The translations under genes were made by a program, and so were the position numbers. From assembly GCF_025024155.1 (NCBI RefSeq), contig NW_026251792.1:1-64000 (forward strand): 64,000 nt of DNA. Direction: 5' to 3'. This DNA comes from Gamsiella multidivaricata (lineage: Eukaryota; Mortierellomycota; Mortierellomycetes; Mortierellales; Mortierellaceae). The notes under the pieces are model-generated. The model had not been told where the DNA came from. It did no database searches and was given only the letters and a program-made list of their open reading frames with translations. Shown in pieces: positions 1 to 64,000 of the stretch (position 1 is its first letter; the number at the start of each line of letters is the position of its first letter).

Positions 1-242
1 GGTGCAAACGGGAATTAGTCTTTGCGCTCATTATTAAGTGTCGTTGGTTGCCCCCACATCTGGACTTTCCTTTTTCGGCCACGGGGCCCTTCAGTTTTTA
101 ATCCACTGCGCATGTACATGCCTGCGCCTATTATGTCATGGACATGTGCCTCATCCTTTCAAGCGTCGGACAACAAAACAGTAAGATCTTTACTGATGAC
201 GCGCTCTTTTTTTCGTTCTCCCATTTATTGCACATTCCTTAG

Positions 243-1571
243 GCAAAAACTGCTATTGCTCCTCTCGATCGGGTCAAGATTCTGTTCCAAGCAAGCAACC
301 CTCAATTTGAGAAATATGCAGGTATGTTACGCATGAGGGATATTCAACATGGTGCACAGGATCCATGCGCAATGAACATCCAGGGCAGCGGCAGCGGACG
401 CTATTGCAGCAGAGGACATGGGATCAGCATTGGGTACTGTTAAACATGCCCATGCTCTGAGGTCTATGATACCCTTCCAATATGTCATATGTCTATCCCA
501 CCGCTAATTACGTTTTTCTGTGATCGTTATAGGAACATGGACGGGTGTATTCAAGGCAGCTCGGGACATTCATAAGATTGGAGGCGTTCGAGGATTGTTC
601 CAGGGTAACTCTGCGACGGTTCTCAGGATCTTTCCCTATGCAGCAATCAAGTTTATGGCATACGAACAATACCGCAGTGTATGTACTTTTATCGGTACCT
701 GGAAACATTGACTCTTTTTGGGCTGACATGACATGACGCAAGGAGGCTGACTTGCTCCGTTTTTGTGATTGCTGCTGCCTGTTTAGTTGCTGATGCCAAC
801 ACGTCGTGATGAGACGCCCTACAAGAAGTTTGTGGCCGGATCCATGGCCGGTAAAGTGGACGATCTCTTTTTATGAAGGCACATGAACCGGATTCTTGTA
901 GAGTTGATTAACTGACTTGTATGTCTTTCTTTGTATTTGGTGCTGTAGGTGTTACGTCTGTATTTTTTACATACCCCTTAGACCTGATCAGAGTGCGCCT
1001 GGCCTATGAAACGACTGCCACGCCGTATATGACACTTGTCAGCAAGATTTACAACGAGCCAGCAGGTCGGAATCGTCCAGCACATATGGGTTGGAGATCA
1101 GCGCTGCGAGTCTCAAACTTTTATCGCGGATTCTTTTGCACGGTCGCAGGCATGGTTCCGTATGCAGGAGTGTCGTTTTTTACGCATGATGTGGCCCAAG
1201 ACTTTTGTCGCGAGCATCTGCCCTGGACCATCAAGCAGAAGCAGAACCGTGGATTGCCGGACAAGAACGGGGACTATTCACGCCCGGAGCTGCGAACATG
1301 GGCGGAGCTGGCGTGTGGAGGGCTTGCGGGAGCGTTGTCGCAGACGGCAGCGTACCCGTTGGAGGTGCTGCGGCGTAAGATGCAGGTCGCAGGAGCGTTG
1401 GAGCCGGGCCAGTTTATGGGGACGTGGGAGACAGCGAGGCGGTTGTACATAGCCAAGGGGGCACGTGGATTCTTTATTGGACTGAGCATTGGATACCTCA
1501 AGGTCACGCCGATGGTGGCGATCTCGTTCACAGTGTACGAGAGGATGAAGACCTTGCTAGAGATTAATTAA
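243..1571 (+). CDS. LEU5: Mitochondrial carrier, LEU5/SLC25A16-type CoA transporter (5' partial)
   Basis: Exons 243-321, 533-678, 787-850 and 949-1571 join in frame at GT-AG borders; the stop is TAA. The first visible exon carries the carrier signature [10 protein letters not shown] followed by [10 protein letters not shown], and the later exons carry [13 protein letters not shown], a second signature [14 protein letters not shown] and a third [14 protein letters not shown]. This order and wording match yeast Leu5 and SLC25A16/42, which allow coenzyme A to accumulate in the mitochondrial matrix. Three repeats of two membrane helices are expected from the family; parts of all three repeats are visible. 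The N-terminal exon or exons are not seen. They should lie upstream of 243 or before the window; I found no convincing upstream exon in 1-242. The end [24 protein letters not shown] is intact. Confidence 0.93.
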
Positions 1572-3020
1572 AACGTGGGAGGGGGGGAGGAGAGTTTCTT
1601 TTTGCGCTTCTGTACTGTACTTGCGACCATTTTTTTTTTTTTTTTTTTTTTTCATCTGCTGTAGCGTGTATGCAATGGTACGATGGCAGCCATTTTACGA
1701 TCTCCGATAAAAAAAGAAAGAAGAAAAAAAAAAAAAAAGTCCATGGCAGAACTTTTATCCCACTTGCTAGCGTCGTTGACACCATGGACCATCTTTGACA
1801 GGTTAGTCCATGAGCATGCGTGTGTATGCCAGTGATGCTGTCGCACGGATGTAAGACGGATACCAGTGACATGTATGTATATTGAGTTCAGGTCCAAACG
1901 GCAGAAATGACTCTATTCTCCCCCCCCTCTCTTCCCCCAGGCGGGAAAACATTCATGCTGGAAAGTGCTATTGTAGACACAAAGGTAGGACAACGAACGA
2001 GGGGAGGTTGAGCCGGGCGGAAGGGAGGGGGGATGCAGTTCTACCATTCCTCAGTGGAGAAAGAGAGAGGGAGGGAGGGGGAGGAGTGTGCACGGCTCCG
2101 ACGCGGCGTCTACAGCTGGACATGGGCTTGCTCGCGAACACGGACTTGCTCGTTAGCAGGTTAGCAGGTAGAGGGGGAAAGCAGCCGACTACAGCCCATT
2201 GCCACGCGAGTTGAGATCTGCGTTGCAAAGGGGGAAATCAATGGGCGGAGGAGGGTGGGGGGACAGCTGGTTTATCAAAAAGAGATTTTGTGTTGTTTGT
2301 TTGTTTTCCCCTTTCGATGTGGTGTGTGGGAGAGGAATGGGGGCGCGGGAGAGGAAAATGACGCACACCTGAACCCTAAAAGAAATTCCCGGCCCTGGGC
2401 GCAGTTCCCCCTCCGCTGGTTCGTCACTCTGGGATCACCCCACCCCTCTCTGTTGAAAAAAAAAAAAAAAAAAATCCCCCGCAGCAGGGTTTCCGGTCCT
2501 CGTGTATTCCTCCCCCATTCTGAGTCTCAACTCATGAAGGGACTCCTCCTTCTCCTCCGAATAGTCACATACAGGCGAGGGGAGGGGGAACCCCTCATGT
2601 CGGGCACCAGATTAAATTGTTTCTTCCTCTTTTTCTTCTCACAGGTCCGATACAACACGGCAACACGGCGCAGGTGTTGCACAGTTACACAAGGCAGCAA
2701 GCAAGCATGCATGCCCTCCTGGAGGCATGATGGCATGATAGGATAGGATCATTATGGCAACGATCCAGGGTCAGCAACCCACATGAGTCGCATATATATA
2801 TGGCGTGCTTCTTTGCTCATTCAACAGAGAGTAGAAGAGAGAGAGAAAAAAAAAAGAGCGCGCCGGCTGAGTAACAAAAAAATAAAGGAAATAAAAGAGG
2901 GTTCAATAGTTTACGCTGCGCAACATTGACATAACTCAGTAGACTCAGATCCCATCATAGACTACCTGGGTCAACCCTCCACTGAATGCAATGTAATATA
3001 ATGTACATGTACATCGCAGA

Positions 3021-3023
<3 letters not shown>

Positions 3024-3078
<55 letters not shown>
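3024..3078. repeat. (GA)n microsatellite
   Basis: An uninterrupted GA dinucleotide run of about 55 bases, followed by a G-rich stretch. It yields false serine-leucine reading frames on the minus strand. Confidence 0.95.
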
Positions 3079-3081
<3 letters not shown>

Positions 3082-3790
3082 AGGGGGGGTGGGGGAAGAG
3101 ACGACACGCGGCAGAGTGTGGATGAGACAGTACGATAATGGAGGGGAAGGTGGATCCACAGAACGAAACCTACATTTGCCAAGGAAGCAAGTTGACAGGG
3201 GAATCGATGGTTGTCCGATGTTTTCCTTTTTTTGTTAGCGTCGCGTCAGTCCGCAGGGGGAGGAGGCGATTTTCTTGATAGCACAAAAAAAAAAAAAGAG
3301 AGCGTCCATGATGGCACAAAGAAAAGAGCTTCCACGCAGAAAAAAAGAAAAAAGAAAAAAAACACATGCCACCTGGCCACCTGGACTGAAACCGCAATTC
3401 AAGATGAAGGCAGATCGTTACGCCCATATCTTCTCCCCCCACGATGGAAAACGAACACGTACCTTTTTCACGGAATCGATTTCATTGTATTTTATTCACA
3501 CCCCCACGCCTCGCATCGCTCATTGTTTGTTGTTTTACAAACTCTGCGCATCGCGCGAGCTTGGGCAACAATGGACGACTGCAAGGAATCCCGCAGTTGC
3601 AACCGTCTGTGTTTGAGATTGCATCGTGGGGGTGAATGGGGGGGGGAGGAGCAAGGTGGATTGATCATGCCATTTTTTTGTTTACACGTATTCACGTATT
3701 TCTCTGGCCCTAGACAGAACCAAAAAGAAACGCGCTCGGCCCGTTTCGGTCAAGCATCAAAATCCATCGATTAGGAAACGACGCGAACAA

Positions 3791-3813
3791 CCCCCCCCCC
3801 CCCCCCCCCCCCC
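3791..3813. repeat. Poly-C run
   Basis: A run of 23 cytosines. Its length may be affected by sequencing or assembly error. Confidence 0.95.
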
Positions 3814-4111
3814 GCTGTTACCACTTGGGGGCCCCTCTCCACCCCACCTTCTCCAGAATGTGAGATCCTATGGCATAAGTGGCGTTGAGGGACTCGGACG
3901 CGGTTTCAAATAGTTCCCGGGGGAGTGGACGATCACATGCAGTGAGACCAGCTCAGAGAATCCTGGCGCGCAGCGGGACCCTAATTGCGCAGAAGGATGA
4001 CAAAAAAAAAGACCGAAAGAGAGAAAAACAGGCGCGTGCATGGAGGAATTTACAATTGGACATGTCAAGGATACCCTCCCCGTTAGCACATTTGTCATAA
4101 TAGGGATAGTT

Positions 4112-4150
4112 GGGATAATAGGGATAATAGGGATAATAGGGATAATAGGG
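4112..4150. repeat. 9-bp tandem repeat GGGATAATA
   Basis: Four perfect copies of GGGATAATA followed by GGG, with a degenerate copy just upstream (4102-4111). It lies in intergenic DNA about 0.9 kb before ERG6. It is not the fungal telomere repeat TTAGGG. Confidence 0.95.
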
Positions 4151-5069
4151 CGAACCCTACTCTCTCTCTTTCCTTCTCTATTGCTGCGTAATTTATTTCT
4201 TTTTCGATAGCACAGAACGAGATGTAAGCGGTGGAGTACCCACCAAATGACACTATTCGCTTGAATATATGCCTCGCTCCGGATTACAAAGGCATTCTCT
4301 CCTCCCTTCCGGAACTGAGGCGCCTCTCGCTCTTGGACCCTACCCTGTTAAAGGGTCCATGTCCAGATGAGACACAAGGTAGCTGGCAATTGGGGCTCTG
4401 TTTGATGGGTGTCTGGTGTTTGAGCGACATCGATGGATCGGCGTGGTTATGGTTTAGATGAAGATCTTCTCGTAAACAAATACCCTGGTAGGGCCCCCTC
4501 AATTTGACAGGCAGAATTACAAAGGATTCAATTGGATATGTCAGTGTATTCGCACCGGATATGGTTTCTCTTCGGGAGTAATTATACCCTGGGCAACCTT
4601 GAGTCGCATGGGAGGGACGAGGAAAAAAAAAAAAAAAAAAAAAAGCAGTAGCGGTTGAAGAAAGGCCAATTAGTGCAGGAAGCGTAATGCCACAACAGCT
4701 TGCGAAAAAGACGGGAGAACGGATGCCAGGGATGCTCCATGTCATCGGTATTGGATGGAGACATGGAAGGACTGGAGCGACAAACGGCGCCCCCCTCTTT
4801 TTTTTTTTCTTTATCGGCCAAGCTCCGTCGGATCTGCGCGATACAGAGGAAAAATTGTTTCCAGCGGGATCGTAAACCCCGACTCACTATAAATTACCCA
4901 GCTGCGCTCCCTCGCGTCCTTTTCTCTTTTCTTTTCTCTCTTTCTAATACATTATAAATCGTCCTGCCTCTTTTTGCCCGCCGTTTGTATATACTCACAC
5001 CCTTCCATCCACAACGCCGCTACCCGCATCCTCTCCTATAGCACCCTCCACCCAACATCTGCTTCAGAA

Positions 5070-7214
5070 ATGGCGCCCACAAGAACCTCGACCGCAATGA
5101 TCACACAGCGTAACCGCGAAGACTTGGTCCTGTCCAAGACCCTGCACGGCAACAGCTGGGACGAATCACATCACCAGGACTCCCTCATCTTCAAGCTCAA
5201 GAACAAGGATCGCCAGTTCCAGTCCGCCGTCGTTGACAACTACCTCGACAACTGGAAGGAAGAAAAGCCCGAGGACGAGACGGAGGAGGCCAAGGCTGAG
5301 CGACAGAACGCCTACAAGGCCGTTGCCAATTCGTTTTATGATCTTGCCACGGATTTCTATGAGGTAAGAACAAATGAAACGAAGGAGTGGATGAATGATT
5401 AGGGCTATTTTTGAATTATGGGAATAGAAGATCGGAGGGGGGGGGGGGGGGGAAGGGTTTTCTTTTTTACTTCGCGAGACGTGACAAATACGCGTATTGG
5501 TGGCAAGGAAGCACTCAAGCTGCTGTCTATATTTGAAAAAAATGAAAAGTGATTTCTGGGTTCCTTTGCAGATTACGGGCCATGGCCGTGTGCAAGATTT
5601 GGATTGCTGCAGATGATGGATTTTCTACCTTCATCCGCCCCAACTGCAGGACTCTTATGTCGTAATCGCATCGCGTGGGGGTAACTCTTGACTAAGACCA
5701 AGGAGAGAATCAGACCAAGAGGGTGCAGATGGGTGCTATAAAAAGGGAGGAGGATGGCATCAACAACAACCCCGCCAACCGCCAAGTCCCTGGGATATTA
5801 CTACAACGAGTATTTTGTTTCCCCCTCTCCCCCACAGTAGTTCTGTGTATCCCCTCAATGCATTTGCTCGCTTCTGTTATTTGTCAGTTGAGGGTGGGTC
5901 GTCGCATTTTACGAACCATGTATGGAGATTCTAGAAGACCGTAGTTCATAGCGCAGTGCAGCTGAGCGTGGGATAACAGGACGCTGGGTGCGTGCAAAGG
6001 AGTCGACATTGCTCCATCCATCATGGTTGACAACAATAACCACAACAACCACTGCAGTAGTAACGGCGGCAACGACTCTGAGGATGGAGAACATCGTGTT
6101 GGACAAAAGAATGAATGGGAAAGACACGGCATGCAGACAGAGTGTGGTGGAGTGTGGTGGAGTGTGGCCTGATTTTTTTTATTTTATTTTATTTTTCCCT
6201 TTCTTAAACGACGCCGCCGACAATCAATTTTGCGTCGGCCTGAACGACTCAACGCAAAACAACAAAGGGGCTCTTGTTTTTGTGTAATCCGTATTGATCG
6301 ACTGAACTTTGATTCCCAACCCTTGATATCCTTCTTAGTACGCATGGGGCACCTCCTTCCACTTCTGCAGATTCCGTTACCGTGAGCCCTTCCAGCAGGC
6401 CATGGCCCGTCACGAGCACTACCTGGCCGCTAACATGGGCATCCAGCCCACCTGGAAGGTCCTCGACATTGGCTGCGGTGTCGGTGGTCCCGCTCGCGAG
6501 ATCGGACACTTCACGGGCGCCCACATCACCGGTCTCAACAACAATGACTACCAGATCAACCGTGCGAGGCGCTACGCTGTCACCTATGGTCTCGACCACA
6601 AGTCCGACTTTATCAAGGGAGACTTCATGAACATGCCCATCGACGATAACTCCTACGACGCATGCTACGCCATCGAGGCCACTGTCCACGCATCCACCCT
6701 CGAGGGCGTCTACGGCGAAGCCTACAGGATCTTGAAGCCCGGTGGCGTCTTTGGATGTTACGAGTGGGTCATGACCGACAAGTACGACCCCACCAACCCT
6801 GAGCACCTGCGCATCGTCCGTGGACTCGAGGTCGGCAACGGTATCGCCAAGATGATGACCGTCAAGGATTGTGTCAAGGCTCTCGAGACCGTCGGCTTCA
6901 CGATCGAGAAGAACACGGACATGGGTGCGACGGATGATAAGATCAAGTGGTACTACCCTTTGCAGGGCGATATCCGTCAGGCGAATGCCTTCTGGGATTA
7001 CTTGACGGTCCTCCGTACGACAACTGCTGGACGTGCTGCCACGACATACATGGTCAGGGCCCTGGAGAGCTTGGGCTTGGCCGCCCCTGGTAGTGCCAAG
7101 GTCTCGAGTATCTTGCAGACGGCCGCGGATTCCGTTCTGGAGGGCGCCATCCTTGGAATCTTTACGCCCATGTACTTCTTCGTCGCCCGTAAGCCCGCCA
7201 ATGCATCTCAATAA
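5070..7214 (+). CDS. ERG6: Sterol 24-C-methyltransferase
   Basis: Two exons, 5070-5363 and 6339-7214, join in frame to a 389-residue protein, the usual ERG6 length. The enzyme moves a methyl group from S-adenosylmethionine to C24 of the sterol side chain in ergosterol-type sterol synthesis at the ER or lipid droplets. The splice restores the family block YEYAWGTSFHFCRF. The SAM-binding motif I, LDIGCGVGGPAREI, lies near residue 125, followed by AHITGLNNNDYQI and the sterol-methyltransferase motif YAIEATVHA. The C-terminal sterol MT domain ends near GIFTPMYFFVARKP. The start MAPTRTS was chosen because the reading frame upstream lacks family similarity and lies in a CT-rich leader. The single intron is 975 nt, about ten times longer than most introns here; no missed exon is needed to complete the protein. 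Confidence 0.95.
5364..6338 (+). other. Long (975 nt) ERG6 intron
   Basis: Begins GTAAGA and ends CTTAG. It holds a run of about 17 G (5437-5453), a triple GTGTGGTGGA-like repeat near 6139-6167 and a T-rich stretch near 6170-6205. No coding segment inside fits the protein. Confidence 0.8.
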
Positions 7215-8023
7215 GAGCCCCCACCCATTTTCTCACATTCCTAGCCATGTCCATGTGCAGGAAAAGGGACGAGGGACAAAAGGACACGCACGACCGCTGC
7301 GGTACTTTTTTTTTTTGCACGGCGCGCCTCTTTATCTTCTCGTTTCTGATGTACCTGTTACTTATATAGTATGTAGTACTTTTATAATCATAATAAACTC
7401 TCTTCTTTGCAATTCTGTTTCTTTTTTATTATTATTTGCGAAGCGGGTAAAGGACAGACAACAACAGCAACAACAACAAAGACTTTTTTTTTTTTTTTTT
7501 TTTTTTTATGCTCTCTTTCCACATAGCGTTGTTGCTGTGCTTCATTTTATTTTTTTTATGTTTCTTTGTTGTATGTGGTTCGAGCTCAAATCCCTCTATG
7601 GCCGCCGGTTTCTCACTCATTAAACCCTATTTTCAGGACGTCCATAAGGAACACGTCACAGAACCTTGTTCCAGATAGTGTATGATAGTTTTTTTTTTTT
7701 ACGCCAGTCGCCAGTCGCCAGTCCAAGCCGAGGGCTTGGACTATGCAGCCTGTGGCACGCCTGCACGTCTGGAGGGGGGATCTGGCGTCAATAAAAAAAA
7801 GTTTTTTTTTTTTACGCTAGAACTAGCGGGTAAGCGCAACGATCGCTGAACAAAAAAAATATATATATATATATATATATATATCTTTGAGTGGGGTGGT
7901 GTATTTGTTTCTGACTACGAGATATTAGTGTAGACCTATTCTAGTGTGTGTATGTGTGTGTGTGTATGGAGCTTGACGCATCGAGTCCAAGGATAGATGG
8001 ATGGCGAAAAGGAAACTTTTTTT
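7215..8023. other. ERG6/HSF convergent intergenic region
   Basis: The 3' flanks of two convergent genes. It contains AATAAA at about 7391, an (AT)n run at 7860-7884, a TG run near 7947-7965 and several T tracts. Nothing coding is seen. Confidence 0.6.
7860..7884. repeat. (AT)n microsatellite
   Basis: An uninterrupted alternating AT run of about 25 bases. Confidence 0.95.
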
Positions 8024-11000
8024 TCAGTCGTGGATCATGTTGGTGATGGAAGCTTTCTGATAATGGGAGCTGTTGGCGTTCATCGGAGGGGAAGGGTGCT
8101 GCTGCTGCTGTTGCTGCAGTTGTTGTTGCTGGTGCTGAGGTGGCACTTGCTGGTGCTGAGATGGCGGTGTAGGTGGCGGTGGATGTTGGGATGGGTGGTG
8201 AATTGGGTTGAAGGAGGGATGATAGCCCGCAGACTCATAACGACTTCCATGACCTTGTGCACCCGGGCTTGTTCTCTGGCCAAGTGGAGGAGGGGGGCCC
8301 CCAGAAGGTGGAAGTCCTTGCCTTGAGTAGACATGCTGTTGCTGATGTTCTGGTGCTCCCCGTCGTGGCCAATCTCGAGGATCGCCTGGACTATAATCTG
8401 CCTTTCTTTTGGATGGGACAACACCTGCTTGACCGAGTGATGGCGATGTGATCACATCTACGTTATCAAATGAGATAGGAAGAGAGTTATAGTAAATCCC
8501 AGTCTGTTAGTCTCAAGCGCCTTAAAGTCTGAGTATCTAACCCCTAAAGCCTGTCTTTTCCTTGGTCAACCGCATACCTCTGGGTGTGCTCGCCTCGGTC
8601 AGTTGATCGATTCGGTCGCGCATCCATGCAATAGTTTGTTCCTGCGTAGCTTGAATGCCTTCAAGATCCAGCACTGCCTGCCTCAGAGACATATAAGCAT
8701 CCTCCACAAATTGAAGCCGACTTTCCAATTGCTTAGTCGTCCGTGGGATAAGATCATGAGGACCTGGGTTGGCATTCGGATCCATACCAGGTGTCGTGGG
8801 AAGAATTTCGCCAGGTAGACCAGATTCCAGAGGCGGGTGCTGTTGATGAGAGGGTGATGGAGGCACCATCGCGTGCCTCTGCTGAGCTGGACGAAATGAT
8901 GCTCCAGGCGTCGGTGGCGAGAATCGGCGTTTGGGATCATCCTGTTCTCCTGGACCTCCAACATAGCTCCTCCGGTGCTGGTCTGTATATGGATGCTGAA
9001 CTTGTGATGGAGGTGGATGGCCAACTCCACCAAGATGCGACTGAGAATGTCCCATCGGTGACAGTGGATGCTTTGGCAGGGAGCCTCGATGGGATGGTGA
9101 AGACCCCTCACCAACTACTGGCCCTGCCTCTGGACCAGGAGGAACTTTTGCTGCGCTCTCATCAAAGGACCCTTGTTGTCTATGGGATGGATGTCCGTGA
9201 GGGGGATAGGGCTCACGTTGGTAGTAAGGGTGTGGCGAAAGATGAAGAGGTGAACGGGGTTCCTGCTGGCTAAAGGGATGTGGACCTCGTGGAATTTCTC
9301 TGCGTGGGTCCATTCCAGGGGCACTCTGGCTACGGAAATGGCCGCCGCTCATAAGTGCACCGTGTTTGTCATGCCCATGTTCTGGATTTCCTGGATCTCT
9401 GTTTGAGCCATGCCCAGGCCGTCCTGGGCCCGTAGGATGGGAGAGAGGCATGCTAGAGTGATGCGGGTCTTGTGGTGGGGGATGAATCGGACTGAAGCCT
9501 TGTGCTTTGAGACTATACCCATGTTCAGGGGAATAATGAGCTTGAGAAGGCTGGCCGACATAGGAGCGCTGACGTTGGTGAGGGCTTCCGTATGGAGGCT
9601 GCTGCTGCTGTTGTTGCTGTTGCTGATTGTAATGTGGCCCTGGATAATTCTGATGGTGATGCGGATCATGCTCCCGTATTGGCTGCTGCTGATGGGGTGG
9701 CGGCACGTGGTGTTTGGACGTCTGTAGGATAGTATGAGCAAAGCACTGTTGGGTTAACAATACAGTTGATATGAACGAGTTGGGCTCGATAGGACTTGAA
9801 GACAATATCTCTGGATTATTCACGTACCACCATATCTTTTTCATCGCGGGAATGTACGTTTTCGTTTGGATAATGGCCTGGCGGCGGTCTATAATCCGGT
9901 GCGGATCTCGACGCCGGAAGTCGCTGCGACGTCTCATGAGGTGACCGGTGCATAGGAGACGGATGGGGGGCATAATGGGGGGGCCCTGGGGGCGGTGCTC
10001 CGTGCAAATGTCCATGGCGATGTTGATCCAGCGAATGGCTAGAGCTGTGTGATCGACTATGACCGCCCTGAACGTTGAACGGACGGGCGGGGGCCTCCTG
10101 CTGCACATAGAATCCCTTATCGCGCTCAAACACAACTCGCGAGAATGTCGGTGCAATGTTTGCTGAACGCGCAGACTTTCTCTTGATGTTGTTCCGAAGA
10201 TGGGGTCGATCCCTTTGAAAGTCAGGATGGTAAAACTGCCACCGTTGTGTCTCTGGATTTCTTCGGTTCATGGTGGATTCCTCTAGATTGACAAAAATGT
10301 TATTTCAACCTCTGTATGAGTACATGTGCACTCTGTAGTGAACATCGAGTACGCTGTAAACTTCTCACTCCATCATTTGTTGTTACCTCTGTCATAGCGG
10401 TAAACTGTCAGAACCAAAGAACAACGGAGGAGAGGTTAATACATGGACATACCAAGAGCATGAGACGATTTGACGCTGAGAACGAAAGATTCACGGACTT
10501 ACTCTTATGGAATCCGTACACTGGATATTTTTGCAGGTGCAAAGACATGCACAGCGAGAGAGTCAGCAACGGGAGATACGAATGAGGACATAATCATACG
10601 CAAACGACCGTATCATGACTTACTGTTGAGTTGGCGGACAAAACTCTGCCAGTTATTATGTTTGAAAAACTTTGGCAGGACCGAGCTGGATAATTCAATA
10701 CAGTTGTACACGTAGAACATATCGCCTTCTTTGGCCCATGAGATGAGGTGCTGGATAGATGGATCTTCCACCATCCTAGGTAAAGGTAGATTCTGGTTAG
10801 TAATCTCTAAATGCAGTATGTGCATCTCAGCATACACACGCACATATGAAATAAAAAATGCAAAGCGCCACTTACTTGAACAGCTTGTCAATAAACATGC
10901 TACGAACCTTGACTAAGCTGGGGGAGCCGTACATGGAAACCACAAGCGGTTCGCTCCCGTCATCATTCCTAGACGAGCTGGTCTCAATGGACCCTGACCC

Positions 11001-11711
11001 TTCGTTGTTAACGTCGTCGCCCTCTTCCCCATACCCATCATCTTCCTGGTCATCCTCACTTGCTAGTTCGTCTTGATTCTCATCCTCGTACTGCTCGTCT
11101 TGGTGGCTACTGTCGCCTTGTTGAGACACCCTGTGGTTATCGCTGTCTTTGTTGGCATTGTCATTGTCATTGTCATTGTCGCTGGCCTCCGAAGGACGCC
11201 GCTGCTTTCCTTCGGCTGTCGATGCGGGTGGGTCACGGCGAGGAGCTGTCAAATCCTGCTCAGATCGACCAGGGTGACCCTGACCCTCCGATTGGCCACT
11301 CGGATTGTGGAGTGATGATCGCGCTCGACGCCCATAAGAGCCTTGTAGCTCGGCAGAGTTATCTGGACTGCTACTGCGACTACTCCGCTCATCGTATTGG
11401 ACAGTTGATCGCAATAGCCGACCAGATCGGCTCCGCCGAATAGCTGGCGACTGTCCGCGAGACTCACGTTCCCCTTCTTTCAAAGCTGGACGTAAATCTT
11501 CGCGGTATGAGGCGTGACCATCATCACTACTGCCATTGTCCCCTGAACGGACTTGGCCTTCGGGATCTTCGGATAACTTTACAGCCAGTGTGGATGATTC
11601 TGGCGCAGCTGCAGCCACTGAAGTAGATGGGAAGGAAGTGTCTGGTGCGCTCTCGTCAGATACGGATTGAGGGAAGGTGGTGCTGCCTCTATTGCTGGAG
11701 GTGTTATCCAT
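8024..11711 (-). CDS. Heat-shock-factor-type transcription factor
   Basis: Six exons join in frame (complement of 8024-8457, 8578-9721, 9828-10282, 10503-10520, 10624-10775, 10876-11711), giving 1012 residues. An HSF winged-helix DNA-binding domain spans about residues 268-360: MFIDKLFKMV, then VLPKFFKHNNWQSFVRQLN, MYGFHK and WQFYHPDFQRD. The block MYGFHK sits on an 18-nt microexon. Before the domain is a 270-residue acidic, Ser/Asp/Asn-rich region; after it is a long Pro/His/Gln-rich region. A coiled-coil-like segment (KQLESRLQFVEDAYMSL onward) lies near residues 815-865, far from the DNA-binding domain, whereas classical HSF has its HR-A/B oligomerisation region soon after it. It probably acts in the nucleus on stress or morphogenesis promoters. 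It could be an HSF1 or an SFL1-like factor; I cannot decide. Confidence 0.88.
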
Positions 11712-13894
11712 ATCAAGTCAAGATGAGGCGCGTGTACACGCTTAACCGTATCGGAACGCGAGTACATAAAAAACATACAGAGGAAGAAGTAAGTAAAGAG
11801 AAACCAGCATCAACTGCGACATCGCACATTTTCCCCTGCAGCATGCACGTAATAAGTGCCTACCTGTATTGACGCCGATGCAGTCAATCAGTATCGTATC
11901 TGTGCCAAAGAATACACTGCGGAACTAAATATTCAACATGACGGGAAGATAACAAGTAATGTGTTAGTGCAATGGCAGATTCAAGTAAGGTTCTGCCTTT
12001 CTCTTTTGCAGGCTGTCGATTCTATGCCCGACCTTGGCGTTTAGACACGATAATCATTCGCATGATGTGCAGGCACACATTTAAAGACACTTTGCAAAAA
12101 AAAAAAAAAAAAAAAAAAAAAGGAAGAGTAGGCTGGGCAATACAAAGGGCGGCATAAAAAAAAAGCGTCAGCATAGAGAGAGAATCGGTCAAAGTGTGGT
12201 AGCAGGCAGAATCGTTTCTGTCGTTGTGGGATGTTTGTCAGGATGTAAGGGATGTAAAACTGACAAGAGAGAGCGGGACCCATCGGAGAGATGCAGCTGT
12301 ACGCGCTATAGGCTCATACGCAGCTTGATTGTGCAACGTCAAAAGGAAAGGGGAAGGGCCTGCAAGGATGCATGATTACTGAAGTTGGGTAAGGAGCATG
12401 CGGTACCGTACGAACTGGGAAGAACGGGCATATAAACAAAAAGGCACCAGCGTCTTTAAACAGTATCGTCAAGAAATAGAGAGAGAGAGAGAGAGCTGAC
12501 TAGGATGATGCCAATATCACGAACACGATCCTGCATTAGAGACCCATGCCCACAGCTAATTGCAGAGTGTTGATGTGTACTATTTGAGGGTCCAAATCCT
12601 GGACCCAGCGTGAAATCCGCCGTGGATGTACTCTTATTTTTTTAGGCGGTGCCTTCTGCTGTTGGTTCCTTCTCAGACGTGCATGACGGGCGACCCATAC
12701 ACACCGCATAAACAAACAGAAACCGCGCAAGGAATGATTGAGTAAATAGACAATAGAGGAGAGAGGAAGGAGAGAGTCGCAAAGGGCGGGAATGCAAAGT
12801 GAGCAAGTGTTTCTTTGTCCCCTTCAAGCGCTCGAAATTTGGCGCGAACAGGAACGTGTGATAATATCTCGGGTACGTTCTCGGACGTTGGAACGTTCGT
12901 GTTAGCCTTTATCTCCAGAGCGTGCATAGATAAGAGATGAACAAGAACGAGGGGCACAACTACTGCTGCTCTTTGTCAATGGCTTCAAGAACAATCACAT
13001 TCAAATGAGCGGCTCGCATACCCCAAAAAATAAAATAAAAAAGCCATAGGTAGAGAAGATGGGCAATGGCAATAGAGACGCGAAAACGACTCTATGAAAA
13101 CAGATAAACTCAAGGGAGGTGCAATGAGAAGATAGCTTGCAAGGCCTAACTCGGGCCGAGTTTGTATGTATGGGGAAGGGGAGAGAGAGAGAGAGAGAGA
13201 TAGCGAATGGAATGCTATGACAGAGAAAGAATCGTACGCTTACAGCTGTCTGCTTGGCGTTTCCCCCTCTTTGTCGTGCAGGCGCATGCAGAAGAAATAA
13301 AAGGAGAGGATCGCGAAGGGAATTATTCGTATAGAATTTAGAAGGATACTTATAAGGCGGCAATGGTGCTGAAAGGAAGGAAAAGGAAAGGAGAGGAGGG
13401 ATAAAAGGCATTGTCGGCAAAGGGAGAGATGACAGCATGCTAGCTGAAAATAGCTGGCGCCGGACCCATTCATACCTGTTGTATATATGTGCTGTGCAAG
13501 TAGGGACACAGGACAGGAGGAGTCGTGCTTGATGTGGAGCTACTACCGACGGCGGAGGGATCTGTAAATTAATCAAAAGGCCTGGTGAATGGGGAGGAGC
13601 GAAAAGGGCGGGCTTTCTGGGTGGAGAAGGGGATTGATAGGGTTGAGATGGCATGGCTGACAAAGGGCGTTGCGGAGATGGTGAGGATCCGCCAAAAAAA
13701 CCAAAAAAAAAACCCAAAAAAAAAAACAAAGGAGGCCCAGGAGCCCGAACCCAACGCAACAGAACGAGACACCAGATGACAGACCGATCCAGGGCAAGAC
13801 AGATGAACGGGCACACCTACGGCCAATTAGTGTACCAGCTGCACGAACAACCGCCAACAAGGTTCGGTGGTGTGCGCAGGATACAGACAATAGA

Positions 13895-13971
13895 ACACAA
13901 TACAATACAATACAATACAATACAAAGCAATACAAAGCAGTACAACACAATACGATACAATACGATACAAT
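13895..13971. repeat. Imperfect (ACAAT)n pentanucleotide repeat
   Basis: A run of ACAAT-type pentamers that degrades into ACAAAGCAAT and ACGATACAAT variants towards the 3' end. Confidence 0.9.
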
Positions 13972-15816
13972 GGAATAGAAAATAGGGAAGAAAGGTCTCT
14001 CAAAAGTGTTGGAATAAAGAAAGAGAAGGATGGTGTGGTATACTGCGAGAAGGCGAGGATGCACAGAGCGAGAGCAATGCGCTGTACGCTTATTCTCAAT
14101 GTCGGTTGCGATGATCCCGCCAAAATTCATTATGGGCTGCTCGCATAATATAATGAAGGAGATTGAATAGGACACAAAAAAACTCTATTCATTCGCCATT
14201 GTAACCATTGTAGCCACTTGTAAGGAATCATAGAATCAATTGTGCATTTGTACTCTATCAGAGTACAACAGCGACCAAGGTCAAAAAAGGGGAGGAGAGA
14301 AGGGGGGAGAGCGGAAATTTGGAGGCAAAACGTCCAAAGGGGACGAACGTCAGCAGAAAGGACATGAACCCCATTCCAAAGTACATACTCATCAAAATGC
14401 TTCCTTGAGGAACAAAAACGGAGGCAAACGAGGTCGTGGCCAAAGAAAGAAAGGTGGTATAAACAGAATTCGACACGCAATGCAAATAAAAGTATACATA
14501 GATATAAAGCAGAAGAATGAAGAAAAAGAAGCCTGGAGGAAAAGAAAGGAGGGCAAGCATGCCTCACAATATGTTTCTGTTGTTTCCATCCAGCACAAAA
14601 GACTTACAGATAAAAAGGGGAGAGATGTGCTTTTCGGTTTACTCCAGGCACGTCCGAATCCTGTGCAGCAGTAGCTGGATTTAAGAATAAGAAAGCCGAA
14701 ATGACGACTCTCTGCAAGCGGCTTCTTGTAGAGGACTAAAAGAGAGAGAGAAAGGAATCTGTTGTTAGGTCGGGCCATGGAGGTATGAGTATAGTAATGG
14801 GGCAGTATGAGGCCCTGACAGCAACGCAGCCATGGGCCGTTTTTCAGAGAGGTGTGAACTGCCAGATCAAAGACGTGTCTGAGCGGATATGATTCCCAGG
14901 GAGAAAGAAGATCAAAAACAGGGGCGGGAAGCAGATGAGTGGGTAGAGGTGGACAGATAGATATGTAAGTGCATAGATAGACAAGACCTAGGAGGATGGC
15001 CGCAGGGGAGTGGAGTGTACACCAAAAGAACACAGCGAAGGAGCTGGAAAAAGAGATACAGATTCAGGAACAGGGCATGTGTGTGCATCGGCCTGGTCAT
15101 GCCCTGGACAGCGTGTTGTTGATGAAAATGAAACACACCTCTCGGTCGGACCTCCGCTCTGGTGATACGTATGTGCCTGTGTATTTATGTTTGTCGCACT
15201 TTAGCTGCAGTGAAAGGATGATTGTCCTACCCACTTTCACCGTCTGCTTTCGTGCGCGAGTAGGTCAACTGTAGGCTAAACTGCCGCTGTAGTGTATATA
15301 TGCTGCTACCAGCATTGGTGACAAAAAGAAGCAGAGTTAGGGCATATGTGCCACACCCTGGTTTGGCGAAAGAAAGTATCAATAGTCTGGTGGTGGTGGT
15401 GGCGTGGGGTGTGTGAATGAGGCGCGAATAATGCGGGTCGACATCATCCCATGGTCTCCCAACGACTGACCACAAGGGTTCTCTGAAAGAAGGTTACGAT
15501 ACACTCTGTGGGGTCGGTTACTCAGGCTAGGGTCCAAAATTTGTTTGTGGACCCAGAAGTATGCGCTGTTGTGTCCCCAGAGATAGTGGAAACAGATAGT
15601 AGCAATATCTGAATGTGATCTTTGATTCGCTAGGAATGAACGAGTCGTGCCATGGAATGAGGCCTTAATGATCCAGGCAACTCTAGGGGAAGGGCCCCTT
15701 CGCTCTCTTTCCCTTCCCTTCCCTCCTACTACGGTCAAAAGGGCCAAAAAGGGTCATGCAGCTTGATAGGGAGCATAACATGACAACGATAATAACAGCA
15801 ATAACGATGATGATTA

Positions 15817-15840
15817 CGATGATGATGATGATGATGATGA
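15817..15840. repeat. (GAT)n microsatellite
   Basis: About seven GAT units in intergenic DNA. Confidence 0.9.
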
Positions 15841-16065
15841 ACTAAAGCTGTGGTGGTCGTGGCAGTGATTAGGTATTGCAGCAGGACAGGGCTAAAGGGC
15901 GATACAGCCAGCCAGATGGCTCAGATGGGTCCGCAGATAGTCCAATGGGCCCTCGGAACCAAAATGGCTTTGAGCGACGACAGGCTGCCATTTTAACATT
16001 ATTAAATCTTGTAATACAAAACGAAGATAGATTCAGGCCGAGAAGGAGGGAAATCAAAAACACCC

Positions 16066-16121
16066 GCACACTCTCACACATACGCACACACGCACACACA
16101 CACGCACACAGACACACACCA
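16066..16121. repeat. CA-rich microsatellite
   Basis: An interrupted CA dinucleotide run (CACACACGCACACAC type). Confidence 0.85.
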
Positions 16122-16432
16122 AGGATGCAATGCAAGCTGTTTGTGGAGCATTGGAGGGTGTGTTTGCTTGCCTTTTTCAGAGGGACGCTCAGAATTGGTG
16201 GGTGACGAATATGGACGACGATGTGGGAACAGAGAGATGAATTAAGGGAGGACGTGGGACCAGGACACGAATGGGGGACAAGGGATGCGGGGGGACAAGG
16301 GATGCGGGGAGACAGAAGTAAGATAGGGTTGGGGGTGGCGAGTGGGGAGGGTTTGAGGAGAGTAGAGCAATGGAGTCAAAAGGAAGTAGGTAGGCCCGAG
16401 GAACAAGAAGTGTATCAAGAAATAGAGGTATG

Positions 16433-16583
16433 GGAGGAGGGAGGCAGGAAAGGAAGGAGGGAAAGAAGGAAGGAAAGAAAGAAGCAAAGAAAGGGAAGGA
16501 AAAGAATAAGGAAAAAAAGGAAAAGAAGAGAGCGAAGGAACGAACGGAGGAAAGAAGAGAAAGAAAAAGAGATAGAAAGCCGC
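16433..16583. repeat. Long homopurine tract
   Basis: About 150 bases that are almost entirely A and G on the + strand, made of GGAA, GAAA and GGGA motifs, with a handful of C or T interruptions. Confidence 0.9.
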
Positions 16584-17358
16584 CTTGCTTCGACAATGAA
16601 TGAAAAGAACGAAAACAGATTATCCATATGCATCAATAAGTGGATATGCAAATAAAGAGAGACGAATGCTTCTTCTTTTAAAGGTGGCTCCTTCTTTTTC
16701 TTTTTTGCTTCCCAATCCCTTCCGTAGATCATTCCTTGGAACCATAGCTCAATGCCGCGTTCAGACTGCCGATGACCGTACTGGCCCCTCCCCCCTGTCC
16801 TTCTCCACCATCGATCGAGGCCGAAGGAAAAAGAATGGACCCTTATGTTGGTCATAGTCAGTGCAAACACATCTTTGAGTTCATATCTCCCACCCTCTTC
16901 CTCCCCCAACTTTCCTCCTATGATCGACATTGGTCAAGGCTCGCGATGGAATGGAAAGTAAAGATAAAATAATGTATAAATTACAGGAAGAACCCTCTTT
17001 TTAAGATTGCGCCCCACAGCTCTAGTCAACGCAACTCAACACACGACACAAACCACAACAGAGGAATAGACTATGTGTAAGTCAAAGACATGGATTTAGT
17101 GCATTGTAACTCATTTGCGATCGGTCGATGTCCATGGTCCTGATCTGCCTCTGCACGACACTCAGATTAGCGGGTATTTTTTTTTTGCGCTGACCATAAC
17201 GAATATCCTTTGAGGTCAACAGGGCAGATCATGGACGTCTTTTTTTTTTTTAATCGTCATGCCGTTAACTGCCTCGTGCATCTGTTCGGCAAGACTAGGC
17301 CATACGAAGAAGGAACATTTAGTCTGGTAAAGTGCTTTTTTTTTTTTTTCTCCTCTTG

Positions 17359-17360
<2 letters not shown>

Positions 17361-17402
<42 letters not shown>
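17361..17402. repeat. Poly-T run (about 42 nt)
   Basis: The longest homopolymer in the window; true length may differ. A shorter T run lies just upstream near 17337-17349. Confidence 0.95.
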
Positions 17403-18296
17403 CTATTAAAAGTAAATTCGGTTTAACAGTACACTCTAGATCTTCATCTGGATGTATGTACATGTCTTCGCGGCCTTTTTTTGGTCATTTTTCATGTCCA
17501 TGTTTCATTTTTAATATCGTTCAAAAATGTACATTCAGAAGAGATGACCGAGGTTGTTCACTGCTGTGTGCAATAACAGTCGACGTCCTCTACAGGATGA
17601 CGGAAGGATACACAGTTAGTAAGGAGCACTTGCACAGTTTATTTGTGTATGTTGAATAGTCTATAGAATAGTATTGAATATATGCCTAAATATATAGAAC
17701 ATTGTATATTTTACTCCGATGGACGATTGAATAAGATCCGGTGCAGAATAGTAAACAAGATACGTTGTTGGCTGCATCTAGGCAGGCCAGGCCAGCTGTG
17801 TGTGTGTGTATAGAAATGTGTGTGTGTGCGAAAACAGTGAGCGCAAAGGGCAGGCCAGAGAGCAGAATGGGGCCAGTCCATCTCGCACGCCCTCAACGGA
17901 GTTAGTTATACATACCAGATATAGTAAGTAACTTCATCTATAGACTAGGTCTTCGCAAGTGGAGTCCTCAGGTACCTGGCGGGATGTATCCCAGCCGGTG
18001 TATCTGCATGGTGATACATGGATTTATGTCTTCTATAGCACAGGGACTTGCCACAAACAACAAGGCACATAAAGATACGAATACACATCTCAATAAGCAC
18101 TGTAGTTTACAACCAAGCGAACGACCTTCTATGGTAGAGGTTGAAGTACGGAGGTCTGTCTTGGCGGCAAAGGGACGATGTCTGTGTCTGTTGTTGTGCC
18201 TTAAAGATGTTGTTGTGTGTAGGATGTATTTGAGTTTGTACTACTTACAAAGGAGGACACAAACACGTCAAGCAGATGGCTGGATTACAACCCTAG

Positions 18297-18320
18297 ACAG
18301 ACAGACAGACAGACAGACAC
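18297..18320. repeat. (GACA)n repeat
   Basis: About six GACA units in the gene-poor region. Confidence 0.9.
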
Positions 18321-19725
18321 GACTTAGAAAGAACATTCAAATGGAAGGAAAAGAAGCGAGGGGTTGAGGAATTTCTTCTCTCTAACCTGTGGTTGTCCAC
18401 CTCCTTGACCGTGCCCGATCTTTCTTTCCAGCGTCAAGAAAGTTTGTACAAGCCACTTACTTGTCTTCAGCATAACAAAAGGAACCCAATGAGCGGATGA
18501 AATAGCTGACCGGCGTCCTGCCTTCTCATAGGAATGAGACCACTTGTGCTAGACTCTGTTGCTTTTCATCGCACCATATATGCTCGTTCTCTCTGCTATT
18601 GGGGCGCCAAATCGGGTGTCAGGCCATGCAAACTACAATAGCTACGATGACGATGGCGATGACGATGGTAATAATACTGATGATTATAAGGCTTATCTCA
18701 ACAGCCATCCGTGTATTCTGAAGTCGATAATCATAAAGTTGTTCCCTATACTTTCCTGTGTGGCAGGTGCCCCTGGATTCTCTTTATTGTATTACATAAC
18801 CGCGTTGCGTTAAGTATTATTCAATAAGCCGCCAAATCACTTTCTGAAAGTGCTACCCCTATGGAGGTTTTCTCCATTCTGGACGAGTGAATCTCTCCAT
18901 TTGTCTATATTTGCTTCGGTTCACATTAAAAAACGTGCACAATGCCTCCATCGCGTACGAAAATAAATGCTGTCATATCATTTGTTTTCTAAGGATCCCT
19001 CCATCTCATATCTGGCAGGTTTTCAGTCCATCTCATTTTCATTACTATAGACCAGACGCTCTTTATTGCTTGAGATTAATGTTTCATCCGAACGGCGATA
19101 GTAAAAAGGATGCGTTCTCTCGCATACATAAATGGATGCCTGCAGAACGGCAATGGCCGAGGGCTAGTTCTAGAGAACAGACGAGGTTCAGAGCACGCAT
19201 GAGCTGGAACAAACGTTGGTCCAGGTAGAGTTCTATAGATTTTTTTTACCTTTTTCCTGCTTCAGAGCAGACGTTCCCTGTTATCCACAAAATAAAATAA
19301 AAGACGACAATCCTTCAGATACGAACGAACTTTTTGGTGTGCTATTTCAGGCACGGCTCCTATCGCTTTTCTGAATGTCATCAATAAAAAGAGATGGGAT
19401 TGAGCGGAGGAAGGATTAAACCCTCTTCTCTAATCCTTAGTTCAACCCAATTGCTCGGCCGTCCAGCCTCATTGTCGTACAGCATGACCCATCAAGGGCG
19501 GTCGTAGTGTAAAAGTAAGGTTTCGTAGGCCTGCACTCGTCGGTGTAACAAAGAAAACACTGTTTTCCTCCCTGCAGCATGCGTTGTTCTGTTCCATTCA
19601 TCTCTGTCAAAAAAGTACCGTCTTAACTTTTTTTTTTTTACAGATCTCGTTGTGTTTTTATTTGTTTATTCGACCAATGATCCAACTGCACCCGGGCACC
19701 GTTTCCTGCAATGTATGAAGCGAAA

Positions 19726-19744
19726 GGGGGGGGGGGGGGGGGGG
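19726..19744. repeat. Poly-G run followed by GGA repeats
   Basis: About 19 consecutive G followed by GGAGGAGGAGGAG. It could form a G-quadruplex. Confidence 0.9.
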
Positions 19745-22700
19745 AGGAGGAGGAGGAGAGGGGGCACATGACCGGTCCTTGCAGGAGGACCCCGACGACC
19801 GTACAGGCATGTACAGTAGCTGGTACTAATTTTATTTCGCTCTGGGGATGTGTGGCCCTGTCGTCAGTTTAGTATCCGTAGAATGGACATGGGGCGGGGG
19901 AATCTGCACTCTTACCTTCCTCGCACAGAGCATATCGTACAGTAGTCTAACGCTCCAACTCCTTATTTTAGCGGCTTTAAGCGTTACACTGAATTGGATA
20001 AAAAGAATAAACCCTCGTTCTAAGGCTCCATAGGAGGTGATGGTGTTGCTGTAAAGTATCAGGATTTTGAGAATGATCAGGCGTCGATTTGGGCGCTAAG
20101 ATGGATATAGAGGGCACTCAATAAAGAAAAATTGTTGTAAACCACACGAATGAACGCGTCCTTTGAAAGAGACGTAGTCCCCTCATATGGAAACACAGAT
20201 AAATGCACGGAAGAGCACTTTGCTCCAGGACTGAGCTTCGCTCGGGGCCGCTGTTTATTTGCAGAAGTGGTCGAGGGAAAAAAAAAAAAAAAAAAAAAAA
20301 CGGTTTAAAAAGAACAAGGTGCTGCATGAGCATGCTGTATGCAGCGCGTCTGCGGAAGGACAGTCCATGCAGATGCAAGTCGTTTCCGTCCCCTTACCCT
20401 TGTGTGTGTGTGTGACTCTATGGGAGACGCAAGCCAGCTGCAGAAGGAATCAGAGGTATCGGTTGCTCGGTTTTTGCGGACGACAAACCTGTCAAAGAAA
20501 TCGCCGTTTTGTTGCGGCAGGGGGAGATCTTTTTTTTTGTTTTTCATCCGCTCGTCCTCCGAGTCGGGTTTAGTGCCTCGTATGCATAGTCTACAGTACT
20601 ATCGCCATTGTTTTTGCCTGATGTGTCTCGTATTCCCGCTCTGCGCTTTGTATCCCTGCTACTTCATGCGCCTTCTGACAATCTGACATGGACCCTGCCC
20701 ATCCCTGGCCATTGTCAATACGTCTTTGTGTTCCCTGCAATAATAAGGAGATTTTTTTTCTACATATATCCATCTAAGGTATAGACTGCGGCTGCAGCAT
20801 GTTCGCCATTCGTCCCCCTGTCCTGTCGTGTTCACCATTTCGCGTCCTACTACACTTCCTGCGGGCTGCCGCCTATTACGACACACTGCATCAGGCTGGT
20901 TCCCTGCACCAAAGATGTCGTACTGCTTACATGAACATGTATACCTCAACATGTACGTAGCGGTACCCCATGTAGACCCGGGAAGTGCGTCTAAGCATGT
21001 GTCACCACATACGTCTTCATGCTTTGCTGTGTCATTGTCGGCTGCAACCCTTGCTCAACCGAGCCTTGATCCCCCTCCTTTTTTTATTATTATTGCTTGC
21101 TAACCAGCAATTATCATGCGCTGCGCTACTTTAGATCACGGTCCATGCAGCTCGCGCCTTTGTCATCCAATGCTCGTCTTCATTCGCTCTCATAACTAAA
21201 AATACGGTGCAACAGATCCCTTTGAGCACTAATTTTGCTCATGTTGTTCCTAGTCAAGAACGAGTACTAGACTTTCTAGACCAGTGCTATTTTTTTTTTC
21301 CTTGTTTGCGAACAAACGCGCTTTTTCTGTGCATCTATATGAAAACACGAAGTTGTATATAAAACAGCTCTTTTTGTTGTTGTTACTATGTGTCAAATGA
21401 ATTCAAAAACCGAGCAGCGAAGAAAGAGCACGAATAAGAGCGCAACAAAAACAAGTGTGAAAAACAACTCCAGGTAATGCGCGCGCGCTTCCATACACCC
21501 AAATCTTCTTCTAGACTACATTGTAAAATAGTTTACGCTACCTCGCTACCTCTTCCTCCTTTGTGAGCCTTTTCTTTCTTTAGAAATCAGATCGGAAGCT
21601 CTCGTTCTCCTTCTCTCTCTCTCTGTCTCTGTTTCTTTTTTCGGCTTGCTTCGCGCGCTCTTCGTCATTCCGTCAAGTGGCGCTAGCCTAGGTATCTCCT
21701 TGTTTGTTATTATTATCGTCTCTAGTCTCCATCGCGATGACCTCGCTCTGCGAACCTGGCTTCGGGATTGAGCCCTACTCTTTCAAAAAAAAAAAAAAAA
21801 AAAAGAGCTTTCGCTACCTGCGCCAATCTGCGCGTTTTTTTCTTCTTTGTTCTGTACCCAAGCCTGCCGAACATGCCATAGTCCATCTGGTAAATAAAAA
21901 AAAAAGGCCTTCTTGAGGTCCGAGAGCATAGGTTTGTGTGTGTTCAAGTGTGTAACTGTGCGTGCTCTCACAACCGCACGTCAACCCTGCTTCGTTTTGA
22001 GAGCATCGCAAGTTAGTTCTCGGCCAGATATGGAGGGAAAAATCGAAACCTTGCACAGGAATGCTTCTTGTGCATTGCGCGAATAGACACCCAAAACTCC
22101 TCCATTTAGTTATCCGCCAATCTCTGTTTCTTTCCGCAGATACTTCATCGGGTACTTCCAAGTGAACACTCCGTGGGAAAATCCGAATAGACATGTAGCG
22201 GAGAAGAGGGAGGACTATTGCAGGAACCAGCCGTAATAAATCATTTTCGGTTCTATCCCCCGCCTCCGCCCTCAACCGCAAAGTCTATCTCGGGCCCGTC
22301 TTTGTTTTGGTGTATAAGGTTTCATGGCTCGGCAAACGAAGGCAAGTGCGTCCTCGTTCAGATTGGATTTCACTAAACCTTATTTTTATCATAGTTTCCC
22401 CAGCAGAGAGAAATGAAAAAGATTTCACTGTCAGCGGTAACAGAGATACTCTTCGGTATCTGCGCAGAGATACCGTGAAAAATGCTTCTGGAGCAGACTA
22501 ACGCATCAAGATACCTTTTAGCGACGAGCCGGGACACCAATCAAGCCGGTTCATCTCCCCCCCCCCATTCGCCTTTTGTTGATGGATCTCTTTATGCTCA
22601 TATGCTCATTTGGTGGGGGCTATTTGGAGGTACAATGGTGACTTTCATGTAGTGTATATGTCTACATTGGCCGACACAATAAAGGACCAAGTCCTCGAGA

Positions 22701-22826
22701 CGTGTCTTGCACCACAATTGGATAGTCAACAAGATGTTTGCGGCTACGTGTCAGTTTCGAGAATTTATTGTACGATAATGCTGTCCCCCATCTCTTGGTC
22801 ACTGTTTCAATATATGTACCTAAGAC

Positions 22827-25800
22827 TCAGTCGTCGTCCTCATCCTCCTCATCATCATCATCCTCGTCACTGTCTCCAAGTCTCTTCTTCGAACTTGACC
22901 CACTATTCTTGCTGTTGCTGATTATGTGGCTCGGGCCACCTGGGTTCCGGCTTGTTGGCCCTGCGTCGCTGTCGTCGCTGTCGTCCGTTCCCAAAGAGTC
23001 CACGGCCATGTCATCGTCATCGTCATCTTCCTCGTCTTCTTCGTCATCTTCCTCCTCCTCATCTTCGTCCTGCTCGTCCTTCTTTTGCCTCTTATGTACG
23101 TTCTTTAGTTGTGACGCTGATCGGGATCCGGCACTGCTGCTTCGGCTGTGCTGACGGTTATGGCCATTCGACTTCAGTTGTGCCTTGACAGAACCCTGGC
23201 GTTGATCCTGTGATGACGTAGTCTCGTCCTCATCTGAAAGGGGTGCGGCGCGCTTCAACGTGTTGCCATCCTTACTTGACTCGTTGGCTGGAAGTTGGCC
23301 ACCTGGGCACAACTCGTCAAACTTTTCATCGAATGCTTCCTGTAATGCAGCACAAGGGCGAAAAATCAAGGAAATCGTGAAAGACAGTTAGTAAACTAAG
23401 AATTAAGGTAAAAAAATAATACCGTAAGAGCACTGAAATAAGATCGTCACCTCCAAGCGCTCAGAGTCAACGTAGACCCAGCTGCCCTCTTGGTTGAATA
23501 TGCGTGCATTCTGGAACATCAAGTGGAAGTCGTCTCGGAACTGCGTCGGGGACTTGTAGTGGGCAGATCGCATTCGCTTCTTGATAATGTCCATGGCGAT
23601 AGGGTGCGCAATGACCTGATAATACTCCGGGTACTCCTTTTTCTTTGGTAATTGCAAGAAAAGTTCGCACCGGCGTCGGGGCTCTTCTTCATCGTCTGCC
23701 ATGCATTCTTCCACAGCCTTGAAGGATTCCTCAAACACCCTAGTCAATGCCTTGCGTTCGCTCTCATTGAGGGGGTCCTGAGAGACGCCCTCCGGTTTCC
23801 TTCCTCTCTTCCCTTTAACAGCCGGTTTTGTAATATCGGTTGAGGTCGATGACTTGGTGCCTCGTCCACGACCCTTTTTTACGGTCGCTAGCTCGGCTTC
23901 CTCCTCGTCATCGTCCCGCGTGTTTTTTTTGCCTCTTCCACGGCCCTTCTTTGGTTCCGGTTCAAGGTCCTCGCCTGTTGTATGGGCAGCCTCCTTCAGC
24001 AATCTCCTCTCCTCTCTCCTGCGACGACGCTCTGCTTTTTGAGCAATGGCCTCTTGCAGGTCCTTGTCCTCATCCTCTAGGGCCTCGAGCCATTGCTCCT
24101 CCGTTAAGCCATCATCGTAGCGAGTTTCAGCCCTGACTCTCTGTCCGCGTCCAAGATCCTCCTCAACCTGAGCTACCTGTTGAACGTCCTCATCGTGTAA
24201 GTAAACCTCAGGCAACTCCGACTCTTGAATCATACGTTCGCGCCTGACACCAGTCTCCTTGAATATTGCGTCTTCAACAATCTTTCTCTCCGCATCAATC
24301 TCTCGGAAAACTACCATCTCATTCTCTGATCGCGCAACAATCTCATTCAGCTCCTCATCGTTCATGTCTTCCTCCTCGACATCGTTCTCCTCCTTATTGT
24401 TGTCGCTTTCCAGCAATGACCGCAAGAACGACTCCTGCTCCTCCGCCGTACTCTTGTTATCGAATTTACCAGCCTGGATGACCTTGCCGTCAATTTCCAA
24501 CTTATACTGGGCTCGAGCCAAGATGTGCTCTTCCACCGACTTCTCCGTGACCAAACGGAAAATGCGGACCTCCTTGGTCTGACCGATACGATGGGCGCGG
24601 TCCTGTGCCTGCAAATCCTGATGAGGGTTCCAGTCCGAGTCAAAGATAATGACTGTATCTGCAGTTTGCAAGTTCAATCCAAGACCACCAGCTCTCGTAC
24701 TAAGCAAGAACACAAAATAGGGCGAGTCTGGGGCATTGAATTGTTTAAGCAGGGCCGAACGATCGTCCGACTAAACAGTTCATCAGCCAGTCAAGAAAAA
24801 AATACAAAAAAGAAAAAGAAAAAGAAAAGAGAAACCAAACGGCGTTAGGCTAGGCATTTCGGTGTACAATATTGTAGCGATCGCAGGTAAAGCTGTCATA
24901 AACGTACCTTGGTGGAACCGTCCAAACGCATGTATTGGTAGTGGCGGTAATGCAGGAAATCCTCCATGATGTTCATGATGGCTGTCATCTGGAAGAAAAT
25001 CAGCACTCTGTGACCGGTCTTGTAAAGCTTTGGAAGCATGCGGTCCAAAAGCTCAAACTTTCCAGCGACACGCCAGAGGCCATCGTTGTTATTCTTTGCG
25101 GGGTTGATAACGCGCTCAACCTCCTCAAAAACATATGGATGATTGCAGATCTTGCGGAGCTGCATGATTGTGTTGTTTAGACCCTTGATGCCAGTGCGTC
25201 TAGATGCAGCAGGCAATACAGAAAAGATGAAGTGAGCCATTATTGGATTTAGGATGCTTGATAGTCATAAATCTCAAGTCCCGCTGTTCTCTTACCCTTT
25301 TTCGCCTCCCTGAGTAAAAAGCATGCCGTGTTTCTTCATTTGGTTGTAGAGCTTCAGCTGCAAGGACGACATCTTGCATCGAATAACACGCTCGACCTTG
25401 TCTGGCAGCTCTGACTCGACATCCTTTTTCAAACGGCGCAGCAAGAAAGGTCGCAACACCTTGTGCAGACGCTTGATAATTAGCAGGGCCTCTTCTTCGT
25501 TCAACTCAATCTTATCCTGACCTCCTGTATTCGCAAACGGCGTATTGAACCATTCGTCAAAGGACTGGGCAGAATTGAAGACACGCGGGAGCACCATGTT
25601 GAGAAGGGCCCAGAGTTCTGGTAGGTTGTTCTGCAAGGGCGTTCCAGTGAGAATGAGTCGGTATCGGGAAGAGTAGTGCTGAGTCAGGGTCACAAACAAC
25701 TTCGAGTTGGCATTTTTGAGACGATGACCCTCGTCGATGATCAGGTACACCCATTTAATTTTACTGAGGATCGGCCTGTCCTTGATAACGTATTCGTATG

Positions 25801-28130
25801 TTGTCAAAAGCACTTGGAAGTTCCGGTGTCGAATCTCTGTTTGCTGAATGTGCTTACGCTGCGAGGGAACACCTTTGTAGACAACCTTCGTGACCTGAGG
25901 AGCCCACTTTTCGAATTCCAACGTCCAATTCGTGAGCGTGCTGTAGTTATTACGAAATAATAAGCGCGTAGTCAGTCAGACGCGTCCATCGCAAAAACAT
26001 GAGGTCTAAATGTTAGCAGTGATCCACATGTAAAAGTACACTTACGAAAGTGGTACAAGGATGAGGAAGGGCCCGTTCTGCTGCTTAGCCTCAATTAAAA
26101 ATGTGACCAAGGAGATGGTTTGAATAGTTTTACCCAATCCCATCTCGTCTGCCAGAATTCCGTTCAAACGATTGTTGTAGAGAGACGCCATCCACTGCAG
26201 ACCCTTCATCTGGTACTCCTTCAGCGTTCCTCCGGTCAAGATAGCCGGCTGCTTCGTGATCTTTTCTTGAATCTTGTGTGCAATATTGTAATAGTCGTTG
26301 CGCCTGTTGTCCTCCTATTTTTCCAGTTGGCCACAAAGATACCTTTGTTAGCTTCCAAAGCAGATATCACATATCTCCACAAAGTTCAGATCATTGTGTT
26401 GAATCACTTACTCCGTCGCCATAATCGAAATCGCTCTCATCATCCATAAGCTCAATACCGCCGCGCGTAATAATGTCCGAGTGGACAGAGTCGTTTTGCT
26501 GGGCAGTAACGGCCTCTGCAAGCGACGCAAGATAGGAGTCGGTCTGCTGCAACAAGTGTGTGATACGCGTGTCCTTGGCCTGATCAATGAGCTTCATGTA
26601 CGCCTCTTCATCGTCATTCTTCAAAGCTTTCAGACGCTCCTTCGAGATACGTTCGATACGCTTGGCCTCTTCCTTTTCAACGTGGGCGTGGAACTGAAGA
26701 ACCAGGCGACCCAGCTTGTTTTGCTTCATCTGCTGTGTCCTGTGCCACTGGATCATATCGCGTCCGTGGTTGACAATGTTCTGCAAGTAGTCCATGTGCT
26801 TCTGCTTCTCACGTCCCTCGCGATCCTGTCTCTGCTGCCTTTCGAGCTTCTCAGTCATGCGAGCCTCGCGCAACGATTGTTTCTTCATCCTGCGATATGC
26901 GGCTCTGTCCGTAGACGTTGCAAGCATGGTCGCTTTGGACATTCCCTTGATGATTTCAGCTCGAAGCTATCGTTGATCGGTAGTATCAATGAGATGAACA
27001 GCAACAGTTAGCTTTCACGCCCACCATAGATGCATCGATACAACATGCACGTGCGTAGCACGATCGTTGACTGCACCTTCTTCTGTCTTTCCAAAAGTCT
27101 CAGGGCCTTCAGCTCAATAAGGGCTTTCAGCTTGGGTCCCGAAGGGGGAGCCTTGTTTTCTTGGTCCAAAAGGCCGCCAGAGGGATCCAGGGCCTCGCTG
27201 GCAATATTGCTGGGGAGGCTGTCGAGCTCCTCGATGCGGTACTTGACACGTGTCTTCAGTCGGTTGTCGCGCTCCTGGGCCAAAGCATATGGGTCAATGC
27301 CCACTGGCGATATACTGGGAATCAGGAGGCGCTGCTGCCGTGAAGCATGGACCGCGGCGGGCAGGGTCTTTTGAAGATATGAGAATGGCGATGTGTAGGC
27401 GTTGTAATCGGATGCTGTTGGCATCTGCTCGGATAAATGGTGGCGGGCCACATCCACGATTCTACCAGCAACTGATGCTGTGGGTTCCTTGGCGCTCAAA
27501 GCTTGTTCGACCGACTTTGGTGTGAAAATGGCTTCCTGAAGATGTGGTGGTACAGCCATGTTGGCCGAGATCAGCTTGAATGCGATTATCTGGTATCGAA
27601 GGTCTGTGAGCTGCTCTGTTGAAAAGGGCGATCCCTGGGTAGGAGGCAAGGCCGGCGCGCCAGGGGGCTGCTGCTGCTGTAGCTGATGGAGCTGCTGCTG
27701 TTGAGCTTGCTGAAGCTGATGAAATTGTTGTTGCTGCTGCATCTGGAGAAGTTGTTGTTGCTGCTGATAAGGTGCAAGGCCTTGAGCCGCTTGGGCGCGT
27801 TGCTGATTCTGAGCTTGTGCAGCTTGGTAGGCACGCAACAAATTCATCAGCTGGGCATATTGCTGGTTGGTTTGCTCCGTTGCTCCTGCAGCTTTCATAT
27901 TGCGAACAGCCTATGAAGGCAAGCAAGCCATCAGGTCCAAAAACAGTCAGTACGCAACTGATGCAGGGATCAGGATCAATCTGTTTGTTGTTAGGATGAC
28001 TTACGTTCAAGACACTGGTGATCTGCTCTTGAGATATGTTGGCCACCATCTCATGGCTAATGGCCTGTGGTTGCTGCTGCTGCTGAGGCTGCTGTTGTTG
28101 TTGCTGAGGTTGTAATTGTGCTGGATTCAT
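22827..28130 (-). CDS. SNF2: SWI/SNF or RSC catalytic ATPase (SNF2/STH1 type) with bromodomain
   Basis: Eight exons join in frame (complement of 22827-23339, 23451-24770, 24908-25199, 25296-25940, 26046-26314, 26412-26966, 27062-27910, 28005-28130) to about 1522 residues. Order: Gln-rich N-terminus; QLQ domain near 143-172 ([15 protein letters not shown]); HSA region near 330-420 ([15 protein letters not shown]); DEXD helicase half with Walker A DEMGLGKT and Walker B box DEGH; second helicase half with [15 protein letters not shown] and QDRAHRIGQ; SnAC-like region; AT-hook-like GRGRGKK and KRGRKP; bromodomain near 1240-1350 ([18 protein letters not shown]); acidic tail. It slides and evicts nucleosomes using ATP as part of a remodelling complex. 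SNF2 and STH1 are paralogues only in some fungi, so the symbol is generic. The 27062 donor (GTGCTA) is non-standard and was chosen by reading frame. The start is uncertain; an extra upstream exon is possible. Confidence 0.94.
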
Positions 28131-28575
28131 GTTGCGGATCGCTGTACGTCGGAGAAAGGGGAAGAAGGAGTCCGCAAATATAGCTCGATCACTCGAGTAC
28201 ACGTAGAATCAACCGCGCGTGTCTGGTTTCTAGTTAGGGAAGAGCAAGTGTTGTCTTCTATGGCTGGGCTGGAAAGTCGGCACTAATTGCGGCAGTTATT
28301 GTTGATGCAGTTGTTGTTGCTTGAAGGAAATCCCTCTCCCGTGGATGGAGCAGGATGCGGAAAAATGGATGGTTGTGCAAGTTGTGTCTGCAGTCGGGGT
28401 CGCAATGGTCTGAGTATATTATTTATCTGTAAACCAAATGGAGGACAGATGAGAGTGGAAAAAGAAAACACATCCACGCCCTTGTCGACAAGACATCCGC
28501 GCATCGGACTACGATGACGTCACCGAGCGCACGTGACCCTACACTATGAACATGCTGACAAGCATGCATATCTAG
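28131..28575. other. SNF2 upstream region
   Basis: Lies between the SNF2 start and the 3' end of the broken nuclease gene. A 73-codon minus-strand frame (28283-28504) has a Pro/Gln/Asn-rich end and might be a leader exon of SNF2. There is no supporting motif. Confidence 0.4.
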
Positions 28576-30623
28576 CTATTTTGCTACTTGGTGAAACTCC
28601 TGTGTTCCTTCCTTCCTTGCCTTCTTCATTGTGCGGTCGGATGAAGAACTTGATGCATCAGCCGTGGGATTGACGTCGGTGTTGGAGACCTCAACCGAGA
28701 CGATCGAAGCGGCGCGTCTCTTGCTGGTTAGGCCACCTGAATTGGTCGCTGCTGCTATCGACGGGCTGGCTGCTGCTGCTCCTCCGCCACCACTGCCGCC
28801 TGCTCCAACTCCAATGCTGTCAATGGCATCAGCTGATAGTCCGCCTGCTTCTCCTCCACTACCACCACTACCGCTATCAGCAGCGACATTCATCCATGGG
28901 TATGATCCGTCTTGACGCTGAGGTTGAAGGTACAGCGGCCGCTGCTGGTGGATCAGGTGGGCCTTGATAGCATTGTTCATGTTCGCGGACGCCATCACGT
29001 ACCGCTGTCGGAAGCACTTACGCGTCTTGCAATAAAGGGTGCGCCAGTTCGATGTCGCGCAGACAAAGCCATGGCAGACTGGGCATTTCTTAGACGAGTA
29101 GTGCTCATTGATCCCAAGCACTAGGTAGTCCAATGACCGTGCCTAAGTCGATAAAAAAGAAAATGAAGGCATTGTTTGGAGACATTGTTAGTATGTCGCA
29201 GTAAATGAACGACCCTGCTGAACAGTCGTCGCAACGATGTGCCCTACCAGATTGACGAAAAACGCCTCGAACGTGCTATTGAGTGCTGGAGGGCCCTGCA
29301 CAGCAGTAAACTTGGCCAGACCGATCGCGATCGCGACATGTTGATGCGGCAACCTCGGCCTTCCGACAGATCCTCCAATCATATTTAGCAAGCCGTTGGT
29401 AACCTTGTAGAACTCCTCCTTTCGACAAACTTCAGCGTCCCACCCATGCTTCCAGAAGTTGGTGTTATTGTAAAAGTTGTTTAAATCTTCTTCTGATGCT
29501 CGACGCGCTGCAACGTACTTGCGAAAGGAGGCGCCTTCTCCCTTGAGCAGTGGCAGGTCAGTCTCGATATCCTGGATGGTCCTGCCGGTGGATGCTCCAA
29601 TGGAATTCTCTTTTCGTTCCTCGAGCCAATTGGCAAAGCTGTCCGTTGGCCGCGACACGGCCTTGCGCTTGACCACCATATCAAAGTACTGAGTCGTCTG
29701 AGTCTGCTTGGTCAGCTTGCGCGCCTTCTGCCTCTTCCTCTGGTCCTTCCGATCACTGGGCTTCCGCTTGGCACGCCTTGTCTTCTTCTTCTTCTGGTCG
29801 CCCTCCTCGCCGAGGGGTCGCTTCAATATGGCAGGAGTCTGGCCAGGTGGGAGCGAGACGGTGGCACCAACGAGACAGGAGGTACCCAAATCGAGCGGCA
29901 ACACCCCAACCTGACTTGGATCTGCAGCCAACAAGCTCTCCACAGCTGCAGATGTGGAGAAGACATTGCGGGCCTCAGTCAGGTACCTGTTGGTGCCGCC
30001 AATGGTGGTGACGAAAGGATTGGGCAACTTGTTCTCGGGAACACGGCGGTACCGAACAGACTGCAGCTCCTTCAGTTTAAACGCCAGCACCTGTAGCAGA
30101 CGGCCGTTGGTCCGGATCGAGCCCCTGAGGATATAACCCCTGCCGTGCCACTCCTTGGGTCGAACGTCTCGGCCCACAAACATCCGAGGTGTTCTCGAAG
30201 CCCTCCCTTGCCGTTCTTGCCGTCCAAGTCCATAATTGCTGTCACCTTGCGGTAGCCTTTGTCGTGCTTGTCAGGCGGGAGACCTACATCCGTCAAGAAA
30301 GTGGTGACAAGGCGGCCAGGCGTTGTCTTGGTCAGCCAGTTTAGAGCGTCAGCCTGCGCGGGAACTATGGCTGGATCCTGAAAATAACGATCCTCGACCA
30401 TCATACGCCGGATCTTGTCCTTGAGGGTCGGCCAGTGCCAGAACAGCGGGAGCAAATGCCGCTCAGAGAAGCCAACATAGCGAGCCGCCAGGAGTGAGAG
30501 AGGCGCAATACGTCTCGATCCGCCACTGGCCTTATTGAGAAGTAGATAGTTCTCAATGGCAGGAAGCTCGGGGTCGATCTTTAGAAGCACCGCGTCAGGT
30601 TGGGCATCCGCTTGTGAGTTGAT
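28576..30623 (-). other. TnpB/Fanzor-like RuvC and zinc-ribbon module (C-terminal)
   Basis: Key blocks in order: GRGYILRGSIRTNGRLLQV (near 30150-30090), LPLDLGTSCLVGA, where the Asp of LDLG (codon 29890-29892) fits RuvC motif I, a Lys/Arg-rich insert, then IAIGLAKF and, across a GT-AG intron (29143-29247), ARSLDYLVLGINEHY followed by the zinc ribbon KKCPVCHGF and LYCKTRKCF, then RQRYVMASANMNNAI and the tail RPLYLQPQRQDGSYPWM. The zinc ribbon followed by a motif of the RDxxAAxN class is the hallmark of TnpB and Fanzor RNA-guided nucleases. Here the expected motif III Asp is Tyr (codon 28999-29001). The motif II Glu is not obvious. The C-terminus is low-complexity Gly/Ser/Ala. Confidence 0.65.
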
Positions 30624-32529
30624 CTATTGTAAAAAGAAAAGAAGACATTGGTTCAAAATAAGTATTTCATGAATGCTGCTCTCTTTGCATTTCGCCCGTG
30701 ATAAAGCTTGAAATGGCAGCGCCACATTACCTTCTTCTCAAGGGCGACCGAGCCGTTTCGATACATCATTTTCACTGAGCGATAAAACTGTTTGGTGGTC
30801 GACTCGAGCAACTCGTTGGTTGGGTAGGAGACGGAGCGGGGAGGAACAGGGGGCAATGTAATGCCCAGGGCTGTAGCACGTGCAAGTAGCTGGCCGACTT
30901 GCCGCTCGATAACCGTCTTGGACTTGATCTTGCAGGAGTAGATGTGTGCTAGCAGAATCTAGTAGAAGGCGATGAAGGGCTTATCCATTGCGGACGGCTC
31001 GGCATCTTCGTCGCCATCATCCTCAGTGTCGTTGTCGACACCATCCTCCGCGTCTTTTTCGCCTTCCTCACTATTACTCTCAGTGGAAGTGCTGGCGATA
31101 CTGCTGCTGGTCGCCTGAGAGTCCTTGTTAGGTTGGAGCGCCACACGGATCTTGGATTCGACGGCGGGACATAAAAATGATAGGATGGTTCGGTCCTCCC
31201 CAGTCAGACCAACGGTCTCGATGAACGCGCCCAGAAACTCCTGTGCGTGTCTCTTCGTCACACGAACTTGCTCAACAACCTCAAGGATACAAGCAGCGAC
31301 CCGTTGCTGCTGATGTTGCTGTTGCTGCTCAGACGAGGGGAGCTGACTGTTGTTGGTGGTACAGTGCGGGACGTCTAGTCGCGACATGTAACTTTTATCT
31401 AGAAACACCTATTCATTTTCAAGTACAACCACTGAATCGAAGTTTGGATCATTAAAGTGCGTATAACCCTTCCCTCTGCAAACCAATGTTCGCCGTTTAT
31501 CAATATAACCTCTAGTTCCAAGGTTTTTGAGTTTCAACGTTTTCTACGTACAGTGGCGACTAGATATCCCGCGCTATAGCTGCTGCCGCTGCCCGCTTGC
31601 TGTTAGCTTTGACTGTGCCGACGGGAAGGGAGACAAGGGGGTGCTCCCACACCATGGCATTGATCAGCTGCATCTTGTTCATCTTGTCGATCTTGAATGA
31701 TGGCTTCTTGGCTAGCTCCTTTTCCTTCTGGAGTCGCCGAGCCTCTCGTTGTCGCTTCTTCTTTGCCTCCTTCCCCTTGGACTCGGCTACTGACTCCCGG
31801 TATCGTGCCTCCTGCTTCGCCGTGTACGGCTTCCACTGGTATTGCTTGCAGATGGATGGTTGCTCGTGCTGCTGCGGTTCTGGCCGTGCCTTGTACGAGT
31901 ACCGTGGCCGATGCACCTGTCTTGAGACTCCAGGCTGGTGAGCTAGCCGGTCGATCACACGGTACCTCCTAGATTCCTTGTGCTTGCCCTGCCGATCGGG
32001 TTTGGCGTTGCTAGAGCATATCAAAGAGTGCGATAAAAGGTAAACAAGGCGTCATACCGTTTGCAAGTGATGGGAAAGACATATCAGAGGTCATGTGAGA
32101 CAATCACATAGCACCTAATGTATTACCTCTTGATGCTCAAGTTCTCTTGGCGCTTCTGTTCCTTGACTCTGGCATGCCGGTCCTTGACCACCTTGTACTG
32201 CTGACAAAGCAGCTCGTAGGAAAGGGAAGATGCAGGGGAGACCGTCAAAGGCGTCGCTGACTGTGAGGACGGCGACAAAACAGAGGATACGTCCGCTGAA
32301 ACAGCAATCTCCTGGGTCATTGTAATAAACACGAGAATAGAGTCGATGCCTTCCTGACTGCCGCAAATCACGCGTGGGCTCTCGAGATACTCCTCTGCCA
32401 GGGACGGCACGTCTAATAGAGAAAGGGTTCAAAAAAAGAGTCACGATGAGTCTGGCCATGTCCACAAGGAATAGAGGCGATATGGGCATGCAGGCAAGTT
32501 ATTCGTTCCTACCTGCATCGGATAGATCC

Positions 32530-33296
32530 TTAATAATGCTGTAGTTGGTGGCAAGGCCCATCGATGGGATAGTCATTACGCGAGACGCATGCTAGGGCAG
32601 TGAGTTTGGTGGTCGAGAGTCCTATCTGGGCCAGCACCGCCGCTCTCTTATATTCGAGGACCTTGACCTCGTCCCACTTGCCCACAGGACACCAGATTGT
32701 CGAGACCGAATCGTAAGCGAAGGAGTCCGAGTCTTGAGACAGAACAATGTCTTCGGGTTGACAGTCAGCAGCGATGGCGATGTCGGCTTCGGTCCAGCAC
32801 AGATGCGCGTCAAGCTCTCGACCAAGCAAGAACTGAATGAAGTCCTCCCGATCATGAAGGGACCACTTGAATCCTCCGCGGAGGCTGTTTTCGACATTCT
32901 TGAACATTTGCTTGGTAAGCGGCTTGCCTTGACTGACACGGTTGCTGAGCGTCTCGATTGCGATCTTGGCGTTCTTGAGGCCCTTGACTTGCTTCTCGTT
33001 CCGCTTGCGGTGAGTCTCTTTCTTCTCGAAAGCAGGGACGCCGTCGACATAGAACGCTATGCGCATGTGCAAGGGGTTGCCATACTTTTTGAGATGCTCA
33101 AGCAGGATAGCATGCGCCAATTGTTTGTCGTCTGCGTGTTTGGTGTAGATCCCGCGAATTTTATGGAAGAAGGACAGAACATCGACGCGAATAGTGGGTA
33201 TAGTGGGGATGGGGTCGTCAGGCAGGTGGTAGTGCATGGGGTGGGATTGTAGCCCCTCTTCTTTCTCAGCCACGGGTAGATTCCTTCCAAGCCCAT
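32530..33296 (-). other. XPG/FEN1-like nuclease module (N-terminal)
   Basis: The chain opens MGLEGIYPWLRKKRGYNP at 33296, typical of the FEN1/XPG N-terminus. A single-base loss in the C-run near 33250 then moves the frame. The downstream frame carries VDVLSFFHKIRGIYT, AFYVDGVPAFEKKETHRKR (XPG-N type), then TEADIAIAADCQPEDIVLSQ and DSDSFAY, the acidic XPG-I motif that binds catalytic metal, followed by ACVSRNDY, equivalent to the conserved SGNDY helix-hairpin position. After NDY the frame shifts again; the correct continuation, IPSMGLATNYSIIK, is in another frame. Flap endonucleases cut branched DNA; here the substrate is unknown. Confidence 0.75.
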
Positions 33297-33619
33297 GATC
33301 GATAACCAACTAGGAAAGTATCTATAATTAAAAGGTCCCCGCTGGCAGAGAAAATTGGTGGCAAGGAATGACAGGCAGTTATTTATCTTGTGCGGTCAAT
33401 GATTATCTGAAGTCGGTTATTACCCACTCTCGTGCAAAGAGTGGTGGAACTAGTTTGTTTCTCACCGCATGGTCGAAAGAAAAGCTGGGTAGCATATCTC
33501 ACTGAGATCCTTGCTCCTTTGTGCGGGCTTGGCGAGCTTTTCAACAATGCACGTTGACTGTTGTCAGTAGACAAGTTGCATGTTTGTAGCAGCTCTTTAA
33601 TGGGACAAGGAAACTTGCA
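33297..33619. other. Upstream flank of the broken nuclease gene
   Basis: About 320 bases with no coding signal that I can support. It may hold the old promoter of the minus-strand nuclease gene. I found no terminal inverted repeat. Confidence 0.4.
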
Positions 33620-34099
33620 CTACAAGATAAACGATGGTACTGTGCAGAACCTCTCTTCTTGTCCGGTCCTGACAGTTGAGTCCCATAGACCGCAGGAGAA
33701 AGCGTGTGGATCATAAGGTGTTGAATTAAAAGACGGTGGATGCCAAAGGATATGGTTCGCCGCGCCTCCACTGGGCATATGCCGTAGCCAATCCTTCGGT
33801 GCCTTACCGCAGCTGCCTGTGAATGGCATACAGCTGTAAAGCCCAATTGACCCGCATGTCATGTCAGCGCAAATGTTAGAGTGCTTCTGTGTGATCGCAG
33901 TGGAGTCGACTGAGCACTCACAGAGAGAAAATGGGCGCGATGAATCTCGGAGCCAAGTCTCATGAACCATCCTGCATTCGAATGCCTTTGTGCCGATCAG
34001 CAATGACCAATCTGCTTTGTGTCGAGCCTTGGTCGGAGTGCTCCTTTGTGTAGTGTTGCTTGCATGGGGTTCTTGGTCCATGATGAGATTTATATCCAC
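33620..34099 (-). CDS. Hypothetical Cys-containing protein (uncertain)
   Basis: An open frame of 159 codons with balanced amino-acid composition and a Cys/Trp/Pro-rich stretch such as CGSIGLYSCMPFTGSCGKAP and DPHAFSCGLWDSTVRTG. I do not recognise it. It has no clear signal peptide or membrane segment. It lies head-to-head with the 34234 gene and upstream, on the same strand, of the broken nuclease gene, so it may belong to that element or be chance. Conservation would be needed to call it a gene. Confidence 0.3.
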   Translation of the reverse strand: MDINLIMDQEPHASNTTQRSTPTKARHKADWSLLIGTKAFECRMVHETWLRDSSRPFSLCECSVDSTAITQKHSNICADMTCGSIGLYSCMPFTGSCGKAPKDWLRHMPSGGAANHILWHPPSFNSTPYDPHAFSCGLWDSTVRTGQEERFCTVPSFIL

Positions 34100-34233
34100 A
34101 CGCTGTCTCCTTTATCTTTTCCACCTCTCCTTCTTTCTTTTCCTTTGCCACAACTTTCTACTTGCACAAACACACGCACACCCCTGTCCCACTGTTATTA
34201 GATCTTCCTGTCCATCCATTACGAACGGCGCCA

Positions 34234-37200
34234 ATGTCTTTTACAACCGCTCAGGCGCACGAGCACGCCGTCTGGCTGAGCCAGCAGTACTCGCCTTGGT
34301 GTTTGCTACACATGCTGCTCAAAAACCACAGCGAACTCTTCTCGACCGCACTCCTCGAGGAACTCCTCCCGCCCCACACACCCTATCTGCCGATATCGTT
34401 TACTTCGCCTGCATCACCCTCTACTTGCTCTTCTCCTTCGTCGTTATCTTCTACTTCATTTTCTCCCTCGGCCTCTTCTTCCATTGCTTCACGGTCACAC
34501 TCAAGTACATTTGCACAGTCCACACAGTTCGCCCAACAGCAAGACCAAGAGAGCCCAAACCCGTCGTCAGCCCTGCGCCCAAAGGCTTACCTCTCGAGGT
34601 ACCTGGTGCAGCGATTACATTTTGGATACTATGGCAACCGCAGCACTCTTCCCGAATCTGCTGTCCGATACCTGACTGCAAGGGCTCGTCTAGAGTTTGG
34701 ATATTTTATTATCCGTGGGCGTGCGTTCTGGCATGTGCTGCCTGAAGATTTGGAAGAGCATCAGGATATAGATGCGCAGGACCCTGCAGGTTTTGAGGGG
34801 AATGGGCAGGAAGCAAAACCAGGGGCCAAGGCTGAAGGACTGCAGGACCAGCACAGTCGACGAGCAAGAGCGCAGCAACGCCCACATCGACAACGGCCAC
34901 AACAGGGTCAGCAGATGCAAGCGCAGGTCGACGATAACGATCCTGGTGGCAACAAGGACGAGGATCCAAACGCATTAGTATTTTCAGAGACATCGGCCAT
35001 CATCGGAAGAAGGCGGGGCGGAGCTGGAGCGGCTGGCAGGGCCAGGTTGAACAGTCAGGAAGAACAGCGCGAGAGGATCGTCAACGGAAATCAACGGTGT
35101 GAGGAACGGGAAGAGCAATTGCTTATGGCAGAGGCTGTCAGATACCTCGAGCGGCAGCACTCCAAGCTGATAGTTGATCTCCTGGTGGACTTAACGCAAG
35201 TCCCATTGAAGCCACCCTTCTCACCAAACCCAGACCTGAGCACGGCAGCGACATCAACTGAACTTTCCGAACGGCAGGTTGCGGCAATTTACTGGAGGCG
35301 AGTCGCTTTGACTAAACTGATCGATTCACAAGCAGAAATGGATACCGATATACTGGCTAGGATACCCTCTTCGCCGTTTCTAAATCGACGTGCAGATTGC
35401 TTTTGGATGGACCGCTTACAGCGCCCACCAACAGTGTCCATGACACTGAAGGATTTAAAGACGCAGTCCCAGCCGCATGGCGGTATGCGAATGGTTCAAG
35501 ACGACGCTCGTCTCTTTCAAATCGCATCGGGTGTCTTTGACGGACTTGCAATGCATCCGAAAAAGTGGGGGAGATCTGTACGCAGCATCATCGATGGTCC
35601 TCGCCTGTACTCGCCCAGTATTGTTGAAAGTCTCGTTGTCGAATACGGATATATGCCCTTGCCCGAAGACGATGCTGATCGCAAAATGCACTACAAGGGC
35701 GGTTGCAGGGCGATGACGGGAGAGCCAGATGTATTTCCGAGCGATGGGTCGCATGTTATCAATAGGCAGGGGCTGAAGGGCCAGGGTACCTCAATCTGGT
35801 ACTTCTATAACCTGCAGCACACTGAAGTCATGGTAGCATTTCTGATGCACCGGGCCCCAGTTGTATTGGATTGGTTGTTTGAGCAGGGGTTTGAACTTAA
35901 GCCTCGATCAGGCCTGAGATGTCCGGGTATCTCACGGGTATTGCTCTTGCAGTGCTGTATCCCTGGATGCCACGCAATGGTCCGACATGTTTATCAGCAA
36001 TCTACAGCCTCGCCGGTCATGTCATCCTCTGTGGCCGTTAGGACAATGAAGACGGAGCTATTAGGCTATGGCAACAAACCCAAGCGTATCGAGTTTCGGC
36101 AGGAAGACTTTGCTGAGGTTCTTAAGGGAGTTCCGCTGTCGCATTTGCGCGAGACGTTGGATATCATGAGGGATCTCGGGATGGAGAGCTACATAGTGCA
36201 GAATCGGCTGATGGAGCAGCTCCAGATCCCCGGGGGGCCGGCGCCAGTGGATGTGGAGAAGGTCAAACTGACCGTTCTGGTAAGGGTTCAGTTTTTGTAT
36301 CAATGAGTTCATTCGCGTGGTCAATTACTGCTATTGATAATTTCTCCTCTCTCTCTGCAGTTTGCCAATTGCGTCCAGAACTTTAAATCATCCGCTTCTG
36401 ATACTATGCTGGCAGCGACCGATATAGTCAACCTCGCACTTCAGCAGTCGTTTGAAATCCAAATGGACTCTTCAGGGGTGTTCGACCGGGAGTGGAAACA
36501 CACGTTCGAGGACACACTCTTGAGCCTCCGACGGGAGCGTTTGATCGTCCATTCTCACGTATCAGCTTGGATTCAGGAGTCGTTGGATCCCGCACAGGCA
36601 GCTTTTCGGATTTGTTTCGACCACGTTATATTGGACACACTGCTCGGGATCACGGAGTGGAACGTGGCGCAAGTCAAACGATTGCAAAAGTGGACCAGGC
36701 TTCAAGAAAGAGAGGCGCGTATGAAGAGCACCAGAACTGGTCGCCAGTGGGAACAGATCAAGAGGCGACTGGTGTTCGTGCAAGACAAGGATGTTGATGG
36801 CAAAGACGATCTGATGCGGAGTGTTGGAGAGCAAAGGAGGATCGGACTGAACATTGAATGGACAACGAATGACCAGATTACAATGCTACCCTCAGGTATT
36901 GTCGCCAGCCTGCCAAAGGGCAGTGAGATGGTCAGGATCAGCGATGACGGCTATCTGCTGCTGGATAATGGATGTTTGGCCCAGGGTCTATTGCTTTGCA
37001 ACCAACTCGTAGAGGGAGATGCCGTCCTGGACACGAATAGCAGGGTGGACGAGTTCTTGCGAAAGGGCGCCAATGTGGAAGAGAAGCACTGGATCTGGCT
37101 GGCTATGGGACTGGTGACCGTGTCACTGCAAGGTCCACGGGTGGCCGAGATTCCACTCTCTGAATCTTCAGCTGCTGGCAATCGCTCGATCCGCATCAAG

Positions 37201-37626
37201 ATGGCATGTTCGCCCGAGGCATATCAGCTTGTATGGTTGCTTGCACTGACATTTGTGCGACAGTCGGCATTCTCGGAGGAGGATATGGCTGCTTATGAAG
37301 CAAGTGCGAAAGAGGACTTGGATGCAATGGATCAAGGCAGCGACTACCATCCTGGCCATGGAAACCCCTTGTCGCCCCCCCATCGATCGCCATCGTCAGC
37401 GTTAGTGTCGGGATCAGTTTCGCCGCCACTATCTCCGGTCCCTCTTTCGTCATGCGGTGCCAGGGTCCGTGCACTGCAGAGACATCTTTATAGCCGTTTG
37501 GGGGTTGATGCCTGGCTGCTGATCGACATCCTGACGGAGATCGAAAGCGAGATAGAGGAGCAGCTCGCGTACGAGCGTGAGCTCGACAGGCAGCCTGATG
37601 CGGCCGATCGGAGCTATGGCGAATGA
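34234..37626 (+). CDS. Large hypothetical protein (1103 aa)
   Basis: Two exons, 34234-36279 and 36361-37626, join in frame; the 81-nt intron starts GTAAGG and ends CTGCAG. The start MSFTTAQAHEHAVWLSQQ follows a CT-rich leader. I do not recognise the family. It has a Ser-rich low-complexity stretch near residues 60-110, a Gln/Arg-rich charged linker near 200-300, then well-balanced segments (WGRSVRSIIDGPRLYSPSI and ISRVLLLQCCIPGCHAM) and a C-terminal half with CSPEAYQLVWLLALTFV and a Pro/Ser linker near 1010-1050. No transmembrane signal is obvious. The composition and clean intron make it a real gene; function is unknown. Confidence 0.82.
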
Positions 37627-38188
37627 AGAGAGGTCCTCGACAAAATAGTCTTTATTCTCCATACTCCATCCATAAAAAATGGTGCTACCTAAATATCTCC
37701 TCGATAAAAATTTAAAGCATGGAGCATGGAGCATGGATATTGTGCCGGCCTCCATAACTGCAAACACAGCAGCATTTAAGAGAATCTATCAATTTCGCCA
37801 CTTGACTACTTGAATTCTTGGGCCCCACTTCCTTTTTCGGCCAGGTCTCTTTCTTCTCTTGCTTGGTCGTGCCATCTCTCTGTCCATCCTCACACCCTCG
37901 CCTACACCCATCTTTCTTCTCCTTCTCTCTCTTCCTCGCCACTTCCCCTTTGATATATTCTTCCCCGTACGTCTCCAATAACCAAAAACAAAAGAAGTGT
38001 AGTGAGACGCGCTGTCATATGACGAATATCGCTTAAGATTATTTTTCCTCTCCACTCGCTGACGCTCTCCTGCTCTTCTCTTTGTTCACTTTTTCCACCA
38101 TCTCAACATCATCCTGCCATCATCTGTCTTCCTCCGTCCTACTCACTCTCGACTATCTTCTTGCAACAGCCAAGCTCCCTTAATAACC
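37627..38188. other. Intergenic region before YKT6
   Basis: 562 bases, CT-rich from about 37840 onward, consistent with a promoter and leader of YKT6. A short imperfect repeat GGAGCAT lies near 37722-37737. Nothing coding is seen. Confidence 0.55.
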
Positions 38189-39133
38189 ATGAAACTCTAC
38201 TCCATCTTCGTCATCCGCAATGACACCAAGCCCGCCAAAGCTATTGTTGATGCCAAGGACCTGGCCAGCTTTGGTTTCTTCCAGCGCTCAAGGTTCGTTT
38301 GCGCTTTTGCATTGCCTTTTTTCTTTTTTTTTTCTCCACCTGTGTCCGAATTCGCACAGAATGCGGTTTCGCATCACCACAGCCCATCCGAAGCCTGCGC
38401 AGTTACCAAGGTTAACGAGGTACTTGCTATGTGGCAAAAGCTTTCTTCTTTATGACTGACCTTTGCGTGGTTCCACGTTTTTTTTTTTTTTTTTTTTTTT
38501 TGGAAAATAGCATTGGTGAATTCATGACTTTCATGGCCCAGACTATTGCGGAAAAGACCCAGCCTGGACAGCGACAGAGTATTGAGGACTCCAGTAGGTG
38601 AAAACGCCAATCACTCTTTATACCAGTGCTGCAGCGCACATCACATGCAACTGAAGCCCGTACATGTTAGCTGACCCTTTTTTTCTTTTCTTTTCTCGAT
38701 CTTATCACAAGACTATGTGGGCCATGTGTACGCCAGAGCTGAAGGGGTTGCAGGAGTGATTGTGACGGACAAGGAATACCCTACGCGCGTTGCCTTTGGA
38801 TTGTTAAATAAGGTCCTGGACGAGTTCTTGAGCCGGTGGCCCAACAACGCAGCCTGGACAGCATCATCATCTGGACAGCAGCAGAGCATTAGCTACCCGG
38901 AGCTTCAGCAGTATCTGGTCACGTATCAGGATCCCAAGCAAGGCGACACCATCATGAAGGTGCAGCGTGAGTTGGATGAGACCAAGATCATTCTGCATAA
39001 GACGATCGAATCGGTCTTAGAACGTGGCGAGAAGATGGAGAGTTTGGTCGAGCGCTCGGATGTGCTTTCGTCCAATTCAAAGATGTTTTACAAGCAGGCC
39101 AAGAAGCAGAACGCGTGCTGTGCTATCTGCTAA
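38189..39133 (+). CDS. YKT6: YKT6-type longin R-SNARE
   Basis: Exons 38189-38292, 38511-38593 and 38712-39133 join in frame to 202 residues, the usual length. YKT6 drives membrane fusion at Golgi, endosome, vacuole and autophagosome membranes. The longin domain spans about 1-130 (MKLYSIFVIRND, FFQRSSIGEFMTFMAQ, DKEYPTRVAFGLLNKVLDEF). The SNARE motif runs near 138-195 with the central Arg in ESVLERGEKMESLVERSD. The chain ends CCAIC: a palmitoylatable Cys and a CaaX-type farnesylation box. The second intron border follows a run of about 23 T. Confidence 0.96.
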
Positions 39134-39551
39134 ATGGTATGGGGATAGCGAAGCGGCATGGATACACAGCAGGATGATGATATACTCATACGGACTTCAG
39201 CAGCAGGTCGGCAGCGGGAAAAACGAAGACAGGGATGCATAGTGAACGAAAATCGAATCATTACAACAGCAAAACGTCAGGACGTCTTTTTGATAGTACT
39301 TTTTATTAGATGTCCTGCCGGCTAGTGGTCTTTAATAAACGAATGATTGGATTGAGATAATTGAGATTGCTTTTGAAAGATGCAACCCGTGGTACTGTTT
39401 GAAAGAGAGAGAGAGAGAGAGATCTCCCAGCAGCTTCGTTTGAGAACCTGGCTGTGCATCTTTTTCTCTTTCTATTTTTGTTTTGGTGGCAAAATAACCC
39501 ACACTTTGGTATCTCTGCCCTCTTTGCTTTCTCGTTTGGCATCGCTTCACA
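39134..39551. other. YKT6-XLF intergenic region
   Basis: 418 bases with a GA run near 39403-39421 and a CT/T-rich leader ahead of 39552. No gene is seen. Confidence 0.55.
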
Positions 39552-41343
39552 ATGCCGTACCTCACCCGCAAGGATAACGATCTGCTCCGGAAACAAGAAT
39601 GGCAACTTCTCTCTGGTCCAGGCAACAAGGCATCAGGAATTACCTCTACGACGACAGCTCATGTGCTGAGCTCATTCCCAAACGACGACCAGGAAGACGA
39701 CGACAGAGATGACAATAGCCTCTTTCTCAAAGAGTACGGCCAGGATACGTTTTTGGTCAAATCCTATTTTTCAGAGACCGAGAAGTCTTATGTCATCCTG
39801 GTGACGAACTTCAAGCAGTGCTGGTGTGAGAAGTTGCAGATCGAGGGTATTCGCGAACGGTGCAAGGTAACTCTATTTCGCGAGGGGTGGAATGTGTAGA
39901 CACTTCAGCAGCTTATTGATGTGCTGCTTTTTTATTTATTTTTTCCGTCGGAACATAGGAAATCAGGAGCTTCGCATATGAGGAAGATTCGCAGTTGGAG
40001 GCATTACTTTTATCACTCTCGGCCATTTTTGCGACAGAGAATCTTGATGCGGCCAAAACACCTGGATCGTCTGCGGCATCTTCACAGCCACAACTTGCAA
40101 TGCGTAACAGAACGGCAAGTTATCCAACGAGAGAATAAAAAGAAAAAAAAAGTCGATCTGAAATAACCATTTTTCTTCTAATGACATACTCTCTGCTATT
40201 TGTCTCATCTCTAGTTGGTTTTGATGGTGGGATTCAAGTTCGGTTTGGCGAGTGTGCAATGGAACTTCAAGCTGAGGCCCATGATCCAGGCAACGGGACT
40301 TCACCACCCAATATTCACGTCGTCCTTGGAGCCAGACTTGTCCGACGAAGAGCTCTCTTTGGAAACCATGTCGAAATCCAAACGGAAAACGAGACAGAAG
40401 CGAAGCAGGAATTTCCTTGAGGATAGCGACAATGAAGACAACAATTCCAGGAGCGAGAGTGATAACGAGGATAAGAGTGATGACGGGAACGAGAGTAGCA
40501 GCAGCAGACAAAAGGCGAGGATCCCTGTCGATGGCATGTCTGTCCTATTCGATCACCTGGTACTCCCTCTGATCTCGCTGACCAACGCTTATCGCAAGCA
40601 GGCGAAGGATCTCGAGGGAATCATTAAATCCAAAGAACATGAGGTGGTCGAGGCGCTTGAGATGTTAGAGCAGAGCGGGGTTGCTTATCACCACCGACGC
40701 AAGGCCACGGAGAGGTATGATAGAGCGCGCACAGAGATGCGGTTAAATAAGGATGTCGAACAATTGGTCAAACCGCAGATGTTTGGCCCAAGGGAACTGT
40801 TTTCAGAGGATAGGATTCCGGCGCTGTGTTCGATTGTTTCCAAGAACGCAGGAGACCAAGGTAAGGGGCTGGCGTATGTTTGGGTCTGAAAAGGCACCAC
40901 TTTGTTAACATCTTCCACACGAATATTAATGAAAATAGTTTCGTCCGGTGCTTTATAGATATACCGATATCATCGTTTGAGCAAAAAGGTGAATTACCCT
41001 CAGCATCACTAACTCAACAGGTCCAAGCATCCTCCAGTCAGGGTGCACGTGGGTCCGCAACAGCATCAATACTAAAGGATTCTGCCTCAGTTCCAACCGC
41101 TGGCGATGAATCTCGCAATGCAGAGGGAACTAATGTCAAGGTAAGAGAAAGTGTTGTGGAGCAAATTCAATACGACATTGGACAAGATGGATAGTTACTG
41201 ATATGACGCTTTATTCATATGTGAATCATTCATAGTCATCCAAAGAAGCAGAGGAAATGGAACGAAGGCGGGCGCTACAGGAGCAGCTTGACAAAGAAAA
41301 GGCTGAAAAGGAAAAAGCGCGGAAGAAAAAAAAGCTGTTCTAA
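39552..41343 (+). CDS. XLF/NHEJ1 (Nej1)-like DNA end-joining factor
   Basis: Five exons join in frame: 39552-39866, 39959-40114, 40215-40860, 40989-41140, 41236-41343; 458 residues. XLF bridges Ku, XRCC4 and ligase IV in non-homologous end joining in the nucleus. The N-terminal XLF head shows EWQLL, DTFLVKSYFS, YVILVTNFKQCWCEKL and GIRERCKEIRSF, then FKFGLASVQWNFKLRPM. A region with coiled-coil potential follows (DHLVLPLISLTNAYRKQAK onward). The protein ends EKARKKKKLF, a basic-LF tail like the Ku-binding motif of XLF. An Asp/Glu/Ser-rich insert (EDSDNEDNNSRSE) lies in the middle. The second intron begins GCAAGT, a GC-AG intron; the GT alternatives there break the frame. Confidence 0.82.
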
Positions 41344-41588
41344 ATGTTCTCTGTCTTGTCAAACCATGAGCTGCCTGCAAATCATTTGTTGCTCGGCCGG
41401 ACCCCTCGGTGTCATATCCAGTGTTATACCCAGATACTCGGAATAAATGAATCCATCTTCATGTCCTGCCTGAATCACACCGTCAAAGCCACAATGATCC
41501 ACTCGACTCCTTCGGCTTCAGCAGCAACTCGATTCCTCCCTGTCTACCTCATTCTTGCACTCACATACATCCACCCTCACCTTCCACA

Positions 41589-42026
41589 ATGTCATTCCGC
41601 AGCCTCGCCCCCCTGATGCGCTTTGGTCACACGGGCCCGACCGCACAACGATTCCTCTCCACCTCTCTTCCCCTTTTCAACAGCGTCGTCTCGTCCACTC
41701 CACCAGCGTCTTTGAACGAGGGTGAGAAGCACCTCTACTCAAAGTTGTTTGAAAAGTTCCAGCCCAGCAAACTAATTGTTGAGGATATTTCAGGTACATA
41801 CAATGCATTCGCGCAAAGCAACCCAGCATGAAACATGCCATTAATCTCATCTTCATTTTTTGGGTATGAAACAGGCGGTTGCGGATCGATGTATCAGGTC
41901 GAGGTGGTCAGCCCTGCATTCAAGGATCTGTCTATGGTTAAGCAGCACCGCCTTGTGAACGAGACGTTAAAGGAGGAGATCAAGGGCATGCATGGCATCC
42001 GTTTGACCACAAAGGCCTCTGCATGA
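41589..42026 (+). CDS. BOL3: Mitochondrial BolA-family protein (BOL3-like)
   Basis: Exons 41589-41793 and 41875-42026 give 118 residues. The N-terminus MSFRSLAPLMRFG with Arg, Ser and Thr and no acids looks like a mitochondrial presequence. The BolA fold follows: LYSKLFEKFQPSKLIVEDIS, GGCGSMYQVEVVSPAFKD, KQHRLVNETLKEEIKGMHGI. The invariant Cys and His expected for Fe-S binding with monothiol glutaredoxin are visible (GGCGSMY and KQHRLVN). BOL3/BOLA3 helps pass 4Fe-4S clusters to lipoate synthase and complex II. It starts 245 bases after the XLF stop on the same strand. Confidence 0.92.
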
Positions 42027-42436
42027 ACTCTGTAACCATATTCACCGTCCTAGATAGTATATATATATCATTGATCCTCTCGACGCATTTTGCTCAGGAA
42101 AAAAAAAAAAAAGACATGTTGTTTATTTTTTCGACCATTGCATTGGATTGGTTGCGAAAGGAAGGTGGAGCTATACATTCGGAAATATTGATCTGGTCAT
42201 ATAGCGTACTGGTGCTGGTTTTCTTTTCATTTCTTTTTTTTTTGTGAGTGGTTTAAAACAGAAGGATATGACATATGTGCATTATTTTGCTTGTGGAGGA
42301 AGAACAAAACGAACAAACAAAAGACAACAAAATAACGATCGAAGGCAAATAAGAAAAAGAAAAAGAAAAAAGAAAAAAAAAAGTAAAAAGAGTCGAAAAC
42401 GATGCCACACATTCAACGGAAAATACCACTCCCTAA
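42027..42436. other. BOL3/KH convergent intergenic region
   Basis: 410 bases between convergent genes, with A-rich and T-rich runs near 42100-42115, 42233-42245 and 42350-42390. No coding signal. Confidence 0.55.
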
Positions 42437-43814
42437 TCACTCCTCGTCGTCCTCGATATGGTCGGCACTCATGTTCAAGCGTTTGTCCTTTTCGACCTCG
42501 AGCTGTCCATACAGCAAATAGAGCGCCTTCTCGTTCGACTCCATCGTTCCAACAATCGTAAACATGCGCTCGCCAGTCTCATCGTGGGGTGTCTTTGCAA
42601 TCGAAATACGCGATCCAGACAGACGGCGAATCTCTGAGATCTTGGATCCGCCCTTTCCAATGATGCAACCGACCATGTCAGCAGGGATAGAGATCTCCTG
42701 AGTGCGGAGGTTGGCATTGCTCGCCTGTCCTCCGAATGCCTCGCGCGGGCGCGTGAAATCCGACCCGTTGCCAGTGCGCGATGTGTAATTCGAGCGCGTT
42801 CCGGTGCTGGTTGGCTGCGCTGGCGCAAAGCTGCCAGTTCCAGTTCCAGCCGTGCGTGTCGCTCCCGAGGGGTTATAGAGAACAGTGCCGACTCCCCGCT
42901 CCCAGTCGTCGACAAGGCACTTGCCAATCTCGTAAATGGCAATGCGGATCGCATCGATCGTTCCCTGGACCTCGACTACGCGCTCTGTCGATTGCGGGAG
43001 CATTTCCTTGGAGGCGACCATGCGAGCCGAAGATGCGTCCTGAATATGCTTGATCTTCAATCCCTGACGACCAATGATGGTTCCCATCAAATTGTGCGAG
43101 ATCAACAGGCGAATCGAGGATGTCTGGGCGACAGGACGGAGGGGGTTGACGGGTGTGGTGGGGGGCGAGGACGTGATAGGGTTTTCCAACAGGGTTTGAG
43201 CAATCAGAGAGAAGGCCTGTTTTCCATTAGACAATGACGAAGTCAGGGTTAGTTGATCGTCATACACAATTTACACACGATAAATTGCTAAACAGAAGCG
43301 AATCTTGAACACAAGAATTGAAGGAAAATAAAGTAGAATCGCATTCATCACTTGGCTTGCACAGGATTTAACTCACCTTGGCAACGCCCTCGATCGTACC
43401 GGTAACCGTCAGCACACGGTCATGGATACCCTGAACAACCTTGGAGACGCCGGCCTTGACGCCAGTCTGATCTCGAAGATCGGCCACATTTTTCCCAGCC
43501 TTGCCGATGATCACTCCAGCCTCCTTGGTTGAGACCAGGGCACGGAGCGTCAATGGTGCTTCCGCATCCAGACCCTCACCTCCCATGTTGCCATGGTGAT
43601 CAAGGTCCTGATCATACTCGTTATCGTACTCGTTGACGTCATTGGCAGCAGCAGAGGCCGAGGTAGCGGTGGTATTTTGGAGAGACATTCTGGACAAGCG
43701 AGCAGAGGTGGTATCGTTCGAGAAGCCTTCAAATGCAGGAAAACTGGACCTGAGTGTCGTAGGAGCAGTAGCAGTAGCAGCAGTAGGAGAAGAGACAGAG
43801 CTGTCGTGAGTCAT
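42437..43814 (-). CDS. Triple KH-domain RNA-binding protein (PCBP/hnRNP K-like)
   Basis: Complement of 42437-43216 and 43377-43814; 405 residues. Three KH domains are visible by their GxxG loops: VIIGKAGKNVADLRDQTG (about 100), MGTIIGRQGLKIKHIQD (about 185) and VGCIIGKGGSKISEIRRLSG (about 325). Between KH2 and KH3 is a Gly/Thr/Ser-rich linker; the N-terminal 85 residues are Ser/Thr/Ala-rich and disordered-looking. The arrangement matches the PCBP, S. pombe Rnc1 and yeast Pbp2/Hek2 group, which bind single-stranded C- or U-rich RNA and affect mRNA stability or localisation. It lies 500 bases downstream of the GDH gene on the same strand. Confidence 0.93.
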
Positions 43815-44315
43815 TTTTCTGGGTAGAAGACGCGTGTGATATGTGTGTGAATGTGCGTCTGAAAAAAAGAGGATATTTATGAGAGTGCGTTTGGTGAGGA
43901 GTCTCTCTGAAAATTTTGAAACGATAGTTACTCAGTCGTTCAAGATGTTGGGACGAAGTGAAGCGACGAAGAGGATCGAGAATAAGGCTGAGAGGGTAGG
44001 AGGAAGAGTGAGAGGGACGAAGAGGATGAGAAGAGGATGGACGAAGCGAATGGAGATGTGATGATGCACAAGAAAGAGAATGAAAAGAATGAAAAGAAAG
44101 CTTATCACGTGTAGGGCTCCTTAATGGTTCCTGCACCGTGCTCTTCGTCCCAGGGAATCCTCAAAATGTAGTGCGGTTCGGTTGCATATAATGATGTGTA
44201 TTTTTTTTATTATGGATTCTATCGTACATGGGTGTCAATGAAGGAGGGGGAAAAATATGAAAAGTACGTGTACGGACCAAAAAGAAGAGTCGCCAATGGA
44301 TTCATGAACGGCTCT
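43815..44315. other. GDH-KH intergenic region
   Basis: 500 bases, purine-rich on the + strand near 43860-44100, meaning CT-rich on the coding strand, fitting the promoter and leader of the KH gene. No gene is seen. Confidence 0.55.
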
Positions 44316-46457
44316 TTAAAGGAACATCTGGCCAGACTGGGTGGTGACAGTCGAAATCTTCTGGATAGCGTTGACGAGAGCAGCGGTGCGGAAGTCGGTG
44401 TTCTTCAGGACAGCAGTGGCACGAGTCTCCTCGCAGGCACCGATCATGGTGTCCTCAAGACCAGAGTAGACGAGCTCATGTTCCTCAGCTCCGTGAATGA
44501 CAACACGACGCTCCTGAGGGGTCAACTGGCGGCCGGCGTTCTCCTCGACAAGAGTTAACAGCTTGTTCTTGCCAGCCTCCTCCCACTTGCGAGACATACG
44601 GCCGAAGCGGACGTGGGACAGATTCTTCAACCACTCAAAATACGAGACAGTGACACCTCCGGAGTTCAGCAGCAAGTCGGGAATGACGACCTTGCCCTGA
44701 GAAACAAGGTAGTCGTGGGCACCGGGGGTGATGGGTCCGTTGGCGGCCTCACCGATGACCTTGGCTTTGATGTTCTTGACGTTTTTAAGGCCGATCTGAC
44801 GCTCGAGAGCGGCGGGGATCAAGATGTCACACTCACGCTCCATAACTTTGATGGGCTCTTCGATGATCTCAGCGTTGCCGAAGCCACGGAAGGATCCCTT
44901 CTCGGCACGGTGCTTGAAGATAGCCTCAATGTCTAAACCTTTGGGGTCGTAGGCGGCGACGTCGTGTTCACCAATACCAATGATTTTAGCACCGTTGTTC
45001 TGCAAGAACTTGGCAGCCCAGTAGCCGACGTTTCCGAATCCCTGAACAATGACGGTCTTGCCTGCAATATCGCCAGTCAAACCAGTCATCTTCTGGACCT
45101 CGGGGAACTGCAAGAACTCGCGGATACCATAGTAGACACCAAGACCGGTGGCCTCGTTACGGCCACGGACACCTCCCTGGGAGATGGGCTTGCCGGTGAC
45201 ACATCCAGCAGCGTTGACATCCTGGGGGTTGAACTGACGGTAGGTGTCCATGATCCAGGACATCTCGCGGGGTCCAGTTCCAACGTCGGGAGCGGGGACA
45301 TCGACACCAGGTCCGATGAAGTTCTTTTGGCAAAGCTCCATGGTGTAGCGACGGGTAATGCGCTCGAGCTGGGCAGGGGTGAACTTCTTGGGGTTCAGCT
45401 TAACACCTCCCTTGGCGCCACCGAAAGGAACATCGACGACAGCGCACTTGTAGGTCATCAGCGAGGCCAAGGCTTCAACTTCCTCGAGATCGACCTCATC
45501 CGAAAAACGGATACCTCCCTTGCAGGGAAGGCGATGACGGGAATGCTGGGCACGGTAACCCTCAATGATGACGTGGGTATCGGCATCAATTTCGACGGGG
45601 AATTTGACGCTCAGGACAGAATCGACGGCTCTGATGCCAGTCAAGGATTTTTCAGAGACACCACTGATCTTGGCGGCCTAGGTTGGTTGGAAACAATGGG
45701 AGAAAACATTAAGCAATTAAGTAATTGCAGCGTTGTTCAGGGACGGAAGAAGTGATGTTCTGATGGATCCATTCCATTCGTTCGTATCCTATCCTCTGTA
45801 GCTACTTTTTTCATCCTTCTGCGGGCCATTCAGTCACGACCTGGGAAAATAGCAAAACTGTTCAATGAGTTCTGCTTGTTTTCTCGTGTGGCCTGATCAT
45901 ATCCATCCCCACCTTGACTCCATTCCCTCCGTATCGTTCCGTATCCTGTGCAATCCACGTTGAAAGCTTATATTCCAGGTATGATGAGATCGCTTATGAC
46001 TGCCGAAAAAAGATAAAGCTGAACAGAATTGCATATCTCTCCCAGGAGAAACCAAGCAGATGAAGGACTTACGCGATCGAAGAAAGTCTCGACGGAGCCC
46101 AGGAAGTTTGGTTCGTGGTCCTCACAAGCAACATTCGTGACATGAGTGCTCATGAAGCGAGCAGTGGGGACAGCAACAACAGCGCGGTGAAGGCGAACAG
46201 CCGCGGCCAAAGAGCTAGTTTGGTAGAGGAAAGCGACCAATTATGTTAGGTTTGGTTAAATTCGCACATAACAGCAAATAATGCGCGAGATCTAGATCGT
46301 CTCAAAGAGATGCAAGATGAGCAGTTCGCAGATGAGGTGCAATGGTAGAAGAAGCACAACTACAGAGCTGCTATAGTAGGCATGTACTGTGGCCAATGAT
46401 CCCATTGTTCAATTTTTTTGCTTACCCAGGGGTTCTGCGGAGAAGAGCAACGACCAT
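44316..46457 (-). CDS. Mitochondrial glutamate dehydrogenase, animal (GLUD1) type
   Basis: Complement of 44316-45677, 46073-46214 and 46426-46457; 511 residues, like animal GLUD1. It converts glutamate to 2-oxoglutarate and ammonia in the mitochondrial matrix. The first exon is only 32 nt; the presequence MVVALLRRTPGSLAAAVRLHR is basic and lacks acids. Substrate region: CKGGIRFSDEVD and the catalytic-lysine block VPFGGAKGGVKLNP. Cofactor-binding region: VIVQGFGNVGYWAAKFL. Later blocks are EAANGPITPGA and LLLNSGGVTVSYFEW. This hexameric type differs from the NADP enzyme (GDH1/3) and the large NAD enzyme (GDH2) of yeast. Dual NAD/NADP use is likely from the family but cannot be read from the sequence. 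Confidence 0.95.
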
Positions 46458-48360
46458 TGCTGAAAATATAGAGCGGGTAGAGAAAGGGAAGGAGAGGAGC
46501 GTGGAGGGAGTGGGTGTGGAGATGAGGGGGAGAGAAGGAGAAGAAGAAGGAAAGAAGAAAAGAAGAAATGGAGAAAAGAAAGGCTGCAAAGAAATACTAC
46601 GGCTGACTTGGGCGGGACCTGACCTGGCATGGGCCTGGCTTGACCTGGCTTGACTGGTCCAAAAACACATTGATTCCTTCACTCAAGCCAAGTCGAGTCA
46701 GTAGCCAGACTAATACTTTTCCATTCCCCATCTATTGGCCACCACCCCTCCGTCTTATTACCATCGCTATTATTATTCATCGCTGCTATGTCCCGCATCG
46801 CATCCTCGGCTCCACCACTTCCGTCTTCCGCCACAGTGCATGCTCACCCTCTTGTTCTCTGTCACTTCTCTCTTTACCCGCTTTAAGAACCTATTGACTC
46901 CACGCGCTCATCTCTTTCTATTCAGTCAATGCTATTATGCTATTATATATGTGTGTATATGTACTCTCCCTTGCTCCATTCACTTTGAATATATTGTTTC
47001 GGATGAATTAATCAGGAACCTGCCCCAGATCTCTGTTCTGGACCTGGAGACATTCTTTCTCTTGTAAATTCCCTCCTCAACCGCATAGCAGCTTGGATTC
47101 GCACTGCCACAAGTAGTGAAGCAAATGTCTGTTGCCTCCATACCATGCGGCAAGAAGCTTCAATTGCAGTAGCATCAGCAGGGTCAAGTTTCGTGAACCT
47201 CTTGTCTCCTTGGCTATTGTCATAGTAGTAACACTATAAAGAATAGACAAGAGATGTTACGAAGCTGTTGAAACCTTTCATCGCTACTGATCTTCTTGTC
47301 GTCGCTGCCATTGGTGGTGTGGAGTAGCAATGTTATGTCCGGTGCTGTCCAGGCGCTCTTGTCATGTTTATTTTTGGAGACCACGACGCAGAGTCGTTTG
47401 CCATATTGGGGACCTGCGTGGGAAATGTGGGGGGAAAAGACCAAAAGAGGGTCCTGTGGCATACTGCGATTCAATAAGTGAAATGAACCCCAGCCCGAAA
47501 GAGAAGAGCACAGTTGACCATTCGACAACAAACACACCACTCACAGCGATTCCAAGGTCCGCTCGCGCGCTTTTTTTCTTCTTCGTAATCGTCGTTTGCG
47601 ACATATAGATTGCTCCGCATATTTTAATTGATTGATTCTTCCGTGCATCATCATCTACTACTCCTCGAACCATCGGAAAAACACTAGGGTGGGGATGAGG
47701 ATGGGGTTGAAGTGCTGAGGAAGGAAGCGGGGTACTTGTCTCTGTAAATGATATGTGGGTAGGTAAGGCATTGTCGAGTATATAAAAGAGTACAGGATCC
47801 CTCTGCTGTCGACGCAAGCTGCTGTTGCTGTGGGGTTGGCTGGCTTGAAAAAATAAAATAAAAAAAAGTTGGTCGACTTGAATAAGGTTTTCTCTTTCTC
47901 GCCGTTAGAACTTTTTAACCGCTCACATTCCCAACAACACACCCACTACTAGGCAACGAACTTCCTCGGCCTTCTCCTTCATCGATGTTTTCTCATATTC
48001 TCATACTCTCTCTATATCGGGAAACCGGCCCACGTATCCTGGTCAATTACAGTGTCCGTGTTGAGCTGCAAAGGCTTTCCCATGGGCTACGGTTTGTGCT
48101 GGACACTGTATCTCATCACGTACCCAGCTCTTTCCTCCCTCCCTTGTTCAAACGCCGCATCCATACTCAGATTCATGTTCGTCCTCCCCCTCTTGCTCCC
48201 TAAGCCAGGCGCGGGGTTTATTCTTTTTCCTCGCAGCAGTCACTATTGACGTTTAGTCTTAATGTTGGAGCGTCCATGTGTATTTTCCATTCAAGCGACC
48301 CTTTCCGTGATTCTCATCATCGCTCCATCGTTGTCAGCATTCCTTTCCTCTAAGTTTGGA
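46458..48360. other. Intergenic region between GDH and the DDE transposase
   Basis: 1.9 kb. The first 200 bases are CT-rich on the minus strand and fit the GDH leader. From 46640 to 47000 the + strand is CT-rich. No coding frame is convincing. A short segment near 47519-47538 resembles the inverse of one near 50662-50681 (see findings). Confidence 0.5.
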
Positions 48361-50616
48361 ATGCCTCGAGTGAAGAAACTCACGCAGCATTTAAGAAGAA
48401 TAGCGCAAAAACCCAAACCACCCCCGCCTATTCTTGACCCAGTCTACCAAGAACAGCAGGAGGAGAACGTCATTTATGTGCCTGTGAAAGCGGGCTATGA
48501 GATACAGGAGTCAAGTCGCGATATTGAGGAATGGAATGCTGTTCTCGCGGAATCGGACAGTGATGGGCCTGCTGAAGACGACACTGATGACGAGGATTGG
48601 CAGGCAGTCAGAAGAACTCTCGGGAATAACGAGGAATGGGGTGAACTCCTTACGAGTATGCGATTGGCTGCTGCTTCAGTGAAGACGACAAAGCCTTGCG
48701 ATGGAACCACTCGACAAAACTTGCACCACCGAAAGATGGTCCTCAAAAGGGCTGCAATAGGCACCCCTCCCCTCTCTACATTTGGGTTCACTGTGCCAAC
48801 ACTGACAGCTCCTCGCCGGAAGAGAGTTATCCAGGAAGTAGAACCTTCAGGTATGATAACTGGATATTGTATGCCTATAATATGAATTATTAATACTAAC
48901 ATATATGCAATATCACCTTTCGGGAATGTAGATGTGCGCCGCAATGCAGGGATGGTATTGGAAATTCAAGGTTACTTGGGTAACAAGTACAAGAAATATC
49001 CGCCCCTCAGTGACGAGGCCTTTAATTTGCAAGCACTCCAGCAGTACCTACGCCGCTTGGTCCCAGGAGTGAGCAAGACTAAGGCAGCTCTGGTTACGGC
49101 GAAAGGTTTTGGCAGAGGCGTGCACTTTTCACGAAGGATGATGATATGGGCTACTTAGTGGAAGAACAATGAGGAAATCACTGTGTCGCGTCGAGGGAAG
49201 CATGCCAAAACCAGGAACCAACTAACCGAAAGCGATAACTTTAACGAGTTGAGAACCTGGATATTGTTGAATCATAAATACACTATCACGCCATCGATAC
49301 TCCGGCGGCACATCAATAACGTCTTCCTCCCAGCAAATGGCATCGAATTCTCAATCAGCGAGTCAACAGCAGGTCGGTGGCTACATGCGCTGGGCTGGAT
49401 ATACTCAGAGGCAAAAAAGGGCCTATATTTCGATGGCCATGAGCGACCTGACGTGAAAGAGTATCGGGAGATATTTCTTGTACGAATGGAGGAGTACTAG
49501 AAGAGGATGATAACCGTAGACGCCAACGATCAAACAAAGATCATCGAGCCCACTCTGGTAAGTGCTTGTTGCAATTAGGAGATAACTCATGGGTATTTAA
49601 TTCGTACCGCTAAATTACTTCTCTTTGCTCTAGGCTGCAGGCGAACAGGCGATAGTGTTTTACACTCACGATGAGAGCATCTTCTACTCGAACGAAGGAA
49701 ATTCTATGCTTTGGCATCCAGATGGTCAACTTCCGTTGCGCAAGAAAGGTTATGGTCGATCCATCATGGTCAGTGAGTTTCTTTCCGAACTTGAGGGACC
49801 TTTGAAGATGATCGATGACAATGGCGAGGTGATACGTGCTCGAGAGATCATCAACCCAGGGAAAATTCACGATGGCTATTGGACCGCTGAAGACATGGCT
49901 CGGCAGTTCAAGAAAGCGATCACTATACACAAGAGGAACCACCCGAATCTGATTGGACTTTGGGCGTTCGATAATTCATCAAACCACAACTGTGTTGCCA
50001 AAGATGCACTGGTGGTGAGTAGGATGAACCTTTCGTCTGGTGGAAAGCAAGCGGTCATGCGGGACACCATTGTAGATGGAACCCACTACACCATGGTCTT
50101 TCCAGATAATTACGCGAACGAGGAAACCCCAAGGGAATGAAAGAGGTTCTCAAGGACCGAGGTCTCTGGATTGATGGGCTCCCTAGAACATGCTCGAGAT
50201 GTAGGGCTGACGACAAACACCCTGATCGAGTGGACTGTTGCGCAGAACGAATTCTAGAACTGCAGCCCGATTTTGTTGCTCAGGGCTCGATACTGGAGGA
50301 GATTGCAAGGGAGGAAGGACAGCGTATTGTCTTCTATCCCAAATTTCATTGTGAGCTCAACTCCATAGAGATGTACTGGGGAGCAAGCAAGCGCTATACC
50401 CGGAAGCACTGCGACTATTCCTTCCGAGGTCTCCAGTCAATCATCCCTGAAGCTCTGGACTCGGTGCCTATTGAAACCATACGAAGGTATGCTTGGAAGG
50501 CATTTAGATATATGGACACTTACAGGAAGGGACTGCCAATGGAGGCTGCAGAGCGAGCAGTGAAACAGTACAAATCGCACCGTAGAATATCAGAAAATCA
50601 AATGCTCGAATCATAA
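48361..50616 (+). pseudogene. DDE transposase, IS630/Tc1-mariner-like, inactivated
   Basis: Coding segments 48361-48850, 48932-49557 and 49634-50616 are linked by GT-AG introns in matching phase. The N-terminal third is acidic and unstructured, followed by a helix-turn-helix-like part (ITPSILRRHINN, ISESTAGRWLHALGW). The catalytic core shows YTHDESIFYSNEG (first Asp), LIGLWAFDNSSNHN (second Asp) and FYPKFHCELNSIEMYWG (Glu), ending YRKGLPMEAAERAVK. This is a family of large fungal DDE transposases. Breaks: in-frame TAG at 49156-49158 and 49498-49500, and a one-base frame change near 50120-50140 (PRE stop versus NPKGMKEVLKDRG). Otherwise the core is well preserved, so inactivation looks recent. 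The TAGs could be misread splice sites. Confidence 0.8.
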
Positions 50617-50929
50617 GCCCATTTACATAACAACGAAGTCAAGATAAAATACAGGGTGTCGGTGTTTGTTGACACGAATGATTCAAAACAGGGTAGACCG
50701 AGTCAAGGACGATGGCTACCCCCACTGGTTAAGATCATAGAGTGGCACACGAGAGAACATCGCCAAGTGCAACAGGCGGTCTTCGATGCGACGGGCTTTG
50801 GATACACAATCATTTTAATTTTTGTCAACGACATTAAAGGGGTGGAAAGCCTAACATGGAGCAACCCCTAGCCGTTAAATTTAAACGTTTGTTCTTCCTT
50901 CTCATCTTTTCCTCACACACACACACACA

Positions 50930-50965
<36 letters not shown>

Positions 50966-51676
50966 CCTTATCCTCTATCCGATTAATCCAAGAAAGAGCC
51001 ACACCTCCGGGCTTGAGCCACTGTGGTGTAGTAAGTGAGAATCAGTTGGTTGTTCTTGCAAAGTTAATATTAGATCACGGGGAAGAGCACCGCCCCCAGA
51101 ATAAAAAAATAAACGGTCTGGTACCTGAACCAGAGTCTTCTTTCCACCTAAATCATTTGTATCACACATTGTATTCGTCCAGATTGTCCGGATAACACCG
51201 CATCGACGACAGGTACTGACTACCACCGTCAGTAACCCATGCAACGAGATACAATCAACAGGGAATGCCGATCCTGATCATCCGCCACCTTTGCACCGTC
51301 AATCGCTCCTATTTAGACATTGTACTTGCCCCGCAGCGCTTCCCCGATTACCGATCGTCTCATTGAGCATCCGTCCTCGGCCCACCCTCGTGAAACGGCA
51401 TTATAAAGGTACAACGGAGGCCTGATCAGCGACCATTGGCATACAACGACTCCAGAGGGGTGAACTTCATTATCACGACTCCTCACCTCATCGGATATCA
51501 TAATATGCGAACTCCTTGCAACTACCCCAGTCATTCCCAAAGGAATATAGTCCTAGCTCGCACCATTTAGCTAAACAGATCCCCATATTTATTCCTTTCC
51601 ATTTACGTCTAGTCTATTTTACCTTTGTGTTCTTACATTCCGATCTAAAGGAGGACCCTGTACCACGAACCAGTAA
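50617..51676. other. Region between transposase and chromovirus
   Basis: About 1.06 kb. It contains a CA run (50913-50930) joined to a CT run (50933-50962). I searched it by eye for a copy of the 3' LTR and found none. No coding frame is supported. Confidence 0.5.
50913..50962. repeat. Compound (CA)n(CT)n microsatellite
   Basis: A CA run directly followed by a CT run of about 30 bases. Confidence 0.95.
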
Positions 51677-54600
51677 GTGACCGAAGCACACCCTTGCCGA
51701 AGTCCTATTCGCGTGGTAGCTGTTTACCTGCAGAATAAGAGGTCGAACTCGAATGAGGACCATGGTCGGGAACGAGGTCAAAAGAAGCACAAGACAGATT
51801 CGAAGGTCTGTACGTACTCCGAGAAGTGTAAGACGCTGAGGCTCAAGCACCCGCTGGACAAGTGTTTCCATTGGCAGAACGACCAGAAGAAGAAAAAGGA
51901 GTCTGTAGACAAAGGCAACCAACCGGCAAGGGAGGGCTATAAGCCCATGAAGACGGTTGGAGCATTTGCCAAAGTTAATGAGGAAGCACAGCTAGGAGGA
52001 ATTCAGCTGAATAAAGAATCATTCTTTTCCTTATTTATCTTCTCCACAGGTCCATTTGATGCATGTATATGCATACAAAGGGCCAGCACTGGGTGATAAT
52101 CGCGTAGCAGTGCCAATAGGAATATTAGGCGCGCAATGCACAGCGCTACTAGACCCTGGAGCGACAACATCTCTGCTTAGTAGAGAATTAGCTGATGACT
52201 TTGGCATTCGATATGGCAAAGTAGCAAATGAATCAATTGCGATGATACAGAGAGGTTCGAGCACAGACAGCATCATTATCTGCGATAGAGTTCAGCTTGT
52301 GTGCAACAAGAGATCAGTCGAGTACCAACTCCATGTCATGGACATTGACCACTACGATTTCATCGTAGGAATGGATCTCTTTCCTAGATTTGGATTTGCT
52401 ATCACAGGTGTGGTTATGCCAGCACCGAGAGAGGAAGAATTTCTATGGGTGCCATCCGATGAGAAACCATCGGTAGTGCCAAAGGAGACCCCTCTGAAAG
52501 AACGCACGCCTGAATTCATCAAGCAAAAAGAAGATTTTATGAGAGCGCTCGAGCCCTCTCTCAAAGCTAATGAAACCATAGTCCCAAAATCATATTGCAC
52601 ACTTGACTCGATGAAAGTCGCGTTGAAGGTGAAGCCTGACTGCGTAATCCAGGAACGGTATCGACCGTTTCATGCACAGGTAGAGAAAGACGAAGTAGAT
52701 CGAACAGTACAAAAGCGGTGGGACACAGGAGTCATCATGCTCGCGCCAAAAGGCAACCCATACAACAATTCTCTGACAATGGCTGCTCGCAGGGACCCAG
52801 ATGGCAACATGATGAAGTACCGCGTGTGCCTTGATACTCGCACGTTGAACAGACAGCTAGAGGATACATACAACTTTCCTTTACCACTCATAACAGATAT
52901 TCAGCAAAAAGTGGCAGGACACAAGTACTTTTCAACGATCGATCTCTCTCAAGCATATCACCGAATGCCAGTGGACGAGGCAAGTCAACCATTGATAGCC
53001 TTTACCTACAATGGCAAGCAATACATGTTTGCAAGAGCACCATTTGGGCTAAAACCTCTGACGAGCATTTTCCAACGAGGAATGTCCCATTTGCTTGGTG
53101 ATCTGCATTATGGTAGCACATATGTTGATGACATTATTGTTTATTCGAATTCAATCGAAGAACATTTAGCTCACATCACTGTGGTCGTCAATCGATTGAC
53201 TGAAGCAAAGCTAATCATCAATCGAGAGAAAAGCAGGTTTCTAAGCACTGAGGTCCTTCTCCTAGGATTTATCGTCAATGAAGAAGGACGCAGTGTCAAT
53301 ACGGAAAAGATTGCTAACGTTCAGTCGTGGGCTCTTCCGACGAACAAAAAGATGATCCAGAGATATCTCGGACTCTTTAATTATTTTAGGGAATATATCC
53401 CACTCTACAGCACTATTACAGCACCGCTGAATCAGTTGCGCAACGCCAAGGGTACGTTTGAGTTGAATGACTTGCAAAGGCGCAGTTTTGATGCAATTAG
53501 AAATCTGATTGCCCAAGCACCTGTTTTGTCATTCCCAAACTTCAAAGAACCTTTTTATGTCGCCACTGACGCCTCTAATGTGGGCATCGGTGCAGTCTTG
53601 TACCAGTTACCAAACGGAAAAAGCGACGAATCTAAAGTGAACTACGTTTCCTTTCAGGCACGCGCACTGCACAAGCACGAAAAGAACTATCCCGCTTATA
53701 AAAAGGAGCTCTTGGGGATTATATTTGCTCTCATGAGATTCCATCACTATTTGTGGGGTAGAAGGTTCACGCTGTACACTGATCACAGACCCTTGACATA
53801 CATTCACGAACAGAAGGAGCTACCTCCGATCATTACGAATTGGAAGGAGATATTGCTCAATTATAATTTCGAATGTGTGTATCGTCCAGGGCTGTTGAAC
53901 GTTATTCCAGATGCATTATCCCGAGCATTTCCAGATGAATTATGGACGCCTGTTGAGAGTGTAAACTCTAGAGGCAAGGAGCATCGTGTTGCAGCAGTGA
54001 CTAGGTCAGGGCTACGAAAGGCCACTCTTTCGCCTACAGAAGAGGACGTCACTATTTCTTCGGTTGACTTAGCGGATCGTCTCTCGACAGTACCTATTGA
54101 TCATGAAGCATCGTATACTCATGTTATGCAGACGAACGACATGGACAGAACTACCGTTCTAGACGTCGAAGAACGCAAACAAATACTCAATCAAGTCCAT
54201 GAATTTGGTCATCTCGGGGGTAATGCAATGGTTAAGGCCATTTATGAGCGAGGCTAAATGTGGCCAAAGCTCAGGGAAGATTGTCTCAATTGGGTTAGCC
54301 AATGTGGACCCTGTCAGCACTTTAATATTGCACGCAAAGGATATCATCCACTGAAAGCCATTCATGCAGAATTACCTGGAGAGCATGTAGCGATTGATCT
54401 CGCCACAGTTGAAGTTAGCAGGCAAGGCAACGTGTTCGCCTTGGTAATGGTTGACATCTGTACTAGATTCGTCTTCCTGGAACCATTGCCGAATAAGGAA
54501 GCCAAGACAGTTGCAGGCGTCCTCTTCAAATTATTCTGTATCCAAAGCGACAATGGCACCGAATTCGTAAATGAAGTAGCCAAACTCATGTCGCGAAAGC

Positions 54601-55517
54601 TGCAGATTAATCACAGGCTATCCACACCATATCATCCTCGATCCAACGGTGTTGCTGAGAGATATGTTAGAGCCCTTAAAGAGAATATTCAGAAGCAACT
54701 TGAAGGTCGTCTTGATCTTTGGGATGCTTATCTTCCTTTGACCCAACTCCAATTAAACGTGCGTGCGGCGAGTCTTCACAAGTCTACACCGTTCTCATTA
54801 TTCTTCGGACGCTCCTTTGCAGAGCTAACCGATTTTACGTTAGCAGAATCACATCTTATGACACAAGAAGAACTTGAGAAACGCTTGGAATACCTTACGG
54901 AACTAGTCTTTCCGGCAGTGTCAGAAGCCAGTGCAGAAACACAGCGCAAAATGATTGATAAGTTCAATCGTACACATCACATTCTGGGGTTCCCTCCTGG
55001 CTGTTATGTCATGGCCAGAGAGCAACTCCCGGAAGGCAAGCTTGCACCAAAGTACCAAGGCCCTTACAAGGTCATGGAACGTACAGAGAATGGAGCTTAC
55101 ACCTTGTTGGATGCCACGAATCAGAAACTAGAACGCAACTACGCCCCTGTCCAACTCAAACTTGTCACACAGGACCTAGATGGTCGCAGTGATGAGTCGT
55201 ACGAAGTCGAAGCCATTCTTGGCCACGAACTCACGGCGAAGGGGGTTAGGTACACTGTCAAGTGGAAGGGATACGACTCTTCTCACAACTCGCAACTAGA
55301 GTATGACAATTTTGATTCAGATCTGATCATCAGACGGTACTGGAAGCGTTTGAACCAACAGAACCCTCATGTCATTGCAAAGCAAGCAGAGAAGGAAATG
55401 AGAGTTCAGAGGAAAACGCTACGACAGCAGATGGCACAGCAAAAACCAATCTCAAAAGATGCGAGTAAGGGAAAAAGAGGAAAGAAAAATTCCTCTCCCA
55501 GGAAGAAAGCAAAGTAG
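51677..55517 (+). pseudogene. Ty3/gypsy chromovirus gag-end and pol, inactivated
   Basis: A short gag tail (51677-52096) carries a Cys/His zinc-knuckle-like segment (HPLDKCFHW) with an unusual spacing. The pol frame (52056-55517) has protease LLDPGATTSLLS, reverse transcriptase with FARAPFGLKP and YVDDIIVYS, RNase H with FYVATDASNVGIGAVLYQ, an integrase zinc finger (HEFGHLGG and CGPCQH), the integrase core (AIDLATVEV, QSDNGTEF, HPRSNGVAERY) and a C-terminal chromodomain (YEVEAILGHEL, YTVKWKGYDSS). The chromodomain defines a chromovirus, which targets integration to chromatin. An in-frame TAA at 54255-54257 splits the frame just before MWPKLREDC. About nine residues usually found before QSDNGTEF seem missing (near 54537). 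Most of gag and the 5' LTR are absent. Confidence 0.85.
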
Positions 55518-55830
55518 TGAGCATGACAATGCTTACTGAGGGCTTTCAAGCTCTGAGTCTTCTCCAGAAGAGGGAAGAAAATTCAGGGTATGATCAAAAG
55601 GGGTTTTGTACATTTTTCCCCATATTCATTATTTAAGGTTGCAACGCACAGACGTTGACGCACCGGCGAGTTTTACCTTTTTCTCTCGTTTTCCTCAGAT
55701 GAACTACTAGGAGGTTTACCTTTTCCTCCATTACATTTCATATCACAGAGGTTTTTACTATCATTTTCCTCACACATCGGTGAAGAACCCCATCTCAACA
55801 GTAGTTTTGAGGGATCAAAACTTGGGGGGA

Positions 55831-56029
55831 GTTGTTCCGTTCAGACCCCAAATTGGGACTGTACTGGGAGTGAATCTTCATATTTAGGCCACTTCCATTT
55901 TTATTCATGAGACTATTAAGCTATCTAATACTCCAAGCCCCAGATCAGGGCTATAAAAACCCCTGCCGGGAGCATAATAAACAACAACGCTCTTTTGTCT
56001 CCTTGACTCACACTGAAATACATAAAACA
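55831..56029 (+). repeat. 3' LTR of the chromovirus (probable)
   Basis: A purine tract CTTGGGGGGAG at about 55819-55829 acts as a polypurine-tract candidate. The LTR would start TGTTCCGTTCAG and end near AAAACA (56029), about 199 bp. It has a TATA-like CTATAAAAACC (about 55951) and AATAAA (about 55975). No second copy is seen in the window. Confidence 0.6.
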
Positions 56030-56039
56030 TCACACTAAG

Positions 56040-58770
56040 AGCTCCAGGAGGCTCGTGATGCCGATGTACCACTGAACGAGAACGCTGTTCCCCGCAAGAT
56101 CAACCCAACAGACCTGATGGTCGACGCTGTTGCATCTTTGAATCCAATGCGCGCAATGAGGCCTGGCCGGATTGAGTCGTGTCTTATTCACAGTCTCAAA
56201 GAGTCGTTCCCTTGTATGGAAATGACCAGGACCGTAGCCTCTTATTGGACCATCTCCTCGAGACCATGCAGACGATGGCAAGAGTCCATACTGATTTGCT
56301 ACGCGAGGGCCTTTTGGTGAACAATCTCTACATAGTAAGAACGTTCGGAACATTCCCAGCAATTGACGGAGATCGAGGACGAGTGCATGGCGACAAAAGA
56401 ATGGAACACTTCAACAATATCCTATTGAAGGGTAAACGAGATTCATTTTTTCAGCGGCTTTTGAATCGGTTAATCAGATGGGACAGTGACGATTCCGATC
56501 TCAAGAAGGCTAGTTCACCTGCATTAATGGCGTCCGACAAGATTTTTCAGGAGTATTTACAGATCACCTCGCAACGCCAGGCACCACCATTCCGACTGAA
56601 GGATAGAGACGTCTGTGAAGGCTCCTTCATGAGTCAGTGTGCGAGAACACTGTCCGATATGGTAGGAGGCCACCTCTACAGGTGTTCATTGGAACTTAAG
56701 AAGCGGGTAAGTCATCTTAATAAGAGCCATCTCGTTTCAATCATGCACGCGGACACTGACCTCACTACTCTGACTACTCATTATAGGCATTAATGCACAA
56801 TCCCTCCTGGGCCTCTTCTGAGAACGGGAAGGCCATTTTGGACTCTATCGACGATACGACAGGGCGGTCGCGGGAGCACGATTGTGTCAGTATCCATCTT
56901 ATCCTGAATCTGATTTTGCCAGCGAAGGCTCAAATCCAAATCTTACCACAAATCGGTTAGTCTATGAGGACGGTTTCTTTTCCTTCACGGAGCGTCAGCT
57001 TGTCCGCTGTCTTTTGAAAGATTTCAGAATGGACCAAAGGAACAACAGGCTCACACCAATCGCCAAAAAAAAATGCGCCGATTAAGTAGTGCCGAGCAGG
57101 AAAAGCAATGCTCGCTTGCAAAAATACTTGATAATGTCTTTGAGTCCAAGGCATCTGCTGAAAAGAACACACAGGACGAGGTCGGTCGATTGTCCTTCTT
57201 CCTTTTCCTTAATGGCAAGAACACGAGCTACCGTAGGCGGATGCCTGGATCCAACAAGCTATCCATGATCCGAAAGTCTGTGTGAGGGTCACTGTGTAGA
57301 TTCATTGAGCGTGCATTAGCATCATGTGTGCTAACTGCCTGCTGTGCTATCAGCTACAGTATAATAGCCATACCTACAATTTGTATGCTAGATTGTTTGC
57401 CAGCCTCTAGGAGAGCAAACTGCATGCTGCCATCGGTTTATTTTTTGTGTTTGCTGTGATGCTAGGAGCTATGCACTGTTCTTTCTGCGTGGCAGTCTTC
57501 CAGGAGAGCAGTGCCTGCAGGAAACGATCATGGTTTTTAAAAAAACAATGCACGATTGTCTATTGTGTTGCTTCCAGATATGGCATCGCTGTCACTGTGA
57601 ATGGGGTCCATTGACATGACAGCCAGCTGCGAAATGTTACAGCCTGCTCTGAGGTCGCCTCATACAGCAGCTGCTTTTAAAAACACCAGAGATCTAAGAA
57701 GATATATGGCACACCACACCCAGTCAGGATCCGGACCACCCGCGTAGAGGAGCCAACATGCTGTGGGCCAATGGCAGTTGTGACCCTGCCTCCTTCTCCT
57801 CCTCCTCCTCCTCCTCTTCCTCTTCCTCATCTCTCAATCCACCATCCGCACTCCAGCAAAAGTGCCTCAAGACCAAGGTTGTCTTCAAGTCCGACGACGT
57901 GAGCACAATCAAAGAAGCAAGAACAGCTCTGGAGAAAATGGAGGCAAAAGATCCCCGGTACGCAAGCAGCAAACTCGAATTTAAGGATCTTATTCGCCAA
58001 AGTCTTCAACGTCCGGAAAAATACCAAGAGCAGATCGACAAATCTGAACCGGGGCAACCGCGACAAAAGTATGTACTTACCGGCAACCTTTCGACCAACG
58101 GTCATGACCTACGAGTCATGTCATACAAATTGACGGTGGGTAGGCGATCGAAGCCTCCACCACGATGACGGACGCTGAAATCGCTGAATCCACAACAGCT
58201 TCATCAATATCATCCCCGGTACCAACATCCAACACAGTCTTCCCCTGGTCAACCGCGCCAATGATACAAGGATGGTCGTATGTATCCAAAAAATTTGACA
58301 GCCAGGAGAAGGTCGACAGTCTCCTCTGAAATACAAACGACGAGGTTGGAATACGGAGTCTTTGTGTAGACCCCGGGATTGCCAGTACCGCCACTGCTAC
58401 CCTTATTCACTCTAGCTATGAAAAGGGAAATATCAACCTGAACATCCCCCGCGGCCCACGGGATGATATCGACCGGAGATACCGCAAACAACAGAGCCAT
58501 ATAAAGATCGATACGGGGATAACGGAAATCGAAGATAGGCTCGTGCAACAAAAGCCCGTCGAAGCCAAGTTGGTTGTTGGTGACTCGGACGTTATTATGG
58601 AAGGTGATTCAGGGAACACCAGCAACAGCCAAGATACAATAGCCGCCCTCAGTTCTAAAAATCGTGCACGATGTTGTCTGCGATGTTGTTCTCGATGTTG
58701 TGTTAAGGGGGGGAGCGGACGCTGTTCGTGCGGAGTGCAGTATTGCAAAGGGAACCAACAGAAAAGATAA
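56040..58770 (+). pseudogene. Second, decayed Fanzor/TnpB-like relic
   Basis: Several coding-looking blocks in different frames lie directly after the LTR. 56040-56208 (LQEARDADVPLNENAVPRK) passes by frame shift near 56210 into 56179-56710 (LLREGLLVNNLYIVRTFG, LMASDKIFQEYL). A block near 56940-57070 reads GFFSFTERQLVRCLLKDF. 57758-58130 contains a Ser run, KYVLTGNLSTNGHDLRVM, equivalent to ILRGSIRTNGRLLQV in the 28.5-33 kb gene, and 58333-58560 reads SLCVDPGIASTATATL, a RuvC motif I of the VDPG type (Asp codon 58369-58371), followed by IPRGPRDDIDRRYRKQQ. The chain stops at 58770 with a Cys-rich end; no RuvC III or zinc ribbon is found. Assignment rests on these motifs only. Confidence 0.5.
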
Positions 58771-59499
58771 CAAGAACGATTTAGAGGAAAATAAAGGCCA
58801 CGGAGCTACACAGCATAATGTGGTATTGAGAGGCCCTTAAGAGAGTCGGGTTTAAAAAGAACCTTGATTCTTGGTCGATACAGGTACCGTCCTTGAAGAT
58901 GCCCATTGATAACCAATCATAGCAACAAAATATATCTAATACAGCGGATATCCTTCCCATACCGATCTCCAAACCCCCACACATAGCAGAATCACATTAC
59001 TAAGGCGTTTCTTGGTGCCTGTTGGAAAGACCCAACCCTCTCCCTTAGATTCCATTCCTGGGACCTGCATGAGGACCATCCGATTAACACTCGTCAAGCT
59101 CGCGGAAGTCTCGCGTGAGGAGGACCTTGCCATCCTGTGGCCCTACCACGTACTGCTCCTGATGCTGGAGAGGCGCAAATTTCGCTCCCCGTACCCCCTA
59201 TGCCTGTGCAAGCGGCAACGCCATCATTTACTAAGAAGCCAATGGACAGAACAGCAGTCCGGCCCCTGTATCTTCACCATCAAGGACCTTGATAGCACCT
59301 CCACAGCACATCAGCAGCCCCAAAGACAACAACAGCAACAATGGATATGAGCACGATCATTGGGAGGGCATGGCTCGCAACAGTTACAATCACGTCCACA
59401 ACAATCAGGGTTACAATCACTCCTATAACTAAGGCTACGATAGCAATCAGGGCTATAATGGGATCTAGATTATGGTGCTCTCCCTCAATTGGTGTTTGT
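58771..59499. other. Region between relic and ATP16
   Basis: About 730 bases. A + strand frame at 59012-59350 ends in a Gln run and has no recognised motif; I do not call it a gene. The last part is the 3' flank of the minus-strand ATP16. Confidence 0.45.
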
Positions 59500-60689
59500 T
59501 TACTTGGCATTGACAGCAGCCTGAAGGGACTCCAAGACCTCAACTTCGATCTTGGCAGCAAGCTTTTCCTCTTCGGTTGCTCCAGAGTTCGCAATACGCT
59601 GGGCCTCTGCAAGGTTGTTGCGGATAGCCTAGACGAAACGTGGAATGATTAACCAAGAAGGAGTTGGGCATAGTGAGTGACGAGGTCCTGGCTTTCAAAT
59701 CAGAAAATGATTGAAATATAGGTATTTTCAAAAGCCATACCTCAGCACTAAACTCCTCGACAGGGAAAGCCTCGACGGCGTTGATGTTGAGGGTGGAATC
59801 GGGGTTCATGGTGGCAAATCCTCCAGAGACTATGAAGCCACAGTGTGCGTGCATTAGCAATCGGTATGAAGCGCCATGTTATCGTTCGTCGCTGATACTG
59901 CATATCCTTGACATAGTCCAGTCCCAGTATAGAATCCAATTGATGATCCAAAATTGAGCAATAGTTGTGCTTGCAAAAGTATGCGACCATTGAGACGCAA
60001 GATACCGTCCGTCTTTCATATCCATCTATTAGGCAGCTCTTGTGCAATTTCGTCCAGCCGGACGATTAGGAAGCGTATGATCCTAGAAAATTACCAAAGA
60101 ACTTCTTGGAAGCAGCTCCTTCGATGACCTCGACGACTCCTGGGCGAAGCTGTTCAATGGAGGAAACGTGGCTGGCGAGGATACCCATGTCACCGGAGAC
60201 AGCGGCAATGTTGACCTGTGCGACGGCGGCGTCCTTGTAGATGATCTGAAGACGTGTTGAAATCGATATTGTTAATTGAGGGTGACCAGTAGAACATAAG
60301 CGATTTGTGGTGTACTGTGGATTGCTGGATGTGGATATACCTGGTGAGGGACGGCAAGGGTCAAGCGGAGACCAGTGACAGCGGCTTCAGTAGCATATGA
60401 ACGAACTGTAGTAGATGCTGGAGGGAGACGTGAGTATAGGAAACTGGAAGCAATCAAGGCGTGGCGCTTTGTCGTCACAAGTGAATAAACGAAGGAAATC
60501 AAGGAGGAGTTGACGACTGATGCCATATAGGGCGTCGTATAATACATATGATGTTGCTCTTATGGCATGTTGATGGAGCGGGATCGAGTTGGAGGCGAGT
60601 GAGCAAGGATCAAGGGTAGAAGGGAAGCCTTCTTTCATACCCATGCGGACAGGACGGACAGCACGGATGGAGCGGACGAGAAAGTTCAT
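59500..60689 (-). CDS. ATP16: Mitochondrial F1 ATP synthase subunit delta
   Basis: Five exons, complement of 59500-59628, 59741-59829, 60095-60245, 60341-60417 and 60641-60689, join in frame to 164 residues, normal for the family. The subunit (bacterial epsilon homologue) is part of the central stalk that couples the c-ring to F1. The presequence MNFLVRSIRAVRPVRMAS is basic. Family blocks: GLRLTLAVPHQ, VNIAAVSGDMGILASHV, QLRPGVVEVIE, FVSGGFATMNPDSTLNI and the C-terminal helical hairpin EAQRIANSGATEEEKLAAKIE. Introns are 92 to 265 nt, all GT-AG. Confidence 0.95.
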
Positions 60690-61087
60690 GGCTGCGTAAG
60701 TTTAATTATGCGAGTGAACGAATGGGAGAGAGGGTGAAGAGGTGATGGAGTGGAGTGAAGTGGAGTGGAGTGGAGTGGAGCGGAGCGGAGTGGAGTGGAG
60801 TAGAGAGGCTGTGGTGGATGATTGATGGTTAATGGTTGATGGTCGATGGCGAAAGGGCAACAGCAGTTGGACTTAGTTCTGTTCCATTGTTTTTATGCAT
60901 CGAGGCAAGCCACCATCTGCCCTGGGAAATGACTAGAGACATGCATGGACTGCTGCAGATCCGATGCACGGACACTGCATAAAATAACTCTTCTCGACTC
61001 TCTTCCTTTGCTCCCCTTATCACTCCATCACTTCATCACTCCATTGTCACCGCCTTTCCTCCGCTTCCTTCCATCCACCTCCCCATA
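60690..61087. promoter_or_regulatory. Divergent promoter region of ATP16 and DAHP synthase
   Basis: The only 398 bases between two divergent starts. It contains the AGTGG repeat and, next to 61088, a CT-rich leader with repeated CACTCCATCACTT. Both genes must take their promoters from here; no TATA box is certain. Confidence 0.6.
60746..60802. repeat. (AGTGG)n pentanucleotide repeat
   Basis: About eleven pentamers of AGTGG with CGGAG variants, 60-110 bases upstream of the ATP16 start, inside its likely leader or promoter. Confidence 0.9.
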
Positions 61088-63209
61088 ATGACCTCTCGCT
61101 CCGCAACCCCCCAACGACCCACCACCATTGTCGCTGCCAAAGACTGGACCCCGACCTCGTGGCAATCCAAGCCCATCAAACAGGATGTCGACTACCCTGA
61201 TCAGGCTCACCTGGGCAGGGTCCTCGAGAAAATCGGACGACTCCCTCCCATGGTTGTCCCTGGTGAGGTGTGTCCCCATGTGCTTGATGAATATACCAGT
61301 TGTTCATAATCCCTGGTCAAACAGATATCAGTTTCTAATGTTTCTGTTGCTTTGTTTCTGTTCTCGTTTTTTGTTCTTATGCTCTGTCTGCGCTATGCAG
61401 ATCCACCGCCTTCGCAAGCAATTGGCCGACGTAGCGTTGGGAAAGGCTTTCCTGCTGCAAGGAGGCGACTGTGCTGAGCTCTTTGACTATTGTGCCCAGG
61501 TAAGGTTCTCAGCGAGGTCTCAGTGCCGGCCATTCACCCATGCTTCTCAATAGTCCCGTCTGGGCTTTGAATGTCAGTTGTTATGACTCCTAAAGGAGTC
61601 ATAAAATTTTGCTTATCGGTCCGATCGCCGTGACACACCAAGATGCTCCGCTTGGGGACGCGGCGTGCACAAAAAACAGAAACCCTTGCGCCGCGTGTCA
61701 TTCGCCGCTAATAGTGAACGGCTCTTGTTACCTACTTTTTAGAGCCCTATTGAGTCAAAGCTGAAGGTGCTGCTCCAAATGTCGCTCGTATTGGTCTGGG
61801 GCGCGCGCATGCCTGTCGTCCGCATCGCTCGCATGGCTGGTCAGTATGCCAAGCCCCGCTCAAAGCCTACAGAGATGCATGAGGGCGAGGAGATCCTGAG
61901 TTACCGCGGCGACAATGTTAACGGATACGATCCTGCAGACCGTACTCCCGACCCAGAACGTCTTCTCGGGTATGTGAGAAAAAGAATTGAGATCTTGTCT
62001 TGTTCTGCATTATACATGACATGCGCCATAATCTAACGTACTGGAACTCTTTTTAACCATCTAAAGGGCTTACTTTCACTCTGCTGCGACCTTGAACTAT
62101 GTTCGATCTATTCTTGCTGGTAATCTCTTCTCCTCTTCTAAGCGATTGACTCTTCATGTATGCAATTATCAAAATGCTAACGCAGAATGTGCTGTTGACA
62201 ATCGTTACCTATAGAGGGTTTCGCCGATCTCCACCATCCCTCCAACTGGAATCTCCATCACGTTAAGTCCTCGGCGCTTCGTCAGGAATACCAAAGCATT
62301 GTCGACAGGTTGACAGATGCCTTAGATTTCATGAAGACCATCGGTGCTGACCCCAATGCAGGTCTTCAATCAGGCGCGCCTGCCAGCACCCTCAACACTG
62401 TCGATATCTTTGCTTCGCACGAAGGTCTCTTGTTGGAGTATGAGCAGGCACTGACTCGTCTCCTGACTGACCCTGCTAACCCAGCACAGCTAAAGTACTA
62501 CAACGTCGGAACTCATTTCATCTGGATTGGAGATCGCACAAGACAGCTCGACGGTGCCCATGTTGAATATTTCCGTGGAATCGAGAACCCCATCGGAGTT
62601 AAGTGCGGTCCCAGCATGAAGCCAGAGGAGCTGGTCGAGCTTTTGGATATCTTGGATGCAGACAAGCAACCTGGAAAGGTGACCCTCATCACCCGATACG
62701 GCGTTGACCAGGTGGACAAGTACTTACCGGGCCATATCAAGGCTGTCCAGGAATCTGGACATGTTGTCGTTTGGGCCTGTGATCCTATGCACGGAAAGTA
62801 AGTCGCCCTCATGTGCTCATATTTGAGTTGCATTGACCAAAGGCTGGGTATGGCGGCGGAATTGTCGAGACTAATATTGATCTTTCGCTTTGCATTTTAT
62901 AGCACCAAACAATCTGTGTCTGGAGTCAAGACAAGACACCTGCTCGACATCACCAAGGAATTGTCGCAGGCGATCCGAATCCATAAGCAACTTGGATCGC
63001 ACCTCGGAGGTGTCCATTTCGAGCTGACTGGAGACCGTGTTACAGAGTGCGTTGGTGGATCGATGGAACTTTTGGATGCAGAGCTGCTGGACCGCTACGA
63101 GACGCACTGCGATCCTCGTCTCAACTATGAGCAGGCTCTAGATATGGCGTTTTTGATTGCCAAATACCAAGAGAAGCAACGCGGCTTCAGCGGCGTCATG
63201 TCGCTGTAA
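61088..63209 (+). CDS. Class II 3-deoxy-7-phosphoheptulonate (DAHP) synthase
   Basis: Six exons, 61088-61267, 61401-61499, 61743-61969, 62067-62119, 62215-62797 and 62903-63209, join in frame to 482 residues, normal for the class II family. The enzyme condenses phosphoenolpyruvate and erythrose 4-phosphate, the first step of the shikimate pathway. Blocks: SWQSKPIKQDVDYPD, LLQGGDCAELF, MPVVRIARMAGQYAKPRS, GFADLHHPSNWNL, HFIWIGDRTRQLDGAHVEY, GVKCGPSMKPEEL, VVWACDPMHGN, GGVHFELTGDRVTEC, DPRLNYEQALDMAF. This is the plant and Neurospora type, unrelated in sequence to the yeast ARO3/ARO4 class I enzymes. Metal ligands expected from the family (Cys in QGGDCAE, His in DPMHGN, Glu in HFELTG, Asp in CDPRLN) are all present. 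Confidence 0.95.
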
Positions 63210-63411
63210 AGTCGATGCTAAATGTTCGTCTGGTCAATATAGATACAGCTTCGCCGGAAAATAAAGTTATTCTCGATCGACTTTTGACTGCTCTCGAAAC
63301 CGTACATATTACGCTTATTTGGCAGCGTCGGACCTACCCAAAGATTTTGTTCCTTTACACTCACACTTCTAAGGCACTCAACTGGCTGTTCTATCAGTCT
63401 GTCATACAATC

Positions 63412-64000
63412 ATGTTCACAAGAATCGCTAGTAAGGACCAAGAACAACTGCTCAAGGTGGTCATTCTTACGCCCTATCGTGGCCCAGGAAATCTGCCAGC
63501 GGTGTTTGCGACGCCTGAAGTGCCTGGAACCATCCGAGGCTTTGTAGAGTTCGAGTCCGTCGAGGACATCAAGGGTGGGGACCTGGATCTGACTTTTCGT
63601 GTCAAAAGCGAGGCAAGATGGACTAGTAAGTTTCTTCATTTATCACTCTCTTCTACCGACTATGTTTGATTCTAACGATGCTCTAATCCTTCTCATTTCC
63701 ACTCTCCAGGACACTACGGTCAATCAACAGTGGTATATCATTCTAAGGAGGTACTTCAAAGGAAGGCATGGAAGGTCCCAGTTTCTCACCCACAGCCAGG
63801 AGTGGTCGGTGCAGGAAGGACACGATTCGATTTCGAAGTCGTTCTGGATCAACGGACGCCATCGTCTATCAGTGGTCGGCGAGGATGGTTGAACTATCGA
63901 TTTGCAGCCACATTGCACAGAAGATTTCCCCGACGCAACATTGTCTTCAAGCAGGACGTATGGACCTTCAGTACCTGCCTACCCGCGCCTGATCCCGAAT
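63412..64000 (+). CDS. Arrestin-like domain protein (3' partial)
   Basis: Exons 63412-63625 and 63710 to the window end are open and in frame. The predicted chain has an arrestin N-domain pattern: PAVFATPEVPGTIRGFVEFE, GGDLDLTFRVKSEARW, then RFDFEVVLDQRTPSSISG and LNYRFAATLHRRFPRRN. Fungal arrestin-like proteins (ART/LDB19 type) bring Rsp5-type ubiquitin ligase to membrane transporters for endocytosis; the PY motifs needed for that would be beyond the window. The start at 63412 is chosen as the first Met with coding character; it lies 202 bases after the DAHP synthase stop. Confidence 0.75.

Follow-up and report, generated by a model that had tools for sequence, protein, structure and literature searches.

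Fanzors have been studied as compact genome editors, and TnpB keeps or restores copies for IS605 and IS607. According to passages of Yoon et al. 2023 (PMC10711439), the RuvC-I motif DPG is near exclusive among Fanzors, and an alternative Glu lies six residues before the zinc finger. "Fanzor flap endonuclease homologs" have been mentioned in animal viruses, in a passage that describes no fusion (PMC11071296). The term XPG is absent from the main texts of those Fanzor papers that were term-searched, and no published XPG-Fanzor fusion was found among the titles and abstract openings listed in literature searches. Here, we analyzed a window of 64,000 nucleotides from Gamsiella multidivaricata (contig NW_026251792.1, positions 1 to 64,000), which contains a dead copy of a repeated, probably mobile element family of Mortierellaceae fungi. 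The gene product of this family is predicted to be a protein of ~1200-1360 amino acids, in which a flap endonuclease of the FEN1/EXO1/XPG type at the N-terminus is connected by a disordered linker to a Fanzor1-like RuvC/TNB nuclease at the C-terminus. The parts of the window copy are as follows:

28492-33296, minus strand: decayed element copy, from the start codon to the element 3′ end; collinear with relatives P0003/P0023, the 3′ end being taken from family E tails
33258-33296, minus strand: N-terminus MGLEGIYPWLRKK, the start of XPG-N, then a frame break; from alignment A1 of relatives
32569-33240, minus strand: body of the XPG/FEN1-like nuclease, with RVD, YVDG, TEAD, DSD and NDY motifs; frame break after NDY
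32517-32570, minus strand: last stretch of XPG exon 1 (IPSMGLATNYSIIKDLSDA), in a different frame
32413-32512, minus strand: intron 1, normal GT...AG, at the same position as in relatives
32127-32412, minus strand: exon covering the XPG domain's C-terminal part and the beginning of the linker; placed by eye, without a tblastn block
31590-31913, minus strand: linker segment, then the beginning of the Fanzor-like half; matched by P0003 in tblastn (E 1e-10)
30728-31309, minus strand: Fanzor-like half, N-terminal part, interrupted by an in-frame stop (30959-30961)
30120-30578, minus strand: middle part of the Fanzor-like half
29191-30159, minus strand: RuvC core, with the RuvC-I D at 29890-29892
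28576-29142, minus strand: RuvC-II alternative Glu (29104-29106), TNB zinc ribbon and RuvC-III site, up to the stop codon; compared with A1
28492-28575, minus strand: non-coding 3′ tail in an omega-RNA-like position, in which TGACG stands 31 nt short of the element end

The motifs named in a sequence-only reading of this window were all found on the minus strand, with DGVPAFEKKETHRKR, EADIAIA and DSDSFAY in ORF 33309-32533, LDLG in ORF 30270-29191 and the zinc ribbon in ORF 29142-28579. The window pieces align in order with an annotated 1320-aa protein (P0003), in five blocks between residues 5 and 1291, with residues 207-377 unmatched. Their Pfam matches lie under the respective cut-offs, both for XPG_I (E 7.9e-4; 20.2 bits, cut-off 24.9) and for Cas12f1-like_TNB (E 4.6e-4; 20.7 bits, cut-off 26.3). 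The element 3′ end, at 28492 and past the gene end, was placed by matching two family E tails, L017 and L027, each of which finishes with ...GCGCGGATGTC. The same reading placed several phase-matched introns between the coding segments, which holds for intron 1 but not for every gap, and it missed that this copy is broken: the frame is lost behind MGLEGIYPWLRKK (about 33258-33240) and again past NDY (about 32570), and these two breaks as well as the in-frame stop are lesions. Moreover, the fourth Cys of the TNB zinc ribbon is replaced by Arg (29020-29022) and the RuvC-III Asp by Tyr (28999-29001). No CGTCA was found from the gene start to about 2.2 kb upstream, and no convincing target duplication was seen by eye.

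Relatives bear out the proposal that the two halves belong to one chain: thirteen single predicted proteins, from seven genera, contain both. At 41 of the 93 loci in the genome with a RuvC half, the XPG and RuvC halves occur in the same order and on the same strand. Chance motifs were rejected given the collinearity with predicted single proteins and the recurrence in the genome. The N-terminal half combines a predicted XPG/FEN1 fold with the catalytic residues, and flap cleavage is a putative activity; a PDB profile match to XPG had E 6e-6, and PF00867 scored above its cut-off in two of seven relatives (P0010 and P0023), the other five matching XPG_I or XPG_I_2 under the cut-off. The C-terminal half, likewise expected to be RuvC-like, is RuvC/Fanzor-like in the predicted structure of one relative, with 13-16% identity to Fanzor structures. 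Counting alignment rows with a letter at the position, the split RuvC D-E-D triad is present as D in 17/17, alternative E in 12/15 and D in 15/15. This alternative Glu lies six residues ahead of the zinc finger (NE[FY]YTSKKC); in the three rows that differ, those of the near-identical relatives P0011-P0013, it is replaced by K, and the first D of DSD by G. The C4 zinc ribbon matched PF07282 above the cut-off in all seven relatives scanned, and NCBIfam guided_TnpB matched the C-terminus under its cut-off. At RuvC-I, the A1 rows carry LDAG, LDGG or LDLG, not DPG, and a loose survey of this motif, with 117 matches in 164 proteins, yielded DAG 43 times, DLG 33, DGG 17, DPG 4 and others 20. Because the RuvC-I motif is not the DPG of nearly all Fanzors, we call the protein Fanzor-like rather than Fanzor.

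The suggested mobility has gained support from repeated copies that have dispersed recently and have precise 3′ ends, with subfamilies ~95-99.8% identical at unrelated places in the genome; many copies are dead or truncated. Among 15 copies with both flanks, target duplications of at least 8 bp that are not poly-A occur in three; among the remaining twelve, L020 shows 8 A's, and the length does not exceed 5 bp in eleven. All seven family A copies that were read continue from TTTTC with an A; should this A be part of the element, the duplication in L009 would measure 7 bp, beginning 4 nt past CGTCA. Extra nucleotides are present at the 5′ junctions of some copies, and among the 5′ junction stretches of L044-L047, an element end was found in L046 only. 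Within subfamily B, L012 and L028 are alike for more than 1 kb upstream of the gene, a stretch that may belong to the 5′ part of the element or to a larger duplication. Several copies of subfamily D are located at contig ends, where the contigs seem to stop inside the repeated element; a subtelomeric family was set aside, such stops being taken as assembly breaks. The C126 copy has a run of A after its 3′ end. From copy to copy, the right flanks have no visible sequence in common, and insertion at new sites is therefore not explained by one guide. No transposase family was found among the Pfam matches of seven full-length relatives, and none of the 79 listed RVT_1 matches in the genome begins within 20 element loci. 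The family appears to be a mobile element lacking any recognized transposase or reverse transcriptase.

The 3′ tail carries a motif conserved in the family along with predicted stems, and the element 3′ end is a candidate source of an omega RNA. Not every tail folds better than shuffled sequences: z scores ranged from -2.2 to -3.9 in B-E and reached -6.2 in F, the end of which was set partly from the fold itself, but were just -0.9 in A and -0.8 in the decayed window copy. Six sources gave no Rfam match at the gathering score. Tails were also compared with 12 RT loci and the RT region of the window, with nothing convincing, and a tail shared with a LINE was rejected, the best match having E 0.014. 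CGTCA, the reverse complement of TGACG in the element tail, is enriched in the left flanks, being present in 9 of 17 copies and absent from 8. It precedes the duplication by 3 nt in L013, L014, L009 and L022, the distance in the last two being 3 or 4 nt depending on a single A.

We lean, with modest confidence, towards the reading of the window locus as the dead remnant of a mobile element that encoded a FEN1-Fanzor-like fusion and moved by an RNA-guided cut followed by copying-in from a filled site. The transcript tail would act as the omega RNA and the sequence immediately to the right of the element as the guide, with CGTCAnnn as the putative target-adjacent motif, so that the RuvC half would cut the empty site. 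The FEN1 half may trim 5′ flaps or branched ends, and the break would be repaired by copying the element from the filled site, faithfully on the 3′ side and often incompletely on the 5′ side.

Other explanations concern either the nature of the gene or the way it moves. The single proteins are all predictions, and some annotations list an XPG-only and a TNB-only protein under consecutive numbers on a contig of identical length, such as L. gamsii BGZ96_004452/004453 (P0156, P0112), as expected if gene predictors had merged an XPG gene with an adjacent Fanzor gene. However, given the thirteen fused predictions across seven genera, the standard splice signals of intron 1 in most copies read (the acceptor of L010 is mutated) and the correlated divergence, we consider such a merger highly improbable. 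A host gene family for genome defence, a role that the initial reading had also entertained and for which no supporting evidence was seen, would agree with the conservation of catalytic residues in many relatives, but is barely credible in view of the nearly identical subfamilies at unrelated places, the exactness of their 3′ ends, the target duplications at some copies and the many dead or truncated copies.

As for movement, a DNA transposase encoded elsewhere might act in trans, with the FEN1-Fanzor protein in an accessory role, keeping or restoring copies. Known Fanzors ride in elements of many transposon families, according to passages of PMC3627910 and PMC10711439; target duplications are present, and introns are retained (intron 1 in all nine measurable copies), hence DNA-level movement is likely. 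Nevertheless, there is no inverted repeat of at least 20 nt in window positions 26000-36000, nor did the fetched loci show a long one at E up to 1e-20, a limit at which short repeats would be missed, and 5′ ends that vary between copies, two of which are strongly truncated (208 and about 315 bp), do not fit cut-and-paste, so that we regard this scenario as unlikely. The variable or truncated 5′ ends, the extra nucleotides at the 5′ junctions, the precise 3′ end and the differing lengths of the target duplications would all suit LINE-like target-primed reverse transcription, in which the protein just nicks the target and trims flaps while a reverse transcriptase is supplied in trans, and the genome holds at least 79 RVT_1 matches. 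Conversely, intron 1 is retained, the listed RVT_1 matches start outside the fetched loci, the tails lack convincing similarity to RT loci, no common poly-A or simple repeat was found at the element 3′ ends, and neither of the two short copies (L033 and L037) is accompanied by a matching target duplication within 400 nt; we find this route distinctly unlikely.

Taken further, the RNA-guided cut and copying-in by the fusion protein would define a class of eukaryotic mobile elements that rely on one polypeptide, without transposase or reverse transcriptase, with RuvC opening the target beside CGTCA, the fused FEN1 shaping the end and copying-in proceeding from the 3′ end. This generalization is tentative and rather unlikely; if it is true, TGACG in the tail could pair directly with CGTCA in the target. 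The fusion to a flap nuclease has been kept through deep divergence in one fungal family, an indication that, for these elements, it matters how branched DNA is processed after the RNA-guided cut. Furthermore, recently moved copies whose 3′ ends are exact, some with target duplications, and the candidate target motif offer a concrete handle on the role of TnpB-family nucleases for eukaryotic elements, and should the two halves function in a single chain, the protein would be a natural two-nuclease editing scaffold.

Among known systems, the Fanzor-bearing DNA transposons (Tc/mariner, MuDR-like and others), as passages of Bao and Jurka 2013 (PMC3627910) present them, resemble our element in being fungal mobile elements with a Fanzor-like protein, but for our element no long inverted terminal repeats or transposase were found, and its 3′ ends are precise whereas the 5′ ends vary. 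TnpB of IS200/IS605 and IS607 (OMEGA) shares the RuvC and TNB architecture and a 3′ tail ending with the element; by contrast, the protein described here is eukaryotic, intron-containing, ~1200-1360 aa long and fused to a flap nuclease, and no TnpA was found. Unlike the FEN1/EXO1/XPG (Rad2) family 5′ nucleases, it has Asp at the equivalent of E160, is encoded by a mobile element and is joined to a Fanzor-like nuclease. Compared to Fanzor1 (SpuFz1, PpFz1, GtFz1), it shares only 13-16% identity with Fanzor structures, has LDAG/LDGG/LDLG instead of DPG in RuvC-I and adds an N-terminal FEN1 domain and a long linker.

The segments that the sequence-only reading had assigned to an XPG/FEN1-like nuclease and to a RuvC nuclease with a TnpB/Fanzor-type zinc ribbon (TNB) indeed lie on one strand, and they are collinear with residues 5 to 1291 of an annotated 1320-aa relative, P0003, except for residues 207-377. 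The relevant features are as follows:

33296 to 28576, minus strand: pieces of one gene, the first an XPG/FEN1-like nuclease, the last the RuvC core and TnpB/Fanzor-type zinc ribbon
near 33258-33240, minus strand: frame break in the window copy
near 32570, minus strand: frame break in the window copy
30959-30961, minus strand: in-frame stop in the window copy
28492, minus strand: 3′ end of the window copy, placed by the closely similar tails of copies L017 and L027
26045-28130, minus strand: gene of the chromatin remodeller type, encoding QLQ, HSA and SNF2-related domains

The window copy is dead, because it carries two frame breaks, an in-frame stop, an Arg in place of the fourth Cys of the zinc ribbon and a Tyr in place of the third RuvC Asp. 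Its pieces score under the Pfam cut-offs for both XPG_I (20.2 bits) and TNB (20.7 bits), and its tail shares the terminus GCGCGGATGTC with L017 and L027. The copy lies just upstream of the start of the QLQ/HSA/SNF2 gene, on the same strand, and within the gap that precedes a plus-strand long open frame starting at about 34.1 kb. Elsewhere in the window, an RVT_1 reverse transcriptase (52809-53276, plus strand, 97 bits) is found inside a 748-aa open frame; it belongs to a set of at least 79 RVT_1 matches in the genome.

The joining of the two halves in one gene is supported by a protein search, in which 13 of 36 predicted proteins matching the full-length query contain both the XPG and the RuvC-III motif; a number of the other proteins in the set are flagged partial. 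The 13 come from Gryganskiella, Entomortierella, Haplosporangium, Linnemannia, Podila, Mortierella and Benniella, and all 36 carry the names of genera in the Mortierellaceae. A full-profile search returned 32 proteins, again with Mortierellaceae names, each protein search being confined to scoring roughly 8000 candidates with the most words in common. TNB is above the Pfam cut-off in all 7 relatives scanned; XPG_I or XPG_I_2 is listed in all 7, mostly under cut-off, although P0010 and P0023 exceed the threshold for XPG_I as well as for TNB. The divergence of the two halves is correlated (r 0.86, Mantel p 2e-4, 13 proteins; r 0.74, p 0.0016, 10 proteins; r 0.63, p 0.011, 9 proteins, leaving out near-identical sequences' close kin and the remotest protein), as expected of halves travelling together. 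Among the best 120 of 130 matches to the C-terminal half, the named ones are Mortierellaceae bar one partial record, P0097, filed as Apophysomyces sp. BC1021, of the Mucorales; horizontal transfer, contamination and a wider range of the family are possible readings of its origin.

The element encodes a predicted single protein with two conserved nuclease folds. In the 17-row alignment of relatives, with residues numbered as in FEN1, the equivalents of D34 (12/13), D86 (15/15), Lys93 (K, 15/15), Arg100 (R, 15/15), E158 (15/15), D179 (12/15), D181 (15/15) and D233 (14/15) are kept, and that of E160 is Asp in 15/15. On the RuvC side, the RuvC-I Asp is present in 17/17 rows, the canonical RuvC-II slot is Gly in 14/14, an alternative Glu is found in 12/15 and the RuvC-III Asp in 15/15. 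Judged by these residues, both nucleases therefore look competent in most intact relatives. In P0011, P0012 and P0013, which are close relatives of one another from Mortierella, the first Asp of the XPG DSD is missing, as is the alternative RuvC Glu, their sequence being otherwise largely kept.

The 37.5-Mb Gamsiella genome (180 contigs) contains at least 127 RuvC-half and at least 86 XPG-half matches, and these lower-bound counts merge into 93 RuvC and 79 XPG loci. In 41 pairs, involving 41 different loci per side, an XPG locus lies no more than 5 kb upstream of a RuvC locus and shares its strand, the gap having a median of 2079 bp; the 8 other arrangements all occur at three places with neighbouring copies (contigs C118, C13 and C47). 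Of the 38 XPG loci lacking a RuvC pair, some, at 24-26% identity, may be host FEN1-like genes. A second XPG-like group, 26-37% identical to the query and with no RuvC partner nearby, most members having an open frame of about 265-500 aa (C24, C1:1022440, C57:481299, C44, C46, C113, C108, C134:1592, C18 and C19:44249), is possibly another expanded XPG family.

The element has moved recently: blastn comparison of 20 element regions (L005/L023 and L007/L024 being duplicate entries of one place each) revealed subfamilies whose copies occupy unrelated places and yet are about 95-99.8% identical along most of the sequence, namely A (7 loci, some stretches at 77-94%), B (3 loci), C (3 loci) and D (7 places), along with the older pairs E (87%) and F (91%). 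Of 20 copies tried, 9 had both of the exon markers, and intron 1 is kept in all 9; it reads GTAAAT...CTAAC...CAG in subfamily A, and its acceptor AG is mutated in L010.

The 3′ end is precise, being CGGATTTC in 6/6 subfamily C copies and TTTTC(A) in 7/9 subfamily A hits, the exceptions being L039, with a changed tail, and L043, a fragment. The 5′ ends are variable, and two copies are shortened to about 208 and 315 bp. When exact repeats of the right flank were sought within the left 80 nt of 15 copies with both flanks, repeats were found in L014 (10 bp), L013 (9 bp), L009 (8 bp; its left flank is that of L046), L020 (8 A's), L022 and L010 (5 bp each), the nine others having 4 bp or none. In L013, L014, L009 and L022 the repeat begins 3 nt after CGTCA, provided that, in the subfamily A copies L009 and L022, the A after TTTTC is counted as target. 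CGTCA is the commonest 5-mer in the 60-nt left flanks of 13 copies, occurring in 8 of them against a background of 5.4% (P 7e-8; about 7e-5 allowing for all 5-mers); of four further copies, it is present in L025 and absent from L021, L017 and L027 (9/17 in total). No shared sequence is visible among right flanks.

Twelve tails were compared, from six subfamilies strongly different in sequence: 9/12 have TGACG at a distance of 31-34 nt from the element end, and the remaining three have TGGCG or TGACA instead. This motif is the reverse complement of CGTCA, and in subfamily A the complementarity between tail and left flank extends to TACGTCATC / GATGACGTA in L018, L046 and L026. For the last 100 nt the predicted fold is mostly a hairpin and, after it, a longer stem-loop. 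In B, C, E and F this stem-loop runs to the element end, whereas in A it falls 8-16 nt short; D differs. Fold energies relative to shuffles gave z of -0.9 (A), -2.9 (B), -2.5 (C), -2.2 (D), -3.9 (E), -6.2 (F, for which a single copy and its fold served to place the end) and -0.8 (window copy).

We propose that the 3′ tail and right flank would yield a guide RNA, with CGTCAnnn as a candidate target-adjacent motif; the RuvC half would cleave the empty site, after which flaps would be trimmed by the FEN1 half while repair copies the element. This scheme agrees with a precise 3′ end, a ragged 5′ end and the retention of the intron. On its own it leaves the choice of new, unrelated sites unexplained, and we give somewhat less than an even chance to movement by a transposase or reverse transcriptase acting in trans, the two taken together. 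Pfam scans of 7 proteins gave no hit to a transposase family, and of 79 RVT_1 matches (at least 79 in the genome) none falls in the fetched element loci. If the protein alone moves the element, this would be more than a Fanzor-like element with a new domain partner.

By kind, the element is Fanzor-like (OMEGA-type), and its domain partner is new, a FEN1/Fanzor-like fusion being undescribed in the papers found by the literature searches. The element tail occupies the position expected for an omega RNA in TnpB and Fanzor systems, and is a candidate source of such an RNA. Yoon et al. (PMC10711439) define Fanzor by a rearranged alternative Glu and a DPG motif; the relatives match the former, whereas in place of the latter their RuvC-I reads LDAG, LDGG or LDLG.
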